This document shows positions 1 through 64,000 of a DNA stretch of 64,000 nt, one piece after another. A model generated the notes under the pieces. The model was not told the DNA's origin and searched no databases. It saw nothing but the letters and a program-made list of their open reading frames with translations. The position numbers and the translations under genes are program-made. The stretch comes from Cohaesibacter celericrescens (GTDB lineage: Bacteria > Pseudomonadota > Alphaproteobacteria > Rhizobiales > Cohaesibacteraceae), in contig NZ_PKUQ01000022.1 in assembly GCF_002866925.1 (NCBI RefSeq), positions 290,402 through 354,401 of the forward strand. The letters are read 5' to 3'. Each line of letters begins with the position of its first letter. The stretch's first letter is position 1.

Positions 1-751
1 CCTGACTGATGGCTTCTTCTACATGCTCTATCGTGGCATCATCGTGGGACGCAAGGATCAGGCCGCGCTGCTTACAAAGATCAGCAATCATCTTGCGGTG
101 GCGATCTGAATTGCGGGACGATGCCTCCATGCGGCGTTCACAGAATTCGTCAAACTCAGTGTCCGTCATTTTCAATTTGCCTTTGTAATAAACGGCATAT
201 TGATTGATGTCAGCAAACTGGCGTTGTCCCGGCGCGTGGTCCATAACCGAAATCAGTTTGACCAGCGGATAATTGTCGAACTCATGGAAAGCAGAGATAC
301 AGTCATCCGCCGACACTTCACAACGCAAATGAATAAAGTGCTCCGCACGCAAGGTTTCCTCGTCGACGCCACGATGAAAGGCATCGGCAAGGGCTTTCAT
401 ATCTGTGTAGGTCAAATCTGCATCACTATCCAGCCCAACACGCAGGGCGTCAAATACCGTCGTGATGCCGGAAGAAGCGATCTGCGCGTCATGGGCCAAA
501 ACTGCTGCCATAGGGTGCCAACGCACCTTGGGTCGTGGGGCATAATGGCCTTCAACATGATCGGTGTGTAGCTCTACAAATCCAGGAAGCAAGAAGTCAC
601 CTTCCAGATCGTAAGCAACACTTTCCAGTGCATCGGGCAACTCACCCTCGGCTATATCGGCGATCAGGCCATCACGGATATGAATGTGCCCATGTAGAAC
701 TTCGTCTTGCTTGACGATCACGGCATTCTTTAAAATCAATTCGCGTTTCAT
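1..751 (-). CDS. phnM: PhnM, alpha-D-ribose 1-methylphosphonate 5-triphosphate diphosphatase (3' end outside window)
   Basis: Partial gene running off the left edge; about 250 residues are visible. PhnM is the amidohydrolase-fold enzyme that removes pyrophosphate from the ribose methylphosphonate triphosphate made by PhnG-H-I-L, giving the substrate of PhnJ. The visible part begins MKRELILKNAVIV and contains the family motif LPGFVELHTDHVEGH, with metal-binding His residues, followed by PRPKVRWHPMAAVLAHD. The ATG at 751 was chosen because the AGGA upstream lies 11 nt away, whereas it is only 2 nt from the in-frame ATG at 760, and because family members have about six residues before the first beta strand. 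It is the last visible gene of the phnCDEE unit. phnN is not visible and may lie beyond the edge. Confidence 0.93.
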   Translation of the reverse strand, partial: MKRELILKNAVIVKQDEVLHGHIHIRDGLIADIAEGELPDALESVAYDLEGDFLLPGFVELHTDHVEGHYAPRPKVRWHPMAAVLAHDAQIASSGITTVFDALRVGLDSDADLTYTDMKALADAFHRGVDEETLRAEHFIHLRCEVSADDCISAFHEFDNYPLVKLISVMDHAPGQRQFADINQYAVYYKGKLKMTDTEFDEFCERRMEASSRNSDRHRKMIADLCKQRGLILASHDDATIEHVEEAISQ

Positions 752-829
752 ATCGGACATATTCCTGTGTGCGGGCACTCTGCCCCTCATCGTACGTATC
801 GTCTATTGCGGTCTTGTCTAGGCTTCGTG

Positions 830-1519
830 TCAGCCAATCGGAAACTGGCGTTTCACCAAAAAAGGCGCGCCGCGTTCGGGCTCTATGAAGAGAGACAAGG
901 CAGAAAAACTTGGTGCCTGGTTCAAACAAGATGAAAAGTGCGTGTTGAGTGCAGTTTTAAATGTATGGGTCAAATCCTGCGGCACAGGATCGGTTAAGGT
1001 CATGTGGAACCTGAAATTTTCAAAAATATGCGGATAGCCCCAGTTGAGCAGATTATCGCGTTGACTGGCGGAAAGCTTGTCAGGATTTCGCCGCGCTATA
1101 TCTGCTTGGTTTAATGGCGCACGGAACGCGTCAAAATCCCGCACCAAGGCAGACGCCAAGTCATTGAGTTCTTGTGAAGGAGCGCTTGGCAGCAACGCAA
1201 AAAAGCGCCCGAGTTGCCCAATTTTGAATTGGGACATCGTAAAAGGCGTTAGATGGGTGCAATAGGCAGCAAGCGCATCTTCCAGCTCGTTGATGCTGTG
1301 GCCCTCTGCTAGTTCAAACGGCGCTTTGAGCGTCCCATGGAACCCATACCGACGCGCAGACGACACCATGTCGTCAAACTGTGATTGCTTCATCCCGTCA
1401 ATCGGGGACGGGCGTTCAATCATCGCACCTGTAATAACATCACGCCCCAGCCACAGGTTGGCAGCTTGGTTGAGCGGAGACCCAAGGCGGGGACTGTAAA
1501 AGATTGCGTAACGCGGCAA
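830..1519 (-). CDS. DUF1045 / 2H phosphoesterase-like phosphonate operon protein
   Basis: 229 aa, of the family found next to C-P lyase genes (TIGR03223, DUF1045), function not established. Two H-x-T motifs, HGT at residues 61-63 in YGFHGTLKAPF and HMT at 172-174 in FRFHMTLTDPV, are the paired catalytic signature of the 2H phosphoesterase superfamily, which acts on cyclic phosphates and 2',5'/2',3' linkages. The start codon is TTG: no ATG fits, and a strong AGGAAGGAA lies at normal distance before TTG CCG CGT. It sits between phnE and phnM in the same unit. Inference: it could act on the ribose 1,2-cyclic phosphate that PhnJ releases, the job done by PhnP in E. coli, since no phnP is visible here. 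Confidence 0.85.
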   Translation of the reverse strand: MPRYAIFYSPRLGSPLNQAANLWLGRDVITGAMIERPSPIDGMKQSQFDDMVSSARRYGFHGTLKAPFELAEGHSINELEDALAAYCTHLTPFTMSQFKIGQLGRFFALLPSAPSQELNDLASALVRDFDAFRAPLNQADIARRNPDKLSASQRDNLLNWGYPHIFENFRFHMTLTDPVPQDLTHTFKTALNTHFSSCLNQAPSFSALSLFIEPERGAPFLVKRQFPIG

Positions 1520-1572
1520 GGCTTATTTCCTTCCTATGATGCTGGCAGTCCCCCGCCAGCTATTTGCGGCTT

Positions 1573-3150
1573 TTAACTCTTGGTCAGCATCGCACGCAGT
1601 TTTCCTGAGATACTATCAAAAACATAGACAACAATAAGAACCAGGATGACCATGTAGAATACATTTTCCCAATCCTGATTGGTGCGCATGGCTTCCCACA
1701 ATTTGAGACCAATGCCCCCCGCCCCCACAGCCCCGATGATGGTGGCAGAACGGGTATTGGATTCCCAAAAATATAGAGACTGGGACAGAAAGACCGGAAG
1801 CACTTGGGGCAACACGCCAAATCGTTGTACGAGCAAAGGGTTTGCTCCCAGAGACTTGATCCCTTCGCGCTGTTTGTCGTCGATATTTTCCAACGCTTCG
1901 GAATAGGTTTTGCCGAGTGTTCCCGTATCAGTAAAGAAGATAGCGGACATGCCAGCCAATGGACCTGGTCCGAAAGCGCGGGTGAAAAACAGCGCCCAAA
2001 TCAACATATCAACGGACCTTAGAAAATCAAAAAACCGCTTGAAAATCTGGTTTACGATACTGCTTTGCGTGATATTCCGCGCTGCAAAAAACGCCATCGG
2101 AAAAGCAAGGATCGTAGCAAAAAGCGTACCTACAAAGGCCATAACAATGGTTTGCAGCATTTTAATCCAAACATCGCCGTGCTGCCATTCGGCATTGTTG
2201 ACGATATTGTCAAAGGCCAATACTGCGTTTGACATGGTTGGTTTTATGCGATCACCGGATGCAATCATACTCATGACCTCACCAAAACTCTTGTTCCAGA
2301 AGGGCGAGTTGGTGTCGAACAGGAAATTCTCCCAGCCAAAGAACCGGCGGCGAATCTTGACTTCATCACTCTCCACTTCGACACGGCCATCGACACCAAA
2401 GGAGGCTACGATTTTTCCGTCGGCATATTTTTGATTGGCCCATTGAGGCAAGCCTCCGCGCGCGCGAACGCTCTGGTCCTTAATGATGTCAATGATCAAT
2501 ACATCTTGGCCACGAGTGAGGGTCACCATTTTTGGCTCGACGAGAATTTGGCCTCCCCCCAAAGAGACTTGCGCTTTGGTGGTGACTTCACGTCGTTCAA
2601 ATTGTGCTTGCTCAGCCTTTGCATCAACCGTAGCAACGGGATTGCCTGCGGTCGCGGCCCCCGGTGCCATAAAGTCAATTGCCGCCCCCTTGGAAGGTTC
2701 GGAGGGGTTTTTAGCGGTGCCAGCATCAGGCGCCATAAAACTAAAAGCCGCCTGAGGCGTGGCAATTGTTTGCGGAGTGGCCACGACTTGGGTCTGGATG
2801 TCGACTATTTCTGTAGTCTTAGATATCCAAAGCGGTTGAGGATCGCTTCCTAATGGGGAGAAGCGCGGAAACTCGACCCTTACAAACCCGTCATCATATT
2901 CGATGTCGGGGCGCACTTCATAGGAAACCCAATCAGCCAAATAGGCTCCTGCGATATCCCAGTTGCCATTGTTCAGGACCTGTCCAACATGGAAAAAGCT
3001 CCAGGCAAAAAGGAGATAGATTATGATGGCAGCTGAAACGATCCAACCACGCAGTTGCTTGAACCAGTTTGGCTTGAAGACCTCCGGGTGGCGGTTGATG
3101 ACAGCGTCCAGATCGGCCGCGGACAGTGCGTTGATGGCATGGGCAGTCAT
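1573..3150 (-). CDS. phnE: Phosphonate ABC transporter permease PhnE, long form with periplasmic insertion
   Basis: 525 aa permease of the PhnCDE importer in the inner membrane. The C-terminal half (about residues 290-525) is the BPD_transp_1 domain, with the EAA-type loop around EALENIDDKQREGIKSLGAN and the TRSATIIGAVGAGGIG stretch typical of PhnE. One TM segment lies near residues 36-55. Between it and the permease core is a predicted periplasmic stretch of about 200 residues that ordinary PhnE proteins (about 260-290 aa) lack. That stretch contains a degenerate 22-residue-period repeat: AAFSFMAPDAGTAKNP at 134 and AAIDFMAPGAATAGNP at 156. The start is supported by GGGAG upstream. It lies 14 bp downstream of the other phnE, and the two probably form a heterodimeric pore. 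Confidence 0.92.
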   Translation of the reverse strand: MTAHAINALSAADLDAVINRHPEVFKPNWFKQLRGWIVSAAIIIYLLFAWSFFHVGQVLNNGNWDIAGAYLADWVSYEVRPDIEYDDGFVRVEFPRFSPLGSDPQPLWISKTTEIVDIQTQVVATPQTIATPQAAFSFMAPDAGTAKNPSEPSKGAAIDFMAPGAATAGNPVATVDAKAEQAQFERREVTTKAQVSLGGGQILVEPKMVTLTRGQDVLIIDIIKDQSVRARGGLPQWANQKYADGKIVASFGVDGRVEVESDEVKIRRRFFGWENFLFDTNSPFWNKSFGEVMSMIASGDRIKPTMSNAVLAFDNIVNNAEWQHGDVWIKMLQTIVMAFVGTLFATILAFPMAFFAARNITQSSIVNQIFKRFFDFLRSVDMLIWALFFTRAFGPGPLAGMSAIFFTDTGTLGKTYSEALENIDDKQREGIKSLGANPLLVQRFGVLPQVLPVFLSQSLYFWESNTRSATIIGAVGAGGIGLKLWEAMRTNQDWENVFYMVILVLIVVYVFDSISGKLRAMLTKS

Positions 3151-3164
3151 AGTCTAGTCTCCCT

Positions 3165-4130
3165 TTACACACTTGCGCCGAAGGCGAAGGCTTGGTTGCC
3201 AACAAGCTTCTTGCGAAGCCACGCCGAAAATTGGTCAATGGCGATGATCGTGATAAAAAGCAATATGACAATCGCCAGCGTCTTGGCTTCATGACCACGA
3301 GAGATTGAAAGGCGAAGCGCCTCTCCGACACCACCGCCGCCAACAGCACCAATGATGGTGGAGGCACGCACGTTGATCTCCAAACGCAACAACGTGTAGG
3401 AGAGAAAGTTTGGTAACACTTGCGGAACGATACCGAACCAGACACGTTCCACCCAGCTGCCGCCAACAGCCCTTAGGCCTTCATCCGCCTTCATATCGGC
3501 ATTTTCGACCACTTCAAAAAACATCTTGCCCAAAGAGCCGATGGTATGGATGGAAACGGCGATCATGGCAGGAATGGCGCCCAGCGAAAGGACTGCAACA
3601 AAGAAACCTGCAATCACGATTTCAGGGAAGGCACGCAGGATCTCGAGAATGCGGCGCACCAAAAACCGCAACCACTTGCGTGTTGTCAGGTTGGATGCGG
3701 CCAAGAAGCAGAAAATGAAACCGAAGAAAAATCCGAACAAGGTGGCAACGATGGCAATATTGATCGTCTCCAGCATCTTGTAGACATATTCCGGCATGTA
3801 GAAACTGTCGATCAAAAAGACACGACCTTCAGGATAATTATACTTGAGGCTGCCATCGGCATATGGAGTTTCTAGATCAAAAAGCGCGCGCCAGACTTCC
3901 ATAGCGTCCCGCGGAGCCAGATCGATGAAGAAGTCAAAAAAGTAGGGCAACCGATCAAAAAACTTACCGGCATTTGTTTCGTTGGCAAACCATAGCGAAG
4001 AGAAAAGAGCAACCAACAACAACCCGATTGAAATCAAACTATAGGTGCGCCGCTTGCGGTTGAGCTCCTGCCAGTGGCGCTCTGTCGCAGCACATTCGTC
4101 CGACAGGACAACAGGGGATTTTTGCGTCAT
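3165..4130 (-). CDS. phnE: Phosphonate ABC transporter permease PhnE (first copy)
   Basis: 321 aa from the ATG at 4130, which has AGGTAG six nt upstream; a longer reading frame exists but only from a non-ATG codon without a ribosome site. It is the membrane-spanning partner of the longer PhnE encoded immediately downstream. Visible features are an N-terminal TM segment (YSLISIGLLLVALFSSLWF), a periplasmic loop, a TM-rich core, the conserved ADMKADEGLRAVGGSWVERV cytoplasmic loop that contacts the ATPase PhnC, and NVRASTIIGAVGGGGVG near the C-terminus, which matches the same motif in the second PhnE. It imports phosphonates delivered by PhnD. Confidence 0.93.
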   Translation of the reverse strand: MTQKSPVVLSDECAATERHWQELNRKRRTYSLISIGLLLVALFSSLWFANETNAGKFFDRLPYFFDFFIDLAPRDAMEVWRALFDLETPYADGSLKYNYPEGRVFLIDSFYMPEYVYKMLETINIAIVATLFGFFFGFIFCFLAASNLTTRKWLRFLVRRILEILRAFPEIVIAGFFVAVLSLGAIPAMIAVSIHTIGSLGKMFFEVVENADMKADEGLRAVGGSWVERVWFGIVPQVLPNFLSYTLLRLEINVRASTIIGAVGGGGVGEALRLSISRGHEAKTLAIVILLFITIIAIDQFSAWLRKKLVGNQAFAFGASV

Positions 4131-4202
4131 TTGTCTACCTATAACGTTGCCTTGACAGTTTGGTTTAGCAAGATGGAGCTCGCCGAAATTTTGCAGCAAA
4201 GA

Positions 4203-4228
4203 ACAGCCCGAGCGACAACCCGGACTGT
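4203..4228 (-). other. Hairpin between phnD and phnE (possible attenuating or stabilising stem)
   Basis: On the minus strand ACAGTCCGGG and CTCGGGCTGT pair through ten base pairs, two of them G-U, around a six-nt loop. It is followed by TTCTTT, not a full U-run. It sits in the 147-bp gap after phnD. A stem here commonly lets the binding protein be made in excess of the permeases; that role is inferred. Confidence 0.45.
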
Positions 4229-4277
4229 CTGTTTCATTTCCAATTAATTTTCACCAGCATCGTGCTGTCGATAAAAA

Positions 4278-5192
4278 TTATCCGCCAATTTTTGCTTTAC
4301 GAGCAGCTACAATGGCTGTGTAAAAATCTTCATTGACCTCGGTAAAGCCTTTATAATCACCACCCTGAATCGCGGAGAAACACGCTGCATCAGTTTCAGG
4401 AAGCTTGAGCATGAAGTCTTTGAATTTGGCTTTTGTGTCTGCATCCATTGTGGAACGCACGACGATTGGGCCATTAGGGATCAATGGGGACTGCCATAAC
4501 TGAACCAGATCACCCATGTCCAAGATGCCTTTGTCGACCATCTTTTTCAGGTTCCCGGATGTGTAGCCATCTTCGAATTTGCCAACGCCTGAAGACCATG
4601 TCGTGCCTGCATCGAAGTTGCCTTTAACAACTTCAAGAACCAGGTTCTCATGACCGCCGCCGAAGCCGGTTTCAGAGAAATATTCTTTGATTTCACTACC
4701 AATGGCAGCAGGCAAAGTAACACTTGGGACAAGGAAACCCGAGGTGGAGTCAGGATCGGCAAAGCCAAGTTTCTTGCCTTTCATGTCTTCCAGTTTTGTC
4801 ATGCCAGAGTCTTTACGAGCCACCATGACAGAGTAATAGCCCGTAGACCCATCGGTCTGGATGGTGGTCAGGATCGGCTCAACGGCCTTAGGATCCTTCA
4901 GAAACACTTTTGCGTAACCGGACGCGCCTAGTTCGGCATAGTCAAGCGTGCCACCCAGAAGCCCTTGAACCACGCCGTCATAGTCAGCAGCTGGGAAAAG
5001 AGACACTTTGTCAACGCCGATAGCGGCAGGAAGCGCATCAACAAGACACTGGAAGTTGCGCAGACGATCCGCTTCGTTTTCGCCACCCAGAATACCGATC
5101 CGGAATTCTTTATCAGCAGCAAAAGCTGGAGCAGTAGCACCGGCTGCCAATGCAGCTACGGAAACGGCGGCAAGAATTGCTTTTTTAAACAT
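4278..5192 (-). CDS. phnD: Phosphonate ABC transporter substrate-binding protein PhnD
   Basis: 304 aa periplasmic binding protein. The ATG at 5192 is preferred because AGGAG lies eight nt upstream, whereas it is only two nt from the ATG at 5198. A signal peptide is clear: MFKKAILAAVSVAALAAG then TAPAFA, with cleavage likely after AFA. The mature part starts ADKEFRIGILGGENEADRL, and contains DYDGVVQGLLGGTLDYAELG and the DPDSTSGFLVP segment typical of PhnD/TauA-like proteins, whose serine/threonine residues bind the phosphonate group. It lies between phnC and the two phnE genes. A small ACCGGC-cttt-GCCGGT stem sits just before its ribosome-binding region. Confidence 0.95.
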   Translation of the reverse strand: MFKKAILAAVSVAALAAGATAPAFAADKEFRIGILGGENEADRLRNFQCLVDALPAAIGVDKVSLFPAADYDGVVQGLLGGTLDYAELGASGYAKVFLKDPKAVEPILTTIQTDGSTGYYSVMVARKDSGMTKLEDMKGKKLGFADPDSTSGFLVPSVTLPAAIGSEIKEYFSETGFGGGHENLVLEVVKGNFDAGTTWSSGVGKFEDGYTSGNLKKMVDKGILDMGDLVQLWQSPLIPNGPIVVRSTMDADTKAKFKDFMLKLPETDAACFSAIQGGDYKGFTEVNEDFYTAIVAARKAKIGG

Positions 5193-5273
5193 GTTCATGT
5201 CTCCTGGTTTCAACCGGCCTTTGCCGGTGTCATCCCTGTGTGATGGTTTGTTTATCGACTTGGGTTTGGCCCT

Positions 5274-6119
5274 TTACGCAGGCAAAGCGATCTCGGAAGG
5301 GGCGTGCGACATCACTGAAACCGCCGCATGATCATAAGATTCTTTGATAGAAGTTGACGTGATGGCTTCGGAAATCTCGACGCCTTCCGCAGAGCCATAA
5401 ATCATTTTCACGGCATCATTGGTCAGCTGCGACGCTGGGCCATCGAACACGACACGCCCCTGATACATGCCAATGATGCGCTCACAATAAGCGCGTGCGG
5501 TATCAAGCGTATGCAAGTTGGTCACCACGGTGATGCCGTCGCGTTCGTTGATGTCTTTCAGGCTGTCCATCACAATCTGCGCATTGAGCGGATCAAGTGA
5601 TGCGATGGGCTCATCAGCCAAAATGATTTTCGGGCTCTGCAACAAGGCACGTGCAATGGCCACCCGCTGTTGCTGACCGCCGGACAAAGTGCCTGCACGC
5701 TGGAGCGCAGTCTGGGCGATGCCCAAGCGCTCCAAAGCCATCAAGGCTTGTGCCCGTTCTTCACGCGAGAAGACGTTGAGCAGATTGAGAACCGTGTTAC
5801 GATGATTCAAACGACCCAACAACACATTGGTCAGCACATCAAGACGCGGCACCAGATTGAACTGCTGAAAGATCATGGCACAATCACGCTGCCAATCACG
5901 CAACGCACGTCCGCTAATTTTGGAGACTTGTGTACCGCCGGAAACAATGGCTCCTTCGGATGGATCAATAAGGCGATTGATCATGCGAAGAAGCGTTGAT
6001 TTACCAGCGCCGGAACGTCCGATAACACCGACCATTTGTCCTTGTGGAATGGAGATATTAACAGAATCCACAGCTGTATTGGGACCAAATTGGCGCGTCA
6101 CATTCGTCAGTTCCAGCAT
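5274..6119 (-). CDS. phnC: Phosphonate ABC transporter ATP-binding protein PhnC
   Basis: 281 aa ABC ATPase that powers the PhnDEE importer on the cytoplasmic side. Walker A is GRSGAGKST, the signature is [13 protein letters not shown], Walker B is [12 protein letters not shown], and the switch His is in [11 protein letters not shown]. PhnC-specific context is [23 protein letters not shown]. The start has GGAG seven nt upstream. The C-terminal tail of about 40 residues (from [12 protein letters not shown]) is longer than in many PhnC proteins. It is the first gene of the unit phnC-D-E-E-DUF1045-phnM; a terminator precedes it and a Pho-box-like repeat lies in its promoter region. Confidence 0.96.
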
Positions 6120-6219
6120 GTATCATCTCCTGCAAATTTCATTGGAACCATGTTCGCTTTGCGGTTCAACTGTTCGCAGAAGAGATACGCATCCTATGTG
6201 AAGGCCAAATGTCTGCAAT

Positions 6220-6237
6220 ATTGCAGTTGTGTGACAA
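6220..6237 (-). promoter_or_regulatory. Pho-box-like direct repeat upstream of phnC
   Basis: On the minus strand the 18-mer TTGTCACACAACTGCAAT has two seven-base half sites spaced four apart, as in the PhoB box (CTGTCAT-N4-CTGTCAT), each with five of seven matches. It lies about 100 bp before phnC. The same first half site TTGTCAC begins the box before phnG. It overlaps a perfect 14-bp palindrome, CTGCAATATTGCAG, at 6213-6226. PhoB binding is inferred from the match and the pathway. Confidence 0.6.
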
Positions 6238-6260
6238 ATCGGACTTAGCTGCGGATAACG

Positions 6261-6292
6261 AAAAACGCCGTCCCTTTTGCAAGAGACGGCGC
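6261..6292 (-). terminator. Rho-independent terminator after the phnG-L/acyltransferase unit
   Basis: The minus-strand arms CGCCGTCTC and GGGACGGCG form a stem around an eight-nt loop (with one weak pair), followed by TTTTT. It separates the phnGHIJKL-acyltransferase transcript from the phnC unit, so the latter needs its own promoter. Confidence 0.88.
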
Positions 6293-6317
6293 CAAACCCT
6301 GTTTTTAGCGATTTTGT

Positions 6318-6974
6318 CTACGGCTCATAACGCTCCAGAAAGTCTTCGATAGAGAGTGATCGAAAGTCCTCAAGTGCCCCTCTCAAAGCATCATGGGACC
6401 AGTCCCACCAAGCCAATTTCACCAACCGATCTGCAATAGCATCAGGAAATCGCTGTCGAATGAGCCGCGCCGGAACGCCACCGACGATGGCGTAAGCAGG
6501 CACATTGCGCGAGACGACGGCACCAGCTCCGATCACCGCGCCATCTCCAACATTCACACCGGGCAGAATGGTCGCACCGTGACCTATCCAGACATCATGG
6601 CCGATGATAACTTTGTTGTCCCGCCGCCAGACAAAGAAGTCCTCATCCATATCCGCGTCGCCGAAATAATCCGCTGCACGATAGGTGAAATGATGCTGCG
6701 TGGCGCGCCATATTGGGTGGTTTGTAGCATTGATACGCACAGCATTGGCGATGTTGGCGAACTTGCCTATTTCAGCGTGCCAGATATCACAATCCCGCAT
6801 AACGTAGGAATAATCACCCATCGCAGTTTCGGAAATGCTCGTGCGTTCAGATACTTCGGCATAGCGCCCGAGCTGGGACTGCGACACGTTGGCACTTGCA
6901 TGGATGAGAGGATTCTGGCCCAAGCGCGTGGATTTGTGGTTTGTCGTTTGAGGTGTTTCGTCTGTGGTGTTCAT
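6318..6974 (-). CDS. Left-handed beta-helix (hexapeptide repeat) acyltransferase of phosphonate operons
   Basis: 218 aa from the ATG at 6974 with GGGGA upstream; a slightly longer frame starts only at a TTG. The protein is made of hexapeptide repeats, for example [20 protein letters not shown] and [30 protein letters not shown], as in xenobiotic (chloramphenicol-type) acetyltransferases. The N-terminal ATNHPIWR region carries the His usually involved in catalysis. A subfamily of this fold is recurrent in phn operons (TIGR03308) and probably does the job of PhnO, N-acetylation of aminoalkylphosphonates; that role is inferred. It follows phnL by 14 bp and ends the first phn transcript. Confidence 0.88.
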
Positions 6975-6988
6975 TGTATCCCCCAATC

Positions 6989-7750
6989 TTATGCGACATC
7001 CGAGTGATACAGTTTGGCACCGTCTTTCTCTCGCTGGCTATCCGCACTCTTTGCGAAACGGGAGACATCAACGATCTTGTCCGCGATGGCGTCGCGCACA
7101 TCGCCATCATGGAAAATGCCCAGCAAGGCCACCCCTTCAGACTTTTTTTCGCGAATGAGATCGATGACAATGGCGCGATTGTCGGCGTCGAGTGAGGCCG
7201 TGGGTTCATCAAGCAACAGGATCGGATGTTCGGATAGGAAACCACGGGCGATATTGACCCTTTGTTGCTCTCCACCAGAGAAGGTGGCCGGAGGCAATTG
7301 CCACAGTTTTTCGGGCAAGTTGAGTCTTGCCAGCATTGTGCCGGCTTTCTGCCGGGAAACTGCTACATCTTCCCCCTGTTCTACTAAAGCTTCTGCTGCA
7401 ACGTCCAACGCAGGCACACGGGGCCTGGCGCGCAGAAACTGACTGACATATCCAATCGCTTCTCGGCGGACCGCGAGGATGGTGCGCGGGTCAGCAGTGA
7501 CCAGATCAAGCATTTTTCCACGATGGGCAACAACGATCTGACCTTGGTCGGTTTTGTAATTGCCGTAGATCATTTTCAGGATTGAGCTTTTGCCTACCCC
7601 TGAAGGGCCACCGAGCACCGAGCACTCGCCAGCATTGAGGACAAAGTTCACTCTGGAGACCACGGGTATATTCACCGATCCGCGCAGATGCATGACGAAG
7701 CTCTTTGAAACATCGGATACGATCAGGGGTGTTGACTGAATGTTGGACAT
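6989..7750 (-). CDS. phnL: PhnL, C-P lyase core ABC-type protein
   Basis: 253 aa ABC-family ATPase without a membrane partner; with PhnG, H and I it takes part in forming alpha-D-ribose 1-methylphosphonate 5-triphosphate from MgATP and methylphosphonate. Walker A is GPSGVGKSS, the signature is [14 protein letters not shown], Walker B is [12 protein letters not shown]. The N-terminal [11 protein letters not shown] and the [21 protein letters not shown] segment are typical of PhnL rather than transport ATPases. It lies 14 bp after phnK and 14 bp before the acyltransferase gene, so all three are very likely co-transcribed. Confidence 0.95.
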
Positions 7751-7764
7751 GAAACTGACCTTTC

Positions 7765-8637
7765 CTAAACCTGAAGGATCGAAGAGATGAGAAGTTGGGT
7801 ATAGGGCGCTTGTGGATCATCAAGCACACGGTCGGTAAGACCGGTCTCGATCACCCGCCCCTCTTTCATCACCACCATACGATGCGACAACAGACGGGCC
7901 ACGGCGAGGTCATGGGTAACGACTATTGCGGCCAGTCCTAATTCTGCGACAAGGCCACGCAACAGGTCCAGCAAGCGCGCTTGTACCGAGACATCCAGAC
8001 CACCGGTTGGCTCATCCATAAAAATGAGACGGGGACCGGTGACAAGGTTACGGGCGATTTGCAAACGTTGTCGCATACCACCAGAGAAGGAACGTGGCTC
8101 ATCGTCTATACGGTCCGGTGAGATTTCCACCTGCTCCAGCCAGTCGGAAGCTGTCTGGCGGATGTCCCCATAGTGGCGATTGCCGATGGCCATCAGGCGT
8201 TCGCCGACATTAGCCCCTGCAGATACCGCCATACGCAGACCGTCGGCGGGGTTCTGATGCACAAATCCCCAATCGGTGCGCATGAGAAAACGTTTTTCAG
8301 CCTCGTCCAGACGGAAGACTTCTCGCATGGAGCCATCGCGCATACGATAGTTGACCATGCCGGACGTTGGTGTCAGACGGGTAGAGATGCAATTGAGCAA
8401 TGTGGTTTTACCTGAGCCGGACTCGCCGACGATTGCCAGCACTTCTCCGGGCCACAGATCAAAATTGATCTCTTCACAACCAACTCGGCGGCCGTAATAT
8501 TTGGAAACCGAGCGCACTTGCAGCAAGGGGTCGTCATTGAGATCCATCGGGCGCGGTGCAACAAGTGAGGATTTTGGCAAGTGGCCCGAGTTGGTTTGAC
8601 CAATCGAGGAATGGTCTTTGCTGAATTGGTTTAACAT
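7765..8637 (-). CDS. phnK: PhnK, C-P lyase complex ABC-type protein
   Basis: 290 aa ABC ATPase that docks on the PhnGHIJ core and is needed for C-P lyase turnover. Walker A is GESGSGKTT, the signature is FSGGMRQRLQIARN, Walker B is LIFMDEPTGGLD, and the switch is VVTHDLAVARLL. The first roughly 30 residues before DLNDDPLLQVRSVSKYYG are an extension compared with E. coli PhnK (252 aa). The ATG at 8637 was kept because AAGGA lies nine nt upstream, whereas the internal Met at 8547 has no ribosome site. The start overlaps the end of phnJ by 7 bp, suggesting translational coupling. Confidence 0.94.
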   Translation of the reverse strand: MLNQFSKDHSSIGQTNSGHLPKSSLVAPRPMDLNDDPLLQVRSVSKYYGRRVGCEEINFDLWPGEVLAIVGESGSGKTTLLNCISTRLTPTSGMVNYRMRDGSMREVFRLDEAEKRFLMRTDWGFVHQNPADGLRMAVSAGANVGERLMAIGNRHYGDIRQTASDWLEQVEISPDRIDDEPRSFSGGMRQRLQIARNLVTGPRLIFMDEPTGGLDVSVQARLLDLLRGLVAELGLAAIVVTHDLAVARLLSHRMVVMKEGRVIETGLTDRVLDDPQAPYTQLLISSILQV

Positions 8638-9569
8638 ACGGCCGTTCCTTCTGTCGCCGGATTGCTGTCGTCCGTGGTCTGGGTATCGGGAGCCATTGGT
8701 CCGCGATGCCCGTTAGCGCGACGATCTTCGCAATAGTCACTGTCAGAGCAGACAAACATGCGCCCGCCTTTATCATCAAGAATCACTTCATCAAGGAAGA
8801 CACCTGCTCCGCCGCACAGAGCGCATGGCTCTTCAAACGTCTGGATTTCGAACGGATAGTCTTGGAAATCCAAGCTCACCACATCGGTATGAGGCGGAAT
8901 GGCATAGATGCGCATTTCACGGCCAGCGCCATACAATTGCAGTGCTTCGTTGTTGTGCATTTTGGGGTTGTCAAATTTGGGGGTCGGCGACGGGTCCATG
9001 ACATACCGGCCCTTCACACGCACCGGATAGGCATAGTTGGTGGCTATGTGCCCCTTTTGTGCGATGTCTTCATAGAGTTTGACATGCATAAGGCCATAGT
9101 CTTCCACCGCATGCATCTTGCGGGTTTCTGTTTCGCGGGGTTCAAGAAAACGCAAAGGCTCCGGGATTGGCACTTGGAAGACAATCACCTGCCCTTGCTT
9201 GAGCGGTTCTTCCGGAATGCGGTGGCGGGTTTGAATGATGGAGGCTTGTGCCGTCTGGGTGGTTGTTTCTACCCTGGCCATTTTTGCAAAGAAGGCACGA
9301 ATAGAAACCGCGTTGGTGGTGTCGTCGGCCCCTTGGTCGATCACCTTGAGAATGTCATCCGGACCGATGATGGAAGCTGTCACCTGAACGCCTCCAGTGC
9401 CCCATCCATAGGGCATGGGCATTTCACGGCTGGCAAAAGGCACCTGGTATCCGGGGATAGCAATGCCCTTAAGGATTGCACGTCGGATCATGCGTTTGGT
9501 CTGCTCATCAAGATAGGCAAAATTGTAGTTGGCGATATCAGTCGCCCCGTTCATCAAAGAGCTGGTCAT
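8631..9569 (-). CDS. phnJ: PhnJ, radical SAM C-P lyase
   Basis: 312 aa catalytic subunit that breaks the carbon-phosphorus bond, giving methane (or another alkane) and ribose 1,2-cyclic phosphate 5-phosphate. The Fe-S cluster/active-site cysteines are all present with the E. coli spacing: C249 and C252 in EEPCALCGG, then C274 and C280 in FVCSDSDYC (C-x2-C-x21-C-x5-C). The Gly-rich N-terminal region around AILKGIAIPGYQVPF is also conserved. GGAGG lies seven nt upstream. The start codon overlaps the phnI stop in an ATGA arrangement, so the two are coupled, as expected for subunits of one complex. Confidence 0.97.
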   Translation of the reverse strand: MTSSLMNGATDIANYNFAYLDEQTKRMIRRAILKGIAIPGYQVPFASREMPMPYGWGTGGVQVTASIIGPDDILKVIDQGADDTTNAVSIRAFFAKMARVETTTQTAQASIIQTRHRIPEEPLKQGQVIVFQVPIPEPLRFLEPRETETRKMHAVEDYGLMHVKLYEDIAQKGHIATNYAYPVRVKGRYVMDPSPTPKFDNPKMHNNEALQLYGAGREMRIYAIPPHTDVVSLDFQDYPFEIQTFEEPCALCGGAGVFLDEVILDDKGGRMFVCSDSDYCEDRRANGHRGPMAPDTQTTDDSNPATEGTAVC

Positions 9570-10723
9570 TGTGCAGCCTCCAGATTGTCGCCAGCCGGTT
9601 TAAGCCGGTCTGTTTCAGGATTATTTTCATAAAACTCAGACTGCATTTGGCGGACCAGCTTCAGCTCTGCTTGAAAATCAACATAGTGCGGCAGCTTGAG
9701 ATGCTCGACAAAACCGGTTGCCTGCACATTGTCGGAATGAGAAATGACGAACTCTTCATCCTGCGCTGGCGCGACCACATCTTCGCCAAACTCATCAGCC
9801 CGCAAGGCACGGTCGCACAAAGCCATAGACATGGATTTGCGCTCTGACTGGCCAAACACCAACCCATAACCGCGTGTGAACTGCGGTGGCGCAACTTTAG
9901 AGCCTTGGAACTGGTTGACCATTTGGCATTCGCTGACCTGAATGCGACCTAGCGACACGGCAAAACCAAGCTCAGGCACATCCATATGCACATCCACCTC
10001 ACCGATGCGAATTTCACCTGCAAAGGGATGATTGCGGCCAAAGCCACGCTGGGTGGAATATCCCAACGACAGCAAGAAGCCCTCGTCACCGCGAGACAGC
10101 GCCTGCAAGCGCATTTCACGACTCATAGGAAACTCGATAGGCTCACGGGTCAGATCGCCCGGTTCAGGCCAATCCTGTCCATCCGCTCCGCCTTCCGGCT
10201 TAATTCCGTCAGGCTCCATCAAGCCTTCGCTTGCGATCAAATCAGAGACGCGAGGCATCGCTTCAGGCTCGGCCTGTTCAGTCAGTTCAACTTTCTTTGC
10301 GGTCGGCACCTCGGCATCGCCAGCAAGGGACGGATCAAGCAAGCGATGGGTATAATCAAACGTAGGTCCAAGCAGCTGGCCACCGGGCAGGTCCTTAAAA
10401 GTGGCCGAGATGCGGCGTTGCATCTGCATATCTGCGGTATCAACCGGCAGGGAATAGCCAAAGCGTGGCAAGGTTGTACGATAGGCGCGGGTCAGAAAGA
10501 CCGCTTCGATCATATCACCACGCGACTGTTTAATGGCCAGAGACGCCAGCTCGCGATCATACAGGGCACCTTCACTCATCACCCGATCGACGGCCAGTGA
10601 CAATTGCTGGTCTATTTGATCCAACGTGACAGCGGGCACGTCACGGTCACCGCGTCGTTTGTCTGCCAAAAGCTGGTGGGCTGCGCCAATAGCGGCTTCT
10701 CCGCCCTTAACGGCTACATACAT
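9566..10723 (-). CDS. phnI: PhnI, C-P lyase core subunit (nucleosidase)
   Basis: 385 aa, somewhat longer than E. coli PhnI (354 aa). In the C-P lyase pathway PhnI, helped by PhnG, H and L, displaces adenine from ATP by methylphosphonate. The N-terminus MYVAVKGGEAAIGAAHQLLA and the stretch RQMSRALDR-like LDQIDQQLSLAVDRVMSEGALYDRELAS match the family. The extra length appears to lie in the acidic middle segment around residues 150-200 (VPTAKKVELTEQAEPEAMPR). AGAGGAG lies seven nt before the ATG. It starts 1 bp after phnH ends and overlaps phnJ by four bases. Confidence 0.95.
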   Translation of the reverse strand: MYVAVKGGEAAIGAAHQLLADKRRGDRDVPAVTLDQIDQQLSLAVDRVMSEGALYDRELASLAIKQSRGDMIEAVFLTRAYRTTLPRFGYSLPVDTADMQMQRRISATFKDLPGGQLLGPTFDYTHRLLDPSLAGDAEVPTAKKVELTEQAEPEAMPRVSDLIASEGLMEPDGIKPEGGADGQDWPEPGDLTREPIEFPMSREMRLQALSRGDEGFLLSLGYSTQRGFGRNHPFAGEIRIGEVDVHMDVPELGFAVSLGRIQVSECQMVNQFQGSKVAPPQFTRGYGLVFGQSERKSMSMALCDRALRADEFGEDVVAPAQDEEFVISHSDNVQATGFVEHLKLPHYVDFQAELKLVRQMQSEFYENNPETDRLKPAGDNLEAAQ

Positions 10724-10724
10724 A

Positions 10725-11405
10725 TCAGCGCTCCTCTGGCTTTGATGCGGGCTTTGAAAGGGGTTTGGGATCCAGTACCGTGATCTTTGTCGTGCGTGGC
10801 AGGCAGGCTATCGCGTCGGGCGCAACAACAATGACATCCACTCCGCGCGGATAGAGATCGTTGTTATCAGCCCATTGCGAGGCAAAGAGCGGCGAGATTG
10901 GCTCGACGGCAAAGTCATTGCTGTCCTTGATCCCGGGACCGGACAAAGACCACAGTCTTTGATTGCTCAATTTCTCAACCTGAATAATCAGGGTCGTAGA
11001 ACGATCGGGATAGTCTTGACTTCCCTTTGCAAAGACTTCCAAAGGCAACAGGTCCGCCCCGCTAGAAAACACGGAAAATGTAGCCTGCGACGGCTCAACC
11101 GCGAGCGGTGCCCCCACATGGAACGTCAGCCATTCGATAAGGGTTTTATCATCTGCCAGTTTCCGATCCAACCACAGGGGTGTATCGGCATCTGCCAACG
11201 TGGCAATGATGGCCCCCGAAAGCGGAATTAACGACGCAGGGGGCCGCGCGTCGGTTTGAACGGGAATGATCGTGCCCGGCCGGGCCATAGCGTCCATAAT
11301 GGCGCGAAAAATGGCTTGGCTTTGCATGACCGGATTGCCAAGCCCACCTTGCATGGCTTCAAAATTGGGTTCAGAAAACATGGGGGTTTTTGAAGACGGC
11401 TGCAT
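10725..11405 (-). CDS. phnH: PhnH, C-P lyase core subunit
   Basis: 226 aa from the ATG at 11405 (AGAGGAG seven nt upstream; the codon before it is TTG). PhnH is a PLP-transferase-fold protein without PLP that forms part of the PhnG2H2I2J2 core. Family stretches seen are MQSQAIFRAIMDAMARPGTI near the N-terminus, DADTPLWLDRKLAD in the middle and SLSGPGIKD near residue 155. The start overlaps the phnG stop by one base (TGATG), and phnI follows after 1 bp, so phnG, H, I and J are read as one tightly coupled unit. Confidence 0.94.
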   Translation of the reverse strand: MQPSSKTPMFSEPNFEAMQGGLGNPVMQSQAIFRAIMDAMARPGTIIPVQTDARPPASLIPLSGAIIATLADADTPLWLDRKLADDKTLIEWLTFHVGAPLAVEPSQATFSVFSSGADLLPLEVFAKGSQDYPDRSTTLIIQVEKLSNQRLWSLSGPGIKDSNDFAVEPISPLFASQWADNNDLYPRGVDVIVVAPDAIACLPRTTKITVLDPKPLSKPASKPEER

Positions 11406-11950
11406 CAATCTTCTCCTCTGACCATGGTGAAGAAATTGACCCGGGTGGCTTGGGTCTTAGATGCCAGATCACTATCTTTTTGTGATGCCAGCGTCCTGAG
11501 CGGGGTCATGATTTTGTCGTTGATTTTGCTCGCCATGCTTTCATCTGTCGCCAAGGCATCAATCACGGCGGCGAGTTTGGCCTTTCCGGTATCACGCCCC
11601 AACATGACAGCGTGACCAATTGCACCATTTTCCATTTTGACAGTGGCACGGGTCACCGTTGCCTCGCCAAAATTGAAAGGAGCCCCACCACCGCCCATGC
11701 GGCCGCGCAGAGCAATCAGCCCCGTTTCTGGGCCGCGCAACATTTGGCAACCGGGATCGATGCCCAGCTGTTTCCAAAGATTCAACAGTTCCTGCACAGG
11801 AGCGTTGGCCAAAACGGACATGCGCTCTTGCCGTTGGCGTTGCTCGGCGGACAAAGACGCAAGGGACGGACCGCCCTCACCGGACCTACCTGTCGAACCT
11901 GAACGGGATGAATGGCCCGCTCCATTTAAATTGATCTGTTTTTCATCCAT
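11405..11950 (-). CDS. phnG: PhnG, C-P lyase core subunit
   Basis: 181 aa from the ATG at 11950; the frame continues only to an upstream TTG. The ribosome site is weak (GGA nine nt upstream). The conserved part begins near RQRQERMSVLANAPVQELLNLW and includes GLIALRGRMGGGGAPFNFGEATVTRATV, typical of PhnG, which forms the centre of the C-P lyase core. The first roughly 35 residues are a Ser/Gly-rich extension (GHSSRSGSTGRSGEGG) that makes it longer than E. coli PhnG (150 aa). It is the first gene of the phn core unit, divergent from phnF. Confidence 0.93.
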   Translation of the reverse strand: MDEKQINLNGAGHSSRSGSTGRSGEGGPSLASLSAEQRQRQERMSVLANAPVQELLNLWKQLGIDPGCQMLRGPETGLIALRGRMGGGGAPFNFGEATVTRATVKMENGAIGHAVMLGRDTGKAKLAAVIDALATDESMASKINDKIMTPLRTLASQKDSDLASKTQATRVNFFTMVRGED

Positions 11951-12063
11951 GGTGGGCAATCCAATATTTTGATTCCAAGTCTTTGCTCATTTGTCTGCGA
12001 TTTTTTTATCAACGGCATGACACTCAAGGGGCCAATGCGTGAACCATTCGCATGTTTGTTTAT

Positions 12064-12083
12064 TTGTATAGTTTTATAGACAA
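12064..12083. promoter_or_regulatory. Putative PhnF operator A
   Basis: TTGTATAGTTTTATAGACAA is an imperfect dyad (TTGT-TA...TA-ACAA) of the GT-TA-AC type bound by HutC/PhnF-like GntR regulators. It lies just downstream, in the phnG direction, of the Pho-box-like repeat, where a repressor would block transcription. It shares the core ATAGACAA with site B. Confidence 0.5.
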
Positions 12084-12113
12084 CCACACATATCGAACAG
12101 CTACTGGCACGCA

Positions 12114-12131
12114 ATGACAGCATTGTGACAA
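12114..12131 (-). promoter_or_regulatory. Pho-box-like direct repeat upstream of phnG
   Basis: On the minus strand TTGTCACAATGCTGTCAT reads as two PhoB half sites, TTGTCAC (5/7) and CTGTCAT (7/7), four bases apart. It points towards phnG, about 165 bp before its start, and matches the architecture of the repeat before phnC. Confidence 0.7.
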
Positions 12132-12197
12132 ACAGCAAAAAATGTGCTGCACCCCGGGCAGAATGCTGCAATAACGGGACAAGCCCCGATATTTGGC

Positions 12198-12210
12198 TGT
12201 ATCATAGACA
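12198..12210. promoter_or_regulatory. Putative PhnF operator B
   Basis: TGTATCATAGACA is a 13-bp imperfect dyad with outer arms TGT and ACA, followed by A so that it shares ATAGACAA with site A. It lies 34 bp before the phnF start, where it would allow PhnF to repress its own gene. Confidence 0.5.
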
Positions 12211-12244
12211 AAGGCGAGCCACGTTAGGCACGCAGGAGACACAG

Positions 12245-13006
12245 ATGGCATCTGACGCTTTGCAAGCGGGCATAGAACGGCGGACTGGCATCGCGCTTTG
12301 GCGCCAAATCGCCGATGCCATTCGTGCGGGCATCTCGTCCGGTCTTGGTGATGATGCAGGGAAGTTGCCACCCGAGACAGAGCTGGCCGAGCAATTTGGT
12401 GTCAATCGGCATACGGTGCGGTCTGCGATCTCAGCTTTGGTCAGCGAGGGCATATTGCGGGCCGAACAAGGACGCGGAACCTTTATCAACCAACAAAAGC
12501 GGCTGACCTATCCGATTTCAAAAAGGACACGCTTTTCTGCCAGCCTCGCAGAGCAAGGGCAGCAAGCCATTTCAAAGCTGCTAACGCATGAAAAAACCCA
12601 AGCCAATGCCGAGATCGCCAATGCGCTGAAAATCAGCCAGGGCGCTCCGGTTTTGAGTTTGCATACGGTGGGCAGTGCCGACAATGTGCCATTGAGCCGG
12701 ACGAGCTCTTGGTTTGACGCCGAGCGATTCCCCGATATTGTGACCTATTTTCAATCCCTGCATTCTGCGACAAAAGCTTTTGCTGCATATGGCGTGGATG
12801 ATTATGTCAGACAGTCAACCCGCATAGATGCCTGTCACGCAACGCTGGATGATATTGAGATCATGCGATTATCCCCCGGAGCGATCGTTCTGGTGACCCA
12901 TGCCATCAACGCGGATATGAACGGTAGCCCCATTGAATATTCCAAAACCCGATTTTCTGCCGATCGGGTTAATCTACAAATCGATCTGGAGGGATTGTCG
13001 TTCTAA
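12245..13006 (+). CDS. phnF: PhnF, GntR-family (HutC subfamily) regulator of phosphonate genes
   Basis: 253 aa from the ATG at 12245, which has GGAG six nt upstream; a GTG further up is in frame but has no ribosome site. The N-terminal winged helix (residues about 12-75) includes LWRQIADAIRAGI and ELAEQFGVNRHTVRSAISAL. The rest is a UTRA-type ligand domain (chorismate lyase fold) with SLHTVGSADNVPLSRTSSWF. It is divergent from phnG and two similar dyads lie in the shared promoter region, so it probably represses the phn genes and itself. The effector is unknown. Confidence 0.92.
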   Translation: MASDALQAGIERRTGIALWRQIADAIRAGISSGLGDDAGKLPPETELAEQFGVNRHTVRSAISALVSEGILRAEQGRGTFINQQKRLTYPISKRTRFSASLAEQGQQAISKLLTHEKTQANAEIANALKISQGAPVLSLHTVGSADNVPLSRTSSWFDAERFPDIVTYFQSLHSATKAFAAYGVDDYVRQSTRIDACHATLDDIEIMRLSPGAIVLVTHAINADMNGSPIEYSKTRFSADRVNLQIDLEGLSF

Positions 13007-13048
13007 CAGCGCCCTCCTCCTTCCTCTTCACACGACTTAGGATTCAAT

Positions 13049-13387
13049 ATGAAACGCGTAAATCCACTCAAACTAAACAAATTGCAATTGCGTACTCTGG
13101 TGCTGACACAAATCATTGCGCGCTCACAACCAGAAGACGCCTGGAACAAAGACGGCTCCATTACCATCTCGTCTCTGCCGCATGCCCATGGCGACCATTT
13201 GCATGTTGGCGAATATGTGGTGAATGCGGCTGAAGCCACCGGCTTTGGCAACCAAGGTGTTTGGGGGGCGTTGGCTCGAAAGGGACTTGTTGCACAAAAA
13301 GAAGTACCGCCCATTCTGCTGACCCGCGAAGGTCTGGAATATGACACGGGTTTGGATCATCATTTCACACAAAAGTCTGACCACTAA
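13049..13387 (+). CDS. Conserved hypothetical protein, His-rich motif
   Basis: 112 aa that I do not recognise. It has AGGA seven nt before the ATG and codon use like its neighbours, so I believe it is real. It is 42 bp after phnF on the same strand and could be co-transcribed. No signal peptide or TM segment is seen. The clearest motif is LPHAHGDHLHVGEYVV at about residues 43-58, with three His and one Asp close together, followed by EATGFGNQGVWGALARKGLV, which could be a helix-turn-helix-like or metal-site segment. No function is proposed. Confidence 0.75.
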   Translation: MKRVNPLKLNKLQLRTLVLTQIIARSQPEDAWNKDGSITISSLPHAHGDHLHVGEYVVNAAEATGFGNQGVWGALARKGLVAQKEVPPILLTREGLEYDTGLDHHFTQKSDH

Positions 13388-13514
13388 TCAAATCGCTACG
13401 CGTGAATATACAGATGTAGCTCTGGACAGATGCCTTGCCACGTTGGACACTTGTTGCCGAGACGGGATGAAGACGGGCTGCAAGATGCGGCCACGGTAAA
13501 GGAGGCTAAATGAG

Positions 13515-14138
13515 ATGCGTATAATTTTGGCCGATGATCATCCGCTCTACCGTTCTGGCATGAAACTGTTGCTTGAGGGCCTTTTTCCTCAAGCGACCGT
13601 TGATGAAGCCGGTGATGCAGATGCGCTGAACGCGCAGATTTTACGATCGCCAACACCGGACCTCATCATATCGGATTTGTTGTTTCCCGGTTTTGATTAC
13701 ATGCACGATCTCAAGCGCATGCGTCAAACCTTTGCCCTGTGTCCGATTATCGCGGTCTCGATGCTGAATGACCCGATCGAAATTGATCACATCATGGGGT
13801 TGGGACTGAATGGATTTGTTTCCAAGTCTGTACCATCAGGTCAAATGCTGGATGCAATCGAGAGTGTAATGCAGGGCCAAATTGAAGTCCGCATGGGGGA
13901 ACCATCCCTTTCCCCAGATCAGGCTCTCCTGCATAAACCACAACTTGAAGACCTCACTCCGAGGCAAATTGAAATATTAAAATTGCTCAGACACGGACTA
14001 TCGAACAAGGAAATTGCCCGCAAGCTGGATCTATCTCCCTTCACGGTCCGCAGCCACGTTTCTGCCTTGATGAAAAATCTGGGTGTGTCCAATCGTGCTG
14101 CAGCTTCGGCCATTGCGGCCAGTAATGGCTTGGCCTGA
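13515..14138 (+). CDS. LuxR/NarL-family response regulator
   Basis: 207 aa. The receiver domain (residues 1-120) has the acidic pair in ILADDHP, the phosphorylation site D54 in LIISDLLFPG, and the conserved Lys in VSKSVPSG. The C-terminal LuxR HTH (about 140-205) reads LTPRQIEILKLLRHGLSNKEIARKL, then VRSHVSALMKNLGVSNR. GGAGG lies nine nt before the ATG. It is convergent with the hybrid histidine kinase gene that ends 48 bp away, and is the likely partner of that kinase. The target genes cannot be read from the sequence. Confidence 0.92.
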   Translation: MRIILADDHPLYRSGMKLLLEGLFPQATVDEAGDADALNAQILRSPTPDLIISDLLFPGFDYMHDLKRMRQTFALCPIIAVSMLNDPIEIDHIMGLGLNGFVSKSVPSGQMLDAIESVMQGQIEVRMGEPSLSPDQALLHKPQLEDLTPRQIEILKLLRHGLSNKEIARKLDLSPFTVRSHVSALMKNLGVSNRAAASAIAASNGLA

Positions 14139-14186
14139 CGTGTGTGACCAGCCGTGCAATTCATGGCAAAAAAGCCCCGTCATTTG

Positions 14187-15992
14187 TTAGGTCTGATCTT
14201 TATCTTCCGCATTGGATGATAAGAAAATATCAAGCATTGCAGAGCGCAATTGCACTGGTTGAACCGGCTTGTAGATCAGGAGCAACCCCGCTTTGCTGAT
14301 AAGATTCTTGACTGCACCGGATGAATCCCCAGAGACAATCAATGCTTTGAGCGAAGGACCAAAAAGGCGTCGCGCCTCTTTCACAATATCGATGCCCGTA
14401 TAATCGGCACCAAAGGAATGATCGCTGATGACGAGATCAAACGGGCCTTCAACACTATCCAAATCAGCCATATGGCGGGCCTCAGACGTTTGACATCCCC
14501 ATTTATTCAAAAGATTGACCGTAGCTTTAAGCGACTCTTGATCATCATCAACCACCAATATCCGTTTCTGTTTGAAGCGAGCACCAATCCGTTCAGACGG
14601 CGTGATGGCCTGTTCGGTGAGCGCCGTCAAAGGCGCAGCCTCAAGCCCGTTGATGGATAGACATGTGCCAGTTGGTCCTGTTTGTAAGTCCAATGTCAGA
14701 TGTTGCAGGTCCGCCAAACGCCGGACAATCGCCAGCCCCAATCCAAGGCCCTTGTCTTGACTTGCCACCGTATTGTGTGAAGACGACAGTCTGGGGGTTC
14801 CGTGCGAGATTTGGGTAAATTCTTCAAAGATCAGCGCTTGATGCTCTTTCGCTATCCCGGCCCCGTCGTCCGCGACAGCGATGCTAAGACGGCCATATCG
14901 ATTGCTCACATGGACGCGAACGGTGCCTTTTTCCGCATGGCGAATGGCGTTGGACAGCAGGTTTTGAACCATCCGGCGGATAAGGATGGTATCTCCCATC
15001 ACACCGACACGAGGACACTCAAGCGTTAGGCTCACATGGGAAAGTTCTGCCAGAGGTTCGTAGTCATCGACAACACGGCTCAGCATGTCTTGGAGGTCAA
15101 AGCGCCCATTCCTGACCTGAATCTTGCCGCTGTCCAACAGGCCGACATCGAGCAGCGAATTGAACAATTTGGACAAGGTTTGAAGCGAGCTACGAATGCG
15201 CTGCATGGTTTCCCTGCCGCGGTCATCCATTAACGCCGTTGGTAGTGTTTCCATATGCAGGCCGATGGCGTGGATTGGTTGGCGCAAATCATGACTGGCA
15301 GCGGCGAGCAGACGGGTCTTTTCTCGGTTGGCATGGTCTGCTTCATCCGCAGCATCACGATAGCGCTGCGCTAAGTCCAGATTTTCATTGCTGATGGCAA
15401 TATATTGCGACACCGATTGCAAAACGTCATAGCCGTAACGCAGCAGCATCGCGAGAAAAACAAGGACCAGCCCAGCCAGAACAATAAAATCATCACCCAA
15501 CAAGAACAAACGAACGGCAAGCAACCCGAGAAATGACACCGCATACAGGGCAAAGGACCGCGGGAACGTTGCCAGTGAGCGCGTGGCCGCAGAGGTTGCC
15601 CCCGCAGCAATTGACATCTGAATGGCAAAATGGGCCACGTTGTCAGGGTTAAGGCTGATAAACAGCATAACGCCCCAACTTGCCCCAACACCAAAACTGA
15701 GCAAATCCATCAACTGGATCCAAAGATAGGGTTTTTTATTTTCAAAGGTCGAGCGCTGATAGCTAAGACGCCAAAGCTCCAACAAACAGGGATAACCAAC
15801 AATCTGAAGCACACCCCAAGACCAAACAAACCAGACGGGAACAGCAGCATTCTGGACAGCGATGTAGAGCAACGCCGCTGCGCTTGCTATGTGCCCCCAA
15901 TATATGGAAACCGGCGTTTTAAGAAAAAGATTGATATGCTCACGCACTCGATCTGCAGCAAGTGGCCTGATAAAGGCATCGAACAAACCCAT
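14187..15992 (-). CDS. Hybrid sensor histidine kinase with six TM segments and C-terminal receiver
   Basis: 601 aa from the ATG at 15992 (a longer frame starts at TTG). Six hydrophobic segments lie between about residues 28 and 190, with no large periplasmic domain, followed by a coiled-coil linker. The dimerisation box has H234 in AAASHDLRQPIHAIGLH, the DLRQP type known from NahK/ErcS'-like kinases. The ATPase domain shows the N box (QNLLSNAIRHAEKG), VADDGAGI and GLGLGLAIVRR. The C-terminal receiver has ILVVDDDQ and phospho-acceptor D524 in LVISDHSFG. The membrane part probably senses something in the bilayer or a small molecule; the signal is unknown. Convergent LuxR regulator nearby is the likely partner. 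Confidence 0.9.
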   Translation of the reverse strand: MGLFDAFIRPLAADRVREHINLFLKTPVSIYWGHIASAAALLYIAVQNAAVPVWFVWSWGVLQIVGYPCLLELWRLSYQRSTFENKKPYLWIQLMDLLSFGVGASWGVMLFISLNPDNVAHFAIQMSIAAGATSAATRSLATFPRSFALYAVSFLGLLAVRLFLLGDDFIVLAGLVLVFLAMLLRYGYDVLQSVSQYIAISNENLDLAQRYRDAADEADHANREKTRLLAAASHDLRQPIHAIGLHMETLPTALMDDRGRETMQRIRSSLQTLSKLFNSLLDVGLLDSGKIQVRNGRFDLQDMLSRVVDDYEPLAELSHVSLTLECPRVGVMGDTILIRRMVQNLLSNAIRHAEKGTVRVHVSNRYGRLSIAVADDGAGIAKEHQALIFEEFTQISHGTPRLSSSHNTVASQDKGLGLGLAIVRRLADLQHLTLDLQTGPTGTCLSINGLEAAPLTALTEQAITPSERIGARFKQKRILVVDDDQESLKATVNLLNKWGCQTSEARHMADLDSVEGPFDLVISDHSFGADYTGIDIVKEARRLFGPSLKALIVSGDSSGAVKNLISKAGLLLIYKPVQPVQLRSAMLDIFLSSNAEDKDQT

Positions 15993-16182
15993 AACCAATG
16001 ACCTTTTCTCATTCTGTCGCCTTGCAGCTAGACCATGGCTCTTTGTTACGCTGCTTGATTGCCTAATGAACTGCTATTCTAGTACGTGCATATATTCGTT
16101 ATAAATCAACAATATGTCGTATGCAGAGCCTTTGGAAACAAAGCCATCTCTATGTGCTGTTTGATTGAATAGAATGCGAATA

Positions 16183-16196
16183 TTGATTAATGTCAA
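16183..16196 (+). promoter_or_regulatory. FNR/DNR-type binding site
   Basis: TTGATTAATGTCAA matches TTGAT-N4-GTCAA, the form recognised by Dnr/Nnr regulators, and differs from the FNR consensus in one base. Its centre is 41.5 bp before position 16231, the class II distance if transcription starts there. It lies upstream of the Crp/Fnr gene, consistent with autoregulation. Confidence 0.65.
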
Positions 16197-16231
16197 AGTC
16201 AGCAACTGATTTGAATTTGATTGGCTTTACG

Positions 16232-16375
16232 ATGGCGTGGCGAAACGCTTGCCGGTATTGCAACAAAGGAAAAGGTTGCGGACATGTTAGAAAAGCATGC
16301 ATTGGTCGGCCAAAATTCGGCCGGAGAACCTTAAATATCTTCTGGATTGTAAATGCTGCACGCACTCGCGACTAA
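16232..16375 (+). CDS. Possible 47-aa Cys-rich leader protein with NO-synthase-like motif
   Basis: Uncertain mini-ORF between the FNR/DNR-type site and the Crp/Fnr gene; its stop overlaps the Crp start by 23 bp. The product starts MAWRNACRYC and continues to RKACIGRPKF. WRNA-x-RC-[IV]-GR is the heme-thiolate motif of nitric oxide synthases; here WRNA-CR and CIGR are present but separated by a Cys/Gly/Lys-rich insert. Four cysteines occur within about 20 residues. There is no good ribosome site, but if transcription starts at about 16228-16231 it would be near-leaderless. It may be a coincidence of reading frame. Confidence 0.3.
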   Translation: MAWRNACRYCNKGKGCGHVRKACIGRPKFGRRTLNIFWIVNAARTRD

Positions 16376-17072
16376 AAGTGAAATTCAAGCCCTTAAAATG
16401 GCCCCTATTTTTCATGGTCTCAATGACACGGCCATGGACGAGCTGCTTCAACGCGCCAGCATCAAGAGCTATCGCCGCGGAGAAACACTCTTTATGCAAG
16501 GGGATCCCGCCGATGCATTTTTTGTGGTGATTGAAGGCTGGACCAAGATTTATCGCATCACGCAGTCAGGGGACGAAGCTGTGGTCGGGGTGTTTACACG
16601 CGGACAAAGCTTTGCGGAGGCAGCAGCCTTCACAAACGGCCAATTCCCGGCAACAGGCGAAACCGTTACTGACAGCCGTCTGTTACGGGTGCCGTCCCAG
16701 CAACTCGTTGAGATCCTAGGAAAGGCACCAGAAATAGGCCTTGCAATGCTGGCGTCGACCTCTCAACATTTACATATGCTCATCAAACAAATTGAACAGC
16801 TAAAAGCCCATACAGGAGCCCAGCGTGTGGCAGAGTTTCTCTTGTCGCTGACCAACGCAAAAGCAGGAGCCTGCATTCTTGAGCTGCCGTATGATAAGGC
16901 ATTGATTGCCGGACGCTTGGGTATCAAACCCGAGAGCCTGTCACGTGCTTTTCAGAAGCTACGGGGGTATGGAGTGACGGTAAAACAAAATCTGGCACAT
17001 ATCGACAATCTCACTGTCCTGCAAGACCTTGTCGACCAAGAGCGCGCAGTCGTAATGCAACAGAAACGCTAA
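16353..17072 (+). CDS. Crp/Fnr-family transcriptional regulator (Dnr-like)
   Basis: 239 aa. The cyclic-nucleotide-type effector domain spans about residues 18-130 (GLNDTAMDELLQRASIKSYR, then GETLFMQGDPADAFFVV), a long dimer helix follows, and the HTH_Crp lies at about 160-215 with YDKALIAGRLGIKPESLSRAF. It has no N-terminal cysteine cluster, so it is not an Fe-S FNR; it resembles Dnr/Nnr-type sensors of NO or heme, but the ligand is an inference. GGA lies six nt before the ATG. A Dnr-type site lies 157 bp upstream. It is followed after 28 bp by the DUF4202 gene, almost certainly in one transcript, which ends at a terminator. Confidence 0.9.
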   Translation: MLHALATKSEIQALKMAPIFHGLNDTAMDELLQRASIKSYRRGETLFMQGDPADAFFVVIEGWTKIYRITQSGDEAVVGVFTRGQSFAEAAAFTNGQFPATGETVTDSRLLRVPSQQLVEILGKAPEIGLAMLASTSQHLHMLIKQIEQLKAHTGAQRVAEFLLSLTNAKAGACILELPYDKALIAGRLGIKPESLSRAFQKLRGYGVTVKQNLAHIDNLTVLQDLVDQERAVVMQQKR

Positions 17073-17100
17073 CCACAACAAACAATTTTTCGGAGTAATT

Positions 17101-17700
17101 ATGTCAGCATTTGACTCTGTCCTGGAAGCAATAGATCAGGCCAATGCCCGAGATCCCCGGCATTGTGAAGAAGAAGGAAGTGCGCCAGTTCCGCTTGAAT
17201 TGTTGTATGGCATTAGAATGAGTCTGATGGGCGATAGCTTTGCCCCAGACGCCGATGAATTGGTGCGTATAGCCGCGCGTGGCCAACATATCGAACGCTG
17301 GATCATCCCGCGGGATGAATATCCGCGCGACAAGTCTGGCTACTTCCGCTGGCGCAACGAACTGAAGCGTCACCATTCAAAACGGGTTTCTGGCATAATG
17401 GCCGAGCATGGCTATAGCCAAGAAGATCAAGCCATTGTCGCCGACATTTTGCTCAAGAAAAACATAAAACGCGACGCTCGCACGCAAACGGTGGAAGATC
17501 TCGCGTGTCTGGTTTTTCTGAAATATTATGCGGTGTCGTTCGCCAAAGGCCATGATCCGCAAAAAGTGGTTGGTATTATCGCCAAGACACTGCCCAAAAT
17601 GAGCGAAAAGGCGCATGCATTTGTTGCCGATTTATCATTAGACACTGGCCTGCTGGAAGCGATTGAAGCGGCAAAAATCAAACTGGCTGCAATTGAGTAG
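17101..17700 (+). CDS. DUF4202 family protein
   Basis: 199 aa, of a widespread family with no established function. Family hallmarks visible are GQHIERWIIPRDEYPRDKSG at about residues 60-80, YFRWRNELKRHHSKR following it, and KKNIKRDARTQTVEDLACLV at about 120-140. The spacing of His (H63, HH at about 92), a Lys/Arg-rich turn and a final ED-x-x-CL resembles an all-helical HD-type hydrolase, but that is my inference. CGGAG lies five nt before the ATG. It is co-transcribed with the Crp/Fnr gene and is followed by a CbiX-like chelatase gene, a context that points to tetrapyrrole or nitrogen-oxide metabolism. Confidence 0.88.
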   Translation: MSAFDSVLEAIDQANARDPRHCEEEGSAPVPLELLYGIRMSLMGDSFAPDADELVRIAARGQHIERWIIPRDEYPRDKSGYFRWRNELKRHHSKRVSGIMAEHGYSQEDQAIVADILLKKNIKRDARTQTVEDLACLVFLKYYAVSFAKGHDPQKVVGIIAKTLPKMSEKAHAFVADLSLDTGLLEAIEAAKIKLAAIE

Positions 17701-18170
17701 CCTTGAAACCGGCTGCTATTTTGATCTGTTAGAATCTATAATTTATACAAGGGTAGGCCCATCAGCCTGCCCTTTTGTGTATTTGGGTTCCTTTGCAGCC
17801 ATTTTATAATTGCGCGTTGTTTTGGTAAAATCAACCAAATCCAGACTGATATTTCGAAAAGCAGTCCTGTTTGGCATCTGGGCCATTCAGGCCTGCGTGA
17901 TAGAATAGATTGTGAGATCATTTGCTGTTCAGACGACACTTTGTTTGATCAAATAGTGAGCAACCAATGCAGCCTCACTGAAGTGTCAAAACCCTAAAAG
18001 CCACTGGATACCAATCCAATGGCCGATAATCCACGTACTCAACAATACAGGCTTCAATAAGGCACTTAAAGCTTAGCTATTTTGACAATGACCTCAAAAT
18101 GGCATGAGGATTGCTCGTTATTTGAAACATATGTATTGTTACTTAATTGGCGCCGACGGAAAGATGACAC
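17701..18170. other. 470-bp intergenic region
   Basis: Apart from the terminator at 17749-17780 I see no gene here. The stretch is fairly AT-rich with no convincing ORF, tRNA or long inverted repeat. A TTGAC...CTCAA sequence at about 18083 is not spaced correctly for an FNR-type box. The promoter of the chelatase gene should lie in its last 100 bp. Confidence 0.6.
17749..17780 (+). terminator. Terminator after the Crp-DUF4202 unit
   Basis: AAGGGTAGGC pairs with GCCTGCCCTT (one T-G pair) around the six-nt loop CCATCA, followed by TTGTGT. It lies 48 bp after the DUF4202 stop. Confidence 0.7.
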
Positions 18171-18935
18171 ATGCAGCATTTAACGCCAGATAGTGCCGAC
18201 CTCGGTATATTGATTGTCGCCCATGGTGAGCGTGGTGGTCGGTTCGACAATGCACGCGCTTTGGAGCTTGCCGATGAAGTTCGCAACAATATTGGCAATG
18301 TTCAAGTTGAAGCTGGCGTTCTGAAAGGTTCACCAAGCATTTCTGATGCTTGGACCAGGCTCAAATCTTCTCATAAACTGATCTATCCGTTTTTTATGAG
18401 TGATGGCTATTTCTGCAATCGGATTTTGCCAAGAAAATTGGCGCAAGAAATCGACCAATCCATCGATGCTCTTACAATGCTGCCGCCATTTGGCGTATCT
18501 GAGTGGCTGGCGAATGGTGTGACCAGTGCCTTGCTGCAGGATATCGAGCAATTGGGCCTTAAAGGCACACGACCGCCCTTGCTGATCGCTGCGCACGGGG
18601 CGTCTATCGACAAACAATCAAGCAAACGCACGCGCCAACTGGCCGACAAACTAAAACGAACCGGCAATTTTGGGCGGATTTCATGCGGCTTCCTTGATGA
18701 AGCACCGCATCTCAGTGACATGATTGGAGAGGTCCTGCCCAATACCGTGGTGCTGCCACTGTTTAACGGCCTTGGTTCTCATTCTGTCGATGACATGGCC
18801 AAATTGGCAAAGAGCGCTCCGGAAAGCTGCCATTTTGTTACACCCGTTGGCGGTCAATCTTGGGTGGGGGACATTATGACCGCGGATATACTGAAAGCCC
18901 TGCATTGGTGGGGAGCGGCAGAAGCCGCTGAATAA
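18171..18935 (+). CDS. CbiX/SirB-type sirohydrochlorin chelatase-like protein
   Basis: 254 aa with two tandem CbiX-like halves. The first starts LGILIVAHGERGGRFDNARAL, with the metal-site His in VAHG and a second conserved region GVLKGSPSISDAW and YPFFMSDGYFC. The second half repeats the pattern in LLIAAHGASIDKQSSKRTRQ and VLPLFNGLGSHSVDDM. Such proteins insert Fe or Co into sirohydrochlorin on the way to siroheme, heme d1 or cobalamin. GGAAAG lies before the ATG. It is downstream of Crp-DUF4202 but has its own promoter region. Which metal and product is used cannot be told; some family members act on other tetrapyrroles. Confidence 0.8.
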   Translation: MQHLTPDSADLGILIVAHGERGGRFDNARALELADEVRNNIGNVQVEAGVLKGSPSISDAWTRLKSSHKLIYPFFMSDGYFCNRILPRKLAQEIDQSIDALTMLPPFGVSEWLANGVTSALLQDIEQLGLKGTRPPLLIAAHGASIDKQSSKRTRQLADKLKRTGNFGRISCGFLDEAPHLSDMIGEVLPNTVVLPLFNGLGSHSVDDMAKLAKSAPESCHFVTPVGGQSWVGDIMTADILKALHWWGAAEAAE

Positions 18936-19209
18936 GAGTCGCCCAGTCAAGGGCAGCCAGACCAGTATGGCAAGAGAAGAGCGCTTATAAGCCCCTTACA
19001 AAGCATCGGTTTTATATGGGCGATCAACGCATATCGAGCGGGGGTTTGTTATATTGCGGGCGGTTGCGGCAATTGTCTTTGGTTTTCCAATTGGATCTGG
19101 ATTTTTTCATACGTCAAAAGTATAGTGCAAGCGCGTTTGTTACCTGATTTGAATCTCTCTTCGGATCATGAGATCGAACCGATGGTGTTGGCAATCGGAG
19201 TTTTTGAAT

Positions 19210-20136
19210 ATGTCTGTGCAAAGGCAGATCACTAGGGATGGGCTCGGTGTCTGGTTGATGGCCATCCGACCCAAGACACTCATTCTTTCCCTCGCTCCGG
19301 TGCTTTTGGCTGGCATTCTTGCGTTTAAAAGCATGGCCGCTGTCAACTGGGAAGTCTTTCCCTTTATTCTTTTATCAGCGGGCTTGATCCAGATAGCGAC
19401 AAATTTATGGAATGATGCGGCGGACGCAGGCTCAGGCCTTGATATTGCGAGCGAGCGTTTGGGGCCTCCACGCGTGACCAGCCTTGGATTGCTACAGGCT
19501 GGGACGGTCAAATCTGCGGCCTATTTGTGCCTTGCTGTTGCCGCCTTGTGTGGTTTGTATCTGGCGTTTATCGGAGGGTGGCCGATCCTGTTGATCGGGG
19601 TTGTTGGCATTTTGTTTGCTTTCGGCTACTCAACCGGTCCCTACCCCATTTCAGGGTCGCCACTTGGCGAAGTCTTTGTGATCCTGTTCTTCGGGATTAT
19701 GTCCGTGATGGGGAGCAATTATTTACTGACTGACAGTTGGTCGATGACGAGCCTTTGGGCTGGCTTTTATGTCGGCTTGCCCGCGGCGGCTGTTTTGACA
19801 GTCAACAACCACAGAGATCGTGAAGGCGATACCAAAGGGGGCCGCAGGACGCTCGCCATCCAGCTCGGCCCCAGAAGAACAAAGCAGCTTTATACGATAT
19901 TTCTGTTGGTCTCTTGCATTGGCATCGTGCATGTGTCCAACGTGATCAGCTTTGGCACTTTGAGCCTCGTCAGCGTCTTGGCAAGCGCTGTTCTCATGGC
20001 CTTTGCTTTGAGCGTTCCCATCAGAAACCTGTTTTTGGCCAACACAGCTGCGGACTTGAACAAATGCTTAATGGGCACATCCATGTTCCAGCTAGTATGG
20101 ATTGCGGCCTTCATCTTCGTTCAGTTGCTTACCTAA
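19210..20136 (+). CDS. menA: MenA-type 1,4-dihydroxy-2-naphthoate prenyltransferase-like protein (UbiA superfamily)
   Basis: 308 aa from the ATG at 19210, with GGAG nine nt upstream; an ATG 42 bp earlier is in frame but has a poor ribosome site, and E. coli MenA is also 308 aa. The two UbiA Asp motifs have the MenA form: LWNDAADAGSGLDIASERLGP at about 72-92 and NNHRDREGDTKGGRRTLA at about 197-214. Eight or nine TM segments are visible. It would attach a polyprenyl chain to a naphthoate or related ring in the inner membrane. No other men gene is in the window, and menaquinone is uncommon in this group, so the substrate may differ. It is convergent with the PCu(A)C gene. Confidence 0.82.
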   Translation: MSVQRQITRDGLGVWLMAIRPKTLILSLAPVLLAGILAFKSMAAVNWEVFPFILLSAGLIQIATNLWNDAADAGSGLDIASERLGPPRVTSLGLLQAGTVKSAAYLCLAVAALCGLYLAFIGGWPILLIGVVGILFAFGYSTGPYPISGSPLGEVFVILFFGIMSVMGSNYLLTDSWSMTSLWAGFYVGLPAAAVLTVNNHRDREGDTKGGRRTLAIQLGPRRTKQLYTIFLLVSCIGIVHVSNVISFGTLSLVSVLASAVLMAFALSVPIRNLFLANTAADLNKCLMGTSMFQLVWIAAFIFVQLLT

Positions 20137-20142
20137 ATTAAT

Positions 20143-20176
20143 AAAAAGGCCTGGCGACAGTCGCCAAGCCCTTTTC
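20143..20176. terminator. Bidirectional terminator between menA-like gene and PCu(A)C gene
   Basis: AAAAGGCCTGGCGAC pairs with GTCGCCAAGCCCTTTT through a long, slightly bulged stem, with A-run on one side and T-run on the other. It serves both convergent genes. Confidence 0.82.
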
Positions 20177-20186
20177 TGTCATTGAT

Positions 20187-20696
20187 TTATTTTTGGCTTT
20201 TGGACTTATCAATTTTGGAGTGGTCCATTTTGGAATGATCCATCTCGGGAGACATTTTGGCTCCAATACCGCCAATGGTTACCTCAACAGTCAATTTTCC
20301 GGCTTTCTCAAAGGTCAGTTCCAACGGAAAGCTTTCGCCTTTTTTGAGCGGTGCCTTCAATTGCATCATCATAACATGATATCCGCCGGGCTTAAGTGCA
20401 ACAGTGGTTTTTGCAGGCAACTCGATGCTATCGACCTGACGCATTTTCATGACATCACCCTCATGAATATGAGTGTGCAATTCGGTTTTCGCTCCGACAT
20501 CCGCGCTGGCAGCCAGCAAGCGATCTGCCTCGCCATCATTTTTGATGGTGAGGAAACTGCCTCCAGATGAGGCCTTCCCCGCAGTCGCCCGAGCAAACGC
20601 GTCTGATACGGTGATTGAGCCGACAGTCCAATCAGCCGCATGAGCAGAAAAGGCGCTTGCAGCAACGATAAGGGCGGCAGCAAAAAGAGTTTTCAT
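20187..20696 (-). CDS. PCu(A)C copper chaperone (DUF461)
   Basis: 169 aa periplasmic protein with signal peptide (MKTLFAAALIVAASAFSAHA, then ADWTV). The Cu(I) motif H-M-x10-M-x21-H-x-M is recognisable in ELHTHIHEGDVMKMRQV followed by GGYHVMMMQL. The C-terminal tail MSPEMDHSKMDHSKIDKSK adds Met/His residues that may bind more copper, as in some PCu(A)C proteins that hold Cu(II) there. Family members deliver copper to the CuA site of cytochrome c oxidase or to nitrous oxide reductase. It stands alone between the menA-like gene and a divergent transporter, with no Sco or oxidase gene close by. Confidence 0.92.
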   Translation of the reverse strand: MKTLFAAALIVAASAFSAHAADWTVGSITVSDAFARATAGKASSGGSFLTIKNDGEADRLLAASADVGAKTELHTHIHEGDVMKMRQVDSIELPAKTTVALKPGGYHVMMMQLKAPLKKGESFPLELTFEKAGKLTVEVTIGGIGAKMSPEMDHSKMDHSKIDKSKSQK

Positions 20697-20977
20697 GAAA
20701 AGTCCTTTTATTTCTTGTGAGGTAGCGTTCAGTAATTACCCGCACCCTTTCTTTCGGTCAAGCTTATCCGGGATTTCAACCCAGCCTTGCTGTTGGAGAC
20801 GATATAGGGGGATGCAGTCAACCAACGAATTAAACTTAGGACCTATGTGACAAACCGTATATAATTATGACACGGGTCAAAGAAGCAACAAACATCCACC
20901 GATATGGTCGCCTTGCAGATTTGCTCTGATGACGGTTTCAGATTTTAAATGACGCATACGATCAAGGAAGGTTAAAC

Positions 20978-21868
20978 GTGAATACTCCCCTTATTCCCCT
21001 CGGCCTCGCTTTAATCATGATGACGGTTGGCCTGTCGGTTCGTCTTCAAGATTTCAAAGCTTTGTTGCATGAATTGCGTGTTGTCGGTGCCGGCATCCTT
21101 GCTCAAATCATCTTCTTGCCTGCGATTGCTCTTGGTGTCGCATTGGTCACCAAACTGGATACCGTGTACGCGATTGGTTTAATCATTTTGGCATCTGCCC
21201 CCGGCGGTATTACATCCAATTTGCTTACCGTTTTGGCGCGCGGCAAGACGGCCCTGTCTGTCTCCTTGACGATCGTTACCAATCTGTTGGCCTTCATCAC
21301 CATTCCAACAGTGTTGTCCATCGCGTTTTTGGTGTTTAACGATCACAGTGATTTGGGAGCCCTCGGGGTCGAGCTCACGTCATTGCCCTTCGGCGAGACC
21401 GCAATGAAAGTATTGGCGATTTCCGCTTTGCCTTTGGCAATTGGCATGGCAATCGGTCACTATTTTCCGCGCCTTTCCATGCGCATCCAAGGGCCCGCCA
21501 AATTTATCGCATCAGCAATATTTGCGGCCATCGTGTTTACGTCTTTCTACAGCGAATGGGCCAGTATAACCGCACATTGGAGTACGGTCGGTCCGGCCGT
21601 CATCCTACTCAACTGCCTCGCTATCGGGTCTGCTTTGCTGGTTAGCCGGATGTTCCGCGTAAGCACCCGTCAAGCACTCACCATCGCGATCGAATGCGGG
21701 TTGCAAAATGTTGCCTTGGCTTTGGTGATCGCACAATTCATGGGTGATGGGCGCTTTATGGTTCCCGCTTCGATTTATGCCTTGGTGATGAATGTGTCGG
21801 TTCTGATACTGATCGCAGTTGGCAACCGCCTGTCTGCAGAGGAAGCAGAAATCACCCCGAAGAATTGA
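20978..21868 (+). CDS. Bile acid:sodium symporter (BASS) family transporter
   Basis: 296 aa from a GTG start; AAGGAAGG lies six nt upstream and no ATG fits. Nine or ten TM segments are seen, with the family crossover segments ASAPGGITSNLLTVLARG (about residues 71-88) and ECGLQNVALALVIAQF (about 239-254), which form the sodium and substrate site. It is a Na+-driven importer of organic anions, but the substrate (pantoate, keto acids, sulfonates or others) cannot be told. TATAAT at about 20860 may be part of its promoter. A strong terminator follows it, and it is convergent with the XRE-cupin regulator. Confidence 0.88.
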   Translation: MNTPLIPLGLALIMMTVGLSVRLQDFKALLHELRVVGAGILAQIIFLPAIALGVALVTKLDTVYAIGLIILASAPGGITSNLLTVLARGKTALSVSLTIVTNLLAFITIPTVLSIAFLVFNDHSDLGALGVELTSLPFGETAMKVLAISALPLAIGMAIGHYFPRLSMRIQGPAKFIASAIFAAIVFTSFYSEWASITAHWSTVGPAVILLNCLAIGSALLVSRMFRVSTRQALTIAIECGLQNVALALVIAQFMGDGRFMVPASIYALVMNVSVLILIAVGNRLSAEEAEITPKN

Positions 21869-21891
21869 TCCCAACCAATATAATCTTGACG

Positions 21892-21923
21892 AAAGCCCGG
21901 GTTTTAGTCCGGGCTTTTTATTT
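21892..21923 (+). terminator. Terminator after BASS transporter gene
   Basis: AAGCCCGG and CCGGGCTT pair around an eight-nt loop and are followed by TTTATTT. It is 24 bp past the stop codon. Confidence 0.88.
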
Positions 21924-21968
21924 GTACTTTATTTCTTCGACTTCAAAATCAGTCTGGCAATCAAACAA

Positions 21969-22586
21969 TCAAAAAGTCGGTGGGGTGCCCGCGCTGATGC
22001 AAATGCAGGGCTCCGCGCCTTTGTTTCTGAAGCGATGGGGAATGGTGCTGTCAAAATACCATGCATCCCCCTGCCGTAAGACTTGTCGCATTTCACCGAC
22101 GCTAACCTCAAGGCTACCAGACAGAACGATGCCGCATTCCTCGCCCGCATGACTGAGCAGGATTTTGCCTGTGTCAGCGCCCGGCATGAGGGTTTCATGC
22201 AGCATCTGGATGGACCTTCCCGGGCGATCTGCGGCGACCAGTCGATAGGATAATTTATCTTTGCCGATCTCGAGCAACTCACTGGCCTTGTAGAAATGGC
22301 GTTCGCCGGTGGCCAACTCAAACGAGAAGAAACCGGCCAAGTCCATCGACAGACCATCCAAGATGCGTTTGAGCGCTCCGACGGAAGGGTTCGAGCCACC
22401 GCTCTCAATCTGAGAGATGGTGGCGTTGGCCACCCCTGCTCGCCGTGCCAATTCTCGTTGAGACAGGCCATGCGCATTGCGTAAGTGACGCAAACGCGCA
22501 CCAACGTCGGCACCGACATCAGCCCCTTCGCCCGCACTTTGATCCGTTTGTGGGTCAGAGCCAGAGGTGCCAATTGGGTTCGCCAT
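21969..22586 (-). CDS. XRE-family regulator with C-terminal cupin domain
   Basis: 205 aa. The HTH (about residues 30-84) reads LRHLRNAHGLSQRELARRAGVANATISQIESGGSNPSVG. The C-terminal half is a cupin (ILLSHAGEECGIVLSGSLEVSVG, DAWYFDSTIPHRFRN). This layout is shared by PuuR and related repressors that sense amines or amino compounds. The first 25 residues are a Gly/Asp-rich extension. AGGA lies seven nt before the ATG. It is divergent from the omega-amino acid aminotransferase gene, which it very likely controls; TCAATAT repeats occur in the shared promoter region. Confidence 0.9.
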   Translation of the reverse strand: MANPIGTSGSDPQTDQSAGEGADVGADVGARLRHLRNAHGLSQRELARRAGVANATISQIESGGSNPSVGALKRILDGLSMDLAGFFSFELATGERHFYKASELLEIGKDKLSYRLVAADRPGRSIQMLHETLMPGADTGKILLSHAGEECGIVLSGSLEVSVGEMRQVLRQGDAWYFDSTIPHRFRNKGAEPCICISAGTPPTF

Positions 22587-22627
22587 ACTTTATTCCTGCT
22601 CACTGTCACAGGCTGTTTTTGTTTGCC

Positions 22628-22709
22628 TGTTCAATATTTCAAACACTTTGGTATCAATATAATGTTTTTCAATGGGTTACGCGACATAAAATAAGGACTT
22701 GTTCAATAT
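22628..22709. promoter_or_regulatory. TCAATAT repeats between XRE-cupin and aminotransferase genes
   Basis: TGTTCAATAT occurs twice as a direct repeat, at 22628-22637 and 22700-22709. TCAATAT occurs again at 22654 and TCAAT at 22669. The first copy is part of an imperfect dyad TGTTCAATATTTCAAACA. These are candidate operators for the adjacent XRE-cupin regulator. Confidence 0.4.
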
Positions 22710-22767
22710 AGGCGATGCCAGCACACTTTGCTCATAAAAAGAACAGAACAATCCCACAGAGGTAACC

Positions 22768-24093
22768 ATGAATCATATGAGCAACAGGCCCAATGATCTG
22801 TCCAGCTACTGGATGCCCTATACTGCCAACCGCGCCTTCAAACAGGATCCCCGTATGATCGCCGCAGCTGACGGTATGTTTTATAAAAGCGCTGACGGGC
22901 GAGATATCCTTGACGGCACAGCCGGTCTCTGGTGCGTCAATGCGGGCCACAATGCGCGTCGGATTACCGAAGCCGTCCAGAAGCAAGTCGCAGAGCTGGA
23001 TTACGCTCCCAGCTTCCAGTTTGGACATCCAAAAGCATTTGAATTTGCCAACCGTGTTGCCGACTTGTTTCCAGACGGTATGGATCATGTATTCTTTACC
23101 AATTCGGGGTCTGAAGCGGTAGACAGTGCACTGAAGATCGCATTGCATTATCACCGGATGCGCGGCGACGCTGCGCGCACACGGCTTATTGGTCGCGAGC
23201 GCGGCTATCACGGATCTGGGTTTGGCGGTATCTCTGTTGGCGGTATCGTCAAAAACCGGATGTATTACGGCTCACTGCTAACCGGTGTTGATCACCTGCC
23301 ACATACCCACGATCTGACGTTGAATGCCTTCTCGCGCGGTTGTCCTGAGCACGGGGCAGAAAAAGCCGATGGTTTGATTGACATCGCCACCTTACACGAC
23401 CCGTCCACCATTGCCGCTGTGATTGTTGAACCGATGGCCGGATCAACCGGGGTTTTGTTGCCACCCAAAGGCTATTTGAAACGCCTGAGAGAGCTATGCG
23501 ATCGCTATGGCATTCTTTTGATTTTTGATGAGGTCATCACGGCATTTGGACGTCTGGGCGCCAACTCGGCGGCAGACTATTTCGGTGTCAAACCCGACAT
23601 CATCACAACTGCCAAGGGCATCACCAACGGCGTGGTTCCGGCAGGTGCTGTGATTGTCTCCAATGAAATCTATCAATCCGCGATGGACAATGCCGATGCG
23701 CCCATAGAGCTGTTTCATGGATTCACCTATTCCGGCCATCCCCTTGCGGCGGCGGCTGGCCTTGCCAGTCTTGATACCTATGCACAAGATGATTTGTTCG
23801 AACGTGCCGCGGCTCTTGCCCCCTATTGGGAAGAGGCGATTCACAGCCTCAAAGACGCACCCAACGTAATTGATATCCGTAATCTTGGGCTGGTTGGTGC
23901 CATTGAGCTGGAACCACGTGCGGGAGCAGCTGCGGCACGCGGTACAGAGGCCATGATCAAGGCATGGGAAAGGGGTGTGATGATCCGCGTCACAGGTGAC
24001 ATCATCGCGCTATCTCCGCCGTTGATTATAGAAAAAAGTCAGATAGACCAGATATTTGGCACCCTTTCTTCAGTGCTTGATTCAATTGCCTAA
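22768..24093 (+). CDS. Omega-amino acid (beta-alanine):pyruvate aminotransferase
   Basis: 441 aa class III PLP aminotransferase. It closely follows the beta-alanine:pyruvate transaminases: HWMPYTANR-like YWMPYTANRAF at the N-terminus, GLWCVNAGH, DYAPSFQFGHP, DHVFFTNSGSEAVDSALK, DHLPHT. PLP residues are D254 in LIFDEVITAFGR and the Schiff-base K283 in TTAKGITNG. It transfers the amino group of beta-alanine or another omega-amino compound to pyruvate, giving malonate semialdehyde and alanine. AGAGGT precedes the ATG. It stands alone, divergent from the XRE-cupin regulator. A taurine or putrescine substrate cannot be excluded. Confidence 0.88.
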   Translation: MNHMSNRPNDLSSYWMPYTANRAFKQDPRMIAAADGMFYKSADGRDILDGTAGLWCVNAGHNARRITEAVQKQVAELDYAPSFQFGHPKAFEFANRVADLFPDGMDHVFFTNSGSEAVDSALKIALHYHRMRGDAARTRLIGRERGYHGSGFGGISVGGIVKNRMYYGSLLTGVDHLPHTHDLTLNAFSRGCPEHGAEKADGLIDIATLHDPSTIAAVIVEPMAGSTGVLLPPKGYLKRLRELCDRYGILLIFDEVITAFGRLGANSAADYFGVKPDIITTAKGITNGVVPAGAVIVSNEIYQSAMDNADAPIELFHGFTYSGHPLAAAAGLASLDTYAQDDLFERAAALAPYWEEAIHSLKDAPNVIDIRNLGLVGAIELEPRAGAAAARGTEAMIKAWERGVMIRVTGDIIALSPPLIIEKSQIDQIFGTLSSVLDSIA

Positions 24094-24160
24094 TATTCTG
24101 ATTCACCTGCCTCACAAAATGATTCAAGTCAGATAGTTTCCATTTCAAGCCACACAAACG

Positions 24161-24190
24161 AAAAGCCCGGATGTTTCCATCCGGGCTTTT
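24161..24190. terminator. Bidirectional terminator between aminotransferase and aglK
   Basis: AAAAGCCCGGATG and CATCCGGGCTTTT form a perfect 13-bp stem around TTTC, with A-run and T-run ends. It serves the aminotransferase gene on the plus strand and the agl operon on the minus strand. Confidence 0.92.
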
Positions 24191-24216
24191 ACATTTAAGA
24201 CCTAAGTTACAGACCG

Positions 24217-25329
24217 TTAGTCTTTGTCGAGCCAACGGAAAGATATATCATCTTCGGTAAACAGATGCCGCTTATCATGGTCTGCGGTCAAGCTGACGGA
24301 CTGGCCACGCACAAAGTCATGATTACCCGGAATTTTGGCAATCAAAGGTTCGTCGCCTTCCTGTGGAGGCTCGAGATAAAGCAAGGTGACTTCACCCAGT
24401 TTTTCAACGATGCGCACTTCACAAGAATAGAGTGGCTCTTCACCCTCCGTAGGTAGGCGCAGATCTTCTGGCCGCACACCGAATTTGGCTTTTTTGCCTT
24501 TCCATTCAGCACCGGTTGACACTTCCACCTGAAAACCGGGTTCGCCTTCCTTGAAAGACACGCGCGTGATATCGCCGGTTTCTATAATGGAGCAGTCATA
24601 GATATTCATCGCCGGAGAACCGATGAACTGGGCAACGAAGACGTTTTTGGGATTGTTATACAATTCCATTGGAGCGCCGCATTGTTCAATCGTGCCGCGT
24701 GTCGAAAGTACCACGATGCGATCTGCCAATGTCATAGCTTCAACCTGATCATGGGTCACATAGATCATCGTGGTATCGGGCATGCTCTCATTGAGTTGGG
24801 AGATCTCAATGCGGGTGGCAACACGCAGCGCGGCATCAAGGTTCGAGAGCGGCTCGTCGAACAAGAAGACCTTGGGATCGCGCACAATAGCGCGCCCGAT
24901 GGCGACGCGCTGACGTTGACCACCGGAAAGGGCCTTTGGCAGACGTTGCAGATATGGGGTAAGCTGAAGGATATCAGCGGCATTGTTGACCCGCTTTTTG
25001 ATCTCTTCTTTGTTCGCCTTGGCGATCTTCATACCGAACGCCATGTTGTCATACACGGTCATATGCGGATAAAGCGCATAGGTCTGAAACACCATGGCGA
25101 TGCCGCGCTTGGAGGGGGGCACCTCGTTCATGCGTTGACCATCAATCAGCAATTCACCGCCAGTGATGCTTTCAAGGCCGGCGATCATACGCAAAAGCGT
25201 TGATTTGCCACACCCGGACGGGCCAACGAAAACGACGAATTCGCCCTGCTTGATATCAAGGTCAATATTCTTGAGAACCTTGGTAGAGCCGTAGGTCTTT
25301 TCAATGTTGGTAAGCTTCAGACTTGCCAT
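24217..25329 (-). CDS. aglK: AglK, ATP-binding protein of alpha-glucoside ABC transporter
   Basis: 370 aa carbohydrate-type ABC ATPase. Walker A is GPSGCGKST, the signature is LSGGQRQRVAIGR, Walker B is VFLFDEPLSNLD, and the switch is IYVTHDQVEAM. The C-terminal third (from about residue 240) is the MOI/TOBE regulatory region of MalK/UgpC-like ATPases. It is the last gene of aglE-F-G-A-K, the order known for Sinorhizobium meliloti, and energises import by AglE-F-G. A bidirectional terminator follows. Confidence 0.93.
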   Translation of the reverse strand: MASLKLTNIEKTYGSTKVLKNIDLDIKQGEFVVFVGPSGCGKSTLLRMIAGLESITGGELLIDGQRMNEVPPSKRGIAMVFQTYALYPHMTVYDNMAFGMKIAKANKEEIKKRVNNAADILQLTPYLQRLPKALSGGQRQRVAIGRAIVRDPKVFLFDEPLSNLDAALRVATRIEISQLNESMPDTTMIYVTHDQVEAMTLADRIVVLSTRGTIEQCGAPMELYNNPKNVFVAQFIGSPAMNIYDCSIIETGDITRVSFKEGEPGFQVEVSTGAEWKGKKAKFGVRPEDLRLPTEGEEPLYSCEVRIVEKLGEVTLLYLEPPQEGDEPLIAKIPGNHDFVRGQSVSLTADHDKRHLFTEDDISFRWLDKD

Positions 25330-25384
25330 CCCGTCCTCCCGTCAAAAATGTCTATCACATCGATATGCGCATTCATTGTCATCT

Positions 25385-27022
25385 TCATTCCATTACACCG
25401 AAGAAGGCCCCATAGGCGGGCAGTTTCAGTTTGCCGTCTTCAATGGTGGAAGCAAATCCATGCCCATCGATTGGAGCGACGTTGATGCTGTCAAATGGCA
25501 TGTCCCTGTCTTCGCCAACAAGATTGAAGGCGCAAAAGACATGGTCATCACCCAGTTGGCGCACGAACGATAAGACGTCACCATCTGTTTTCACAAAATG
25601 CAAATCGCCTTTCACAAGTGACGGATGCGCCTTGCGGAACGCCAACAGACGCTGATAATGGTGCAGCAACGAACCGTCATCCTTATCAAGGATGCTCACG
25701 GCCTTGGCCTTGTGAGGCTCGGCAACCGGCAGCCATGGTTTGCCGCTGGAAAAGCCCGCATTTTCATTGCTCTCGTCCCACACCATCGGTGTGCGGCAGC
25801 CATCGCGCCCCTTGAAATCAGGCCAGAACCGAATGCCATACGGGTCTTGCAGGTCTTCATAGGCAACATCGGCCTCTTCTAATCCCAATTCTTCACCTTG
25901 GTAAAGACAAACAGAGCCGCGCATGGATAACAGAAGTGCTATGCGCACGCGATTGGCAGCGTCTTGTAAGTCTGGCGATACCGGCCAGCGTGATGCGTAA
26001 CGCGGCACATCATGGTTTGAAAAGGCCCAACAAGGCCAGCTATCCGGCGACGCTTTGATCAAATCGCCAAAAACCTGATGCACAAAGGCCGGCGATGGAA
26101 CGGTTTCGCCAAGGAAGTCGAATCCATAGCACATATGCACCTTATCACCGCCCGAGGTATAGTCGGCGACGATCTCCAGCCCCCTCTCCTCATCACCAAC
26201 CTCACCCACTGCGGCGGCAGCGGGATACTCATCCAGCAAAGAGCGAAAGCGTTTGAGGAACGCCAAATTCTCTGGTTGGCTTTTGTCGTAAACATGCGAC
26301 TGGTAGCCATAGGGGTTGGCTGCAGGGGCGGTATTAAACTTGCGCCGCTCGGGAGGCAGTGGTGGATTGTCCTTCAAGCTTTGCGAATGAACATAGAAGT
26401 TGATGGTATCCAGACGGAAACCATCAACCCCACGATCAAGCCAGAAGCGAGTTGCATCAAGCAGCGCGTCCTGAACATCCATATTATGGAAGTTCAAATC
26501 CGGCTGGGACGCGAGGAAATTATGCATGTAATATTGTCGACGGTGGGAATCCCATTCCCACGCTGCACCACCAAAAATGGAAATCCAGTTGTTGGGCGGA
26601 GATCCATCGGGTTTTGCATCGGCCCAGACATACCAATCTGACTTTTCACCATCACGACTGGAACGGGACTGCTTGAACCATTCATGCTGATTGGATGTAT
26701 GCGATAGCACCAGATCAATCATCACTTTGACATTCAGATCGTGCGCCACTTTGACCAATTCATCAAAATCGCCAAGCGAGCCGAACATTGGATCAACATC
26801 GCAATAATCGGACACGTCATAGCCGAAATCGTCCATAGGCGATGTAAAGAAGGGAGAGATCCAAATGGCATCCGCCCCCAAAGAAGCGATGTATGGCAGT
26901 CTGGATGTGATCCCTTTGAGGTCGCCAATACCATCGCCATTGCTGTCCTGATAGGACCGCGGATAGATCTGATAGATCACCGCGCCGCGCCACCAGTCCT
27001 TATCGATTGCAGTCTCTTGCAT
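25385..27022 (-). CDS. aglA: AglA, cytoplasmic alpha-glucosidase (GH13)
   Basis: 545 aa from the ATG at 27022 (GGA six nt upstream; the GTG 21 bp earlier has no ribosome site). Glycoside hydrolase family 13, oligo-1,6-glucosidase/alpha-glucosidase type: AVIYQIYPRSYQDSNGDGIG at the N-terminus, VMIDLVLSHTS, nucleophile D205 in DGFRLDTIN, acid/base E274 in AVGEVGD, and the third Asp D338 in FSNHDVPR. No signal peptide, so it hydrolyses imported alpha-glucosides (maltose, trehalose or sucrose-like) to monosaccharides in the cytoplasm. It lies within the transporter operon between aglG and aglK. Confidence 0.94.
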   Translation of the reverse strand: MQETAIDKDWWRGAVIYQIYPRSYQDSNGDGIGDLKGITSRLPYIASLGADAIWISPFFTSPMDDFGYDVSDYCDVDPMFGSLGDFDELVKVAHDLNVKVMIDLVLSHTSNQHEWFKQSRSSRDGEKSDWYVWADAKPDGSPPNNWISIFGGAAWEWDSHRRQYYMHNFLASQPDLNFHNMDVQDALLDATRFWLDRGVDGFRLDTINFYVHSQSLKDNPPLPPERRKFNTAPAANPYGYQSHVYDKSQPENLAFLKRFRSLLDEYPAAAAVGEVGDEERGLEIVADYTSGGDKVHMCYGFDFLGETVPSPAFVHQVFGDLIKASPDSWPCWAFSNHDVPRYASRWPVSPDLQDAANRVRIALLLSMRGSVCLYQGEELGLEEADVAYEDLQDPYGIRFWPDFKGRDGCRTPMVWDESNENAGFSSGKPWLPVAEPHKAKAVSILDKDDGSLLHHYQRLLAFRKAHPSLVKGDLHFVKTDGDVLSFVRQLGDDHVFCAFNLVGEDRDMPFDSINVAPIDGHGFASTIEDGKLKLPAYGAFFGVME

Positions 27023-27082
27023 AGTATTTCCAGTAATATTCACGTTTGCGTTTGCTTGCCCATGCGATCGAGCAGGCTAGAC

Positions 27083-28237
27083 TTAACCTTTGACCGATCC
27101 AGCCAGAAGACCTCGAACCAGATAACGCTGAAGCGAGAAGAAGACGCCAAGCGGAACGAGGATGGTGATAAAGGCTGACGCCGTCAGAATTTCCCAGTTG
27201 CCGCCGCGAGAACCAAGCATTTCGCGCAGGCGCCCTGTGAGCACCAATTGATCTTCGCCATTGCCCAAGAAGACCATCGCGACCAGAAGGTCATTCCAGA
27301 CCCACAAGAATTGGAAAATCGCAAAGGACGCCAAAGCCGGAAAAGACAGGGGCAAGATGATCTTGATGAAAATGTCAAAGTGGCTGGCGCCATCCACACG
27401 GGCTGACTCGATGATTTCGCGTGGCAGCTCAGAAATATAGTTGCGCAGCAAATAGATCGCCAACGGCAGGCCGAAGCCGGTATGCGCAAGCCATATACCC
27501 AGATAGGTCTTGGCTGGAACACCAAAGAAACCACCCACCTTATTGTAGAGTTGCAACAATGGAATGAGAGACATTTGTAGCGGCACAACAAGCAGCCCAA
27601 CGACAACGGCAATCAAAACCGCACGACCAGGAAACTGCATCCAAGCCAGGGCGTAGGCAGCAAAAGCTGCAATGAGGATGGGAATGACCGTTGAAGGAAT
27701 TGTCACAGTGAGTGAATTCACAAAGGACTTGCCGATGCCTTCAGCCGCCAGCACCTCTCGGTAGTTGTCCAGCGTAAAAATTGGCGGGCTGATGACTGTA
27801 TGGAACACACGGCTACCACGGGATCCGGTCATTGGTTCAGGCGACGTCAAGGTATAATGACCATCTTCCTGAACCGTCATTTTGCGCCCCTTTGACATTT
27901 CAGCAACCTCACCGGGCTTAAAAGCGGTGGGGTCTTGGGAACGCCATCCAAATGCTGTGACAGTGCCTTGTTCGTCATTCTCGGTCAGGATATTGCCTTC
28001 CAGAACAAACAGTCCGTCGCGCTCGATTTGGCTATCCGGCCCCATGGTGCGCCCGATCAGATTTTGTTCGGATGAAACAAGGGCCGTCCACCAGCCGGTC
28101 ACGGCCAGTTGGTCCTTGTCTCGGATTGACGATACAAACAAGCCGATTGTCGGCAAGGTCCAGAGCAGCACGAGCAAGAGAACGGATAGATGCACCACCC
28201 AGAGCAATGGTGATTTTGTATTAGACCCAGAGATCAT
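27083..28237 (-). CDS. aglG: AglG, permease of alpha-glucoside ABC transporter
   Basis: 384 aa, MalG-like. An N-terminal TM segment (about residues 12-34) is followed by a long periplasmic part to about residue 170 (including GLFVLEGNILTENDEQG and TLTSPEPMTGSRGSRVF), then five TM segments with the EAA loop LPREIIESARVDGASHFDIF. It forms the pore with AglF. It starts 2 bp after aglF ends, with AGAGGG upstream. The long periplasmic loop is usual for rhizobial AglG proteins and is not a fusion. Confidence 0.93.
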   Translation of the reverse strand: MISGSNTKSPLLWVVHLSVLLLVLLWTLPTIGLFVSSIRDKDQLAVTGWWTALVSSEQNLIGRTMGPDSQIERDGLFVLEGNILTENDEQGTVTAFGWRSQDPTAFKPGEVAEMSKGRKMTVQEDGHYTLTSPEPMTGSRGSRVFHTVISPPIFTLDNYREVLAAEGIGKSFVNSLTVTIPSTVIPILIAAFAAYALAWMQFPGRAVLIAVVVGLLVVPLQMSLIPLLQLYNKVGGFFGVPAKTYLGIWLAHTGFGLPLAIYLLRNYISELPREIIESARVDGASHFDIFIKIILPLSFPALASFAIFQFLWVWNDLLVAMVFLGNGEDQLVLTGRLREMLGSRGGNWEILTASAFITILVPLGVFFSLQRYLVRGLLAGSVKG

Positions 28238-28239
28238 TG

Positions 28240-29250
28240 TTAGTGCCCTCTATTTTCGGAATTGGCCGAACGGATGTTCCAAACCATGATGGGAACAACG
28301 AGCAGCATGATGATGACTGCGATGGTTGCGCCTCGACCAAAGTCGCCGCCGCCACGGAACATCCAGTCATACATGAAGTTGGCAAGCACCTGCGTATCCC
28401 ATTGCCCATTTGTCATGGCAAAAACGATGTCGAAAACCTTGAGCACTGTTATGGTGATGGTGGTCCATACCACAGCAATGGTCTTCCAGATCTGCGGCAC
28501 CATGATGTAGAAGAAAATTTCAACACCGTTGGCACCATCAATGACCGCAGCTTCGATGGTTTCTTCCGGAATACCACGCAAAGCGGCAGACAAGATTACC
28601 ATTGCAAAGCCGGTCTGGATCCAGATCAGGATGATCATCAGGAAGAAGTTATTCCAGAAGGGAATGGTAATCCAAGCCTGAGGCTCCATGCCCAATGCTT
28701 CGACAACCGCGTTGAGAATACCAATTTGATTGGACCCTTCGCCGCGATATTCGTAAACAAATTTCCAAATGATCGACGCGCCGATGAAGGAAATTGCCAT
28801 TGGCATAAAGATAAGAGATTTGGCGATATTGCCCCACCAAATCCGATCGGTCAGCGCCGCAATCACCAATCCAAAGAAGGTCGACATGGCAGGAACAAAG
28901 AGTAGCCAAAGCATGTTGTTGAACATGGATTGACGGAACCCCTGATCAGACCACAGCCAGACATAGTTGCTAAGCCCTACGAAGGTGTCGCTGTCGTTGT
29001 CATAAAAAGAGAGGCGGATGGATTCCACAGCCGGATAGACCAAATAAAGGCCAAGCGCTAACAGTGCCGGGCCCAGAAACAACCAGGGGCGAATTTGATG
29101 CGCCCGCGTAAGATTGTGTATTCCCTTTGTCGCAGAGGCAACATTGGCTGGATACACGCGATCCAGAAGCCAATTCGAGCCATAAAAATAGACGACGCAG
29201 CCCAGGACACCGACGACCACTGTCCCTAATGCCGATGCTAGTTGCTCCAT
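28240..29250 (-). CDS. aglF: AglF, permease of alpha-glucoside ABC transporter
   Basis: 336 aa, MalF-like. TM segments include GTVVVGVLGCVVYFYGSNWLL at the N-terminus and FLGPALLALGLYLVYPAV, and the cytoplasmic EAA loop is IPEETIEAAVIDGANGVEIF. It pairs with AglG in the inner membrane. GGAG lies nine nt before the ATG. It is separated from aglE by an unusually long 563-bp gap that contains two inverted repeats. Confidence 0.93.
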   Translation of the reverse strand: MEQLASALGTVVVGVLGCVVYFYGSNWLLDRVYPANVASATKGIHNLTRAHQIRPWLFLGPALLALGLYLVYPAVESIRLSFYDNDSDTFVGLSNYVWLWSDQGFRQSMFNNMLWLLFVPAMSTFFGLVIAALTDRIWWGNIAKSLIFMPMAISFIGASIIWKFVYEYRGEGSNQIGILNAVVEALGMEPQAWITIPFWNNFFLMIILIWIQTGFAMVILSAALRGIPEETIEAAVIDGANGVEIFFYIMVPQIWKTIAVVWTTITITVLKVFDIVFAMTNGQWDTQVLANFMYDWMFRGGGDFGRGATIAVIIMLLVVPIMVWNIRSANSENRGH

Positions 29251-29813
29251 TTACGCACGCTCCACCTTTGGTCTGCCGGAAATGACAAAAGCAAAACTCG
29301 CAAAATGACGATGCTTATGCGCTTTACCATTGACTGTGCCGGTCTATTGATTTGAGTTTTTCGACCCTTGTCAAACTTGGCCTGAGCGTCGTGAGCACCA
29401 CGGCCTCTCAAGCCCAAATCGAAAAGTATCGTGACATATTGCAGCAAGGTAAACCCATTTTGTCCCTGCATTATGACTGATCTGTCTTTCAAGCAATTAT
29501 GGTTTTGGGTTGCAGCTCGTGAATTGTGAGTGTGTTGTTCAAACGTCCTGTTGCCTGCACCAAAGTGAAGAGAAATAGTCTTTATGTCTCCAGTGAGAGG
29601 CGTATCTGCCGGATAAAACACCTCAAACAATGGCTTTGGTTCAAGCATCTTCGCTCAAATTAAAACACGCTCACAATACAACAGCAGCCTCCCTAGCGAA
29701 ATCAACCGAGCCCCCCATTATCAATGGCTGACCACTCTCCGTTAATCACTGGCCCCCATATTTACTATTTGGGGCCAGTGATTTCACTCTTTGCACGAAG
29801 TGGACTGCAAGTC
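29251..29813. other. 563-bp gap inside the agl operon
   Basis: No convincing gene lies here; a 136-aa frame (29238-29648, minus) lacks family resemblance and a ribosome site. Two inverted repeats are present. One, at 29379-29414, pairs GGCTTGAG with CTCAGGCC (minus strand, one G-U) and encloses a CGTG/CACG stem. The other, at 29744-29783, is listed separately. The gap may hold an internal promoter, an mRNA-stabilising structure or a small RNA. Confidence 0.55.
29744..29783 (-). other. Long hairpin downstream of aglE
   Basis: AATCACTGGCCCC and GGGGCCAGTGATT form a perfect 13-bp stem around a 14-nt AT-rich loop, 31 bp past the aglE stop. There is no U-run after it on either strand, so it is more likely a 3' stabiliser of the binding-protein mRNA, which lowers permease expression, than a simple terminator. 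Confidence 0.7.
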
Positions 29814-31169
29814 TTACTTCAGAGCATCCCAGGTTTTCTGGATTTCGGAAGTGACTTCTTTGGCATCTTTGCCGCCAGCATAATCAACCATGCCGGTCCA
29901 GAAAGACCCAGCGCCGATTTTGCCGGGCATCAGGTCTGAACCGTCAAAGCGGAATGTTGTCGCATTGAGCAAAATCTCTCCCTGTTTTTTCAGAGCTTCG
30001 TTTGCATAGGCTTCGGTGTTGACGCCTTTATGTGGTGTCAGCAGACCTGCCTGAGCCATCCAGACTTCATGCGCGATTGGCGACTTCAAGAAGTCGATGA
30101 ATGCATGAGCCCCTTTGGATTCTTTCGTGATAGCAAACAAGGTACCAGCACCAAGCACCGGTTTTCCGAGATCTTTGCTTGCGTATGCAGGGAAGTAGAA
30201 GAAGTCTGCATCCTGACCCAATTTTGTGCCTTCAGGGAAGAAGGATGGGATAAAGGAAGCTTGGCGATGCATGTAGCATTTAGGAGGCGATGTAAACATG
30301 CCTTTTGGGCTGTCGCGGAAGTCGGTCGTTGCCACAGCGCCAGCGCCGCCATCAACAAAAGCATCGTTGCGTGCAAACCAGCCAAACTCTTCGACAGCAC
30401 CAACAACGGCAGGATCGTCGAACTTGATTTCGTTGGAGACCCATTTGTCATACACATCAGGAGCCTGAGTGCGCAACATCAGATCTTCTACCCAGTCGGT
30501 AGCGGGCCAGCCCGTTGCACCACCAGAACCCAAGCCGATACACCAAGGAGTTCCGCCATCAACGACGATCTGCTCTGTCAGGGCTTTCAGGTCTTCCATG
30601 CTTTCAGGCACTTCATAACCAGCATCTTCAAAGTTTTCCGGCACGAACCAGACCAACGATTTCAGATCAACTTTATAGAAGAAACCATAGTAGCCATCGG
30701 CACCGTCTTTGCCTTTGTAGGTACCCAGATCAACCCAAGACTGACCAGCAGCATAGTTGTCTTTCACCCATGCTTTGGTGTCGTCATGCAAAGGAACCAA
30801 ATAGCCCTTTGAAGCGAGGTCAGCGGCCAAACCCGGCTGCGGGAAGACAGCAACATTGGGTGCCGATCCTGCGCCGGTGTCGATTACAATTTGTTGTTCG
30901 AAACTATCAGAGCCAGCATATTCTACCTTGGCGCCTGTTGCTTCTTCGAAATAATGGATCACACTTTCAAACAGATCCTTATCGGCACCGAGCCAAGGAC
31001 CAGAAACAGTGACAGTCTCACCTTTCAGGTCAATTTTTTTCAACTCATCATAAGAAGACCATGTGAAGCGCGCATCTTCACCCGGCGCAAACTTCAGATG
31101 GTCAGCGGCCTGAACACTACCAGCTGCGAGCGCAGCAACAGCAGCACCCAACATTAAGGACTTCAACAT
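29814..31169 (-). CDS. aglE: AglE, alpha-glucoside-binding periplasmic protein
   Basis: 451 aa extracellular solute-binding protein family 1. The ATG at 31169 has GGGAGG eight nt upstream; the longer frame begins at TTG. The signal peptide MLKSLMLGAAVAALAAGS ends VQA, and the mature protein starts ADHLKFAPGEDARFTW. Binding-fold segments include VTVSGPWLGADKDLFESVI, GTPWCIGLGSGGATGWPATD and KGAHAFIDFLKSP. It captures alpha-glucosides for AglF-G-K. It is divergent from aglR, and a perfect LacI-type palindrome lies about 70 bp upstream. Confidence 0.94.
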   Translation of the reverse strand: MLKSLMLGAAVAALAAGSVQAADHLKFAPGEDARFTWSSYDELKKIDLKGETVTVSGPWLGADKDLFESVIHYFEEATGAKVEYAGSDSFEQQIVIDTGAGSAPNVAVFPQPGLAADLASKGYLVPLHDDTKAWVKDNYAAGQSWVDLGTYKGKDGADGYYGFFYKVDLKSLVWFVPENFEDAGYEVPESMEDLKALTEQIVVDGGTPWCIGLGSGGATGWPATDWVEDLMLRTQAPDVYDKWVSNEIKFDDPAVVGAVEEFGWFARNDAFVDGGAGAVATTDFRDSPKGMFTSPPKCYMHRQASFIPSFFPEGTKLGQDADFFYFPAYASKDLGKPVLGAGTLFAITKESKGAHAFIDFLKSPIAHEVWMAQAGLLTPHKGVNTEAYANEALKKQGEILLNATTFRFDGSDLMPGKIGAGSFWTGMVDYAGGKDAKEVTSEIQKTWDALK

Positions 31170-31572
31170 TTCGCAAACCTCCCAAGGACACCAACCCAAA
31201 GCCGCATCCCGTCGTTAACAAAAGAACAGCACACTTTTTTCAAAGCGCTTTGAATACAATTGAGGATGCTTGGGATAACTCAAAGAGTCAAGTATGAAAT
31301 TCCAAAACCCAGCAAATGCCTCACATAACTAGAAGCTATACTAAGCCTTAATACGTATACAGCACCCGCAACGTCAAATATTGTTATAAAACCGGATTGT
31401 AGAATGACCTTCTTTATGCCTAAAATGTAGATCGGTTTTGAAAGGGCTTTGGCCCATTCTATCGGCTCTGTATCAACCAAGTTTCCTGGGAGGGCCGCAC
31501 CGAAAGCTGCTGCTTTGTCGCTTTGGGTGCGAGACGGTTAGGTGTGGGCGCGATGATATTGAGGTGACCGTC
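31170..31572. other. Divergent aglE-aglR promoter region
   Basis: 403 bp without a gene. It holds the operator at 31239-31254 next to aglE. The reading frame that extends aglR upstream begins at a TTG and shows no conservation pattern. No second copy of the palindrome is seen on the aglR side. Confidence 0.7.
31239..31254. promoter_or_regulatory. AglR operator
   Basis: TTCAAAGCGCTTTGAA is a perfect 16-bp palindrome with the central CG typical of LacI-family operators. It lies between divergent aglE and aglR, about 70 bp before aglE, where AglR would block agl transcription in the absence of sugar. Confidence 0.85.
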
Positions 31573-32601
31573 GTGAATCTGAAAGAACTGTCCAATATTC
31601 TGAAACTGTCTCAGACCACGGTCAGTCGTGCCCTGAACGGATACCCCGAAGTCGGCGAAAAAACACGCTTACGTGTCGTGGAGGCCGCTCAGAAATACAA
31701 TTACCACCCCTCCTCTTCAGCCAAACAATTGGCGATGGGTCGATCCCACGCTGTCGCTCACGTTGTGCCGCAGAGTCCTGAACACTCCATGATCAATCCG
31801 CATTTTTCGGACTTCATTGCGGGTGCGGGTGAGACCTACTCTCGATTTGGCTATGATATGCTCATTCCTGTTGTACCCTTTGATGAGCAAGAAAATTGCT
31901 ATCGCGAATTGGCTAAGTCGGGTCGGGTCGATGGGGTGATCGTTCACGGCCCTGCCAAAGATGACGCACGCATTGAATTGTTAGAAAGCCTCAAAATTCC
32001 TTTTGTGGTGCATGGACGAACTGAAAATGGAGCCAATCGGTATAGCTGGTTGGACGTAAACAATCGCAGCTCCTTCAAAAGAGCCACCAATTTTCTGCTC
32101 GATTTGGGTCACACACGCATCGCCCTGTTGAATGGGCTCGAAGAAATGGATTTCGCTTTCAGACGCCGCATTGGCTATGAATCTGCAATGGTACAACATG
32201 GTCTGGAAGTTGATCGGGATCTGATTTTTTCAGCCGATATGATTGAACCTTATGGGTATGAAATCACACGTGAATTATTAAAACGCCCTAATCCGCCGAC
32301 CGCTGTTTTGACCTCTTCGGTATTGACCGCTTTGGGTGTTGTGCGCGCAGCCCAAGAAGCAGGACTTCATCTTGGCCGAGACCTCTCGGTTTTGACCTTT
32401 GATGACCAGCTTTCCTTTTTGCAGTATAGCGGCGTTCCGCTCTTCACCGCGGTAAGGTCCTCGATTAAAGAAGCAGGCAAGCGATTGGCTGAAATCCTGT
32501 TAGAGCGGATTGCCAATCCCGATAGCCCGCCGACACAAGAACTGTGGGAAGCCGAACTGGTTGTAGGTCGCTCGACGGGTCCGCGTCGGATCATCGAATA
32601 G
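31573..32601 (+). CDS. aglR: AglR, LacI-family repressor of the alpha-glucoside operon
   Basis: 342 aa from the GTG at 31573, with GAGGT seven nt upstream; this gives a normal LacI length with the HTH at the very N-terminus (NLKELSNILKLSQTTVSRALNGYPEVGEKTR). The effector domain follows, with NNRSSFKRATNFLLDLGHTRIALLNG, and near the C-terminus LSVLTFDDQLSFLQYSGVPLFT. It is divergent from aglE-F-G-A-K, and a GH1 beta-glucosidase gene follows after 60 bp on the same strand. Confidence 0.92.
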   Translation: MNLKELSNILKLSQTTVSRALNGYPEVGEKTRLRVVEAAQKYNYHPSSSAKQLAMGRSHAVAHVVPQSPEHSMINPHFSDFIAGAGETYSRFGYDMLIPVVPFDEQENCYRELAKSGRVDGVIVHGPAKDDARIELLESLKIPFVVHGRTENGANRYSWLDVNNRSSFKRATNFLLDLGHTRIALLNGLEEMDFAFRRRIGYESAMVQHGLEVDRDLIFSADMIEPYGYEITRELLKRPNPPTAVLTSSVLTALGVVRAAQEAGLHLGRDLSVLTFDDQLSFLQYSGVPLFTAVRSSIKEAGKRLAEILLERIANPDSPPTQELWEAELVVGRSTGPRRIIE

Positions 32602-32661
32602 AGGGTCGCCTTTTGCGCCCTCGATAGACATTTTGAATTATGAAGTCAGCGAGAATTTTCT

Positions 32662-34035
32662 ATGCCCATTCTTTCCCGACAGCCCGCTTTTACTGTGAGG
32701 CGCTCTGATTTTCCCAAAGACTTCGTTTTTGGCTCCTCGACCTCCGCCTATCAAATTGAAGGCAGCTCTTTTGGCGGATGTGGATCCAGCCATTGGGACA
32801 GTTTTGCCGCAAGCAAAGGCAACGTTGCCAATTTCGAAAATGGCTCAATCGCCTGCGATCACTATACTCGATGGGAGGGAGATCTCGATCTTATGAAAGA
32901 TTTGGGCCTTGATGCCTATCGGTTTTCATCCTCTTGGGCGCGAATATTGCCACAAGCAAATGGCGAAACAAACAAAGAAGGTCTCGATTTTTACGACCGG
33001 CTGGTGGATGGGCTTTTGGAGCGCGGCATCGCACCGCATTTGACTCTCTACCATTGGGAATTACCCAGCTATTTGGCCGATATCGGCGGATGGCGGAACC
33101 GTGATGTGGGCGACTATTTTGCTGATTATGCAGAGATTATGATCAAATGTCTGGGTGATCGTCTGGCCAGCGTTGCTACATTCAACGAACCATGGTGCGT
33201 CACTTGGCTCAGCCACTATCATGGGATGCATGCCCCCGGACTAAGAGATATTCGCGCCGCCAGTCGCACAGCTCACTTGGTGCCCGTTGCTCACGGCAAG
33301 GCTATGGCTGCGATGCGCGCTCTAGGCCAAGAGGAACTGGGAGTCGTGCTAAATTTTGAACACACCAGCCCATATGACGACAAACCCAGTTCAGCAAAAG
33401 CGGCTGAACTGGAAGAAGGCATATTGAATCGCTGGTTTTTGAGTGCGTTCACCAAAGGGAAATATCCAGACACTGTTTTGGACCACATTGAAGCCTACCT
33501 GCCGAACAATTGGCAAGATGACATGGCACAAATTGCAACGCCAATCGACTGGATGGGTGTCAATTATTATACCCGCACTTTGGTTTCAGCAGGGGAAAGC
33601 CACCTTGGCAGCGCCCTTCCTTTGAGTATCACTCATCATGGAGGACTGCCCCGAACGGAAATGGATTGGGAAGTCTTTCCCGAGGGACTTGGCGAAATTC
33701 TTTGTTGGATAAGAGACAATTATACCCACGACACCCCCCTCGCCATCACTGAAAACGGCATGGCCAACAAAGACATGCTGGTCGGTGACGCCGTCGATGA
33801 TCAAGAGCGTATTGCCTATCTTGATGCGCATTTCAACAGTGCACTCAAAGCGATCGACAAAGGTGTGCCTCTGAAAGCCTATTTTGTCTGGTCTTTGATG
33901 GATAACTTTGAATGGTCGTTCGGGTTCGACAAGCGGTTTGGCATTATTCACGTGGACTTTGACAGTCTTCAACGCACACCAAAGGCCTCATACCACGCCC
34001 TGCAGCATATGCTCTCACATGAGAAACCGCACTGA
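32662..34035 (+). CDS. GH1 beta-glucosidase
   Basis: 457 aa, normal length for family 1 glycosidases. The N-terminal signature FVFGSSTSAYQIEGSSFGGC (about 21-40) is present. The acid/base is E176 in ATFNEPWCV and the nucleophile is E364 in LAITENGMAN. The glycone-binding DNFEWSFGFDKRFG occurs near the C-terminus. No signal peptide, so it acts on imported beta-glucosides in the cytoplasm. It follows aglR closely, so one sugar-responsive region handles both alpha- and beta-glucosides. Confidence 0.94.
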   Translation: MPILSRQPAFTVRRSDFPKDFVFGSSTSAYQIEGSSFGGCGSSHWDSFAASKGNVANFENGSIACDHYTRWEGDLDLMKDLGLDAYRFSSSWARILPQANGETNKEGLDFYDRLVDGLLERGIAPHLTLYHWELPSYLADIGGWRNRDVGDYFADYAEIMIKCLGDRLASVATFNEPWCVTWLSHYHGMHAPGLRDIRAASRTAHLVPVAHGKAMAAMRALGQEELGVVLNFEHTSPYDDKPSSAKAAELEEGILNRWFLSAFTKGKYPDTVLDHIEAYLPNNWQDDMAQIATPIDWMGVNYYTRTLVSAGESHLGSALPLSITHHGGLPRTEMDWEVFPEGLGEILCWIRDNYTHDTPLAITENGMANKDMLVGDAVDDQERIAYLDAHFNSALKAIDKGVPLKAYFVWSLMDNFEWSFGFDKRFGIIHVDFDSLQRTPKASYHALQHMLSHEKPH

Positions 34036-34273
34036 AGTAGCACGCCGCTATCGGGAGAAAAACACAAGTCCCAAGTCTGGTCGCCGCTGCGGGGACAACG
34101 ACGACCAGTATGCAAATCCAACGGACTAGCATAATGTGGGCCCAAAGGCCCTACGCGCAGAGAATTTGCTCATAAAAGCAGCGACACTTTAATTGGGGGA
34201 CTAGTCGCTATTCTCTGCTCGTTCTTGTTTGCTATTCTAGGGGAGTAATTCATGCCACATCGGCAAGCCCACC

Positions 34274-34720
34274 CTACAATGGCAAAACCATCGTTTCTTT
34301 TACGGTTTCCAGAGCGATCAGCGTTTCCGTCGAACGCACTCCTTGCAGTCGTTTGAGTGACGACACGATGAAACCATTTAAATCGGCGTTGGTACGCTCA
34401 CGCACTTTGAGCATATATGAGTGCGATCCCGTTACATGATGCAGCTCAAGCACTTCCTTGAAAGAACTGGCCGCCAACACAAATTTTTCTTCACTAAACG
34501 CATAATCCAGATCCACAAAAACAAAAGCAGTAACACCGAACCCTACACTAGCGGGTTCGACAATTGCCTCAATTGCCCTTACGGCACCAGAGTCCAGTAG
34601 CTTTCGAACCCTCTCATTGGTCGCTGAAACCGACAAACCAATTACCTTGGCCAAATCAGCGCTCGCTCTTCTTCCGTCTTTCTGAAGCAGAGCAAGCAGA
34701 CGTCGATCAATCTCGTCCAT
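34274..34720 (-). CDS. Lrp/AsnC-family transcriptional regulator
   Basis: 148 aa. The N-terminal HTH reads DEIDRRLLALLQKDGRRASADLAKVIGLSVSATNERVRKL in part, and the C-terminal RAM/AsnC effector domain (about 65-148) includes ELHHVTGSHSYMLKVR, the family signature for ligand binding. Such proteins sense amino acids. It is 550 bp from the amidase gene on the same strand, with no obvious joint transcript. The target is unknown. Confidence 0.9.
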   Translation of the reverse strand: MDEIDRRLLALLQKDGRRASADLAKVIGLSVSATNERVRKLLDSGAVRAIEAIVEPASVGFGVTAFVFVDLDYAFSEEKFVLAASSFKEVLELHHVTGSHSYMLKVRERTNADLNGFIVSSLKRLQGVRSTETLIALETVKETMVLPL

Positions 34721-35271
34721 ACAAGTAAATTTCCGTAGTCTGGATGAGCAAGTCAGATAATCGGGTTCCCAATCATTTGCAAGCTACAGTTTAGCGCCGT
34801 TAATCATAATTTGTGAGCAAACTGCCTGCCGGCCTTTTGGATTTGTGAATATATCGCACCATGCGCAACCACATTTCCACATAGTTCCAACGCCTTACAA
34901 ATAAAATAATTATATTTCTTACGTTGAAAGTCTGTCGCCCAAAAACGAATTAATATAGTTGTGGAAAACATTCCCGGCAACCATTTAACGCACAGACTGA
35001 AACGGCAATCGCCCCTCGAGGCAAAGGCACGGCTTGTTTTATTTGAACAAACCTAGAAAATCCGAACCAAACGCCTGTAGTTTTTAGGAAATTCTACAAA
35101 AAATTTAGAGCGTTACTTTACGAATATGGTCTATTAGACTTTGGTATTTACTAGATATTTCAGCATCACATATTGAAATATTATTACAAAAACGCATCAT
35201 AGATCCAAGAACAGATTACCCAACACCCGTCAGATGTGATCGTGCGAGCAACGTTTGCACACCCCAGTTGA
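34721..35271. other. 551-bp AT-rich intergenic region
   Basis: I find no ORF, RNA gene, terminator of note or long repeat. Base composition is clearly more AT-rich than the flanking genes. It should contain the promoter for the Lrp gene at its left end. Confidence 0.6.
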
Positions 35272-36627
35272 CTAAGATTTCAAGCAAAAGTCGATTGACT
35301 CCGCGATATTCAACACGTTTGCATCCTGATTATATTCCCCCATAATCATCAGTCCAACGGGTACTGATCCTTCTGCCCCAACAGGAATAGATGCGGATGG
35401 TCGGCCAAGTAGATTGCCGATAGATGTATTACGCAGGACTTTTAGGTTGGTCTCGAAATACAACTCGTCAGACGCCAAAAGAGGTTTGATTTCCGGCGGG
35501 ACAACAGCGACCGTTGGCATCAGGATCGCATCATAATTGCGTGTCGCCATATGTGTGCGCTCTTGCATGTCTTTTTGCAGATCCAGCATTTCGATATAAT
35601 CTGCAGCAGCAATATGTGCTGCCGCTTCAATACGGCTACGCACGCGAGGATCCACACTATCGCCATACTCCATGAGAAATGCACGATGAGCATGATAGGC
35701 CTCGGGGCCGACAAGACTCCCCATATGACCGATGTCAGTGAAGCGATTGATGGCATCCACCTTGATGCGTTCAAGGCGGGCTCCGGCTTTAGAGATTGTT
35801 TCAAGGGCACGGACAAAACCGCCTGCGACTTCCACGTCCAATCCGTCCAGTGCAATGGTTTCCAGAATTCCAAACCGGAAACCGGCCAAAGGACGGATGT
35901 CCGCATCAGGAACCGGCAAACCGGCCATCAAATGATCAATCAACCGGCAACAGGCCATAGAATTTCCGATGGGGCCGACAGTATCTAGCGACCGCCCCAG
36001 TGGGAAAACGCCGTCTAGGGGATGACGGCCAAAGCTGGGCTTGAAACCATATAGACGATTGAAAGCCGCAGGAATTCTAACTGAACCACCGGTGTCCGAT
36101 CCAATGGCCGCAATAGCCATATTCTCGACCACAGACATAGCCGCCCCAGAAGACGACCCACCGGGCACTCGACCGGTTAAACGATCCCATGGATTCAGGG
36201 GGGTGCCAAAATGCGGGTTGATACCCAGACCGGAATAGGCAAATTCCGTCATATTTGTATGTCCAAGGAAGATTGCTCCGGCTGCGCGCAACCGCGCAAG
36301 AACGAGGGCGTCTTGCTGTGCAGGCTTTGCCACACCTGCCAGAGCTTTGGAGCCAGCAGTTGTCGGTTCACCTGAGACATCAAACAAATCTTTGACAGAA
36401 ATGGGAATACCGGCAAGCGGGCCTTGCGGAACATGCATTTTTCGCATGGCATCTGAGGCTGCCGCTTGTGTGATGGCCGCGTTTTTGAAGGTCCGGACAA
36501 AGGTACGCGCGCCTTCCCCTTCGTCTTTCTCAATGACTCTATAGGCGGCGCTCACGAGATCGACAGAGGAAACGTCCCCTTCACGCAAAGCTTTTTGCGC
36601 TGCTGCGATTGTCCAGAGATCAGCCAT
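35272..36627 (-). CDS. Amidase (amidase-signature family)
   Basis: 451 aa. The amidase-signature triad is visible: K79 in GIPISVKDLFD, the cis-Ser at about S158 in PGGSSSGAA, and the nucleophile S182 in GSDTGGSVRIPAAF. The family includes GatA, but there is no gatB/gatC nearby and the C-terminus lacks GatA features, so it is probably a catabolic amide, carbamate or allophanate-type hydrolase with unknown substrate. AGGAG lies seven nt before the ATG. It is downstream of trpE(G) beyond a terminator, so it has its own promoter. Confidence 0.88.
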   Translation of the reverse strand: MADLWTIAAAQKALREGDVSSVDLVSAAYRVIEKDEGEGARTFVRTFKNAAITQAAASDAMRKMHVPQGPLAGIPISVKDLFDVSGEPTTAGSKALAGVAKPAQQDALVLARLRAAGAIFLGHTNMTEFAYSGLGINPHFGTPLNPWDRLTGRVPGGSSSGAAMSVVENMAIAAIGSDTGGSVRIPAAFNRLYGFKPSFGRHPLDGVFPLGRSLDTVGPIGNSMACCRLIDHLMAGLPVPDADIRPLAGFRFGILETIALDGLDVEVAGGFVRALETISKAGARLERIKVDAINRFTDIGHMGSLVGPEAYHAHRAFLMEYGDSVDPRVRSRIEAAAHIAAADYIEMLDLQKDMQERTHMATRNYDAILMPTVAVVPPEIKPLLASDELYFETNLKVLRNTSIGNLLGRPSASIPVGAEGSVPVGLMIMGEYNQDANVLNIAESIDFCLKS

Positions 36628-36796
36628 GTGTCTTCTCCTGCCTACCGTCTTTTCCGGCCTTTTTCACAGAACCGCCTCTTGGTCTGATGTGACCGCGATC
36701 CGAAAAGCCAGTGTAATGACGACATGTTAGCGACAAATGGCCCGCTTGTCGCCCTTGGTTGCGGGTGGACAAGAAATGCTTTGGCATTTGTGGAGA

Positions 36797-36837
36797 AACA
36801 CAGCAGAGCACAGGAACGGACCTCATGTGCTCTGCTG
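36797..36837 (-). terminator. Terminator after trpE(G)
   Basis: CAGCAGAGCACA and TGTGCTCTGCTG make a perfect 12-bp stem around a 13-nt loop, followed on the minus strand by TGTTTCTC. It lies 9 bp past the trpE(G) stop. Confidence 0.82.
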
Positions 36838-36845
36838 GTCAATGC

Positions 36846-39050
36846 TTATGTATTTTTTGCAGCTTTCACTTTGGCCACGACATTCTCAATCATCAACATA
36901 CCTGCGTCCCCCCCCAGACTCATTATAGATTCGGGATGGAACTGAACCGCGCTGATTGGTTCAGACACATGTTCCAGCGCCATAATTACACCGTCTTGGG
37001 TTTCGGCGCTCACGCGCAACTGATCTGGTAGCGTTGCACGGTCTGCAAACAAGGAGTGATATCGCCCAACAACCACTTCGTCGGGTAGACCTTTGAAAAG
37101 TCCATCCGGTGTCAGCTTGATGCGCGACGGCTTGCCATGCATCGGCGTCCCCAACTGGTCAAGAGTGCCGCCAAAGGCTTCAGTTATGGCCTGCAAGCCA
37201 AGGCAGACTCCAAAGATAGAAAGGCCTCTTTGGCGCGCCTTGGCAATCGTAATGTCTGTGTTAAAATGCTTCGGTGAGCCTGGGCCGGGCGACATAACAA
37301 CAAGGTCAGGCTTAACCCGATCGAAAACGTCGTCAGCGACAGGTGTTCGGACCGTTACCACGTCCGCTCCTGTTTGACGGAAATAGTTGGCCAAGGTATG
37401 CACGAAGCTGTCCTGATGGTCGACCAACAGGATCTTAACCCCTTCACCAGGATGCTTTTTTGTCTGCCCCTCAACTAGAATTTCTGGATTGGCTGCATCT
37501 CTGATCGCGGCACGCATCGCAGACGCTTTGAGTTCTGTTTCAGCTTCTTCAGCCTCCGGATCGGAATCAAACAGCAATGTCGCCCCTGCCCGCACCTCGG
37601 CAATACCATGCTTGATGCGAATGGTGCGCAAGGTCAGACCTGTATTCATGTTGCCGTCAAATCCAATCATGCCAATAGCTCCACCGTACCACGCACGAGG
37701 GGATTTTTCATGTTTCTCAATAAAATCCATTGCCCATAATTTGGGGGCACCGGTCACGGTTACAGCCCATGCATGAGACAAGAATGCGTCCATTGCGTCG
37801 AGGCCTTCGCGCAAGCGTCCTTCGATGTGGTCCACGGTGTGAATAAGGCGGGAGTAAAGCTCAATCTGGCGACGCCCCTTGACGCGTACCGATCCGGGCA
37901 CGCAAACGCGGCTTTTATCATTGCGATCAACGTCCGAGCACATGGTTAGCTCTGACTCGTCTTTTTTGGAATTGAGCAATTTGAGGATTTGTTCGCTGTC
38001 CTCAATCGGATCACGCCCACGTTGGATGGTGCCGGAAATGGGGCAGGTCTCAACCAAATTGCCGTCGCTAACTTTGACGAACATTTCGGGGCTGGCTCCG
38101 ACCAGATATTCTTGCTCACCAAGATTGATCATAAATCCATAAGGTGAGGGATTGATATGTTGCAGACGGCGAGAGATCGCCGAAGGGTCGCATTTGACCG
38201 TTTCATAAAAGGTCTGCCCCGGCACGCATTCAAACAGGTCTCCACGGCGAAAATAGTCAACCGCTTTACGGGCAACATCTGCATACTCGCCTTTTTTGTG
38301 GTCGCCATCTGGCGTATTACGATTGGTACGTTCAAACGGCTCGATACGTGCCTGACGCTCCATGCCCTCTGTGGTGTTGCCCTCATAGGCAAAATCATAG
38401 CGGTATCTGGTGGCAACTTCGGCATACAGGTCAACAACGATGACTTCATCAGGAATATAGAGCACCATATCGCGCTGATCGTCGGGGCGCTGAAGCTGCA
38501 TTTCGACGGAATCAAACTGGAACGCCAGATCGTAACCAAAGGCACCATAAAGTCCGAGAATGCTGTCTTGGCCAGATTTAAACAGACCAACCACTTCACG
38601 TACAACAGAGAAGACACTTGGAATGCGGCTGCGTTCTTCTTCGGTAAAGCTCCCTTCAGGTTGCTTAACCTTCAATGCAATACGCGTTTCGTCTGACTCA
38701 TAGGATTGGATGACAGACAAATCTTTAAGAGTTTTGTGGATCGCTGGCATCAAAACGACACCACGATCATTCAGCGCCTCAATGGTCACAGAGCGGCCGC
38801 GCGCTGTAATGACAAGTGGAGGATTTACAAAGCCAAACTCACCGCGGGTATAGCGTCCGGGATATTCGTAGTTGGACGACAAGACCACACCGCGCTGAGA
38901 ATCCAGCTGGGTCAAACAGTTATCAAGGGCTGTTTTGAAATCATCTTGACCAGAAACACGGAGAACCTCGATGCCACCCTCTGTGATGTAGTCCTCATCG
39001 GGAACAAAATCTATGTCTGCGCTGTCAGGATTAAAACTATCGTTGCTCAT
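36846..39050 (-). CDS. trpE: TrpE(G), fused anthranilate synthase
   Basis: 734 aa fusion of the chorismate-using TrpE part (to about residue 530) and the glutamine amidotransferase TrpG part, the arrangement typical of rhizobia. It makes anthranilate, the first step of tryptophan synthesis. TrpE motifs: [33 protein letters not shown], and [13 protein letters not shown] with [10 protein letters not shown]. TrpG motifs: [15 protein letters not shown], the Cys nucleophile in GVCLGLQAI, and the partner His/Glu in VQFHPESIM. Two adjacent ATGs occur; the second (39050) has GAGG at five nt. A longer in-frame start would run through the attenuator and is rejected. Controlled by the trpL attenuator upstream. 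Confidence 0.96.
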
Positions 39051-39144
39051 CATTTCCTCACTGATATGGATGCAGTTTACGCGTCCATTCATCTTCCTTT
39101 GCATGTGCCGCTTCATCCCGACGCGGTATCTGCAAAGCCTGTCA

Positions 39145-39177
39145 GACACACAAAAGCCGCCGGAGGTCCGACGGCTT
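39145..39177 (-). terminator. trp attenuator (terminator) upstream of trpE(G)
   Basis: On the minus strand AAGCCGTCGG pairs with CCGGCGGCTT around four bases (one T-G pair), followed by TTTGTGTGT. Its 5' arm (AGCCGTCG, 39169-39176) can instead pair with CGGCGGCT at 39219-39226, immediately after the trpL stop codon, giving an antiterminator. Confidence 0.85.
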
Positions 39178-39226
39178 GATCCCATTCAATTGTTACAAAA
39201 ACACATAAGGGTATAGTCAGCCGCCG

Positions 39227-39277
39227 TTATTGCGTCCGCCACCACCAATTTGCGATTTTTGCAGCAAAATATGTCAT
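39227..39277 (-). CDS. trpL: trpL leader peptide
   Basis: 16-residue peptide MTYFAAKIANWWWRTQ with three tandem Trp codons at 39239-39247, directly followed by the antiterminator segment and then the attenuator. Ribosome stalling at the Trp codons when Trp-tRNA is scarce would free the antiterminator and let trpE(G) be read. Rhizobial trpL peptides are alike (short, WWW near the end). In Sinorhizobium meliloti the leader RNA and peptide also act in trans; whether this one does is unknown. The ribosome site is weak. A possible promoter is TTGAGT-N17-TGTAAC (minus strand, 39329-39357). Confidence 0.88.
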   Translation of the reverse strand: MTYFAAKIANWWWRTQ

Positions 39278-39390
39278 GCATTCGGTTTATCCGATTTCGC
39301 CTTTGTCGGCAAGAGCCTTATCTGTTTTGTTACAAAGGTGCGCGCCCCTCTACTCAACAGCACGCATTTTTTCAAAAGCAACCAAACAAA

Positions 39391-39415
39391 AAACAGGGCC
39401 ACAAGGGCCCTGTTT
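39391..39415 (-). terminator. Terminator after first chemoreceptor gene
   Basis: AAACAGGGCC and GGCCCTGTTT form a 10-bp stem around a short loop, with a T-run/A-run on either side. It lies 28 bp past the stop of the chemoreceptor gene on the minus strand and separates it from trpL. Confidence 0.88.
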
Positions 39416-39442
39416 TATAATTTCCATTCAAGTTCAGGTCGG

Positions 39443-41587
39443 TCAGGCGGCAGAGACGCCTTTCAGGAAATGATCCACTTCATTTCTGAGTTGATCGGTC
39501 TGACGGGCAACATCCGATGAGCTAAGCTCAACCTGATCGACTGACTGCGTCGTCTCAGCAATGGAAGAAGTCAAATCTGACATGTTACGCGCCACCTGCT
39601 GTGTCCCATTCGCAGCCTGCGTCACATTGCTGCTGATTTCATAGGTTGCAGTCCCCTGCTCGTCCACCGCAAAGGAAATGGTATTAGTGTATTCATTCAC
39701 TTTTTCCATGGTGGTTGCGATGCCTTGGATCGCTTCTACAGCATGATCTGTGGCGGATTGAATATCCTGAATTTGCGAAGCAATTTCTTCGGTTGCTTTG
39801 GATGTCTGATTGGCCAACTCTTTCACTTCAGAGGCGACCACTGCGAACCCTCTCCCGTGTTCACCGGCCCGGGCCGCTTCGATCGTGGCGTTAAGAGCCA
39901 GCAGATTGGTTTGCTCGGCAATGGCCTGAATGAGGGAAACCACATCACCAATTTTCTGAGCGGAATGGGACAACCCAGACACCGTTTCGGTTGTCTCACG
40001 AGTAGCAGCGGTTGCTTGATTGACGACCTCAGAGGTCTCTTTGACCTGCCGCTTGATCTCTTCAATCGACGCGGACAATTCTTCAGCAGCAGATGCCACC
40101 GTTTGCACGTTGCCAGAGGCGACTTCAGAAGCAGCAGCAGAACTGTTCGCTTTATCGGCAGTTTGATCGGCAACGCCGGACAATATTTTTGCAGCATTCT
40201 GCATATTATCCATATTGCTTGCTACATTGTTCAGCAACTCTGAAGAAGACTTCCGGAAGCCTTCGATCATAGCTTCTACTGCTTGCTGACGCTGGGCGCG
40301 CTGCGCGTGATCCTGTACGCTTTGCTCTTGCAAACTTTTGCGCTCTAACGCGTTGTTCCGCAGGACTTCAACAGAGCGGCTCAATTCGCCAATCTCATCC
40401 TGTTTTTCCATATCAGGCAGGTCGACATCATAGTTTTCTTGCGCAATTTCCATCACGCCCTGGTTCAGCTCTTGCAACGGAGCCAAAGAGGACCGGATGA
40501 ACCATGCACCAAGTCCACCCATAACCACCAGCATCACCAATCCAAGGATCAAAAGACTATGGGTTAATTGATTCGATGGAGCCAGAAGCTCGTCATAAGA
40601 CTGCTGCGCGACGACAGCCCAATTGGTTCCCAATACGGTCATTGGAACGGAAATGGCACGGAACTTCTCTCCGTTAAAATCAACATCGCCTCTTGAAACT
40701 TGTCCTTCCAACGATTTTGCAGCTACATCGGAAACCGACTTTGGCAGATCCACGACTTGCTTGTTGGAGAAATCGATGCTTTGGAAACCGGAAGAAACCA
40801 AGTCTATTTTGCCAGTCTGCCCCAGACCAGTCTTATCACTCATAAGCGAAGTCAGTTTTTGTGTGTCGAGCTCAAGAGCAACCGCACCAAGGGTCAGCCC
40901 CCATTTTTCAACCGGCGCCACGAGATAGCTCTTGATTTCGCCATTCACGTTGAAGAAGCCAGTAAAATGAAACCCTTCATAGGGCTTTTTCGGGTTTTCT
41001 TTGGCAGATGTTGTAATCGGGCTGACTTGCATCGCCAGTTTTTTGTTTATGTCGCCTTCACGATAAACGTTTTTCCCCAGTTCATCGCCCTTCATATAGG
41101 AATAATAAGCGTCGCCCTGTTTGTCGAACATGATCAGATCGCGGAACATTCCCCCGGCTAACAACTCACCGATTTTCTCATGATGTTTTGCGTGGGTTTT
41201 GGTGTAATGGACATCTTTGACATCGACATCAACAAGCTTATTCCGCTCCCCAGCACCATAGGGATTGTCATCGATGTAATACTTACGTATCGAAGCAGAC
41301 GCTCCCTCCTTCAACCTCTTCCAATTGCTTTGCAGCTCTGTCGCAGCATTGGCCGTTGTCGTGTGCGAGACAAGAGAGTTCATTTTCTCTTGCAACTGCT
41401 CCATATAGATGACGACCGTGCCAGTACGCCCCTTTGCCCCGTTCAGCAACGCGGTCTCAGTTAGGCTAACAGACGTATTGCTTCCCATCCAAGAAGCAAC
41501 CGTAACAAATAATGCTACCACGATGGTAACCGAGGCAACCATGATCAGGGGGATCTTGGTTGCAAGACGTTTGGGAAGGATCTGCAT
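39443..41587 (-). CDS. Methyl-accepting chemotaxis protein (copy 1)
   Basis: 714 aa from the ATG at 41587, chosen because the neighbouring paralogue starts with the same MQILP sequence and has the same length. TM1 lies at about 14-36 ([20 protein letters not shown]), a Cache-type periplasmic sensor domain follows to about 325, then TM2 ([20 protein letters not shown]), a HAMP domain around [20 protein letters not shown], and the signalling domain with the hairpin tip [30 protein letters not shown] in part. It lacks a CheR-binding pentapeptide, ending KGVSAA. It relays a periplasmic signal to CheA/CheW, which are encoded elsewhere. Confidence 0.93.
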
Positions 41588-41817
41588 AATATTTACCACA
41601 CCTCTTTAAGTTTGGAAGCAGTGTCCTATAACTTATTTAGTGAAAGGTAAATTTTACCCGCGTCAACCAATGCGAGTAAAAGAAATGTATGGATAGTCCA
41701 CAAATACGCAGGAATGTTTCCATTTTCTAAGGATCAATACTTACCATTTTGCGACAACGGTCTCTTTTCAAGGCGCCAATTGTGAGTAACTTTGGTTGCT
41801 CGCATGAATAGAATAAG

Positions 41818-41846
41818 AAAAGCAGAGCCCATCGGGCTCTGCTTTT
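41818..41846 (-). terminator. Terminator after second chemoreceptor gene
   Basis: AAAAGCAGAGCCC and GGGCTCTGCTTTT form a perfect 13-bp stem around a three-nt loop, 28 bp past the stop codon at 41874. The two chemoreceptor genes are therefore separate transcripts. Confidence 0.92.
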
Positions 41847-41873
41847 GGATCTCCATATGTCACAAGTCTGATT

Positions 41874-44018
41874 TTATGCCGCTGCAACACTTTTTAGGAA
41901 ACAGTCCACTTCTTTCCTCAACATATCGGTTTGTTGGGCCACATCTAGCGAATTCTGTTCCACCTGATCAACAGATTGGCTGGTCTCGGCAACGGAGGCC
42001 GTAAGGTCTGACATATTTCCAGCCACTTCAAGTGTACCATTTGCGGCCTGCGCAACATTCTGACTAATCTCAAAGGTTGCAGCCCCCTGCTCTTCGACTG
42101 CATGGGAAATAGCCAAGGTATATTCATTGACCTTTTCCATTGTGTCAGCAATCCCTTGAATAGCCAGAACGGCGTCTTGCGTGGCACCTTGAATGTCCTG
42201 AATTTGGCTGCCGATTTCTTCTGTTGCCTTGGACGTCTGGTTGGCCAATTCCTTGACCTCGGATGCCACCACAGCAAAGCCTTTACCGTGCTCGCCTGCG
42301 CGCGCGGCTTCGATTGTAGCGTTAAGCGCCAATAGATTGGTCTGCTCTGCGATTGCCTGGATCAAGGAGATAACGTCTCCAATTTTCTGCGCAGAATGCG
42401 ACAGACCCGATACAGTTGATGTGGTTTTTCGAGTCGCTTCTGTTGCCTGATCAACAACCGTTGATGTCTCATTCACTTGACGTTTAATTTCTTCAATTGA
42501 GGCAGACAGCTCCTCGGCAGCAGAGGCAACCGTTTGAACATTGCCAGAGGCGACTTCAGAGGCGGACGCTGAACTGTTGGCTTTTGTCGCAGTTTGTTCA
42601 GCAATCGCAGATAACAATTGCGCGGTCTGTTTCATGCCTTCCATATTACTGGAAACATTGTTGAGCAAGTCAGAAGAAGAGGAACGGAACCCATCGATCA
42701 TGGTTTCGATTGCTTGTTGTCGCCTACTGCGTTCAGCTTGCTCTGTGCGCCCCTGCTCTTCGAGTCTGCGGCGTTCTTGTGCATTGTTGCGCAGGATCTC
42801 AACAGAGTGGGCTAATTCGCCAATTTCGTCTTTGCGTCGGCTATCAGGCAAATCGACCGAATAATTTTCCTGAGCAATCTGCATCACACCTTCGTTCAGC
42901 TTTTGCAATGGAGACAGGGAAAACCGAATAAACAGAGCTCCAAAGCCACCCATCAACAGCAGCATCACAAAACCGACGACAAGCAGGATCTGCGTCAAGC
43001 TTTTGGATGGCGCGAGCAATTCTGAGTAGGCTTGTTCGACAACCAAAGCCCAGCTTGTTCCCAAAACAGACAAAGGCACAGCAATGGCACGATAATCTTC
43101 GCCTTCAATGGCAATATCGCCGGTTGCCACAGATCCCGTCAGAGCCTGCGTTGCAATATCCAAAACAGACCCGGGCAGGTCTCGTACCCGATGCTGGCTA
43201 AAGCTAACCTGCTTCAGATCGGCGGATACCAGTTCGATTCCGCCGGTTTCACCCAATCCAGACCGGTTCTCTACAATTTCGGCAAGAGTTTCTGTATTGA
43301 CCTCAAAAGCGACAGCGCCCAGCGTGCTGCCCCATTTGGTAATCGGAGCCACCATGTAGGCGGTGATCTTGCCATTCACTTCAACAAAGCCGGTGAAGCT
43401 GCCACCAGTGTAGCCACTGTCCGGAGTTTCGGCTGCAATTTTGACAATTGGCTTAACCAGAAACTGCAATTCTTCATGAAGCACGCCGTCTTCATTGACG
43501 TTACGTGCAAACTCATCGCCCTTGCGATACGAATAATAAATATTTCCGTCTTTACCAACCAACAGCATATCGCGAAAAAGCCCACCTTCGAGCAAACCAG
43601 CAACACGTTCCTGATGCTTCTTATGGACTTTATCGTAATAGACACCCTCCGCGTCACCAGACAGCATCTTGTAGCGCTCTTGCTCGGGATTGGGGTTATC
43701 ATTTACATAAATTTGACGCAGTTGCTTTGCGGCTTCTGTTTTCAGCACACCCCAGCCACCCGACAGTTCGGTCGCGGCATCCGCCGTGATGGTATGCGAT
43801 GCCATATTCTGCATCTTGTCTTGCAATTGCGCCATATAAAGAGTGACGGTGCTGGTTCTGCCTTTGGCAGCATTTAGCATCGCGGTTTCGGTCAAACTGA
43901 CAGACGTCTTTCCTCCGACCCATGTTGCGACACCCACAAGGACAGCCACCAATATGGTAACCGATACGATCATGATTACCGGAATTTTTGTAGAAAGTCT
44001 TTGCGGAAGGATTTGCAT
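41874..44018 (-). CDS. Methyl-accepting chemotaxis protein (copy 2)
   Basis: 714 aa, a tandem paralogue of the preceding gene with the same architecture: TM1 ([20 protein letters not shown]), Cache-type periplasmic domain, TM2, HAMP ([19 protein letters not shown]) and a signalling domain nearly identical at the tip ([20 protein letters not shown]). The periplasmic parts are the most divergent, for example [20 protein letters not shown] against [20 protein letters not shown], which suggests different ligands. It ends LKSVAAA, without a pentapeptide. AGGAG lies eight nt before the ATG. Each copy has its own terminator. Confidence 0.94.
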
Positions 44019-44219
44019 CCTGTTTTCTCCTGCGGATCCTGGAAGTGATTGCAGGTAGTGTTGGTGATTTACCTTTCTGAATTGTAAATACCGTATAACT
44101 TAGCCCCGTTTTATAATCACAATTGCGTATATACACGGGCAAACTGGCTTGGCTCGGACGCAAGCCCACGTATTCTCGAGCATTCCGTGACGACAAACGA
44201 GAGTTGGTCAAACGCGAAC

Positions 44220-44242
44220 AAAAAAGGGCGCGACCCGCGCAC
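44220..44242 (-). terminator. Terminator after the LuxR-type regulator gene
   Basis: GCGCG and CGCGC pair around GGT on the minus strand, followed by CC and TTTTTT. The stem is short but entirely G-C, 30 bp past the stop codon. Confidence 0.65.
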
Positions 44243-44272
44243 TCTATTCTATTGCTTTGGATATAAGTAAGC

Positions 44273-44965
44273 CTACATCATCCGGTTTGCGATCGCGACG
44301 GCTTGCGTACGGCGATAGCAATTCAGTTTTTTCAAAATCAGAGAGATATGATGCTTTACGGTTGCTTCCGTTAAGCTCAATTCGTAAGCGATCTGTTTGT
44401 TGAGCAAGCCATCCCGCAAATAGCGCAGAATCGTCATTTGTTTTGGGGTCAGATTGGCCAGCTTGGAATAAAGTGTTGAACGCTCAATTACAGCATCGCT
44501 TTCTTCAACGGTTATATCGTCTGCAATGCCCGTTTTGATCCTTTTTGTCGTTGAACGCAGTTCAGACACAGAAGCTGTTTTGTAAAGCACCCAGTCAACC
44601 CCATTCCCCAGCGCGTAATGAGCCAACCCTGTATCGGCTTCATCGCAAATCAGAACCAGGCGCGCGTGCTTATAGGCCTTGCGGACATCGGTTAATGCAG
44701 CCGACCCACGACTCGCCGTCGCATCCAGATTGAGAAACAGCAACGTATCTTCGCGATCAGGAGCCGCACTGAGCATTTGATCCAATGTCGTGCAATCCAA
44801 GACAGGCGTATATTCACGCTTGATCCCTAACATGCCAAGTAGGCACTCGGTGAAAATCGGATGTGTTTCAGCAAGAACAATTGTACGGTAATTAACGGTT
44901 CCTTGCTCGCCCTGATGCCCCAAACCGCGACGCACCTCTCCACCAATATCATCGAGCAACAGCAT
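44273..44965 (-). CDS. LuxR-type regulator with atypical receiver domain
   Basis: 230 aa. The C-terminal HTH (about 165-228) is clear: LTPKQMTILRYLRDGLLNKQIAYELSLTEATVKHHISLIL. The N-terminal part has receiver-like length and ends with VDWVLYKTASVSELRS, but the acidic pair is replaced by AETHP and the phospho-acceptor strand reads LLFLNLDATASRG, so phosphorylation is doubtful. The first 25 residues are an extra, Gly-rich segment. GGGGGAA lies five nt before the ATG. It has an unusually long, highly structured upstream region and no kinase gene next to it. Confidence 0.88.
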   Translation of the reverse strand: MLLLDDIGGEVRRGLGHQGEQGTVNYRTIVLAETHPIFTECLLGMLGIKREYTPVLDCTTLDQMLSAAPDREDTLLFLNLDATASRGSAALTDVRKAYKHARLVLICDEADTGLAHYALGNGVDWVLYKTASVSELRSTTKRIKTGIADDITVEESDAVIERSTLYSKLANLTPKQMTILRYLRDGLLNKQIAYELSLTEATVKHHISLILKKLNCYRRTQAVAIANRMM

Positions 44966-44990
44966 ATATATTCCCCCTATTTGTGGTCCT

Positions 44991-45004
44991 GAGACACATG
45001 TCTC
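44991..45004. promoter_or_regulatory. Dyad 26 bp upstream of the LuxR-type gene
   Basis: GAGACA and TGTCTC flank the dinucleotide CA. In RNA it can fold as GAGAC-AUGU-GUCUC just ahead of the ribosome-binding site, so it may be an operator or part of translational control. Confidence 0.4.
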
Positions 45005-45051
45005 TGATGGTTCAACTCTGCAAACGCAAGCAGCTTTTGGTACAGTCCGTT

Positions 45052-45256
45052 AAGGCAACCAATAGCGCGCGCCAGAGACAAGATCGCCTCCCTCCGCGCC
45101 AAGCAACTTGCCTGGTCTGGTTGCCTTTGATCATAGACACCTATGCAAGTGATCAAAGACAACCAACTCCATCACCACCGATGTGGTGGTTAGGCGGCCC
45201 AGGGCCTTTGGCCCCTAGCCTTTCGTCCTCCCGCACTAGCCCAAAGGCTAGCAACA
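45052..45256 (-). ncRNA. Putative structured leader RNA (possible switch) of the LuxR-type gene
   Basis: Five stems occur in 200 bases. A: CTAGCCTTT/AAAGGCTAG, 45215-45251, competing with CTAGCC-N4-GGCTAG at 45236-45251. B: GGGCC-N3-GGCCC, 45202-45214. C: CACCAC-N4-GTGGTG, 45173-45188. D: a 16-bp stem, 45118-45165. E: CCAGGC-N5-GCTTGG, 45099-45115. The 3' arm of D, AAGGCAACCA, can instead pair perfectly with TGGTTGCCTT at 45052-45061, which is exclusive with D. The only imperfect pairs in D and E are G-U on the minus strand but A-C on the plus strand, so the RNA is read from the minus strand. No known riboswitch class was recognised. Confidence 0.5.
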
Positions 45257-45262
45257 GAATTG

Positions 45263-45291
45263 ATAAAATGACAACCACACAAGATTGTCAA
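45263..45291 (-). promoter_or_regulatory. Sigma-70-type promoter for the LuxR-type gene leader
   Basis: On the minus strand a perfect TTGACA -35 (45286-45291) is followed after 17 bp by TTTTAT (45263-45268, four of six). Transcription would begin near 45256, giving a leader of about 290 nt before the LuxR-type gene. Confidence 0.6.
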
Positions 45292-45317
45292 TGAACAGCT
45301 TGATTTAATTGAGTAAA

Positions 45318-45369
45318 TTTGCGAATATTTTTGCAAACATTTTTTTGCAAATTGCAAATCTTGCAAATA
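45318..45369. promoter_or_regulatory. Cluster of TTTGCAAA-type sites before the ScfR-family gene
   Basis: Five TTGC/GCAA units occur in about 50 bp (at about 45319, 45331, 45346, 45352 and 45361), most as TTGCAAA. The RamB/ScfR family is known to bind TTTGCAAA-like sequences, so this is a probable autoregulatory site directly at the gene's own start. Confidence 0.72.
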
Positions 45370-45382
45370 TATGGAGACAGCT

Positions 45383-46825
45383 ATGGCAGAGAAGTTATTT
45401 GTTGGTCCCAAGGTGCGCACGCTTCGTGAAAGCCATGGCTTGACGCAATCCAGTTTTTCAGATCGCCTAGGAATTTCAACATCTTATCTGAATCAAATTG
45501 AAAACAACCAACGCCCGCTCACCGCACCGGTGCTGCTTGCTCTTAGCCATCACTTCAATCTTTCGCTCACCGATCTGGCAACCGCAGACACCAATCGTGT
45601 TCTTGCCGACCTAAAAGAAGCTCTCGCCGACCCTCTCTTTCGAGACACCAATCCCGGGCTGCAAGAACTCAAAATGGCCGCATCCAATTCACCTTGGCTC
45701 ACACAAGCTTTCCTGACGCTGCATCAGGCTCATCGGCGCGCCAATGAAAGACTGATGGTTTTGGACGACGCATTGACCACACAAAGCACGGAGGGCGTAG
45801 AGCGCTCTACCCTACCTTATGAGGAAGTGCGCGACTATTTTCATTATCACGACAATTATATTGATGAGCTAGACCAAGCTGCGGAAGATCTGGCTCGGCG
45901 CCATGCCATGATGGAGGGCAACCGCCTCAGCCAGTTTCAGGACTATCTTGAACAAAGACACAATGTGAGGGTTCGCTATACCGAAAATCCCGCCAACGAT
46001 CAGACAATGCGCCATTTCGATCAGGAAAGCCGCGTGCTGAGCCTGAATAGCGCGCAGGACGCTGCCTCACTCAGTTTTCTACTGGCTCACCAAATTGCCA
46101 TTATGGACTATAAAGATCTGATTGATGCACGCGTAGCAAAGGCTGGCTTTCGCTCAGAAGCAGCAGAAGCGATTGGCCGCATCGGGCTTGCCAATTATTT
46201 TGCAGGCGCTTTGTGTCTACCATATCAAAGGTTTCTGGAGTTTGCCCGAGAAACACGGCACGACATCGAAAGGATACGTCATCATTTTGGCGCCTCTCCC
46301 CAGCAAGTCGCCCATAGACTTTCCAGTATGCAGCGCCCCGGTGCGAGGGGCGTTCCATTCTATTTTTTACGGGTGGACAAAGCAGGGAATGTTACCAAAA
46401 GACACTCGGCGACCCGCTTTCAATTTGCCCGCTTTGGAGGAGCTTGCCCGCTCTGGAACGTCCACGAAGCCTTTGAAGAGCCCGGCCGGTTTTTGGTCCA
46501 GATTGCTGAAATGCCAGACGGGCTTAGATATCTGTGTATTGCAACGAGCGTAACAAAGCTTGGCTCTGGCTACCATGCTCCGGTACGCCGCTATGCCATT
46601 GGATTGGGATGCGAGATATCTTATGCTGATGAAATTGTTTACTCTGACGGGCTAAACCTGAAAAGCAGTGCGGGCGTGGTTGAAATCGGAGTCTCTTGTC
46701 GCATTTGTGAACGTCGCAATTGCCACCAAAGAGCCGTCCCTCCTGTCGACCGCAAACTGATTGTAGACCCCGACCGTCGCCAGTTTGTACCCTTTGAACT
46801 GGCCAACACAGGAAGGGAAAAGTGA
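45383..46825 (+). CDS. ScfR/RamB-family transcriptional regulator (XRE + IrrE-like + Zn-type C-terminus)
   Basis: 480 aa from the ATG at 45383, with GGAG six nt upstream; the ATG 12 bp earlier has no site. The HTH (about 8-63) reads KVRTLRESHGLTQSSFSDRLGISTSYLNQIENNQRPL in part. The middle is an ImmA/IrrE-like domain with a degenerate metal motif (LLAHQIAIMD in place of HExxH). The C-terminal region has CRICERRNCHQRAVPP, the cysteine signature of short-chain fatty acyl regulators such as RamB, which control acetate, propionate or glyoxylate genes through acyl-CoA signals. Target genes are not adjacent, but a copy of its putative site lies before pepN. Confidence 0.9.
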   Translation: MAEKLFVGPKVRTLRESHGLTQSSFSDRLGISTSYLNQIENNQRPLTAPVLLALSHHFNLSLTDLATADTNRVLADLKEALADPLFRDTNPGLQELKMAASNSPWLTQAFLTLHQAHRRANERLMVLDDALTTQSTEGVERSTLPYEEVRDYFHYHDNYIDELDQAAEDLARRHAMMEGNRLSQFQDYLEQRHNVRVRYTENPANDQTMRHFDQESRVLSLNSAQDAASLSFLLAHQIAIMDYKDLIDARVAKAGFRSEAAEAIGRIGLANYFAGALCLPYQRFLEFARETRHDIERIRHHFGASPQQVAHRLSSMQRPGARGVPFYFLRVDKAGNVTKRHSATRFQFARFGGACPLWNVHEAFEEPGRFLVQIAEMPDGLRYLCIATSVTKLGSGYHAPVRRYAIGLGCEISYADEIVYSDGLNLKSSAGVVEIGVSCRICERRNCHQRAVPPVDRKLIVDPDRRQFVPFELANTGREK

Positions 46826-47139
46826 GTCCGTGGAGTCGGTTGGCTTTGCGCGTTAACAATATGATTCATCTGCTTCATGCATTGATTTAAGTAGAAACAC
46901 GCAAGACTTATGGCGAATATGCATAGCTGCTATCCACTCATAGCAATTCACAACATAGTTGTGAATTTTGCAAACATCGCCCGTTAAGTAATGTCGCCGC
47001 AGCACTCAACGACCATTCAAAATTTCCACCTGTTTACAGGCAACTGCACCATCTATCTAACTTGCCCTCACCACCCTGTCCCAGATAGTCTCGATTTCAG
47101 GTGCACGTCCTCTATCCCCAAATATAAGAAGAAGCTCTC
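46826..47139. other. 314-bp region between ScfR-type gene and pepN
   Basis: No gene or terminator is seen. It holds a perfect inverted repeat (46945-46967) and, touching it, TTTTGCAAACAT at 46966-46977, a 12-mer that also occurs at 45329-45340 in the ScfR-type promoter. Confidence 0.65.
46945..46977. promoter_or_regulatory. Palindrome and TTTGCAAA-type site upstream of pepN
   Basis: AATTCACAAC and GTTGTGAATT are perfect 10-bp arms around ATA. The right arm runs into TTTTGCAAACAT. It has no U-run and low GC, so it is a protein-binding site rather than a terminator. It lies about 165 bp before pepN. Confidence 0.6.
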
Positions 47140-49830
47140 ATGCCACAAGACCATAGCGTCGTTAGACTGGAAGACTACCAACCCACTCCTTATCAGATTG
47201 ATCGTGTCTCGATGGCCTTTCGCCTTGACCCGATGCAAACCGAAATCACAACGACGTTGAGGATGGCGCCGCGACAGGGCTCAAACAACTCTCAAGCGTT
47301 GAAGCTACAGGGAGACGAGATCAATCTGATTGGTGCACGCCTCAATGGCTCGGCTTTAGACGCCAGTCACTATGAAGCCACTCCAGACTCGTTCGTGCTA
47401 CATAAACCACCCCAAGAGACATTCATTCTGGAATTTGTGACCAGAGTAGCCCCTGACAACAACACCCAACTCATGGGACTTTACCGCTCAAGCGGCACCT
47501 ATTGCACGCAGTGCGAGGCCGAAGGCTTCCGCCGCATCACATATTTCTATGATCGTCCAGATGTACTAAGCGTTTATGAGGTGCGGATTGAAGCGCCCAA
47601 AGATGTGCCGTATTTGCTTGCCAATGGCAATCTGATCGACTCAGGCGACATGGATACGCCGGAAGGGTTCGATACTGCACAAGCATGGCATTATGCGGTG
47701 TGGCAAGACCCCTTCCCCAAACCATCTTATTTGTTTGCTATGGTTGCAGGAGATTTGGCGCGCGTTGAAGATCACTTCATTACCCGTTCGGGACGCAATG
47801 TTGCGCTGCATATCTATGTGGAGCATGGCAAAGAAGATCGGGTCGCCTATGCAATGGACTCGCTAAAGCGATCCATGAAGTGGGATGAAGATGTCTTTGA
47901 TCGGGAATATGACCTTGATATTTTCATGATCCTGGCTGTGTCCGATTTCAATATGGGTGCAATGGAGAACAAAGGCCTCAATATATTCAACGACAAGTAT
48001 GTTTTGGCCAAACCAGACACGGCGACGGATACCGACTATGCATTGATTGAGGCCGTGATTGCCCACGAATATTTCCATAACTGGACCGGCAACCGGATCA
48101 CCTGCCGTGATTGGTTCCAACTATGCCTGAAAGAAGGTCTTACGGTCTTTCGCGACCAAGAATTCTCATCCGACATGCGCTCGCGCCCTGTCAAACGCAT
48201 CTCAGATGTGCGCCAACTTCGTGCACGACAGTTCCCCGAAGACAGTGGCCCCCTTGCTCACCCTGTGCGACCAGAAGCCTATTCAGAAATCAACAATTTC
48301 TATACAGCAACTGTCTATGAGAAAGGCGCCGAGCTTTGCCGGATGCTGAAAACACTCATCGGGGATGATGGCTTCAAAGACGGCCTCGACTTGTATTTCA
48401 AGCGATTTGATGGGCAGGCCGTCACAATCGAGGATTTCCTTGCTTCCTTTGAAGAGGCGTGCTCCGTCAATCTGACACAATTCTCTCAATGGTATCGACA
48501 AGCCGGTACACCAAACTTGGTGGCTACCTATACGTATGACGCTGCACGTGGCCAGATGAGCCTAACCATTGAGCAATCATGTCCTCCCACACCAGGACAG
48601 CCCACTAAGAAGCTGATGCAAATCCCGGTCCGGTTTGGGTTGGTTGCCCGCGATGGAAGCTCAGCCACGTTCAGCGGCATTCGCGATGCAAAATCGGGTG
48701 GTCTGATCGGGGGATCTGATTGTACGTTGCTGACCCTCACAAACAGAGAGCACACATATATATTCGAGGGCGTCTCGACAGATGCCCTGCCATCGCTCGC
48801 ACGCGGGTTTTCTGCTCCGATTCATTTGCGCACCAATTTGACCCTAGAAGACCAATTGATCCTCGTGCTGCATGATACAGATCCCTTCAACCGATGGGAG
48901 GCCACCCAATTTGTGTTGATGGATCACTTGATCCGGCAGACAAGGGCCAATCGGTCATCCTCCATAGCAGTTGACCAACCAGTCAATGCCGCGCTCATAG
49001 AGGCCCTAAAAACCTGTTTGCTGGATGACAGCTTGGAGCATGCTTTCCGCGCTCAGTTGCTGCAGGTTCCCAGTGAAGCCGACATTGCTCGCGAAATTGG
49101 AAAAAATGTTAATCCCGACGCCATTCACGCCGCCCGTGAAAGTCTACGTCAAGAGCTCGCAAAAGCGCTCGGCACGACGCTGGTAGAACTTTACCAGAGC
49201 TTGCAGGATGGTGGCGCATTTCAGCCTGACTCTGCATCTGCAGGGCGTCGTGCACTGCGCAACGGATTGTTGGATCTTATCCTTGCCGCAGGAGAAGGCA
49301 CAGCAAAAGGCATAGCCACTGCACATTACAATGAGGCTAGCAATATGACGGACCGGTTTGCGGCACTCGCGGCCATGACGTTAAACCGCTCCACCGCTGC
49401 GGATGCTTTGTTGACCGACTTTCATGATCGCTACGCAGATGATGCACTCGTCATTGATAAATGGCTGTCTTTGCAAGCTTCCAGCCCACAAGAGGGCACC
49501 ATCGGTAAAGTCAAAACCCTAATGGACCATCCATCCTTTTCAATGTCTAACCCAAACCGGGTCCGCGCCTTGATTGGTGCTTTTGCTATGAACAACCCAA
49601 TCCAGTTTAACCGAAAAGATGGCGAAGGTTTCAAATTGGTTGCCGACATTATCCTCACGCTTGATCGTTCTAATCCGCAAACGGCAGCTCGCCTTGCCAA
49701 TAATTTTCGCTCCTGGAAGGTTCTGGAAGCATCAAGGCAAACCAGCGCCGAAAGAGAATTGCGGAGAATCGCAAATACTGAAGTTCTTTCAAAAGATGTG
49801 GCAGATATCGTCAATCGCTGCTTGCAATGA
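47140..49830 (+). CDS. pepN: PepN, aminopeptidase N (M1 family)
   Basis: 896 aa zinc aminopeptidase, cytoplasmic, that removes N-terminal residues from peptides. The substrate motif GAMEN is at residues 273-277, the zinc motif HEYFH at 309-313 within IAHEYFHNWTGNR, and the third ligand E332 in LKEGLTVFRD. The C-terminal half is the helical DUF3458-type region of the proteobacterial PepN subgroup. The ribosome site is weak (AAGAAG). It lies upstream of the PleC-like kinase gene on the same strand, with a CGGGAGTG/CACTCCCG hairpin (49864-49888) between. Confidence 0.95.
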   Translation: MPQDHSVVRLEDYQPTPYQIDRVSMAFRLDPMQTEITTTLRMAPRQGSNNSQALKLQGDEINLIGARLNGSALDASHYEATPDSFVLHKPPQETFILEFVTRVAPDNNTQLMGLYRSSGTYCTQCEAEGFRRITYFYDRPDVLSVYEVRIEAPKDVPYLLANGNLIDSGDMDTPEGFDTAQAWHYAVWQDPFPKPSYLFAMVAGDLARVEDHFITRSGRNVALHIYVEHGKEDRVAYAMDSLKRSMKWDEDVFDREYDLDIFMILAVSDFNMGAMENKGLNIFNDKYVLAKPDTATDTDYALIEAVIAHEYFHNWTGNRITCRDWFQLCLKEGLTVFRDQEFSSDMRSRPVKRISDVRQLRARQFPEDSGPLAHPVRPEAYSEINNFYTATVYEKGAELCRMLKTLIGDDGFKDGLDLYFKRFDGQAVTIEDFLASFEEACSVNLTQFSQWYRQAGTPNLVATYTYDAARGQMSLTIEQSCPPTPGQPTKKLMQIPVRFGLVARDGSSATFSGIRDAKSGGLIGGSDCTLLTLTNREHTYIFEGVSTDALPSLARGFSAPIHLRTNLTLEDQLILVLHDTDPFNRWEATQFVLMDHLIRQTRANRSSSIAVDQPVNAALIEALKTCLLDDSLEHAFRAQLLQVPSEADIAREIGKNVNPDAIHAARESLRQELAKALGTTLVELYQSLQDGGAFQPDSASAGRRALRNGLLDLILAAGEGTAKGIATAHYNEASNMTDRFAALAAMTLNRSTAADALLTDFHDRYADDALVIDKWLSLQASSPQEGTIGKVKTLMDHPSFSMSNPNRVRALIGAFAMNNPIQFNRKDGEGFKLVADIILTLDRSNPQTAARLANNFRSWKVLEASRQTSAERELRRIANTEVLSKDVADIVNRCLQ

Positions 49831-49863
49831 GTAAAAGTGGCTGAGTCTTTAACAGAATCAAAC

Positions 49864-49888
49864 CGGGAGTGACGACAAAACACTCCCG
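49864..49888 (+). other. Hairpin after pepN
   Basis: CGGGAGTG and CACTCCCG form a perfect eight-bp stem around a nine-nt loop, 34 bp past the pepN stop, directly followed by the CtrA-type box. There is no U-run, so termination is uncertain. Confidence 0.5.
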
Positions 49889-49904
49889 TTAACCTTCTGT
49901 TAAC
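49889..49904. promoter_or_regulatory. CtrA-type box upstream of PleC-like kinase gene
   Basis: TTAACCTTCTGTTAAC matches the CtrA consensus TTAA-N7-TTAAC exactly. It lies 115 bp before the start of the PleC-like gene. CtrA control of polarity and cell-cycle kinases is established in alphaproteobacteria; binding here is inferred. Confidence 0.75.
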
Positions 49905-50019
49905 CAAAAAAATCTCTTCGGACTCTAGACAAACCCCTCCTGGTCGATTCAAATACAGAATATATCGGAGATGCGGCACACCTCCGACAATCGAACAACA
50001 CCGACCTAGGAGGAAGGGT

Positions 50020-52557
50020 ATGACGCAGGCTGATATTGCCAGCGCACCCAAAGCGGTACGATTCCGTTTTTTTGGCGACAGAATGGAGAATGGCGCGAGT
50101 ACCGTTACAGGACCGGCACGCCTTCTTGCTGACCCCTCCTATATATCGCAGATCCGTCAGGAACCCTGGCTGAGACGCATTATTCCGGTGGTTATTCTGT
50201 CTTTCATTGCCTTGGTTGGCATTTGGCGCGCATCAGATTTGATGCAGCAACGCGAAGCCATAGACCAAAATGCTCGTAAAGAGATCCGGCTTTTGGCAAC
50301 TCTGGTCACCGCCCATGTAGGAAATGAGTTCGAAGCATTCATCCGGCGGACGGAACTGGCCCAGCAGCAGAGTAGCAACCGCATAACAACAGGCAAACCA
50401 GCCAAAGCACTGTTGCCCGAGGGTTCCAGAACCAATCAGAAAAGCAGCACAAAAACCGACACCTATGTTGGCACCGATGGGCGCGCGACGACCTCGCTTA
50501 ACACCCCCAGCAGGGCCACTTTTCAAGAATGGCTATTCGCTTCCCTACCCGATGTAGATCTTGCTGATAATTATCAGATATATTTGACAGATGGCACGGG
50601 TGTGATCGTCGCTTCTATTCCACGCGGCGCTCAGAATATGAGAAAAACACTGATTGATCTTTTGGGAAGAGCGCAGGCCTTGTCGACATTTGGAGCCAGC
50701 GCTGGGGTTCTTGACATAACCTTAAATGACGAAACCGCAGCATTTGCCGCCGTGCATCATTTGGGAGGGGGGCGTGGGTCCGTCACAATACTCCGCGGTA
50801 CAGACAAAATGTTCTCGGCATGGCGTGGCGACGTCGCACGCAATGTGATTGTGTTCGCGCTCATGAGCGGCATCATTCTTTTGATTGTCTATGCTTTCTT
50901 TTCTCAAGGCGCCCGGGCGCGGGAAGCCGATAATATCTATATCGCAACCATTCAACGCATGGACGCATCCCTCAAACGGTCCAGATCAGGTCTATGGGAT
51001 TGGGATTTGGAGCGCGGGCACATCTATTGGTCACGATCGATGTATGAACTTTTGGGAATGGAACCGAGAGATCAATTGATGGGATTTGCAACCATCAATG
51101 AACGCATGCATCCGGAAGACGGTAATCTGCATCAACATGTTGAAGAATTGTTATCGTCTGATGCCCGCATGATGGATCGTCAATTCCGCATCCGACATGA
51201 AGACGGACATTGGGTTTGTTTTCAAATCAGGGCCGAGCTAACCAAAACGCCAAACAATCGCCTTCACCTTATGGGTGTTGCGATAGACGTTACGGAACAA
51301 ATCGCCATTGAAGAAAAAAACATGCTTGCGGATCTACGCCTTCGCGATGCGGTTGATACAATCTCCGAGGCATTTGTTTTATGGGATAATGAAAGCAAAC
51401 TTGTATTGTGCAATCGCCCTTATCGCGAACTGCACAATCTATCCGATGACGAAAATCTTGTGGGCTTGAGCTATAACGAAGTTATGGATCGGGGACAGCC
51501 ACATGTTGTCGCCTTGGAAGACAACAAAGACATAGAGACAAGCGATGTTTTGTTTGATCGCATTAATCTGACGCCTCTTGAAGCCCGCGCTTACAAAGTG
51601 CAATTGGCCGATGGACGATGGCTGCAAATCAGTGAGCGGCGAACACGGGATGGTGGTTTTGTATCAGTCGGAACAGACATCACAAACCTGAAACTGCAAG
51701 AGAACAACCTCCTCGACAGCGAACAACAGTTGATTGCGACTGTCTCAGATTTGCGCAAGTCACGACAAACTCTTGAGTTGCAGGCCCAACAGCTGGTTGT
51801 GCTCACAGAGCAATATGCCAAAGAAAAAGACAATGCCGAGGTAGCCAATCGTGTGAAATCGCAGTTCCTTGCAAATATTTCCCACGAATTGCGCACCCCG
51901 CTGAATGCCATTATCGGCTTTTCCGAAGTCATGAAACAAGAAATCTTTGGCGAGCATAAAACCACTAAATATCGTGATTATTCTGCTGACATCCATAGTA
52001 GCGGTTCTTATTTGCTAAAGCTGATCGACGATATTTTGAATATGTCACGTCTTGAAGATGGGGAAGTTGATCTCAATTCAGAAACTCTGGACATGGTGAA
52101 ATTGGTCCGCAAGATCAATGAAACAGGCATCACCGATCAAGCTGAAGAGCGAGATATCACCATCAACAATGAAATGCCAGACTCTCTTGAGATCTTTGCT
52201 GATCCGCATTTCATGGAACAAGTTGTCATCAATTTGTTGGAAAATGCTGTAAAATTCACGCCAGAAGGTGGGGAAATTTCGTTATCAGGCAGTCAGCAGG
52301 ACGGGTTCTCAACTTTGACCATTGCAGATACCGGCGTTGGCATTCCACAAGATGCCATTGACCGTCTTGGGCATCCATTTGAGCAAGTCCAGAACCAATT
52401 TACCAAAACCCATCAGGGTTCGGGACTGGGACTTTCAATCGCGCGGACCATCGTATGCTTATCCGGTGGGACGATGAAAATACGCTCGCGTATTGGTCAA
52501 GGTACAAGAGTTACCATCCGGCTGCCCAGACGATCAAATGATATGCTATCATCATAA
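50020..52557 (+). CDS. PAS-domain sensor histidine kinase, PleC/PdhS-like
   Basis: 845 aa inner-membrane kinase. TM1 is at about 53-70 and TM2 at about 273-295, enclosing a periplasmic domain of about 200 residues. Two PAS domains follow (about 315-430 with SGLWDWDLERGHIYWSRSMY, and about 440-560 with FVLWDNESKLVLCNRPYREL), then a coiled coil, H622 in FLANISHELRTPLNAIIGFSE, and the ATPase domain (NLLENAVKFTPEGG, ADTGVGIP, GSGLGLSIA). The H box and EIFG sequence match the PleC/DivJ group that acts on DivK. Position between pepN and glnE agrees with the rhizobial pleC locus as I remember it. AGGAGG precedes the ATG and a CtrA-type box lies upstream. Confidence 0.85.
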   Translation: MTQADIASAPKAVRFRFFGDRMENGASTVTGPARLLADPSYISQIRQEPWLRRIIPVVILSFIALVGIWRASDLMQQREAIDQNARKEIRLLATLVTAHVGNEFEAFIRRTELAQQQSSNRITTGKPAKALLPEGSRTNQKSSTKTDTYVGTDGRATTSLNTPSRATFQEWLFASLPDVDLADNYQIYLTDGTGVIVASIPRGAQNMRKTLIDLLGRAQALSTFGASAGVLDITLNDETAAFAAVHHLGGGRGSVTILRGTDKMFSAWRGDVARNVIVFALMSGIILLIVYAFFSQGARAREADNIYIATIQRMDASLKRSRSGLWDWDLERGHIYWSRSMYELLGMEPRDQLMGFATINERMHPEDGNLHQHVEELLSSDARMMDRQFRIRHEDGHWVCFQIRAELTKTPNNRLHLMGVAIDVTEQIAIEEKNMLADLRLRDAVDTISEAFVLWDNESKLVLCNRPYRELHNLSDDENLVGLSYNEVMDRGQPHVVALEDNKDIETSDVLFDRINLTPLEARAYKVQLADGRWLQISERRTRDGGFVSVGTDITNLKLQENNLLDSEQQLIATVSDLRKSRQTLELQAQQLVVLTEQYAKEKDNAEVANRVKSQFLANISHELRTPLNAIIGFSEVMKQEIFGEHKTTKYRDYSADIHSSGSYLLKLIDDILNMSRLEDGEVDLNSETLDMVKLVRKINETGITDQAEERDITINNEMPDSLEIFADPHFMEQVVINLLENAVKFTPEGGEISLSGSQQDGFSTLTIADTGVGIPQDAIDRLGHPFEQVQNQFTKTHQGSGLGLSIARTIVCLSGGTMKIRSRIGQGTRVTIRLPRRSNDMLSS

Positions 52558-52617
52558 TAAAGCCTGAAACCTAGAAATCGTGAGCCACTTATGGCCTTAG
52601 CCCAAAGAGCCAATTAA

Positions 52618-52649
52618 GCGTCTTGCACACAATAAGTTTGTTAAGACGC
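52618..52649 (+). terminator. Possible terminator after PleC-like gene
   Basis: GCGTCTT and AAGACGC pair around an 18-nt loop, followed by CAATTTCTTTGCTTTT. Weak stem, so uncertain. Confidence 0.4.
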
Positions 52650-52709
52650 TCAATTTCTTTGCTTTTCAAAGACCATGTCAGAAGAGCCCCCCATTTAGTG
52701 AAATCTGAG

Positions 52710-55691
52710 TTATTTGGGGATGGGCGCCATCAATCGTTCAAAGCACCCACGAACAGCGTCTTGATACTCTATCAAGCGCGCCTCAAGACGCGCCATATCT
52801 GGTTCATAGGAAGCTCTCACAACCACATCCCTCAAAGCCTTTGCTGTCGCATCAGGTTGGAATCCTTCGGAAAGGCAAACACGTACAATCTGCGTCATAT
52901 CATGATACAGCCGGATGGCAGGCAGCAAGATTTCTGCATCTCCAACCTCAATCAATCCTTCTTCCACGCACAGCTGCAACGCCTGCGCTGTATTAGCATG
53001 CAGAATTTTTGGGTGTTTGTATGCGTGGATCAGTTGCAAACCTTGGGCAATAAATTCTGCATCCACCAGTCCGCCAGGAATCTGTTTGATATTCCAGATG
53101 TCGGTTGTGCGTTTCTCTTTCTGAAGTCGACCACGCATATCGGCAATGTCAGTGCGAATTTTCTCCTTGTCACGCTCTGCAGACAGGATAGAGACAATTT
53201 CAGCACGCACCACGGCGGAGAAATCAGCATCACCTGCCACAATGCGCGAGCGCGTCATAGCCATATGCTCCCACGTCCAGGCATCTTTGGCATGATAGTT
53301 TTTGAAAGAAGTCAGCGAGGTAGCCAACGGCCCTGAATTCCCAGAGGGTCGCAAACGAAAATCAACCTCGTACAAATCACCTTCTGCCGTCGGAGCAGAA
53401 AGCGCTGTGATCAGTCGCTGTGTTAGCCGTGCGTAATAAGTTGTTGGTGCAAGTGGTTTGTCCCCATCGGACATCGTGACGTCTTTGTCATGATCATAAA
53501 GCAACATCAGATCAAGATCGGAACCGGCCGTCATTTCGCGTCCGCCGAGCTTACCCATAGCGATCACAGCCACTTGCCCACCCGGAATCTTGCCATGGCG
53601 GCGCTCAAGCTCCAATTGGCTAAACGCCAACATATGGCGCACGATGACGCCAGCTAGCATTGCATAGGCTGCGCCAGCCTGTGAGGCAGAAATAGATCCC
53701 ATCAAAATACGAACGCCAATCAAGAAAAGTTGTTCCTGACCAAAAATTCGTGCTCCATCGAGCGCTTCTTCGTAACATGAAGCCTCCTGTAGCATGCGTT
53801 CCAATTGCGTGTTTAGAGCATCACGTTCAAGCATATTGCCAAAGAAGGCAGGATCCAACAATGCATCAATAACGCGGGGGCGACGTGCAACCGTTTTTGC
53901 AAGACGCGGAGACGCACCAAGGACAATGGCAAGGATCTCAAGCAGCTGCGGATTGTTACGTAAGAGCGAAAATACCTGAACACCAGACGGCAACGCACTG
54001 AGAAAAGCGTTAAATGAGATAAATGCTGCGTCGGGATTATCTGTATTGCCTAACGCCTTTAGCAAATCGGGTGTAAATTCGGTCAATCTTTCACGTGCCT
54101 TGGTCGAGCGCGTTGCAGGATAGCGTCCAAAATGCCAACTACGGATGGCCTTAGTAACTTCCGTGGGAGTGGTAAACCCCATCCTCCCAAGCGTCTCAAG
54201 CGTTTCTGGGTCATCGTCTTCGCCGGTAAAGACCAAATTGCCACCGGTTTCTGCCCCCAATTCCTGTTCTTCCTTGAACAATTCCACATAGTGACCCTGC
54301 ACACACTCCAACCACCCACGCAAGTCTGATTTGAACTGCATGTCATCCGCATAGCCCATCATTCGCCCAATTTCAGCAACGCCTTCGTCACTCTGTGGCA
54401 AAAGGTGGCTTTGTTCATCACGCTGCATTTGAATGCGATGTTCTACTTTGCGCAAAAACTCATAGGCTTGCGTCAACTCGTCACGCGCGATGGGTTCGAT
54501 CCAAGTCAATTCAACCAACTCGGACAGCATTGGGATAGTCTCGCGTCCACGCAAAGCGGGATTGCGCCCCCCCGCAATCAATTGCTGAGTCTGGACAAAA
54601 AATTCAATCTCACGGATTCCCCCGCGGCCCAACTTCACGTTGTGGCCTTTAATCGCAATAGTGCCGTGGCCTTTGTGTGCATTAATCTGGCGCTTGATGG
54701 AATGCACGTCTGCGAGGGCTGCAAAATCAAAATATTTGCGCCAAATAAAGGGCACAATCTCGGTGAGAAAATTATCGCCTGCGGCAATATCCCCCGCACA
54801 AGGGCGCGCTTTGATAAGGGCTGCACGTTCCCAGTTTTGTCCCATGCTTTCATAATATTGCAAAGCCGCTAAAACAGAAACAGCGGGAGGTGTCGCGCCC
54901 GGATCAGGTCGCAAACGCAAATCGGTTCGGAACACATAACCGTCAGCTGTTCTGTCTTGCATGATCTTGACGATCAATTTGGTCATACGAACGAAAGTCG
55001 CGCTCATTTCCCATTTGTCGGAACAGCAGGAATTATCACCGTCATAGATTATGATGAGATCGATATCCGATGAGTAGTTGAGTTCGCCTGCGCCATGTTT
55101 ACCCATCGCCAATGCAAAATAGCCACAATCGCGTTCGGGATCATCTGGATATGGCAGAGAAATCTTACCACGACGGTCATGCTCTTGCAGAGAGAAGCGG
55201 AAGGCTCCGCGCAACGTCGCATCAGCGATAGTTGTCAGCGCATTGGTGACTTGTTTCACAGACCACAACCCCGACAAATCAGCCAAAGCAATGGTTAAGG
55301 ATGCATCCTGTTTTATCAATCGAAGATGACGTTTGATCTCGCCCTCATTGCTCATTTTTTCAGTAACGGCACTGGAGGCAAGATCGGCGATGCGTTGATC
55401 GGGACGCTGGCTGAGAATATGTGACAATCGCTGAGGGTCTTTTGCCATTAGATCGCGCAAAAAAGTAGATGTCTCGCAGATCCCAATCAAGAGGCCGCGC
55501 AACTGCGGCAGGGCCAAAGCATTATCCAATGCTGCCAGTCCATTCGCGCCATTGCTATCGAGATCATTCAGCTTTTTACGACCTTCAGACAGATTGATTA
55601 GCAGTTCATCTCCATCCCCAAGAAAAGGCAACGGTTTCGCATCCAACCAAAAAGCATCCAATTTGGCGTCCTCGTTCAGAGCCTGTGCCAT
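52710..55691 (-). CDS. glnE: GlnE, bifunctional glutamine synthetase adenylyltransferase/deadenylase
   Basis: 993 aa with the two-nucleotidyltransferase architecture. The N-terminal removase domain has LNYSSDIDLIIIYDGD; the C-terminal transferase domain has MTAGSDLDLMLLYDHD, each with the paired Asp of the GSDxD motif. Family stretches RGGIREIEFFVQTQQLIAGG and GLVDAEFIAQGLQL are present. It adenylylates GlnA when nitrogen is plentiful and reverses this under PII control. GAGGGGG precedes the ATG. It is convergent with the PleC-like gene and follows the two-component pair on the same strand. Confidence 0.96.
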   Translation of the reverse strand: MAQALNEDAKLDAFWLDAKPLPFLGDGDELLINLSEGRKKLNDLDSNGANGLAALDNALALPQLRGLLIGICETSTFLRDLMAKDPQRLSHILSQRPDQRIADLASSAVTEKMSNEGEIKRHLRLIKQDASLTIALADLSGLWSVKQVTNALTTIADATLRGAFRFSLQEHDRRGKISLPYPDDPERDCGYFALAMGKHGAGELNYSSDIDLIIIYDGDNSCCSDKWEMSATFVRMTKLIVKIMQDRTADGYVFRTDLRLRPDPGATPPAVSVLAALQYYESMGQNWERAALIKARPCAGDIAAGDNFLTEIVPFIWRKYFDFAALADVHSIKRQINAHKGHGTIAIKGHNVKLGRGGIREIEFFVQTQQLIAGGRNPALRGRETIPMLSELVELTWIEPIARDELTQAYEFLRKVEHRIQMQRDEQSHLLPQSDEGVAEIGRMMGYADDMQFKSDLRGWLECVQGHYVELFKEEQELGAETGGNLVFTGEDDDPETLETLGRMGFTTPTEVTKAIRSWHFGRYPATRSTKARERLTEFTPDLLKALGNTDNPDAAFISFNAFLSALPSGVQVFSLLRNNPQLLEILAIVLGASPRLAKTVARRPRVIDALLDPAFFGNMLERDALNTQLERMLQEASCYEEALDGARIFGQEQLFLIGVRILMGSISASQAGAAYAMLAGVIVRHMLAFSQLELERRHGKIPGGQVAVIAMGKLGGREMTAGSDLDLMLLYDHDKDVTMSDGDKPLAPTTYYARLTQRLITALSAPTAEGDLYEVDFRLRPSGNSGPLATSLTSFKNYHAKDAWTWEHMAMTRSRIVAGDADFSAVVRAEIVSILSAERDKEKIRTDIADMRGRLQKEKRTTDIWNIKQIPGGLVDAEFIAQGLQLIHAYKHPKILHANTAQALQLCVEEGLIEVGDAEILLPAIRLYHDMTQIVRVCLSEGFQPDATAKALRDVVVRASYEPDMARLEARLIEYQDAVRGCFERLMAPIPK

Positions 55692-55763
55692 CTTTCCCCC
55701 TCTTCATTCCCTGCCCCATTGTTTCACTGTTCGAGCATTGGAGATTTATCGTGTTTGCGCATC

Positions 55764-57263
55764 CTAGTTATTTTTAGAGTCCCCGTCACTTTCCCTATCG
55801 AGCAAAGGCGGAAAATGGATCGAAAAAACTAATCCAGGTTTATTGTCCCCCAGTTCAATCCTTGCTTCATGCAAGCTGGCAACGGCGTTAACCAGGCTCA
55901 ACCCCAAACCTGAACCGGGCTGGTTCCTGCTTTTATCAAGGCGGACAAAGCGCTGTAAAACGCGCGTGCGGTCGTCTTTTGCAATGCCGGGACCGTTGTC
56001 CGATACAGACAGAATGATTGCACGAGAATCAACATCCTCTGGCCCAGAGCTCTTTTTACCAAGTCGCGACACAGAAACATGAATACGAGCCTGCGCCGGC
56101 AGTGTTTGTTTTTCCTGCTGCGGTTGCTCACGCACATGCCGGACTGCATATTTCAAAGCATTGTCAATAAGATTTGCTACGGCTTGGCTGACCAGCTCTC
56201 GATTGCCTGAAATGATGCAGTTCGGATCAGTCTCCCAAGTTAAAAGGGCACCTTCATCCTCTGCAACCGGTTCATATAATTCAGCCATGTCAGCAGCGAT
56301 TATGCCAACATCGAGCGGTTTTTTCTCGATCTGTGTGGATTTGGCTTCGACACGCGCGATCCGCAACAGCGCGTCAAAAGTCCGGATCAGGCCATCTGAT
56401 TCTTCTAGCGTTTGTTCGAGAGCTGCACGGTATGCATCGGAATCATTGCTATTGTCGGCCAATGTCACCTCCACGCGATTGCGCAGGCGTGTCAAAGGAG
56501 TTTTTAGATCGTGGGCAATATTGTCCGAGACCTCTTTCAACCCCACCATCAGCGCTTCAATGCGAGATAACATAGTGTTCAGATTCTCGGACAGTCGGTC
56601 AAATTCGTCGCCGGCTTGCGTGACTGGCAAGCGCTCATCCAACTGCCCTCGCATAATGGTGTGTGATGCCTCAGTGATAAGATCAATACGGTGAAGCACT
56701 TTTCTCGAAACAAACAGCCATGCAAGCATAGCAAGCACAATCATAAGAATTGCAGATACGATAAAAGCTTGTTCCACAACTTTGCGGAACAATTCTCGTT
56801 CTCCAACATCTCGTCCGACGAGAAGCCGGTATCCGCCAAAAATTTCATAGACACTGACGACAGCGTTATATTCCTTACGCGTTGTTTCACCCAAGCGCTG
56901 ATAGGGAACGGATTGTTCAATGGCCCCGCGCTCATCAAGCACCCATTTGGGTAGCGTCGACACATTACCGGCGACATAATGCCCCCGAAAGTCCGTCACC
57001 AAATAGAGGCTAGCACCCGGTCTGCGGGAGCGCGCTTCTATCACTTTGACCAGAGATGCCATGCCCCCGGAGCGATATTGCTCCAACATTCCCCTCACCT
57101 CTACTTCGATTGTAGAATTGAGCTGTCGTGTCATCAGAATTTGGGTATTAATCGCAATGTAGACAATGAGGAATGTTGCAAACATAGTGAAAATTATCAA
57201 ATAGATAGCAGACAGCTTGAACGCTGTTGTCCGCAAGATCTTATTGATAGACCCCATCGCCAT
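55764..57263 (-). CDS. OmpR-type sensor histidine kinase
   Basis: 499 aa. TM1 at about 15-38 and TM2 at about 166-187 enclose a periplasmic sensor domain of about 130 residues; HAMP follows (about 187-240), then H251 in VSDNIAHDLKTPLTRLRNR, and an ATPase domain with NLIDNALKYA, SVSDNGPGI and GSGLGLSLVNAV. The ATG at 57257 six bases downstream is an alternative start, since neither has a strong ribosome site. It follows the response-regulator gene by 62 bp and lies downstream of degP, suggesting envelope stress as the signal; this pair has the same place in rhizobia as far as I recall. Confidence 0.9.
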   Translation of the reverse strand: MAMGSINKILRTTAFKLSAIYLIIFTMFATFLIVYIAINTQILMTRQLNSTIEVEVRGMLEQYRSGGMASLVKVIEARSRRPGASLYLVTDFRGHYVAGNVSTLPKWVLDERGAIEQSVPYQRLGETTRKEYNAVVSVYEIFGGYRLLVGRDVGERELFRKVVEQAFIVSAILMIVLAMLAWLFVSRKVLHRIDLITEASHTIMRGQLDERLPVTQAGDEFDRLSENLNTMLSRIEALMVGLKEVSDNIAHDLKTPLTRLRNRVEVTLADNSNDSDAYRAALEQTLEESDGLIRTFDALLRIARVEAKSTQIEKKPLDVGIIAADMAELYEPVAEDEGALLTWETDPNCIISGNRELVSQAVANLIDNALKYAVRHVREQPQQEKQTLPAQARIHVSVSRLGKKSSGPEDVDSRAIILSVSDNGPGIAKDDRTRVLQRFVRLDKSRNQPGSGLGLSLVNAVASLHEARIELGDNKPGLVFSIHFPPLLDRESDGDSKNN

Positions 57264-57325
57264 GTCGCTTCGGTATCCTTGTTATGGAAATGCCAGAGAT
57301 GCCTGTCATTTGGCGCTCAAGAGGC

Positions 57326-58003
57326 CTAATCCGGCGCACGGAGGCTGTAGCCAGATCCACGAACGGTCTGCAAAAGGGCTGGATCGAAGCCCTTGTCAAT
57401 TTTTGCTCTAAGGCGTGAAATATGCACGTCAATCACATTGGTCTGAGGGTCAAAATGATAGTCCCATACATTTTCCAGCAACATTGTGCGCGTCACCACC
57501 TGACCGGCGTTTTTCATTAGATATTCAAGCAGCCTAAATTCACGGGGTTGCAGCAAAATCACTTGGCCAGCTCTCTTCACACTGTGCGAAAGACGATCAA
57601 GCTCCAAATCAGCCAACCGGTAGACAGTTTCTACTTCGCTGGGACTTCGGCGTCGTGCCATGACTTCAATCCGCGCAAGCAACTCCGTAAATGCGTATGG
57701 TTTGGTAAGATAGTCGTCCCCCCCAGCCCTAAGGCCCGTTACCCGATCATCGACCTCACCAAGTGCTGACAAAATCAAGACGGGGGTTGCATCACCTTCG
57801 GTCCGGCGCTGTTCTATAATAGACAATCCATCGCGCTTTGGCAGCATGCGATCAATGATCATCACATCGTAGCCACCTTTATGGGCGAGTGCGTAGCCTA
57901 CATCACCATCAGGGGCATGATCGCTGGTGTGGCCCGCTTCCTTGAGTCCCTTGACCAAATAGCTAGCTGCTTCGATATCGTCTTCTATAATCAGAATGCG
58001 CAT
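57326..58003 (-). CDS. OmpR-family response regulator
   Basis: 225 aa. Receiver domain with the acidic pair in IIEDDIEAA, phospho-acceptor D51 in VMIIDRMLPKRDG, Thr/Ser in LILSALGEVDDRV and Lys in YLTKPYAF. The winged-helix domain (about 128-222) reads LQPREFRLLEYLMKNAGQVVTR and ends VDVHISRLRAKID, VRGSGYSLR. It is the partner of the kinase gene immediately downstream. It is 251 bp from degP, with a terminator between them, so it has its own promoter. Confidence 0.93.
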   Translation of the reverse strand: MRILIIEDDIEAASYLVKGLKEAGHTSDHAPDGDVGYALAHKGGYDVMIIDRMLPKRDGLSIIEQRRTEGDATPVLILSALGEVDDRVTGLRAGGDDYLTKPYAFTELLARIEVMARRRSPSEVETVYRLADLELDRLSHSVKRAGQVILLQPREFRLLEYLMKNAGQVVTRTMLLENVWDYHFDPQTNVIDVHISRLRAKIDKGFDPALLQTVRGSGYSLRAPD

Positions 58004-58165
58004 GATTAAGCCTCGTCGCGTCTATTCGGTTGGATCAAACGGAAAAAATCTATATCCGGTATCAGATGAATGGGCGTTTGCCTGATTATAGCGGTCTTTA
58101 CGCATCAGCAAAGGGCGTTTGTCTAAAATGCCCGATAAGTCACAGACTTACAGACAAAGTCGCTA

Positions 58166-58196
58166 ACAAAAAGGGAGCATAAAGCCCCCTTTTTGT
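58166..58196 (-). terminator. Terminator after degP
   Basis: On the minus strand AAAAAGGGGGC pairs with GCTCCCTTTTT (one G-U) around a five-nt loop, followed by a T-run. It lies about 60 bp past the stop of degP. Confidence 0.85.
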
Positions 58197-58254
58197 TTCT
58201 TGTCAGAAAATGCTGCAATCTCACGTAGATCGCATGCGACCATCGACTGACGGT

Positions 58255-59769
58255 TTACGATTTTTTCAACGGCAAGGCCACAAAGCGGATGCCATTCTGC
58301 GTTTTGACACGCATCAGAATTGTTTTTCGGCTTCCGTCTTTTGCTTCAGCGATTTGCTGGCGCAGTTGCTTGATACTATCGACTTTTTTGCCTGCAACCG
58401 ACTGGATGACATCACCTTGCACCAAGCCTTTTTCTGCAGCAACGCTATCAGGATTGATACTGGTGATTACGACACCCTCTTCATCCGGACTAACCTGCAG
58501 TTCTAAACCGAACTCTTCGACCTCTGCAGGTGCAATCGGTTTTGCGGGTTCAATCTGCTTTTGCTCCGAAATGCTGGCTTGGTCCGGGAACAGGCCCAGA
58601 TGCACTTCAATCTTGATCTCTCGATCTTCACGCCAAATGGTCAATTCAACGTCAGAATCTGGATCTGCACGACCGATTAGGCGAGCCAATTCGCGCGTAT
58701 TTTTAACAGGATTATCTTCCACTGCGAGGATAATATCACCGATCTGAACACCGCTTTTGAATGCCGGGGCACTTTCATCGGTATGGGTAACCATAGCGCC
58801 TGCGGCTTCAGCCAACCCAAGGCTGTCTGCGATGTCTTCTGTCACATTCTGGATATGAACACCCAGCCAACCGCGTTTGACTTTGCCACCATCTTGTAAA
58901 TCGGCCACGACGTCCTGCGCAACTTCTGAAGGGATAGCAAATGCGATACCGACGTTGCCACCTGATGGTGAAAAGATTGCTGTATTAACACCGATGACCT
59001 CGCCTTTGAGGTTAAAGGTTGGGCCGCCTGAGTTGCCCTTATTTACAGCAGCATCAATCTGGATGAAGCTCTCATAGTTGCGTGCATTAATGTCGCGACC
59101 ATGGGCAGAAACGATGCCGGCAGTAACCGAGCCTCCAAGGCCGAATGGATTGCCGACGGCCAAGACCCATTCACCAACAGCAGGAAGCTCTTCAGCGAAT
59201 TTTACATATTCAAATGTGCGATCACTATCCTGCACTTTAAGCAGAGCCAGATCAGATTTCTCATCGGACCCGACCAGATCAGCTTTCAATTCAGTTCCGT
59301 CATCCATGACGAGTGTAAACTCAGACCCGCTGTCGACAACATGATGATTGGTCACAACCAAACCGTCTTCAGAAATGAAAAACCCGGATCCCTGAGACTG
59401 ACCGTAGCGTGGGCGGCTTGGCTGTTTTTCACCTTCTTGAGGTGTTTCCTCACCGAAGCGCCGAAAGAAACGATTGAACGGGTGATCCTTGGGCAAATCT
59501 TTAAATTCAGGGAAACCCGGGATTCCAAGACTTTGGCTGGAAGAAGGAGTGGAAATCTTGGTTTTAACTTGGACTGACACAACGGCTGGTTTGACAGCCT
59601 TCACAACACCTGAGAAATCAACCGGCTTCGCCGGAGAGGTGACCTCAACCGCCTTGGCCTGAGCACTAGGCGAACCGGTTAGCAAAGTTGGAATCGTCGC
59701 ACCTGCAACAACTCCCAAACAAAGTGTTGAAGCCAGAAGCATTGTTTTAACCGGGGTGTTTTTTTTCAT
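58255..59769 (-). CDS. degP: DegP/HtrA-type periplasmic serine protease (Do family)
   Basis: 504 aa. Signal peptide or anchor at residues 9-38 (TMLLASTLCLGVVAGATIPT). The catalytic triad is H143 in VVTNHHVVDSG, D173 in SDEKSDLALLKV and S247 in VNKGNSGGPTFN. Two PDZ domains follow (about 270-360 with KRGWLGVHIQNVTEDIADSL, and about 410-500 with VVITSINPDSVAAEKGL). It degrades misfolded periplasmic proteins. GGAG lies seven nt before the ATG. It is the first gene of the stress-related block with the two-component pair; nested inverted repeats lie in the upstream region. Confidence 0.95.
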   Translation of the reverse strand: MKKNTPVKTMLLASTLCLGVVAGATIPTLLTGSPSAQAKAVEVTSPAKPVDFSGVVKAVKPAVVSVQVKTKISTPSSSQSLGIPGFPEFKDLPKDHPFNRFFRRFGEETPQEGEKQPSRPRYGQSQGSGFFISEDGLVVTNHHVVDSGSEFTLVMDDGTELKADLVGSDEKSDLALLKVQDSDRTFEYVKFAEELPAVGEWVLAVGNPFGLGGSVTAGIVSAHGRDINARNYESFIQIDAAVNKGNSGGPTFNLKGEVIGVNTAIFSPSGGNVGIAFAIPSEVAQDVVADLQDGGKVKRGWLGVHIQNVTEDIADSLGLAEAAGAMVTHTDESAPAFKSGVQIGDIILAVEDNPVKNTRELARLIGRADPDSDVELTIWREDREIKIEVHLGLFPDQASISEQKQIEPAKPIAPAEVEEFGLELQVSPDEEGVVITSINPDSVAAEKGLVQGDVIQSVAGKKVDSIKQLRQQIAEAKDGSRKTILMRVKTQNGIRFVALPLKKS

Positions 59770-60124
59770 AGAATGTCTCCGCTATGTCTTGCCCTGCACC
59801 CATCATTTTAATGGGAGGGCGAAATTAAAGTCAGTCAGAAATATGTGTTTCGCGCCAATGGCTGCAAACAGAGTGATGCAATAATGTGTCGCATCATTTG
59901 CATCTATTTGTTGGTGACATATTTTATATGGGGCAAATTGGGCCATAGACTAGATGTTACAATTAAACATCGGTAATGTTGAAACACTTTAAATTTATCA
60001 TTTATTTCAATTACTTATTATTACTCTTGCCAGACTTACCAGCACAATTTTATTATCAGCCAGAAAATGCAATTAGGTTTCAGCACGCTTTTGCCACAAT
60101 TCTTGCCAAATTCGAAAAAGTTGT
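59770..60124. other. 355-bp region upstream of degP
   Basis: No gene is seen. Nested inverted repeats lie at 59874-59904: TGATGC with GCATCA, and GATGCAA with TTGCATC. The part from about 59950 to 60060 is very AT-rich. No terminator is obvious for the Hsp70-like gene that ends at 60125. Confidence 0.55.
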
Positions 60125-61390
60125 TCACTCGTAAGAGAAGCGTTTTTGTGCTTCGAGAGCAAGGCCGATTCCCACCGATCCGAAGGCGTCACCGTCAATA
60201 ATTGTGGCATTTGGTGCCATAGCTGTCAGGCTTTCACGCACGTGGGGTATTTTGGTTGAACCACCTGTTAGAAATACGATCGATATATCCTCGCCAGCTA
60301 GACCGGCGGCGTTTAGCGCTTCTGCAATGGTTTGGCGGACTTGTTCTGTGCCGTCCTTAAGCGCATCGATCAAATGGTCTTGGGTCATAAAGGCAGATAA
60401 ATCTTTTTCAATGAAATCCAGTGCCATATCTGTTTCATTTTGATGCGACAAAGTTACCTTGCAATTTTCAACTCCAAGCGCCAGGCGGTGACCCTCACGC
60501 AAATCGAGCAGTTGCAAAAGGCGATCGATCAAATGAGGCTCCTTTGCCTCCCTACGCAAGTAGCGTAAATCAGTTCTGGTTTTGTGATCATAGAGAGAAT
60601 TGATTTTTTGCCAGGTTGCAAGATCATGATAGTAGCCAACCGGCATTAAGCGCCCTTCTTTGTGCATCGGGCTTTGGTAGCCAAGCAACGGCATGATGCG
60701 GGAAAGTGACAACCAACGGTCAAAATCGGTCCCGCCAACATGAACGCCAGCATTTGCCAGAATTGACTGATTTGCTCTGTTGGACGCAGGTCCGTTGGGT
60801 TCAACATTAAGAATTGTAAAATCTGACGTGCCACCACCAATGTCGATGATCAGAGCAACTTCTCGCCTCTTCGCAATTTGCTGAAAGTCCCTCGCCGCAG
60901 CAACAGGCTCATATTCAAACTCGATATGTTTAAAACCACAATCCGATGCAATCGCTCGCAAAGTGCTTTCAGCTTCTTGGTCAGCATCGCGATTATAGTC
61001 AACAAAATGAACTGGGCGTCCCATGACCACATGTGTAATAGGCTCAGCAGTCAGAGTTTCGGCTTGTTTCTTCATATGGCTCAGAAACAATCCCAAAACC
61101 GCAGTAAATGGTTCGCGGTTTCTGCCAATCATGGTTGTTTCGTAAATGGTGGGGGATCCTAGAATTGACTTAAGCGCGCGCATCATGCGGCCTTCCCCGC
61201 CCTCCATATAGGTACCAATTGCATCGCGGCCAAAATGAACGCTGTTTTCTTCAAAATCGAAGAACAGAGTGGAAGGTATGGTAATTTCTTTGCCTTCAAG
61301 TGGCACCAGAAAAGGTTTTCCGTTCTGAATCAAGCCAAGAGTTGAATTTGACGTTCCAAAGTCCAAACCACAATAGGTAGGCGCGCTCAT
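60125..61390 (-). CDS. Hsp70-like protein (YegD family)
   Basis: 421 aa from the ATG at 61390, with GGGAAG upstream; the longer frame starts seven codons earlier without a site. It is an Hsp70 nucleotide-binding domain only: phosphate 1 loop GLDFGTSNSTLGL, phosphate 2 loop ALIIDIGGGTSDFTIL, adenosine loop VFLTGGSTKIPHVRESL. There is no substrate-binding domain. Family members such as YegD have no assigned function. It lies between the hydrolase-OsmC fusion gene, which ends with a terminator beyond it, and degP, so a role in stress response is inferred from context only. Confidence 0.9.
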   Translation of the reverse strand: MSAPTYCGLDFGTSNSTLGLIQNGKPFLVPLEGKEITIPSTLFFDFEENSVHFGRDAIGTYMEGGEGRMMRALKSILGSPTIYETTMIGRNREPFTAVLGLFLSHMKKQAETLTAEPITHVVMGRPVHFVDYNRDADQEAESTLRAIASDCGFKHIEFEYEPVAAARDFQQIAKRREVALIIDIGGGTSDFTILNVEPNGPASNRANQSILANAGVHVGGTDFDRWLSLSRIMPLLGYQSPMHKEGRLMPVGYYHDLATWQKINSLYDHKTRTDLRYLRREAKEPHLIDRLLQLLDLREGHRLALGVENCKVTLSHQNETDMALDFIEKDLSAFMTQDHLIDALKDGTEQVRQTIAEALNAAGLAGEDISIVFLTGGSTKIPHVRESLTAMAPNATIIDGDAFGSVGIGLALEAQKRFSYE

Positions 61391-61420
61391 TCTTTCTTCC
61401 CTTGCAAACAATCAATCCAC

Positions 61421-61458
61421 CAAACAAGAAAGCACCCAATGCGCAATGCATCGGGTGC
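61421..61458 (-). terminator. Terminator after the hydrolase-OsmC gene
   Basis: On the minus strand GCACCC and GGGTGC pair, with an inner TGC/GCA and a small internal mismatch, followed by TTTCTTGTTTG. It lies about 60 bp past the stop at 61521. Confidence 0.72.
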
Positions 61459-61520
61459 AGGGTCGGCGTGAATAGCATGGAAGATGCAGATTGAAAAGAG
61501 CTTGGTGCCGAATGCTCGCT

Positions 61521-62771
61521 CTATTCCACCAGTTTAGAAACAACCACGCTTCCATGTTCCATCGTCTGGTGTACCGGACATTTATCAGCAATACGTAGCA
61601 AAGCCTCTCGATCCTTTTGAGACAGATTACCTTTTAATGAGATGAGCCGTTCAAAACGATCGATTTTCCCTTTGCTATTTGCCTTGCCTTCAAGGTCATC
61701 AGTCGAGCATTCCTTACAATCGGAACCATGGACCTTATTATGCAGCACCTCGGTCGAAATATGCTCTACAGGCAATTTTTTAAAATCAGCGTACATGCGA
61801 AGCGTCATTGTTGTGCAAGCACCCAAGGCGGTTGCCAGGTAATCATAAGGAGTTGGGCCTGTGTCCAGTCCGCCCACAGACCTAGGCTCATCTGCCAACA
61901 AGGTATGGTGCCCAACACGCACAAAGTTCTGGAACTTTCCAAGGCCGGTTTCTGCGACCAACGCGCCAAGGGGCACATCCGCTTGCGGTTCATGTCCGCC
62001 TTCTACAAAGCGGGCAGCCCAAGCTGTAATAACCTCGGCAGCGTAGATGGCATCATCCTTATTGGTCAGCAGATGATCTGCAGTATCGAGCGAGACAAAA
62101 CTCTTGGGGTGTTTTGCAGCAGTAAAAATCTCGGCAGCATTCTCGATTCCGACAGTGTCATCAATCGGAGAATGAAGCACCATTAGTGCCTTGTTCATAT
62201 TGCCTATCTGATCGGCAAGGCTGTGTTGATCCAAATCTTCGAGGAACTGTTTTTTGATTGTAAACGGCCGCCCCGCCAAACTGACCTCAGCTTCGCCATT
62301 GGCTTCAATCTCATTCAATTGGCATTTGAAGGAATGCTCGATGTGATTGACGTCAGCGGGAGCACCGATCGTTGCCACGGCCTGAACTTCTGGAATTTTC
62401 GCTGCAGCAGCCAGAACGGCAGCTCCACCCAATGAGTGGCCGACCAGAAGACTAGGGCCAGCAATGGCTTCACGCAAGGTATCGGCTGCGCGGACGAGAT
62501 CATCAATATTGGAAGAAAAATTGGTATCGGCAAAGTCGCCTTCAGAGGTCCCTAGTCCGGTGAAGTCAAACCGCATCACCGCAAACCCTTTGCTTGCCAA
62601 TTGTGTGGCAATGTGTTTGGCAGCAAAAATATCTTTGGAACAGGTGAAACAATGCGCAAAAATAGCAGTTGCGCGAATTGGACCAGTTGGCAATTCCAAA
62701 CGTGCCTGAAGCGCATCGCCCAATGCGCCTTCAAAGCTCAATCTTTGTGTCGACGTTGCGTTTTTCGCCAT
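61521..62771 (-). CDS. Alpha/beta hydrolase-OsmC fusion protein
   Basis: 416 aa fusion known as the bifunctional alpha/beta hydrolase/OsmC family. The hydrolase part (about 10-255) has the nucleophile elbow LLVGHSLGGAAVL with S113 and a late His in DTADHLLTNKDD. The OsmC part (about 270-416) has the peroxidatic and resolving cysteines C319 in ALGACTTMTLR and C398 in DKCPVHQTME, which reduce organic hydroperoxides. The natural substrate that would need both activities is unknown; an ester- or peroxide-bearing lipid product is plausible. GGGG-rich ribosome site upstream. Separate transcript between the ccm genes and the Hsp70-like gene. Confidence 0.92.
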   Translation of the reverse strand: MAKNATSTQRLSFEGALGDALQARLELPTGPIRATAIFAHCFTCSKDIFAAKHIATQLASKGFAVMRFDFTGLGTSEGDFADTNFSSNIDDLVRAADTLREAIAGPSLLVGHSLGGAAVLAAAAKIPEVQAVATIGAPADVNHIEHSFKCQLNEIEANGEAEVSLAGRPFTIKKQFLEDLDQHSLADQIGNMNKALMVLHSPIDDTVGIENAAEIFTAAKHPKSFVSLDTADHLLTNKDDAIYAAEVITAWAARFVEGGHEPQADVPLGALVAETGLGKFQNFVRVGHHTLLADEPRSVGGLDTGPTPYDYLATALGACTTMTLRMYADFKKLPVEHISTEVLHNKVHGSDCKECSTDDLEGKANSKGKIDRFERLISLKGNLSQKDREALLRIADKCPVHQTMEHGSVVVSKLVE

Positions 62772-62867
62772 ACTTCCACCCCTATCTCACATATAGAATT
62801 CAAATAGAAACAGAGGCTATCCGGACCCTGTCGAATACTATTTAGGGGTATTGATCTGAATTACCAA

Positions 62868-63380
62868 TCAAGCATTGCTCTCGTCAGATAATATTTTCTT
62901 GAGGCGGCTTCGTTCTTCGTCACTAAGGGTTTCGGAGCCGGCCTCTTTGGCTTTGTCTGCCACTTGCTTGTTTTTGCGATAAAGGCGGAAAATACCAAAA
63001 ATGCCAAGTATCAAAACAAGCGGACCAAAGCTCCACAATATCAAATTCTTTGACGAAAATGTCGGTTTGAGCAGCACGAATTCACCGTACCGACTAACGA
63101 GAAAGCTTTTGGCCTCTGCGTCCGTATCCCCCGCCACCAAACGCTCTCGCACAAGAATTCGCAAATCTTTAGCCAGTGGCGCATCAGAATCATCGATCGA
63201 CTGGTTCTGACAGACCAAGCAGCGCAGCCCTGTTGAAATTTCTCTGGCTCTTGCTTCCAGCGCAGGGTCATCCAAAACCTCATCTGGGTTCACAGCATAA
63301 GCCTGCGATACAGTTAGTGCTGCCGCAAACATCAAAAAAACTGCAATCAAGAAACGAGGCAACCACATCGATTTCATCAT
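62868..63380 (-). CDS. ccmH: CcmH/CycL, cytochrome c maturation thiol protein
   Basis: 170 aa from the ATG at 63380, with GGGAA five nt upstream; the ATG at 63377 is nearly as good. It has an N-terminal signal (LPRFLIAVFLMFAAALTVSQAYA), the conserved thiol motif LRCLVCQNQSIDDSDAPLAKDLR, and a C-terminal TM segment (LILWSFGPLVLILGIFGIF) with a charged tail. It reduces the CXXCH of apocytochrome c for heme attachment together with CcmF. It follows ccmF by 33 bp in the cyc/ccm operon. Confidence 0.95.
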   Translation of the reverse strand: MMKSMWLPRFLIAVFLMFAAALTVSQAYAVNPDEVLDDPALEARAREISTGLRCLVCQNQSIDDSDAPLAKDLRILVRERLVAGDTDAEAKSFLVSRYGEFVLLKPTFSSKNLILWSFGPLVLILGIFGIFRLYRKNKQVADKAKEAGSETLSDEERSRLKKILSDESNA

Positions 63381-63413
63381 ATTTGTTCCCAATAAAGTGA
63401 CAAGCCTGTCATC

Positions 63414-64000
63414 CTAAGCCGTGCTCGCGGCATGCTTGGCTCGACCTTTACGAGCTGGTGCACCAATGCGCAGTCTTCGGTCGGTCAAGGAAATACAGCC
63501 ACCCAAGAACATAACAACGGAGCCAAGCCAAATGAATGTCACCCAGGGTTTGTAATATACACGCACGGCAATGCCACCATCTTTTTGCTTGTCACCTAAT
63601 GACATGTAAAGTTGTGTCACGCCCCAATTGGTGTAGATCGCCGTTTCCGTAGTGGGCATATTGCGTGTGGTATAGACCCGTTTAGTTGGATGTAATTCTG
63701 TGACAAACTTATCGTCTCGGGTGATATTGAAAGTACCCGCCAAATCAACATAGTTGAACTCAGCACTTTCCTTAAAGCCCTCAAATTCAAATGTGTAACC
63801 CGATAGGGTTTCTTTATCTCCCGGCTTCATCACAACAATGCTTTCTGTTTGATAGGCACTTGCCACAATCAAACCAAGCACAGTCATTCCAAGACCAAAA
63901 TGTCCGAATGCTGTCCCCCAAACAGTGCGTGGAAGCCCAAGCAAACGTGCCAATGATATTTTGAAGGGTAGCTTAAACAGGCCAATTCGGAGCTGAATTT
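63414..64000 (-). CDS. ccmF: CcmF/CycK, cytochrome c heme lyase subunit (5' end outside window)
   Basis: C-terminal 195 or so residues of CcmF, running off the right edge. Visible are a TM segment (GHFGLGMTVLGLIVASAY), the periplasmic domain that contains GDKETLSGYTFEFEGF, ITRDDKFVTELHPTKRVYTT and the conserved PTTETAIYTNWGVTQLYMSLGD, and a last TM segment (YKPWVTFIWLGSVVMFLGGCISL) followed by a basic tail. CcmF receives heme from CcmE and, with CcmH, ligates it to apocytochrome c. Frame continues upstream through KLPFKISLARLLGLP without a start, confirming truncation by the window. Confidence 0.93.
   Translation of the reverse strand, partial: IQLRIGLFKLPFKISLARLLGLPRTVWGTAFGHFGLGMTVLGLIVASAYQTESIVVMKPGDKETLSGYTFEFEGFKESAEFNYVDLAGTFNITRDDKFVTELHPTKRVYTTRNMPTTETAIYTNWGVTQLYMSLGDKQKDGGIAVRVYYKPWVTFIWLGSVVMFLGGCISLTDRRLRIGAPARKGRAKHAASTA

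Follow-up and report, generated by a model that had tools for sequence, protein, structure and literature searches.

A putative structured 5′ leader within the divergent regulatory region of a LuxR-type and an ScfR/RamB-like regulator gene in Cohaesibacter

The region upstream of a LuxR-type regulator gene was analysed in a 64-kb stretch of Cohaesibacter celericrescens DNA (the window). Our favoured explanation, held with slightly less than even confidence, is a structured 5′ leader of an ordinary kind, whose folds are lineage-specific, inside a divergent regulatory region, and no switch was demonstrated. This explanation draws on the following: (i) the divergent gene pair found at 19 of 19 loci, the conserved block of boxes, TTGAC and palindrome, and a 45-nt model that recovers the locus in all 18 genomes of the genus; and (ii) leaders that change more slowly within clades than four-fold sites, a closed 16-bp stem, an open ribosome-binding site and the lack of a terminator. 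In the proposed mechanism, the ScfR/RamB-like protein would bind TTTGCAA boxes and set the transcription of both genes, and the LuxR-type transcript would begin near position 45256. A start-proximal hairpin would shield the 5′ end of the transcript, and later stems would keep the mRNA stable, thereby fixing how long it lasts and how much it is translated. The 16-bp hairpin of the window would be a lineage-specific stem that remains closed, and the supposed switch pairings would be by-products of the short near-repeats GGTTGYC and GGCTAG. The features of the region are as follows.

44276–44965, minus strand: LuxR/NarL-type regulator gene (230 aa) with an ErdR-like HTH and a receiver lacking the phospho-acceptor Asp
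44973–44977, minus strand: Shine-Dalgarno sequence GGGGG, mean unpaired probability 0.55 against 0.38 in 24 shuffles
44991–45004, minus strand: short hairpin GAGAC-ATGT-GTCTC upstream of the Shine-Dalgarno sequence, present in the MFE fold
45052–45061, minus strand: TGGTTGCCTT, which could pair instead with the 3′ arm of the 16-bp stem
45118–45165, minus strand: 16-bp hairpin with arms at 45118–45133 and 45150–45165, found only in the window species among the genomes compared
45215–45220, minus strand: second GGCTAG, alternative partner of CTAGCC, not conserved
45235–45252, minus strand: CTAGCC-TTTG-GGCTAG, a start-proximal hairpin or palindrome with G-U as its outer pair, probability about 0.84
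45263–45291, minus strand: presumed promoter TTGACA-N17-TTTTAT (TTGACA at 45291–45286, TTTTAT at 45268–45263)
45315–45367, no strand assigned: TTTGCAA-box block, presumed to be an operator of ScfR/RamB type, majority-base fraction 0.87–0.95 over 19 loci
45371–46822, plus strand: divergent ScfR/RamB-like regulator gene (ScfRs 233 bits, RamB 467.9 bits)

The two regulator genes are divergently arranged at all 19 loci compared (L003–L021, where L003 is the locus of the window). The LuxR-type protein carries a GerE domain (60.9 bits) and has orthologues in 17 of the 17 other genomes of the genus at 79–86% identity; a relative with 56% identity was found in one other genus within the family. Across the order, relatives at E 1e-28 were detected in 9 of 150 genomes, of which 5 lay outside the genus. 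When the DNA around the matches was examined, only one of these five (L022) had an adjoining ScfR-like gene, and this more distant relative (36%) showed the same divergent LuxR-type/ScfR-like arrangement. ErdR is the top NCBIfam model for the LuxR-type protein, which gives it a likeness to the ErdR/CrbR response regulators, known from acetate regulation. The window protein nevertheless reaches only 84.4 bits against the ErdR cut-off of 390 and differs from these regulators in its receiver. The initial annotation had described this receiver as atypical, and all 18 genomes of the genus indeed have Asn in place of the phospho-acceptor Asp, with the position assigned by eye against a paralogue. 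A further difference is that this paralogue, also ErdR-like and encoded in the same genome (L031, contig G000:C51), has an intact acceptor motif. It lies about 4 kb from a gene (L057, G000:C51) that we take to be similar to a CrbS-type sensor kinase. The LuxR-type regulator of the window therefore seems to be a diverged orphan.

The divergent regulator comprises ScfR, M78-like and HTH domains, and its ScfR C-terminal domain is well above the cut-off (233 against 24 bits). In Paracoccus, RamB is reported to bind CoA esters as well as paired boxes in DNA (PMC10370305). The window shares with that system an ScfR/M78-like/HTH neighbour and a repeated TTTGCAA between the genes, a putative set of binding boxes. 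The RamB boxes described there are 18 bp apart. The divergent protein of the window falls below the RamB equivalog cut-off of NCBIfam (467.9 of 700 bits). From the two gene families alone, we infer a possible role of the locus in an acetate network. The ScfR-like gene may alternatively start at the second ATG (45383) instead of 45371, and GGAG at 45373–45376 would then serve as its ribosome-binding site.

The most conserved part of the intergenic region is the presumed operator block. In the alignment of 19 loci, the TTTGCAA boxes and the stretch leading to TTGAC were nearly invariant (majority-base fraction 0.85–0.95). The TTTGCAA double box has one exact place in the genome, namely this block, and three further places with one mismatch. 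None of the genes adjoining the other double boxes could be linked to acetate from a reading of the open reading frames alone.

A promoter TTGACA-N17-TTTTAT had been proposed for the leader. The sequence is there and its TTGAC is present at 19 of 19 loci; however, the −10 hexamer is variable (TTTTAT, TCAAAT, TCTAAT, TCTTAT, TCATAT, TTAAAA, GAAAAA and others among the 19 loci), and TTTTAT has T where the second base of a −10 box should be A. A scan for sigma-70-like promoters over 44200–45420 gave no sites on either strand, against 1.4 expected. The start of the LuxR-type transcript near 45256 is thus a presumed one. The variable −10 hexamer and the absence of a sigma-70-like site would suit an internal promoter, in which case transcription would start much closer to the gene and most of the leader would be untranscribed spacer. 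The same scan, however, offers no other site on either strand, and TTGAC is retained at every locus; we consider an internal promoter quite unlikely. On the minus strand, GGTTGYC occurs in three direct copies (45270–45276, 45158–45164 and 45054–45060) with spacings of 112 and 104 nt, and the first copy falls within the promoter spacer.

The palindrome following the presumed start is also conserved, with a majority-base fraction of 0.81 over the 19 loci. A model of this 45-nt start-proximal element recovered the locus in every one of the 18 genomes of the genus (E <= 3.9e-6), 10 of which had supplied its training alignment (A4, 10 of 18 leaders). In alignment A1, which leaves out L006, L007 and L011 (first 44 nt the same as other rows) and L021 (short and diverged), 83.8% of the cells of the start-proximal stem were paired across 15 distinct rows. 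Among these rows, none of the seven pairs was changed on both sides relative to the commonest pair, and no measure rose above shuffles. Two adjacent mismatches break the stem in L018–L020. The covariation that the initial annotation anticipated in homologues is therefore absent from the one stem that could be aligned, and the other stems have no alignable homologues. The lack of covariation and the broken stem in three species also tell against the favoured explanation.

These observations give some weight to a reading in which the palindrome is a DNA operator, through which the LuxR-type protein might for instance regulate its own gene, and the remaining leader has no RNA function. The palindrome is kept mostly as sequence, it adjoins the conserved operator block, and the two strands of the region fold about equally well. 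However, one of its pairs varies as G-U, G-C or A-U between species, as an RNA stem permits, and the within-clade constraint extends well past the palindrome. The operator of a regulon would also be expected to have a second exact copy, and none was found in the genome, where one place matched with one mismatch and seven with two. On balance, a DNA operator appears somewhat unlikely. A looser pattern for the palindrome gave uninformative matches. The 45-nt model gave one extra match in the genus, in G011 (E 9.4e-4), upstream of a gene that we presume to be similar to a CrbS-type kinase; it was rejected as a second start-proximal element and taken as chance, since the next best match near the same gene in the other 17 species had an E value of 2.2.

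The most conspicuous structure of the window leader is the 16-bp hairpin, which was confirmed at 45118–45165 with 15 of 16 pairs Watson-Crick. An inverted repeat of 16 nt (loop 3–30, at most one mismatch) occurs nowhere else in the window and in none of 1000 dinucleotide shuffles of the leader. The predicted pair probabilities of the stem are 0.88–1.0 at equilibrium. As had been claimed, TGGTTGCCTT, read on the minus strand from 45061 to 45052, is a perfect match for pairing with the 3′ arm of this stem, and CTAGCC at 45251–45246 has two GGCTAG partners, at 45241–45236 and 45220–45215. A 10-nt partner for an arm arose in 46 of 20000 shuffles of the hairpin flanks, which makes the third arm copy rarer than a by-product would suggest and counts against the favoured explanation. 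At most, it may reflect the short near-repeat GGTTGYC, which occurs three times.

From these pairings, an RNA switch had been proposed, in which mutually exclusive structures flip in the leader and control the LuxR-type gene. The sequence allows both alternatives, few shuffles produce the third arm copy, and a receiver without a phospho-acceptor would leave room for control at the RNA level. The calculated energies nevertheless disfavour the main alternative: the TGGTTGCCTT pairing has a predicted equilibrium probability of about 1e-5 and an energy penalty of +7.7 kcal/mol when imposed. The CTAGCC alternative is predicted to cost little (+0.5 kcal/mol, nearly iso-energetic), with a probability of 0.08 where the competing hairpin has about 0.84. 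It is the best predicted fold of the 45-nt and 50-nt prefixes, but not of those of 30, 60 or 70 nt; a brief refolding of CTAGCC during transcription is therefore possible. Neither alternative pairing, however, was seen in the 17 other genomes of the genus (19 intergenic regions, 15 start-proximal stretches), and no counterpart of the 16-bp hairpin was seen in the alignment of the 19 intergenic regions. By eye, the alignments showed no second GGCTAG in L004–L015 or L017, and the related sequence in L016 and L018–L020 does not fit its own 5′ arm. With no terminator in the leader and a Shine-Dalgarno sequence more open than in shuffles, a switch would have no visible output. The proposal of a switching leader was not supported, and a switch is considered very unlikely.

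The Shine-Dalgarno sequence of the window is fairly open (shuffle fraction 0.88). Sequestration of the Shine-Dalgarno sequence was rejected after a comparison of 19 leaders with 24 shuffles each, in which only L009 lay below all of its shuffles, and L021 (0.08) and L015 (0.12) were low. Three terminator-like sites were found in 44200–45420, none of them within 44966–45256; one, at 45290–45269, overlaps the presumed promoter. A transcription attenuator was rejected, as the leader has neither an intrinsic terminator nor a conserved leader peptide. No open reading frame is common to the leaders, and the clade-1 leader (clade 1 being the nine species L004–L012) shows no codon periodicity. A short ATG open reading frame (7–29 codons) follows GGAGG in five of the nine clade-1 leaders (L005, L009–L012) and is absent from the other four. 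A target leader of CsrA/RsmA was also rejected, the CsrA gene having no match in the genome of the window species, which is 91.5% complete. The short hairpin GAGAC-ATGT-GTCTC has a similar place but a different sequence in several species, and the 54-nt stretch around it in the window folds no better than shuffles (z +0.29). A conserved hairpin before the Shine-Dalgarno sequence was dismissed, the mean z being only −1.13 over 13 leaders chosen from the 18 of the genus.

Comparison with Rfam gave no matches at the gathering threshold across the 64-kb window, in line with the earlier statement that no known riboswitch could be recognised. No account of this leader was found in the open-access literature, and this absence says little given the partial coverage. 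One paper that mentions both Cohaesibacter and riboswitch concerns, judging by its title, a denitrifying reactor (PMC12530212).

A dispersed repeat, named by the initial annotation as a finding that would speak against it, was rejected: the 326-bp element (44966–45291) has a single match in its own genome, and no other exact copy of the hairpin arm exists there, its exact matches being the two arms themselves; three further places match with one mismatch. An insertion or dispersed repeat that introduced the hairpin is accordingly judged extremely improbable. The nearly perfect 16-bp hairpin, restricted to the window species, could be read in its favour, as could the higher number of arm matches at up to three mismatches (131 and 133 places against 34 and 23 for the reversed control), an excess that we take for word composition. 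Against it stand the copy numbers and a leader length about equal to that in 13 of 17 relatives.

The claim of a structured leader stood: the putative minus-strand RNA from 45256 to 44966 has a predicted energy of −118.6 kcal/mol and a z score of −3.78 against shuffles. The plus strand reached z −3.20, and a second shuffle set gave −4.47 on each strand. Tiles of 290 nt across the window (42 tiles) had mean z scores of −0.62 and −0.47 on the two strands, with an SD of about 1 and a lowest value of −3.01. Among 15 other intergenic stretches of the window, 3 of 30 strand values were at or below z −3.8, one from the minus strand of 34036–34273 and two from the strands of 58004–58254; the fold strength of the leader is therefore unusual, not unique. 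In the 18 leaders of the genus, sense-strand z scores ranged from −1.08 to −4.47, against +0.23 in the outgroup L021. The antisense strand ranged from −0.04 to −3.72 in the leaders of the 17 relatives, with −4.47 in the window. Relative to its shuffles, the antisense strand is thus nearly as strongly folded, so the signal cannot clearly be assigned to the leader RNA strand, which counts against the favoured explanation. The initial annotation had also argued that imperfect pairs were G-U on the minus strand and A-C on the plus strand, as selection on a minus-strand RNA would leave them, but gave no coordinates for these pairs. One such pair exists in the 16-bp stem and the outer pair of the 5′ hairpin is G-U; however, the argument is weak as evidence because, by our reasoning, two transition-type imperfections would both favour the minus strand in about one case in four, and because both strands fold about equally well.

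About 200–300 nt before the LuxR-type gene fold better than shuffles in most species, and the sequence is unrelated between clades. The presumed leader measures 287–304 nt in 13 of 17 relatives. Identity of the window leader was 0.52 to clade 1 and 0.47 to the other eight leaders, against 0.46 and 0.45 for shuffled leaders. Downstream of the palindrome, the sequences of the window and its relatives can hardly be aligned. Within clades, by contrast, the leaders exceed the conservation of four-fold sites of the LuxR-type gene: identity was 0.83 against 0.56 in clade 1, 0.82 against 0.54 in L013/L014, 0.73 against 0.51 in L015/L017 and 0.88 against 0.76 in L018/L019. Conservation in clade 1 peaked at both ends of the leader (0.96 over the first 45 columns, 0.97 over the last 53) and was lower in the middle (0.76–0.86); constraint was absent from columns 197–244 (0.59).

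The consensus structure of clade 1 has 97.9% of its cells paired. Its covariation score was reached by none of 500 shuffles, and slid structures scored far lower. Related sequences can exceed all shuffles without any structure, so this covariation is only suggestive of structure. A hairpin with an invariant AGGGAG loop (L004–L012, columns 164–193 of alignment A2) contains three of the four clade-1 pairs that are changed on both sides; taken alone, its score was reached by 2 of 500 shuffles. RNAalifold energies for clade 1 and the three species pairs beat column shuffles (z −5.0, −4.8, −5.4 and −3.1), values that are flattered since column shuffles do not keep dinucleotides. For the window together with L015 and L017, the z score was −2.49, and 26 of the 73 pairs were disrupted in a row of the alignment. 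RNAalifold predicted no pairs for 18 leaders (without the short and diverged L021), a weak null because the leaders are not reliably alignable by sequence.

The clade-1 results could reflect a clade-specific riboregulator, in which the RNAs are functional and their folds change fast, one example being the Shine-Dalgarno-like AGGGAG loop. Such a regulator would account for the high pairing and covariation score in clade 1, for the three doubly changed pairs of the AGGGAG hairpin, and for paired columns being half as variable as unpaired ones (0.24 against 0.48, with the structure derived from the same alignment). Stricter counts are unconvincing: four doubly changed pairs were reached by 23 of 500 shuffles, 25 pair types by 146 of 500, and the three pairs of the hairpin by 31 of 500. 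Single-sequence folds paired the Shine-Dalgarno sequence with its predicted partner in only one of nine clade-1 leaders (L005). A covariance model of the clade-1 middle (R1) found no match at the locus of the window at E <= 10. It gave seven matches at this threshold in 13 sources, two being training rows. The other five (E 0.06 to 1.2) were all on the opposite strand to the LuxR-type gene; the L022 match fell between the two genes, and the rest were upstream of the presumed leader. The leaders of other clades were unmatched on the sense strand. A clade-specific riboregulator is accordingly regarded as unlikely. An RNA-level element somewhere in the genus appears plausible from these comparisons, and a fold shared with the window was not demonstrated.

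A bolder version, in our estimation improbable, is a genus-wide cis riboregulator of an acetate-network regulator. Its position, approximate length and start-proximal hairpin would be retained, with the core folds being replaced from clade to clade; in clade 1, the AGGGAG loop and the ribosome-binding site would compete for one pyrimidine tract, and RNA control would replace the lost phosphorylation of the receiver. The favoured structured leader resembles the general class of structured 5′ leaders of bacterial regulator genes in being a long and stable predicted RNA, in its single copy and in its within-clade constraint. It differs from that class in that no ligand is defined, no terminator is present and the ribosome-binding site is not sequestered, and its folds are not common to the clades.

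A caution follows from this locus: a striking hairpin with alternative pairings in a single genome may lack conservation even inside the genus. The leader is conserved above four-fold sites within clades, yet it is hardly alignable between them, and this pattern is found at a regulator with a seemingly unphosphorylatable receiver, with an ScfR/RamB-like regulator alongside. Should the leaders prove to work as RNA, they would illustrate the speed at which a regulatory RNA can exchange its fold without giving up its place.

Some other stretches of the window were also recorded. Two similar genes for methyl-accepting chemotaxis proteins lie in tandem (39446–41599 and 41877–44018) downstream of the LuxR-type gene. 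Strong folds occur on both strands of 58004–58254 (minus-strand z −3.79). The palindrome AGGGCCTTTGGSCCC has four places in the genome at up to one mismatch, two of them inside the 64-kb window. The minus strand of 34036–34273, between two convergent open reading frames, folds more strongly against shuffles than the leader (z −4.65); the stretch is possibly a terminator region and contains GGGCCTTTGGGCCC, which resembles a leader palindrome.
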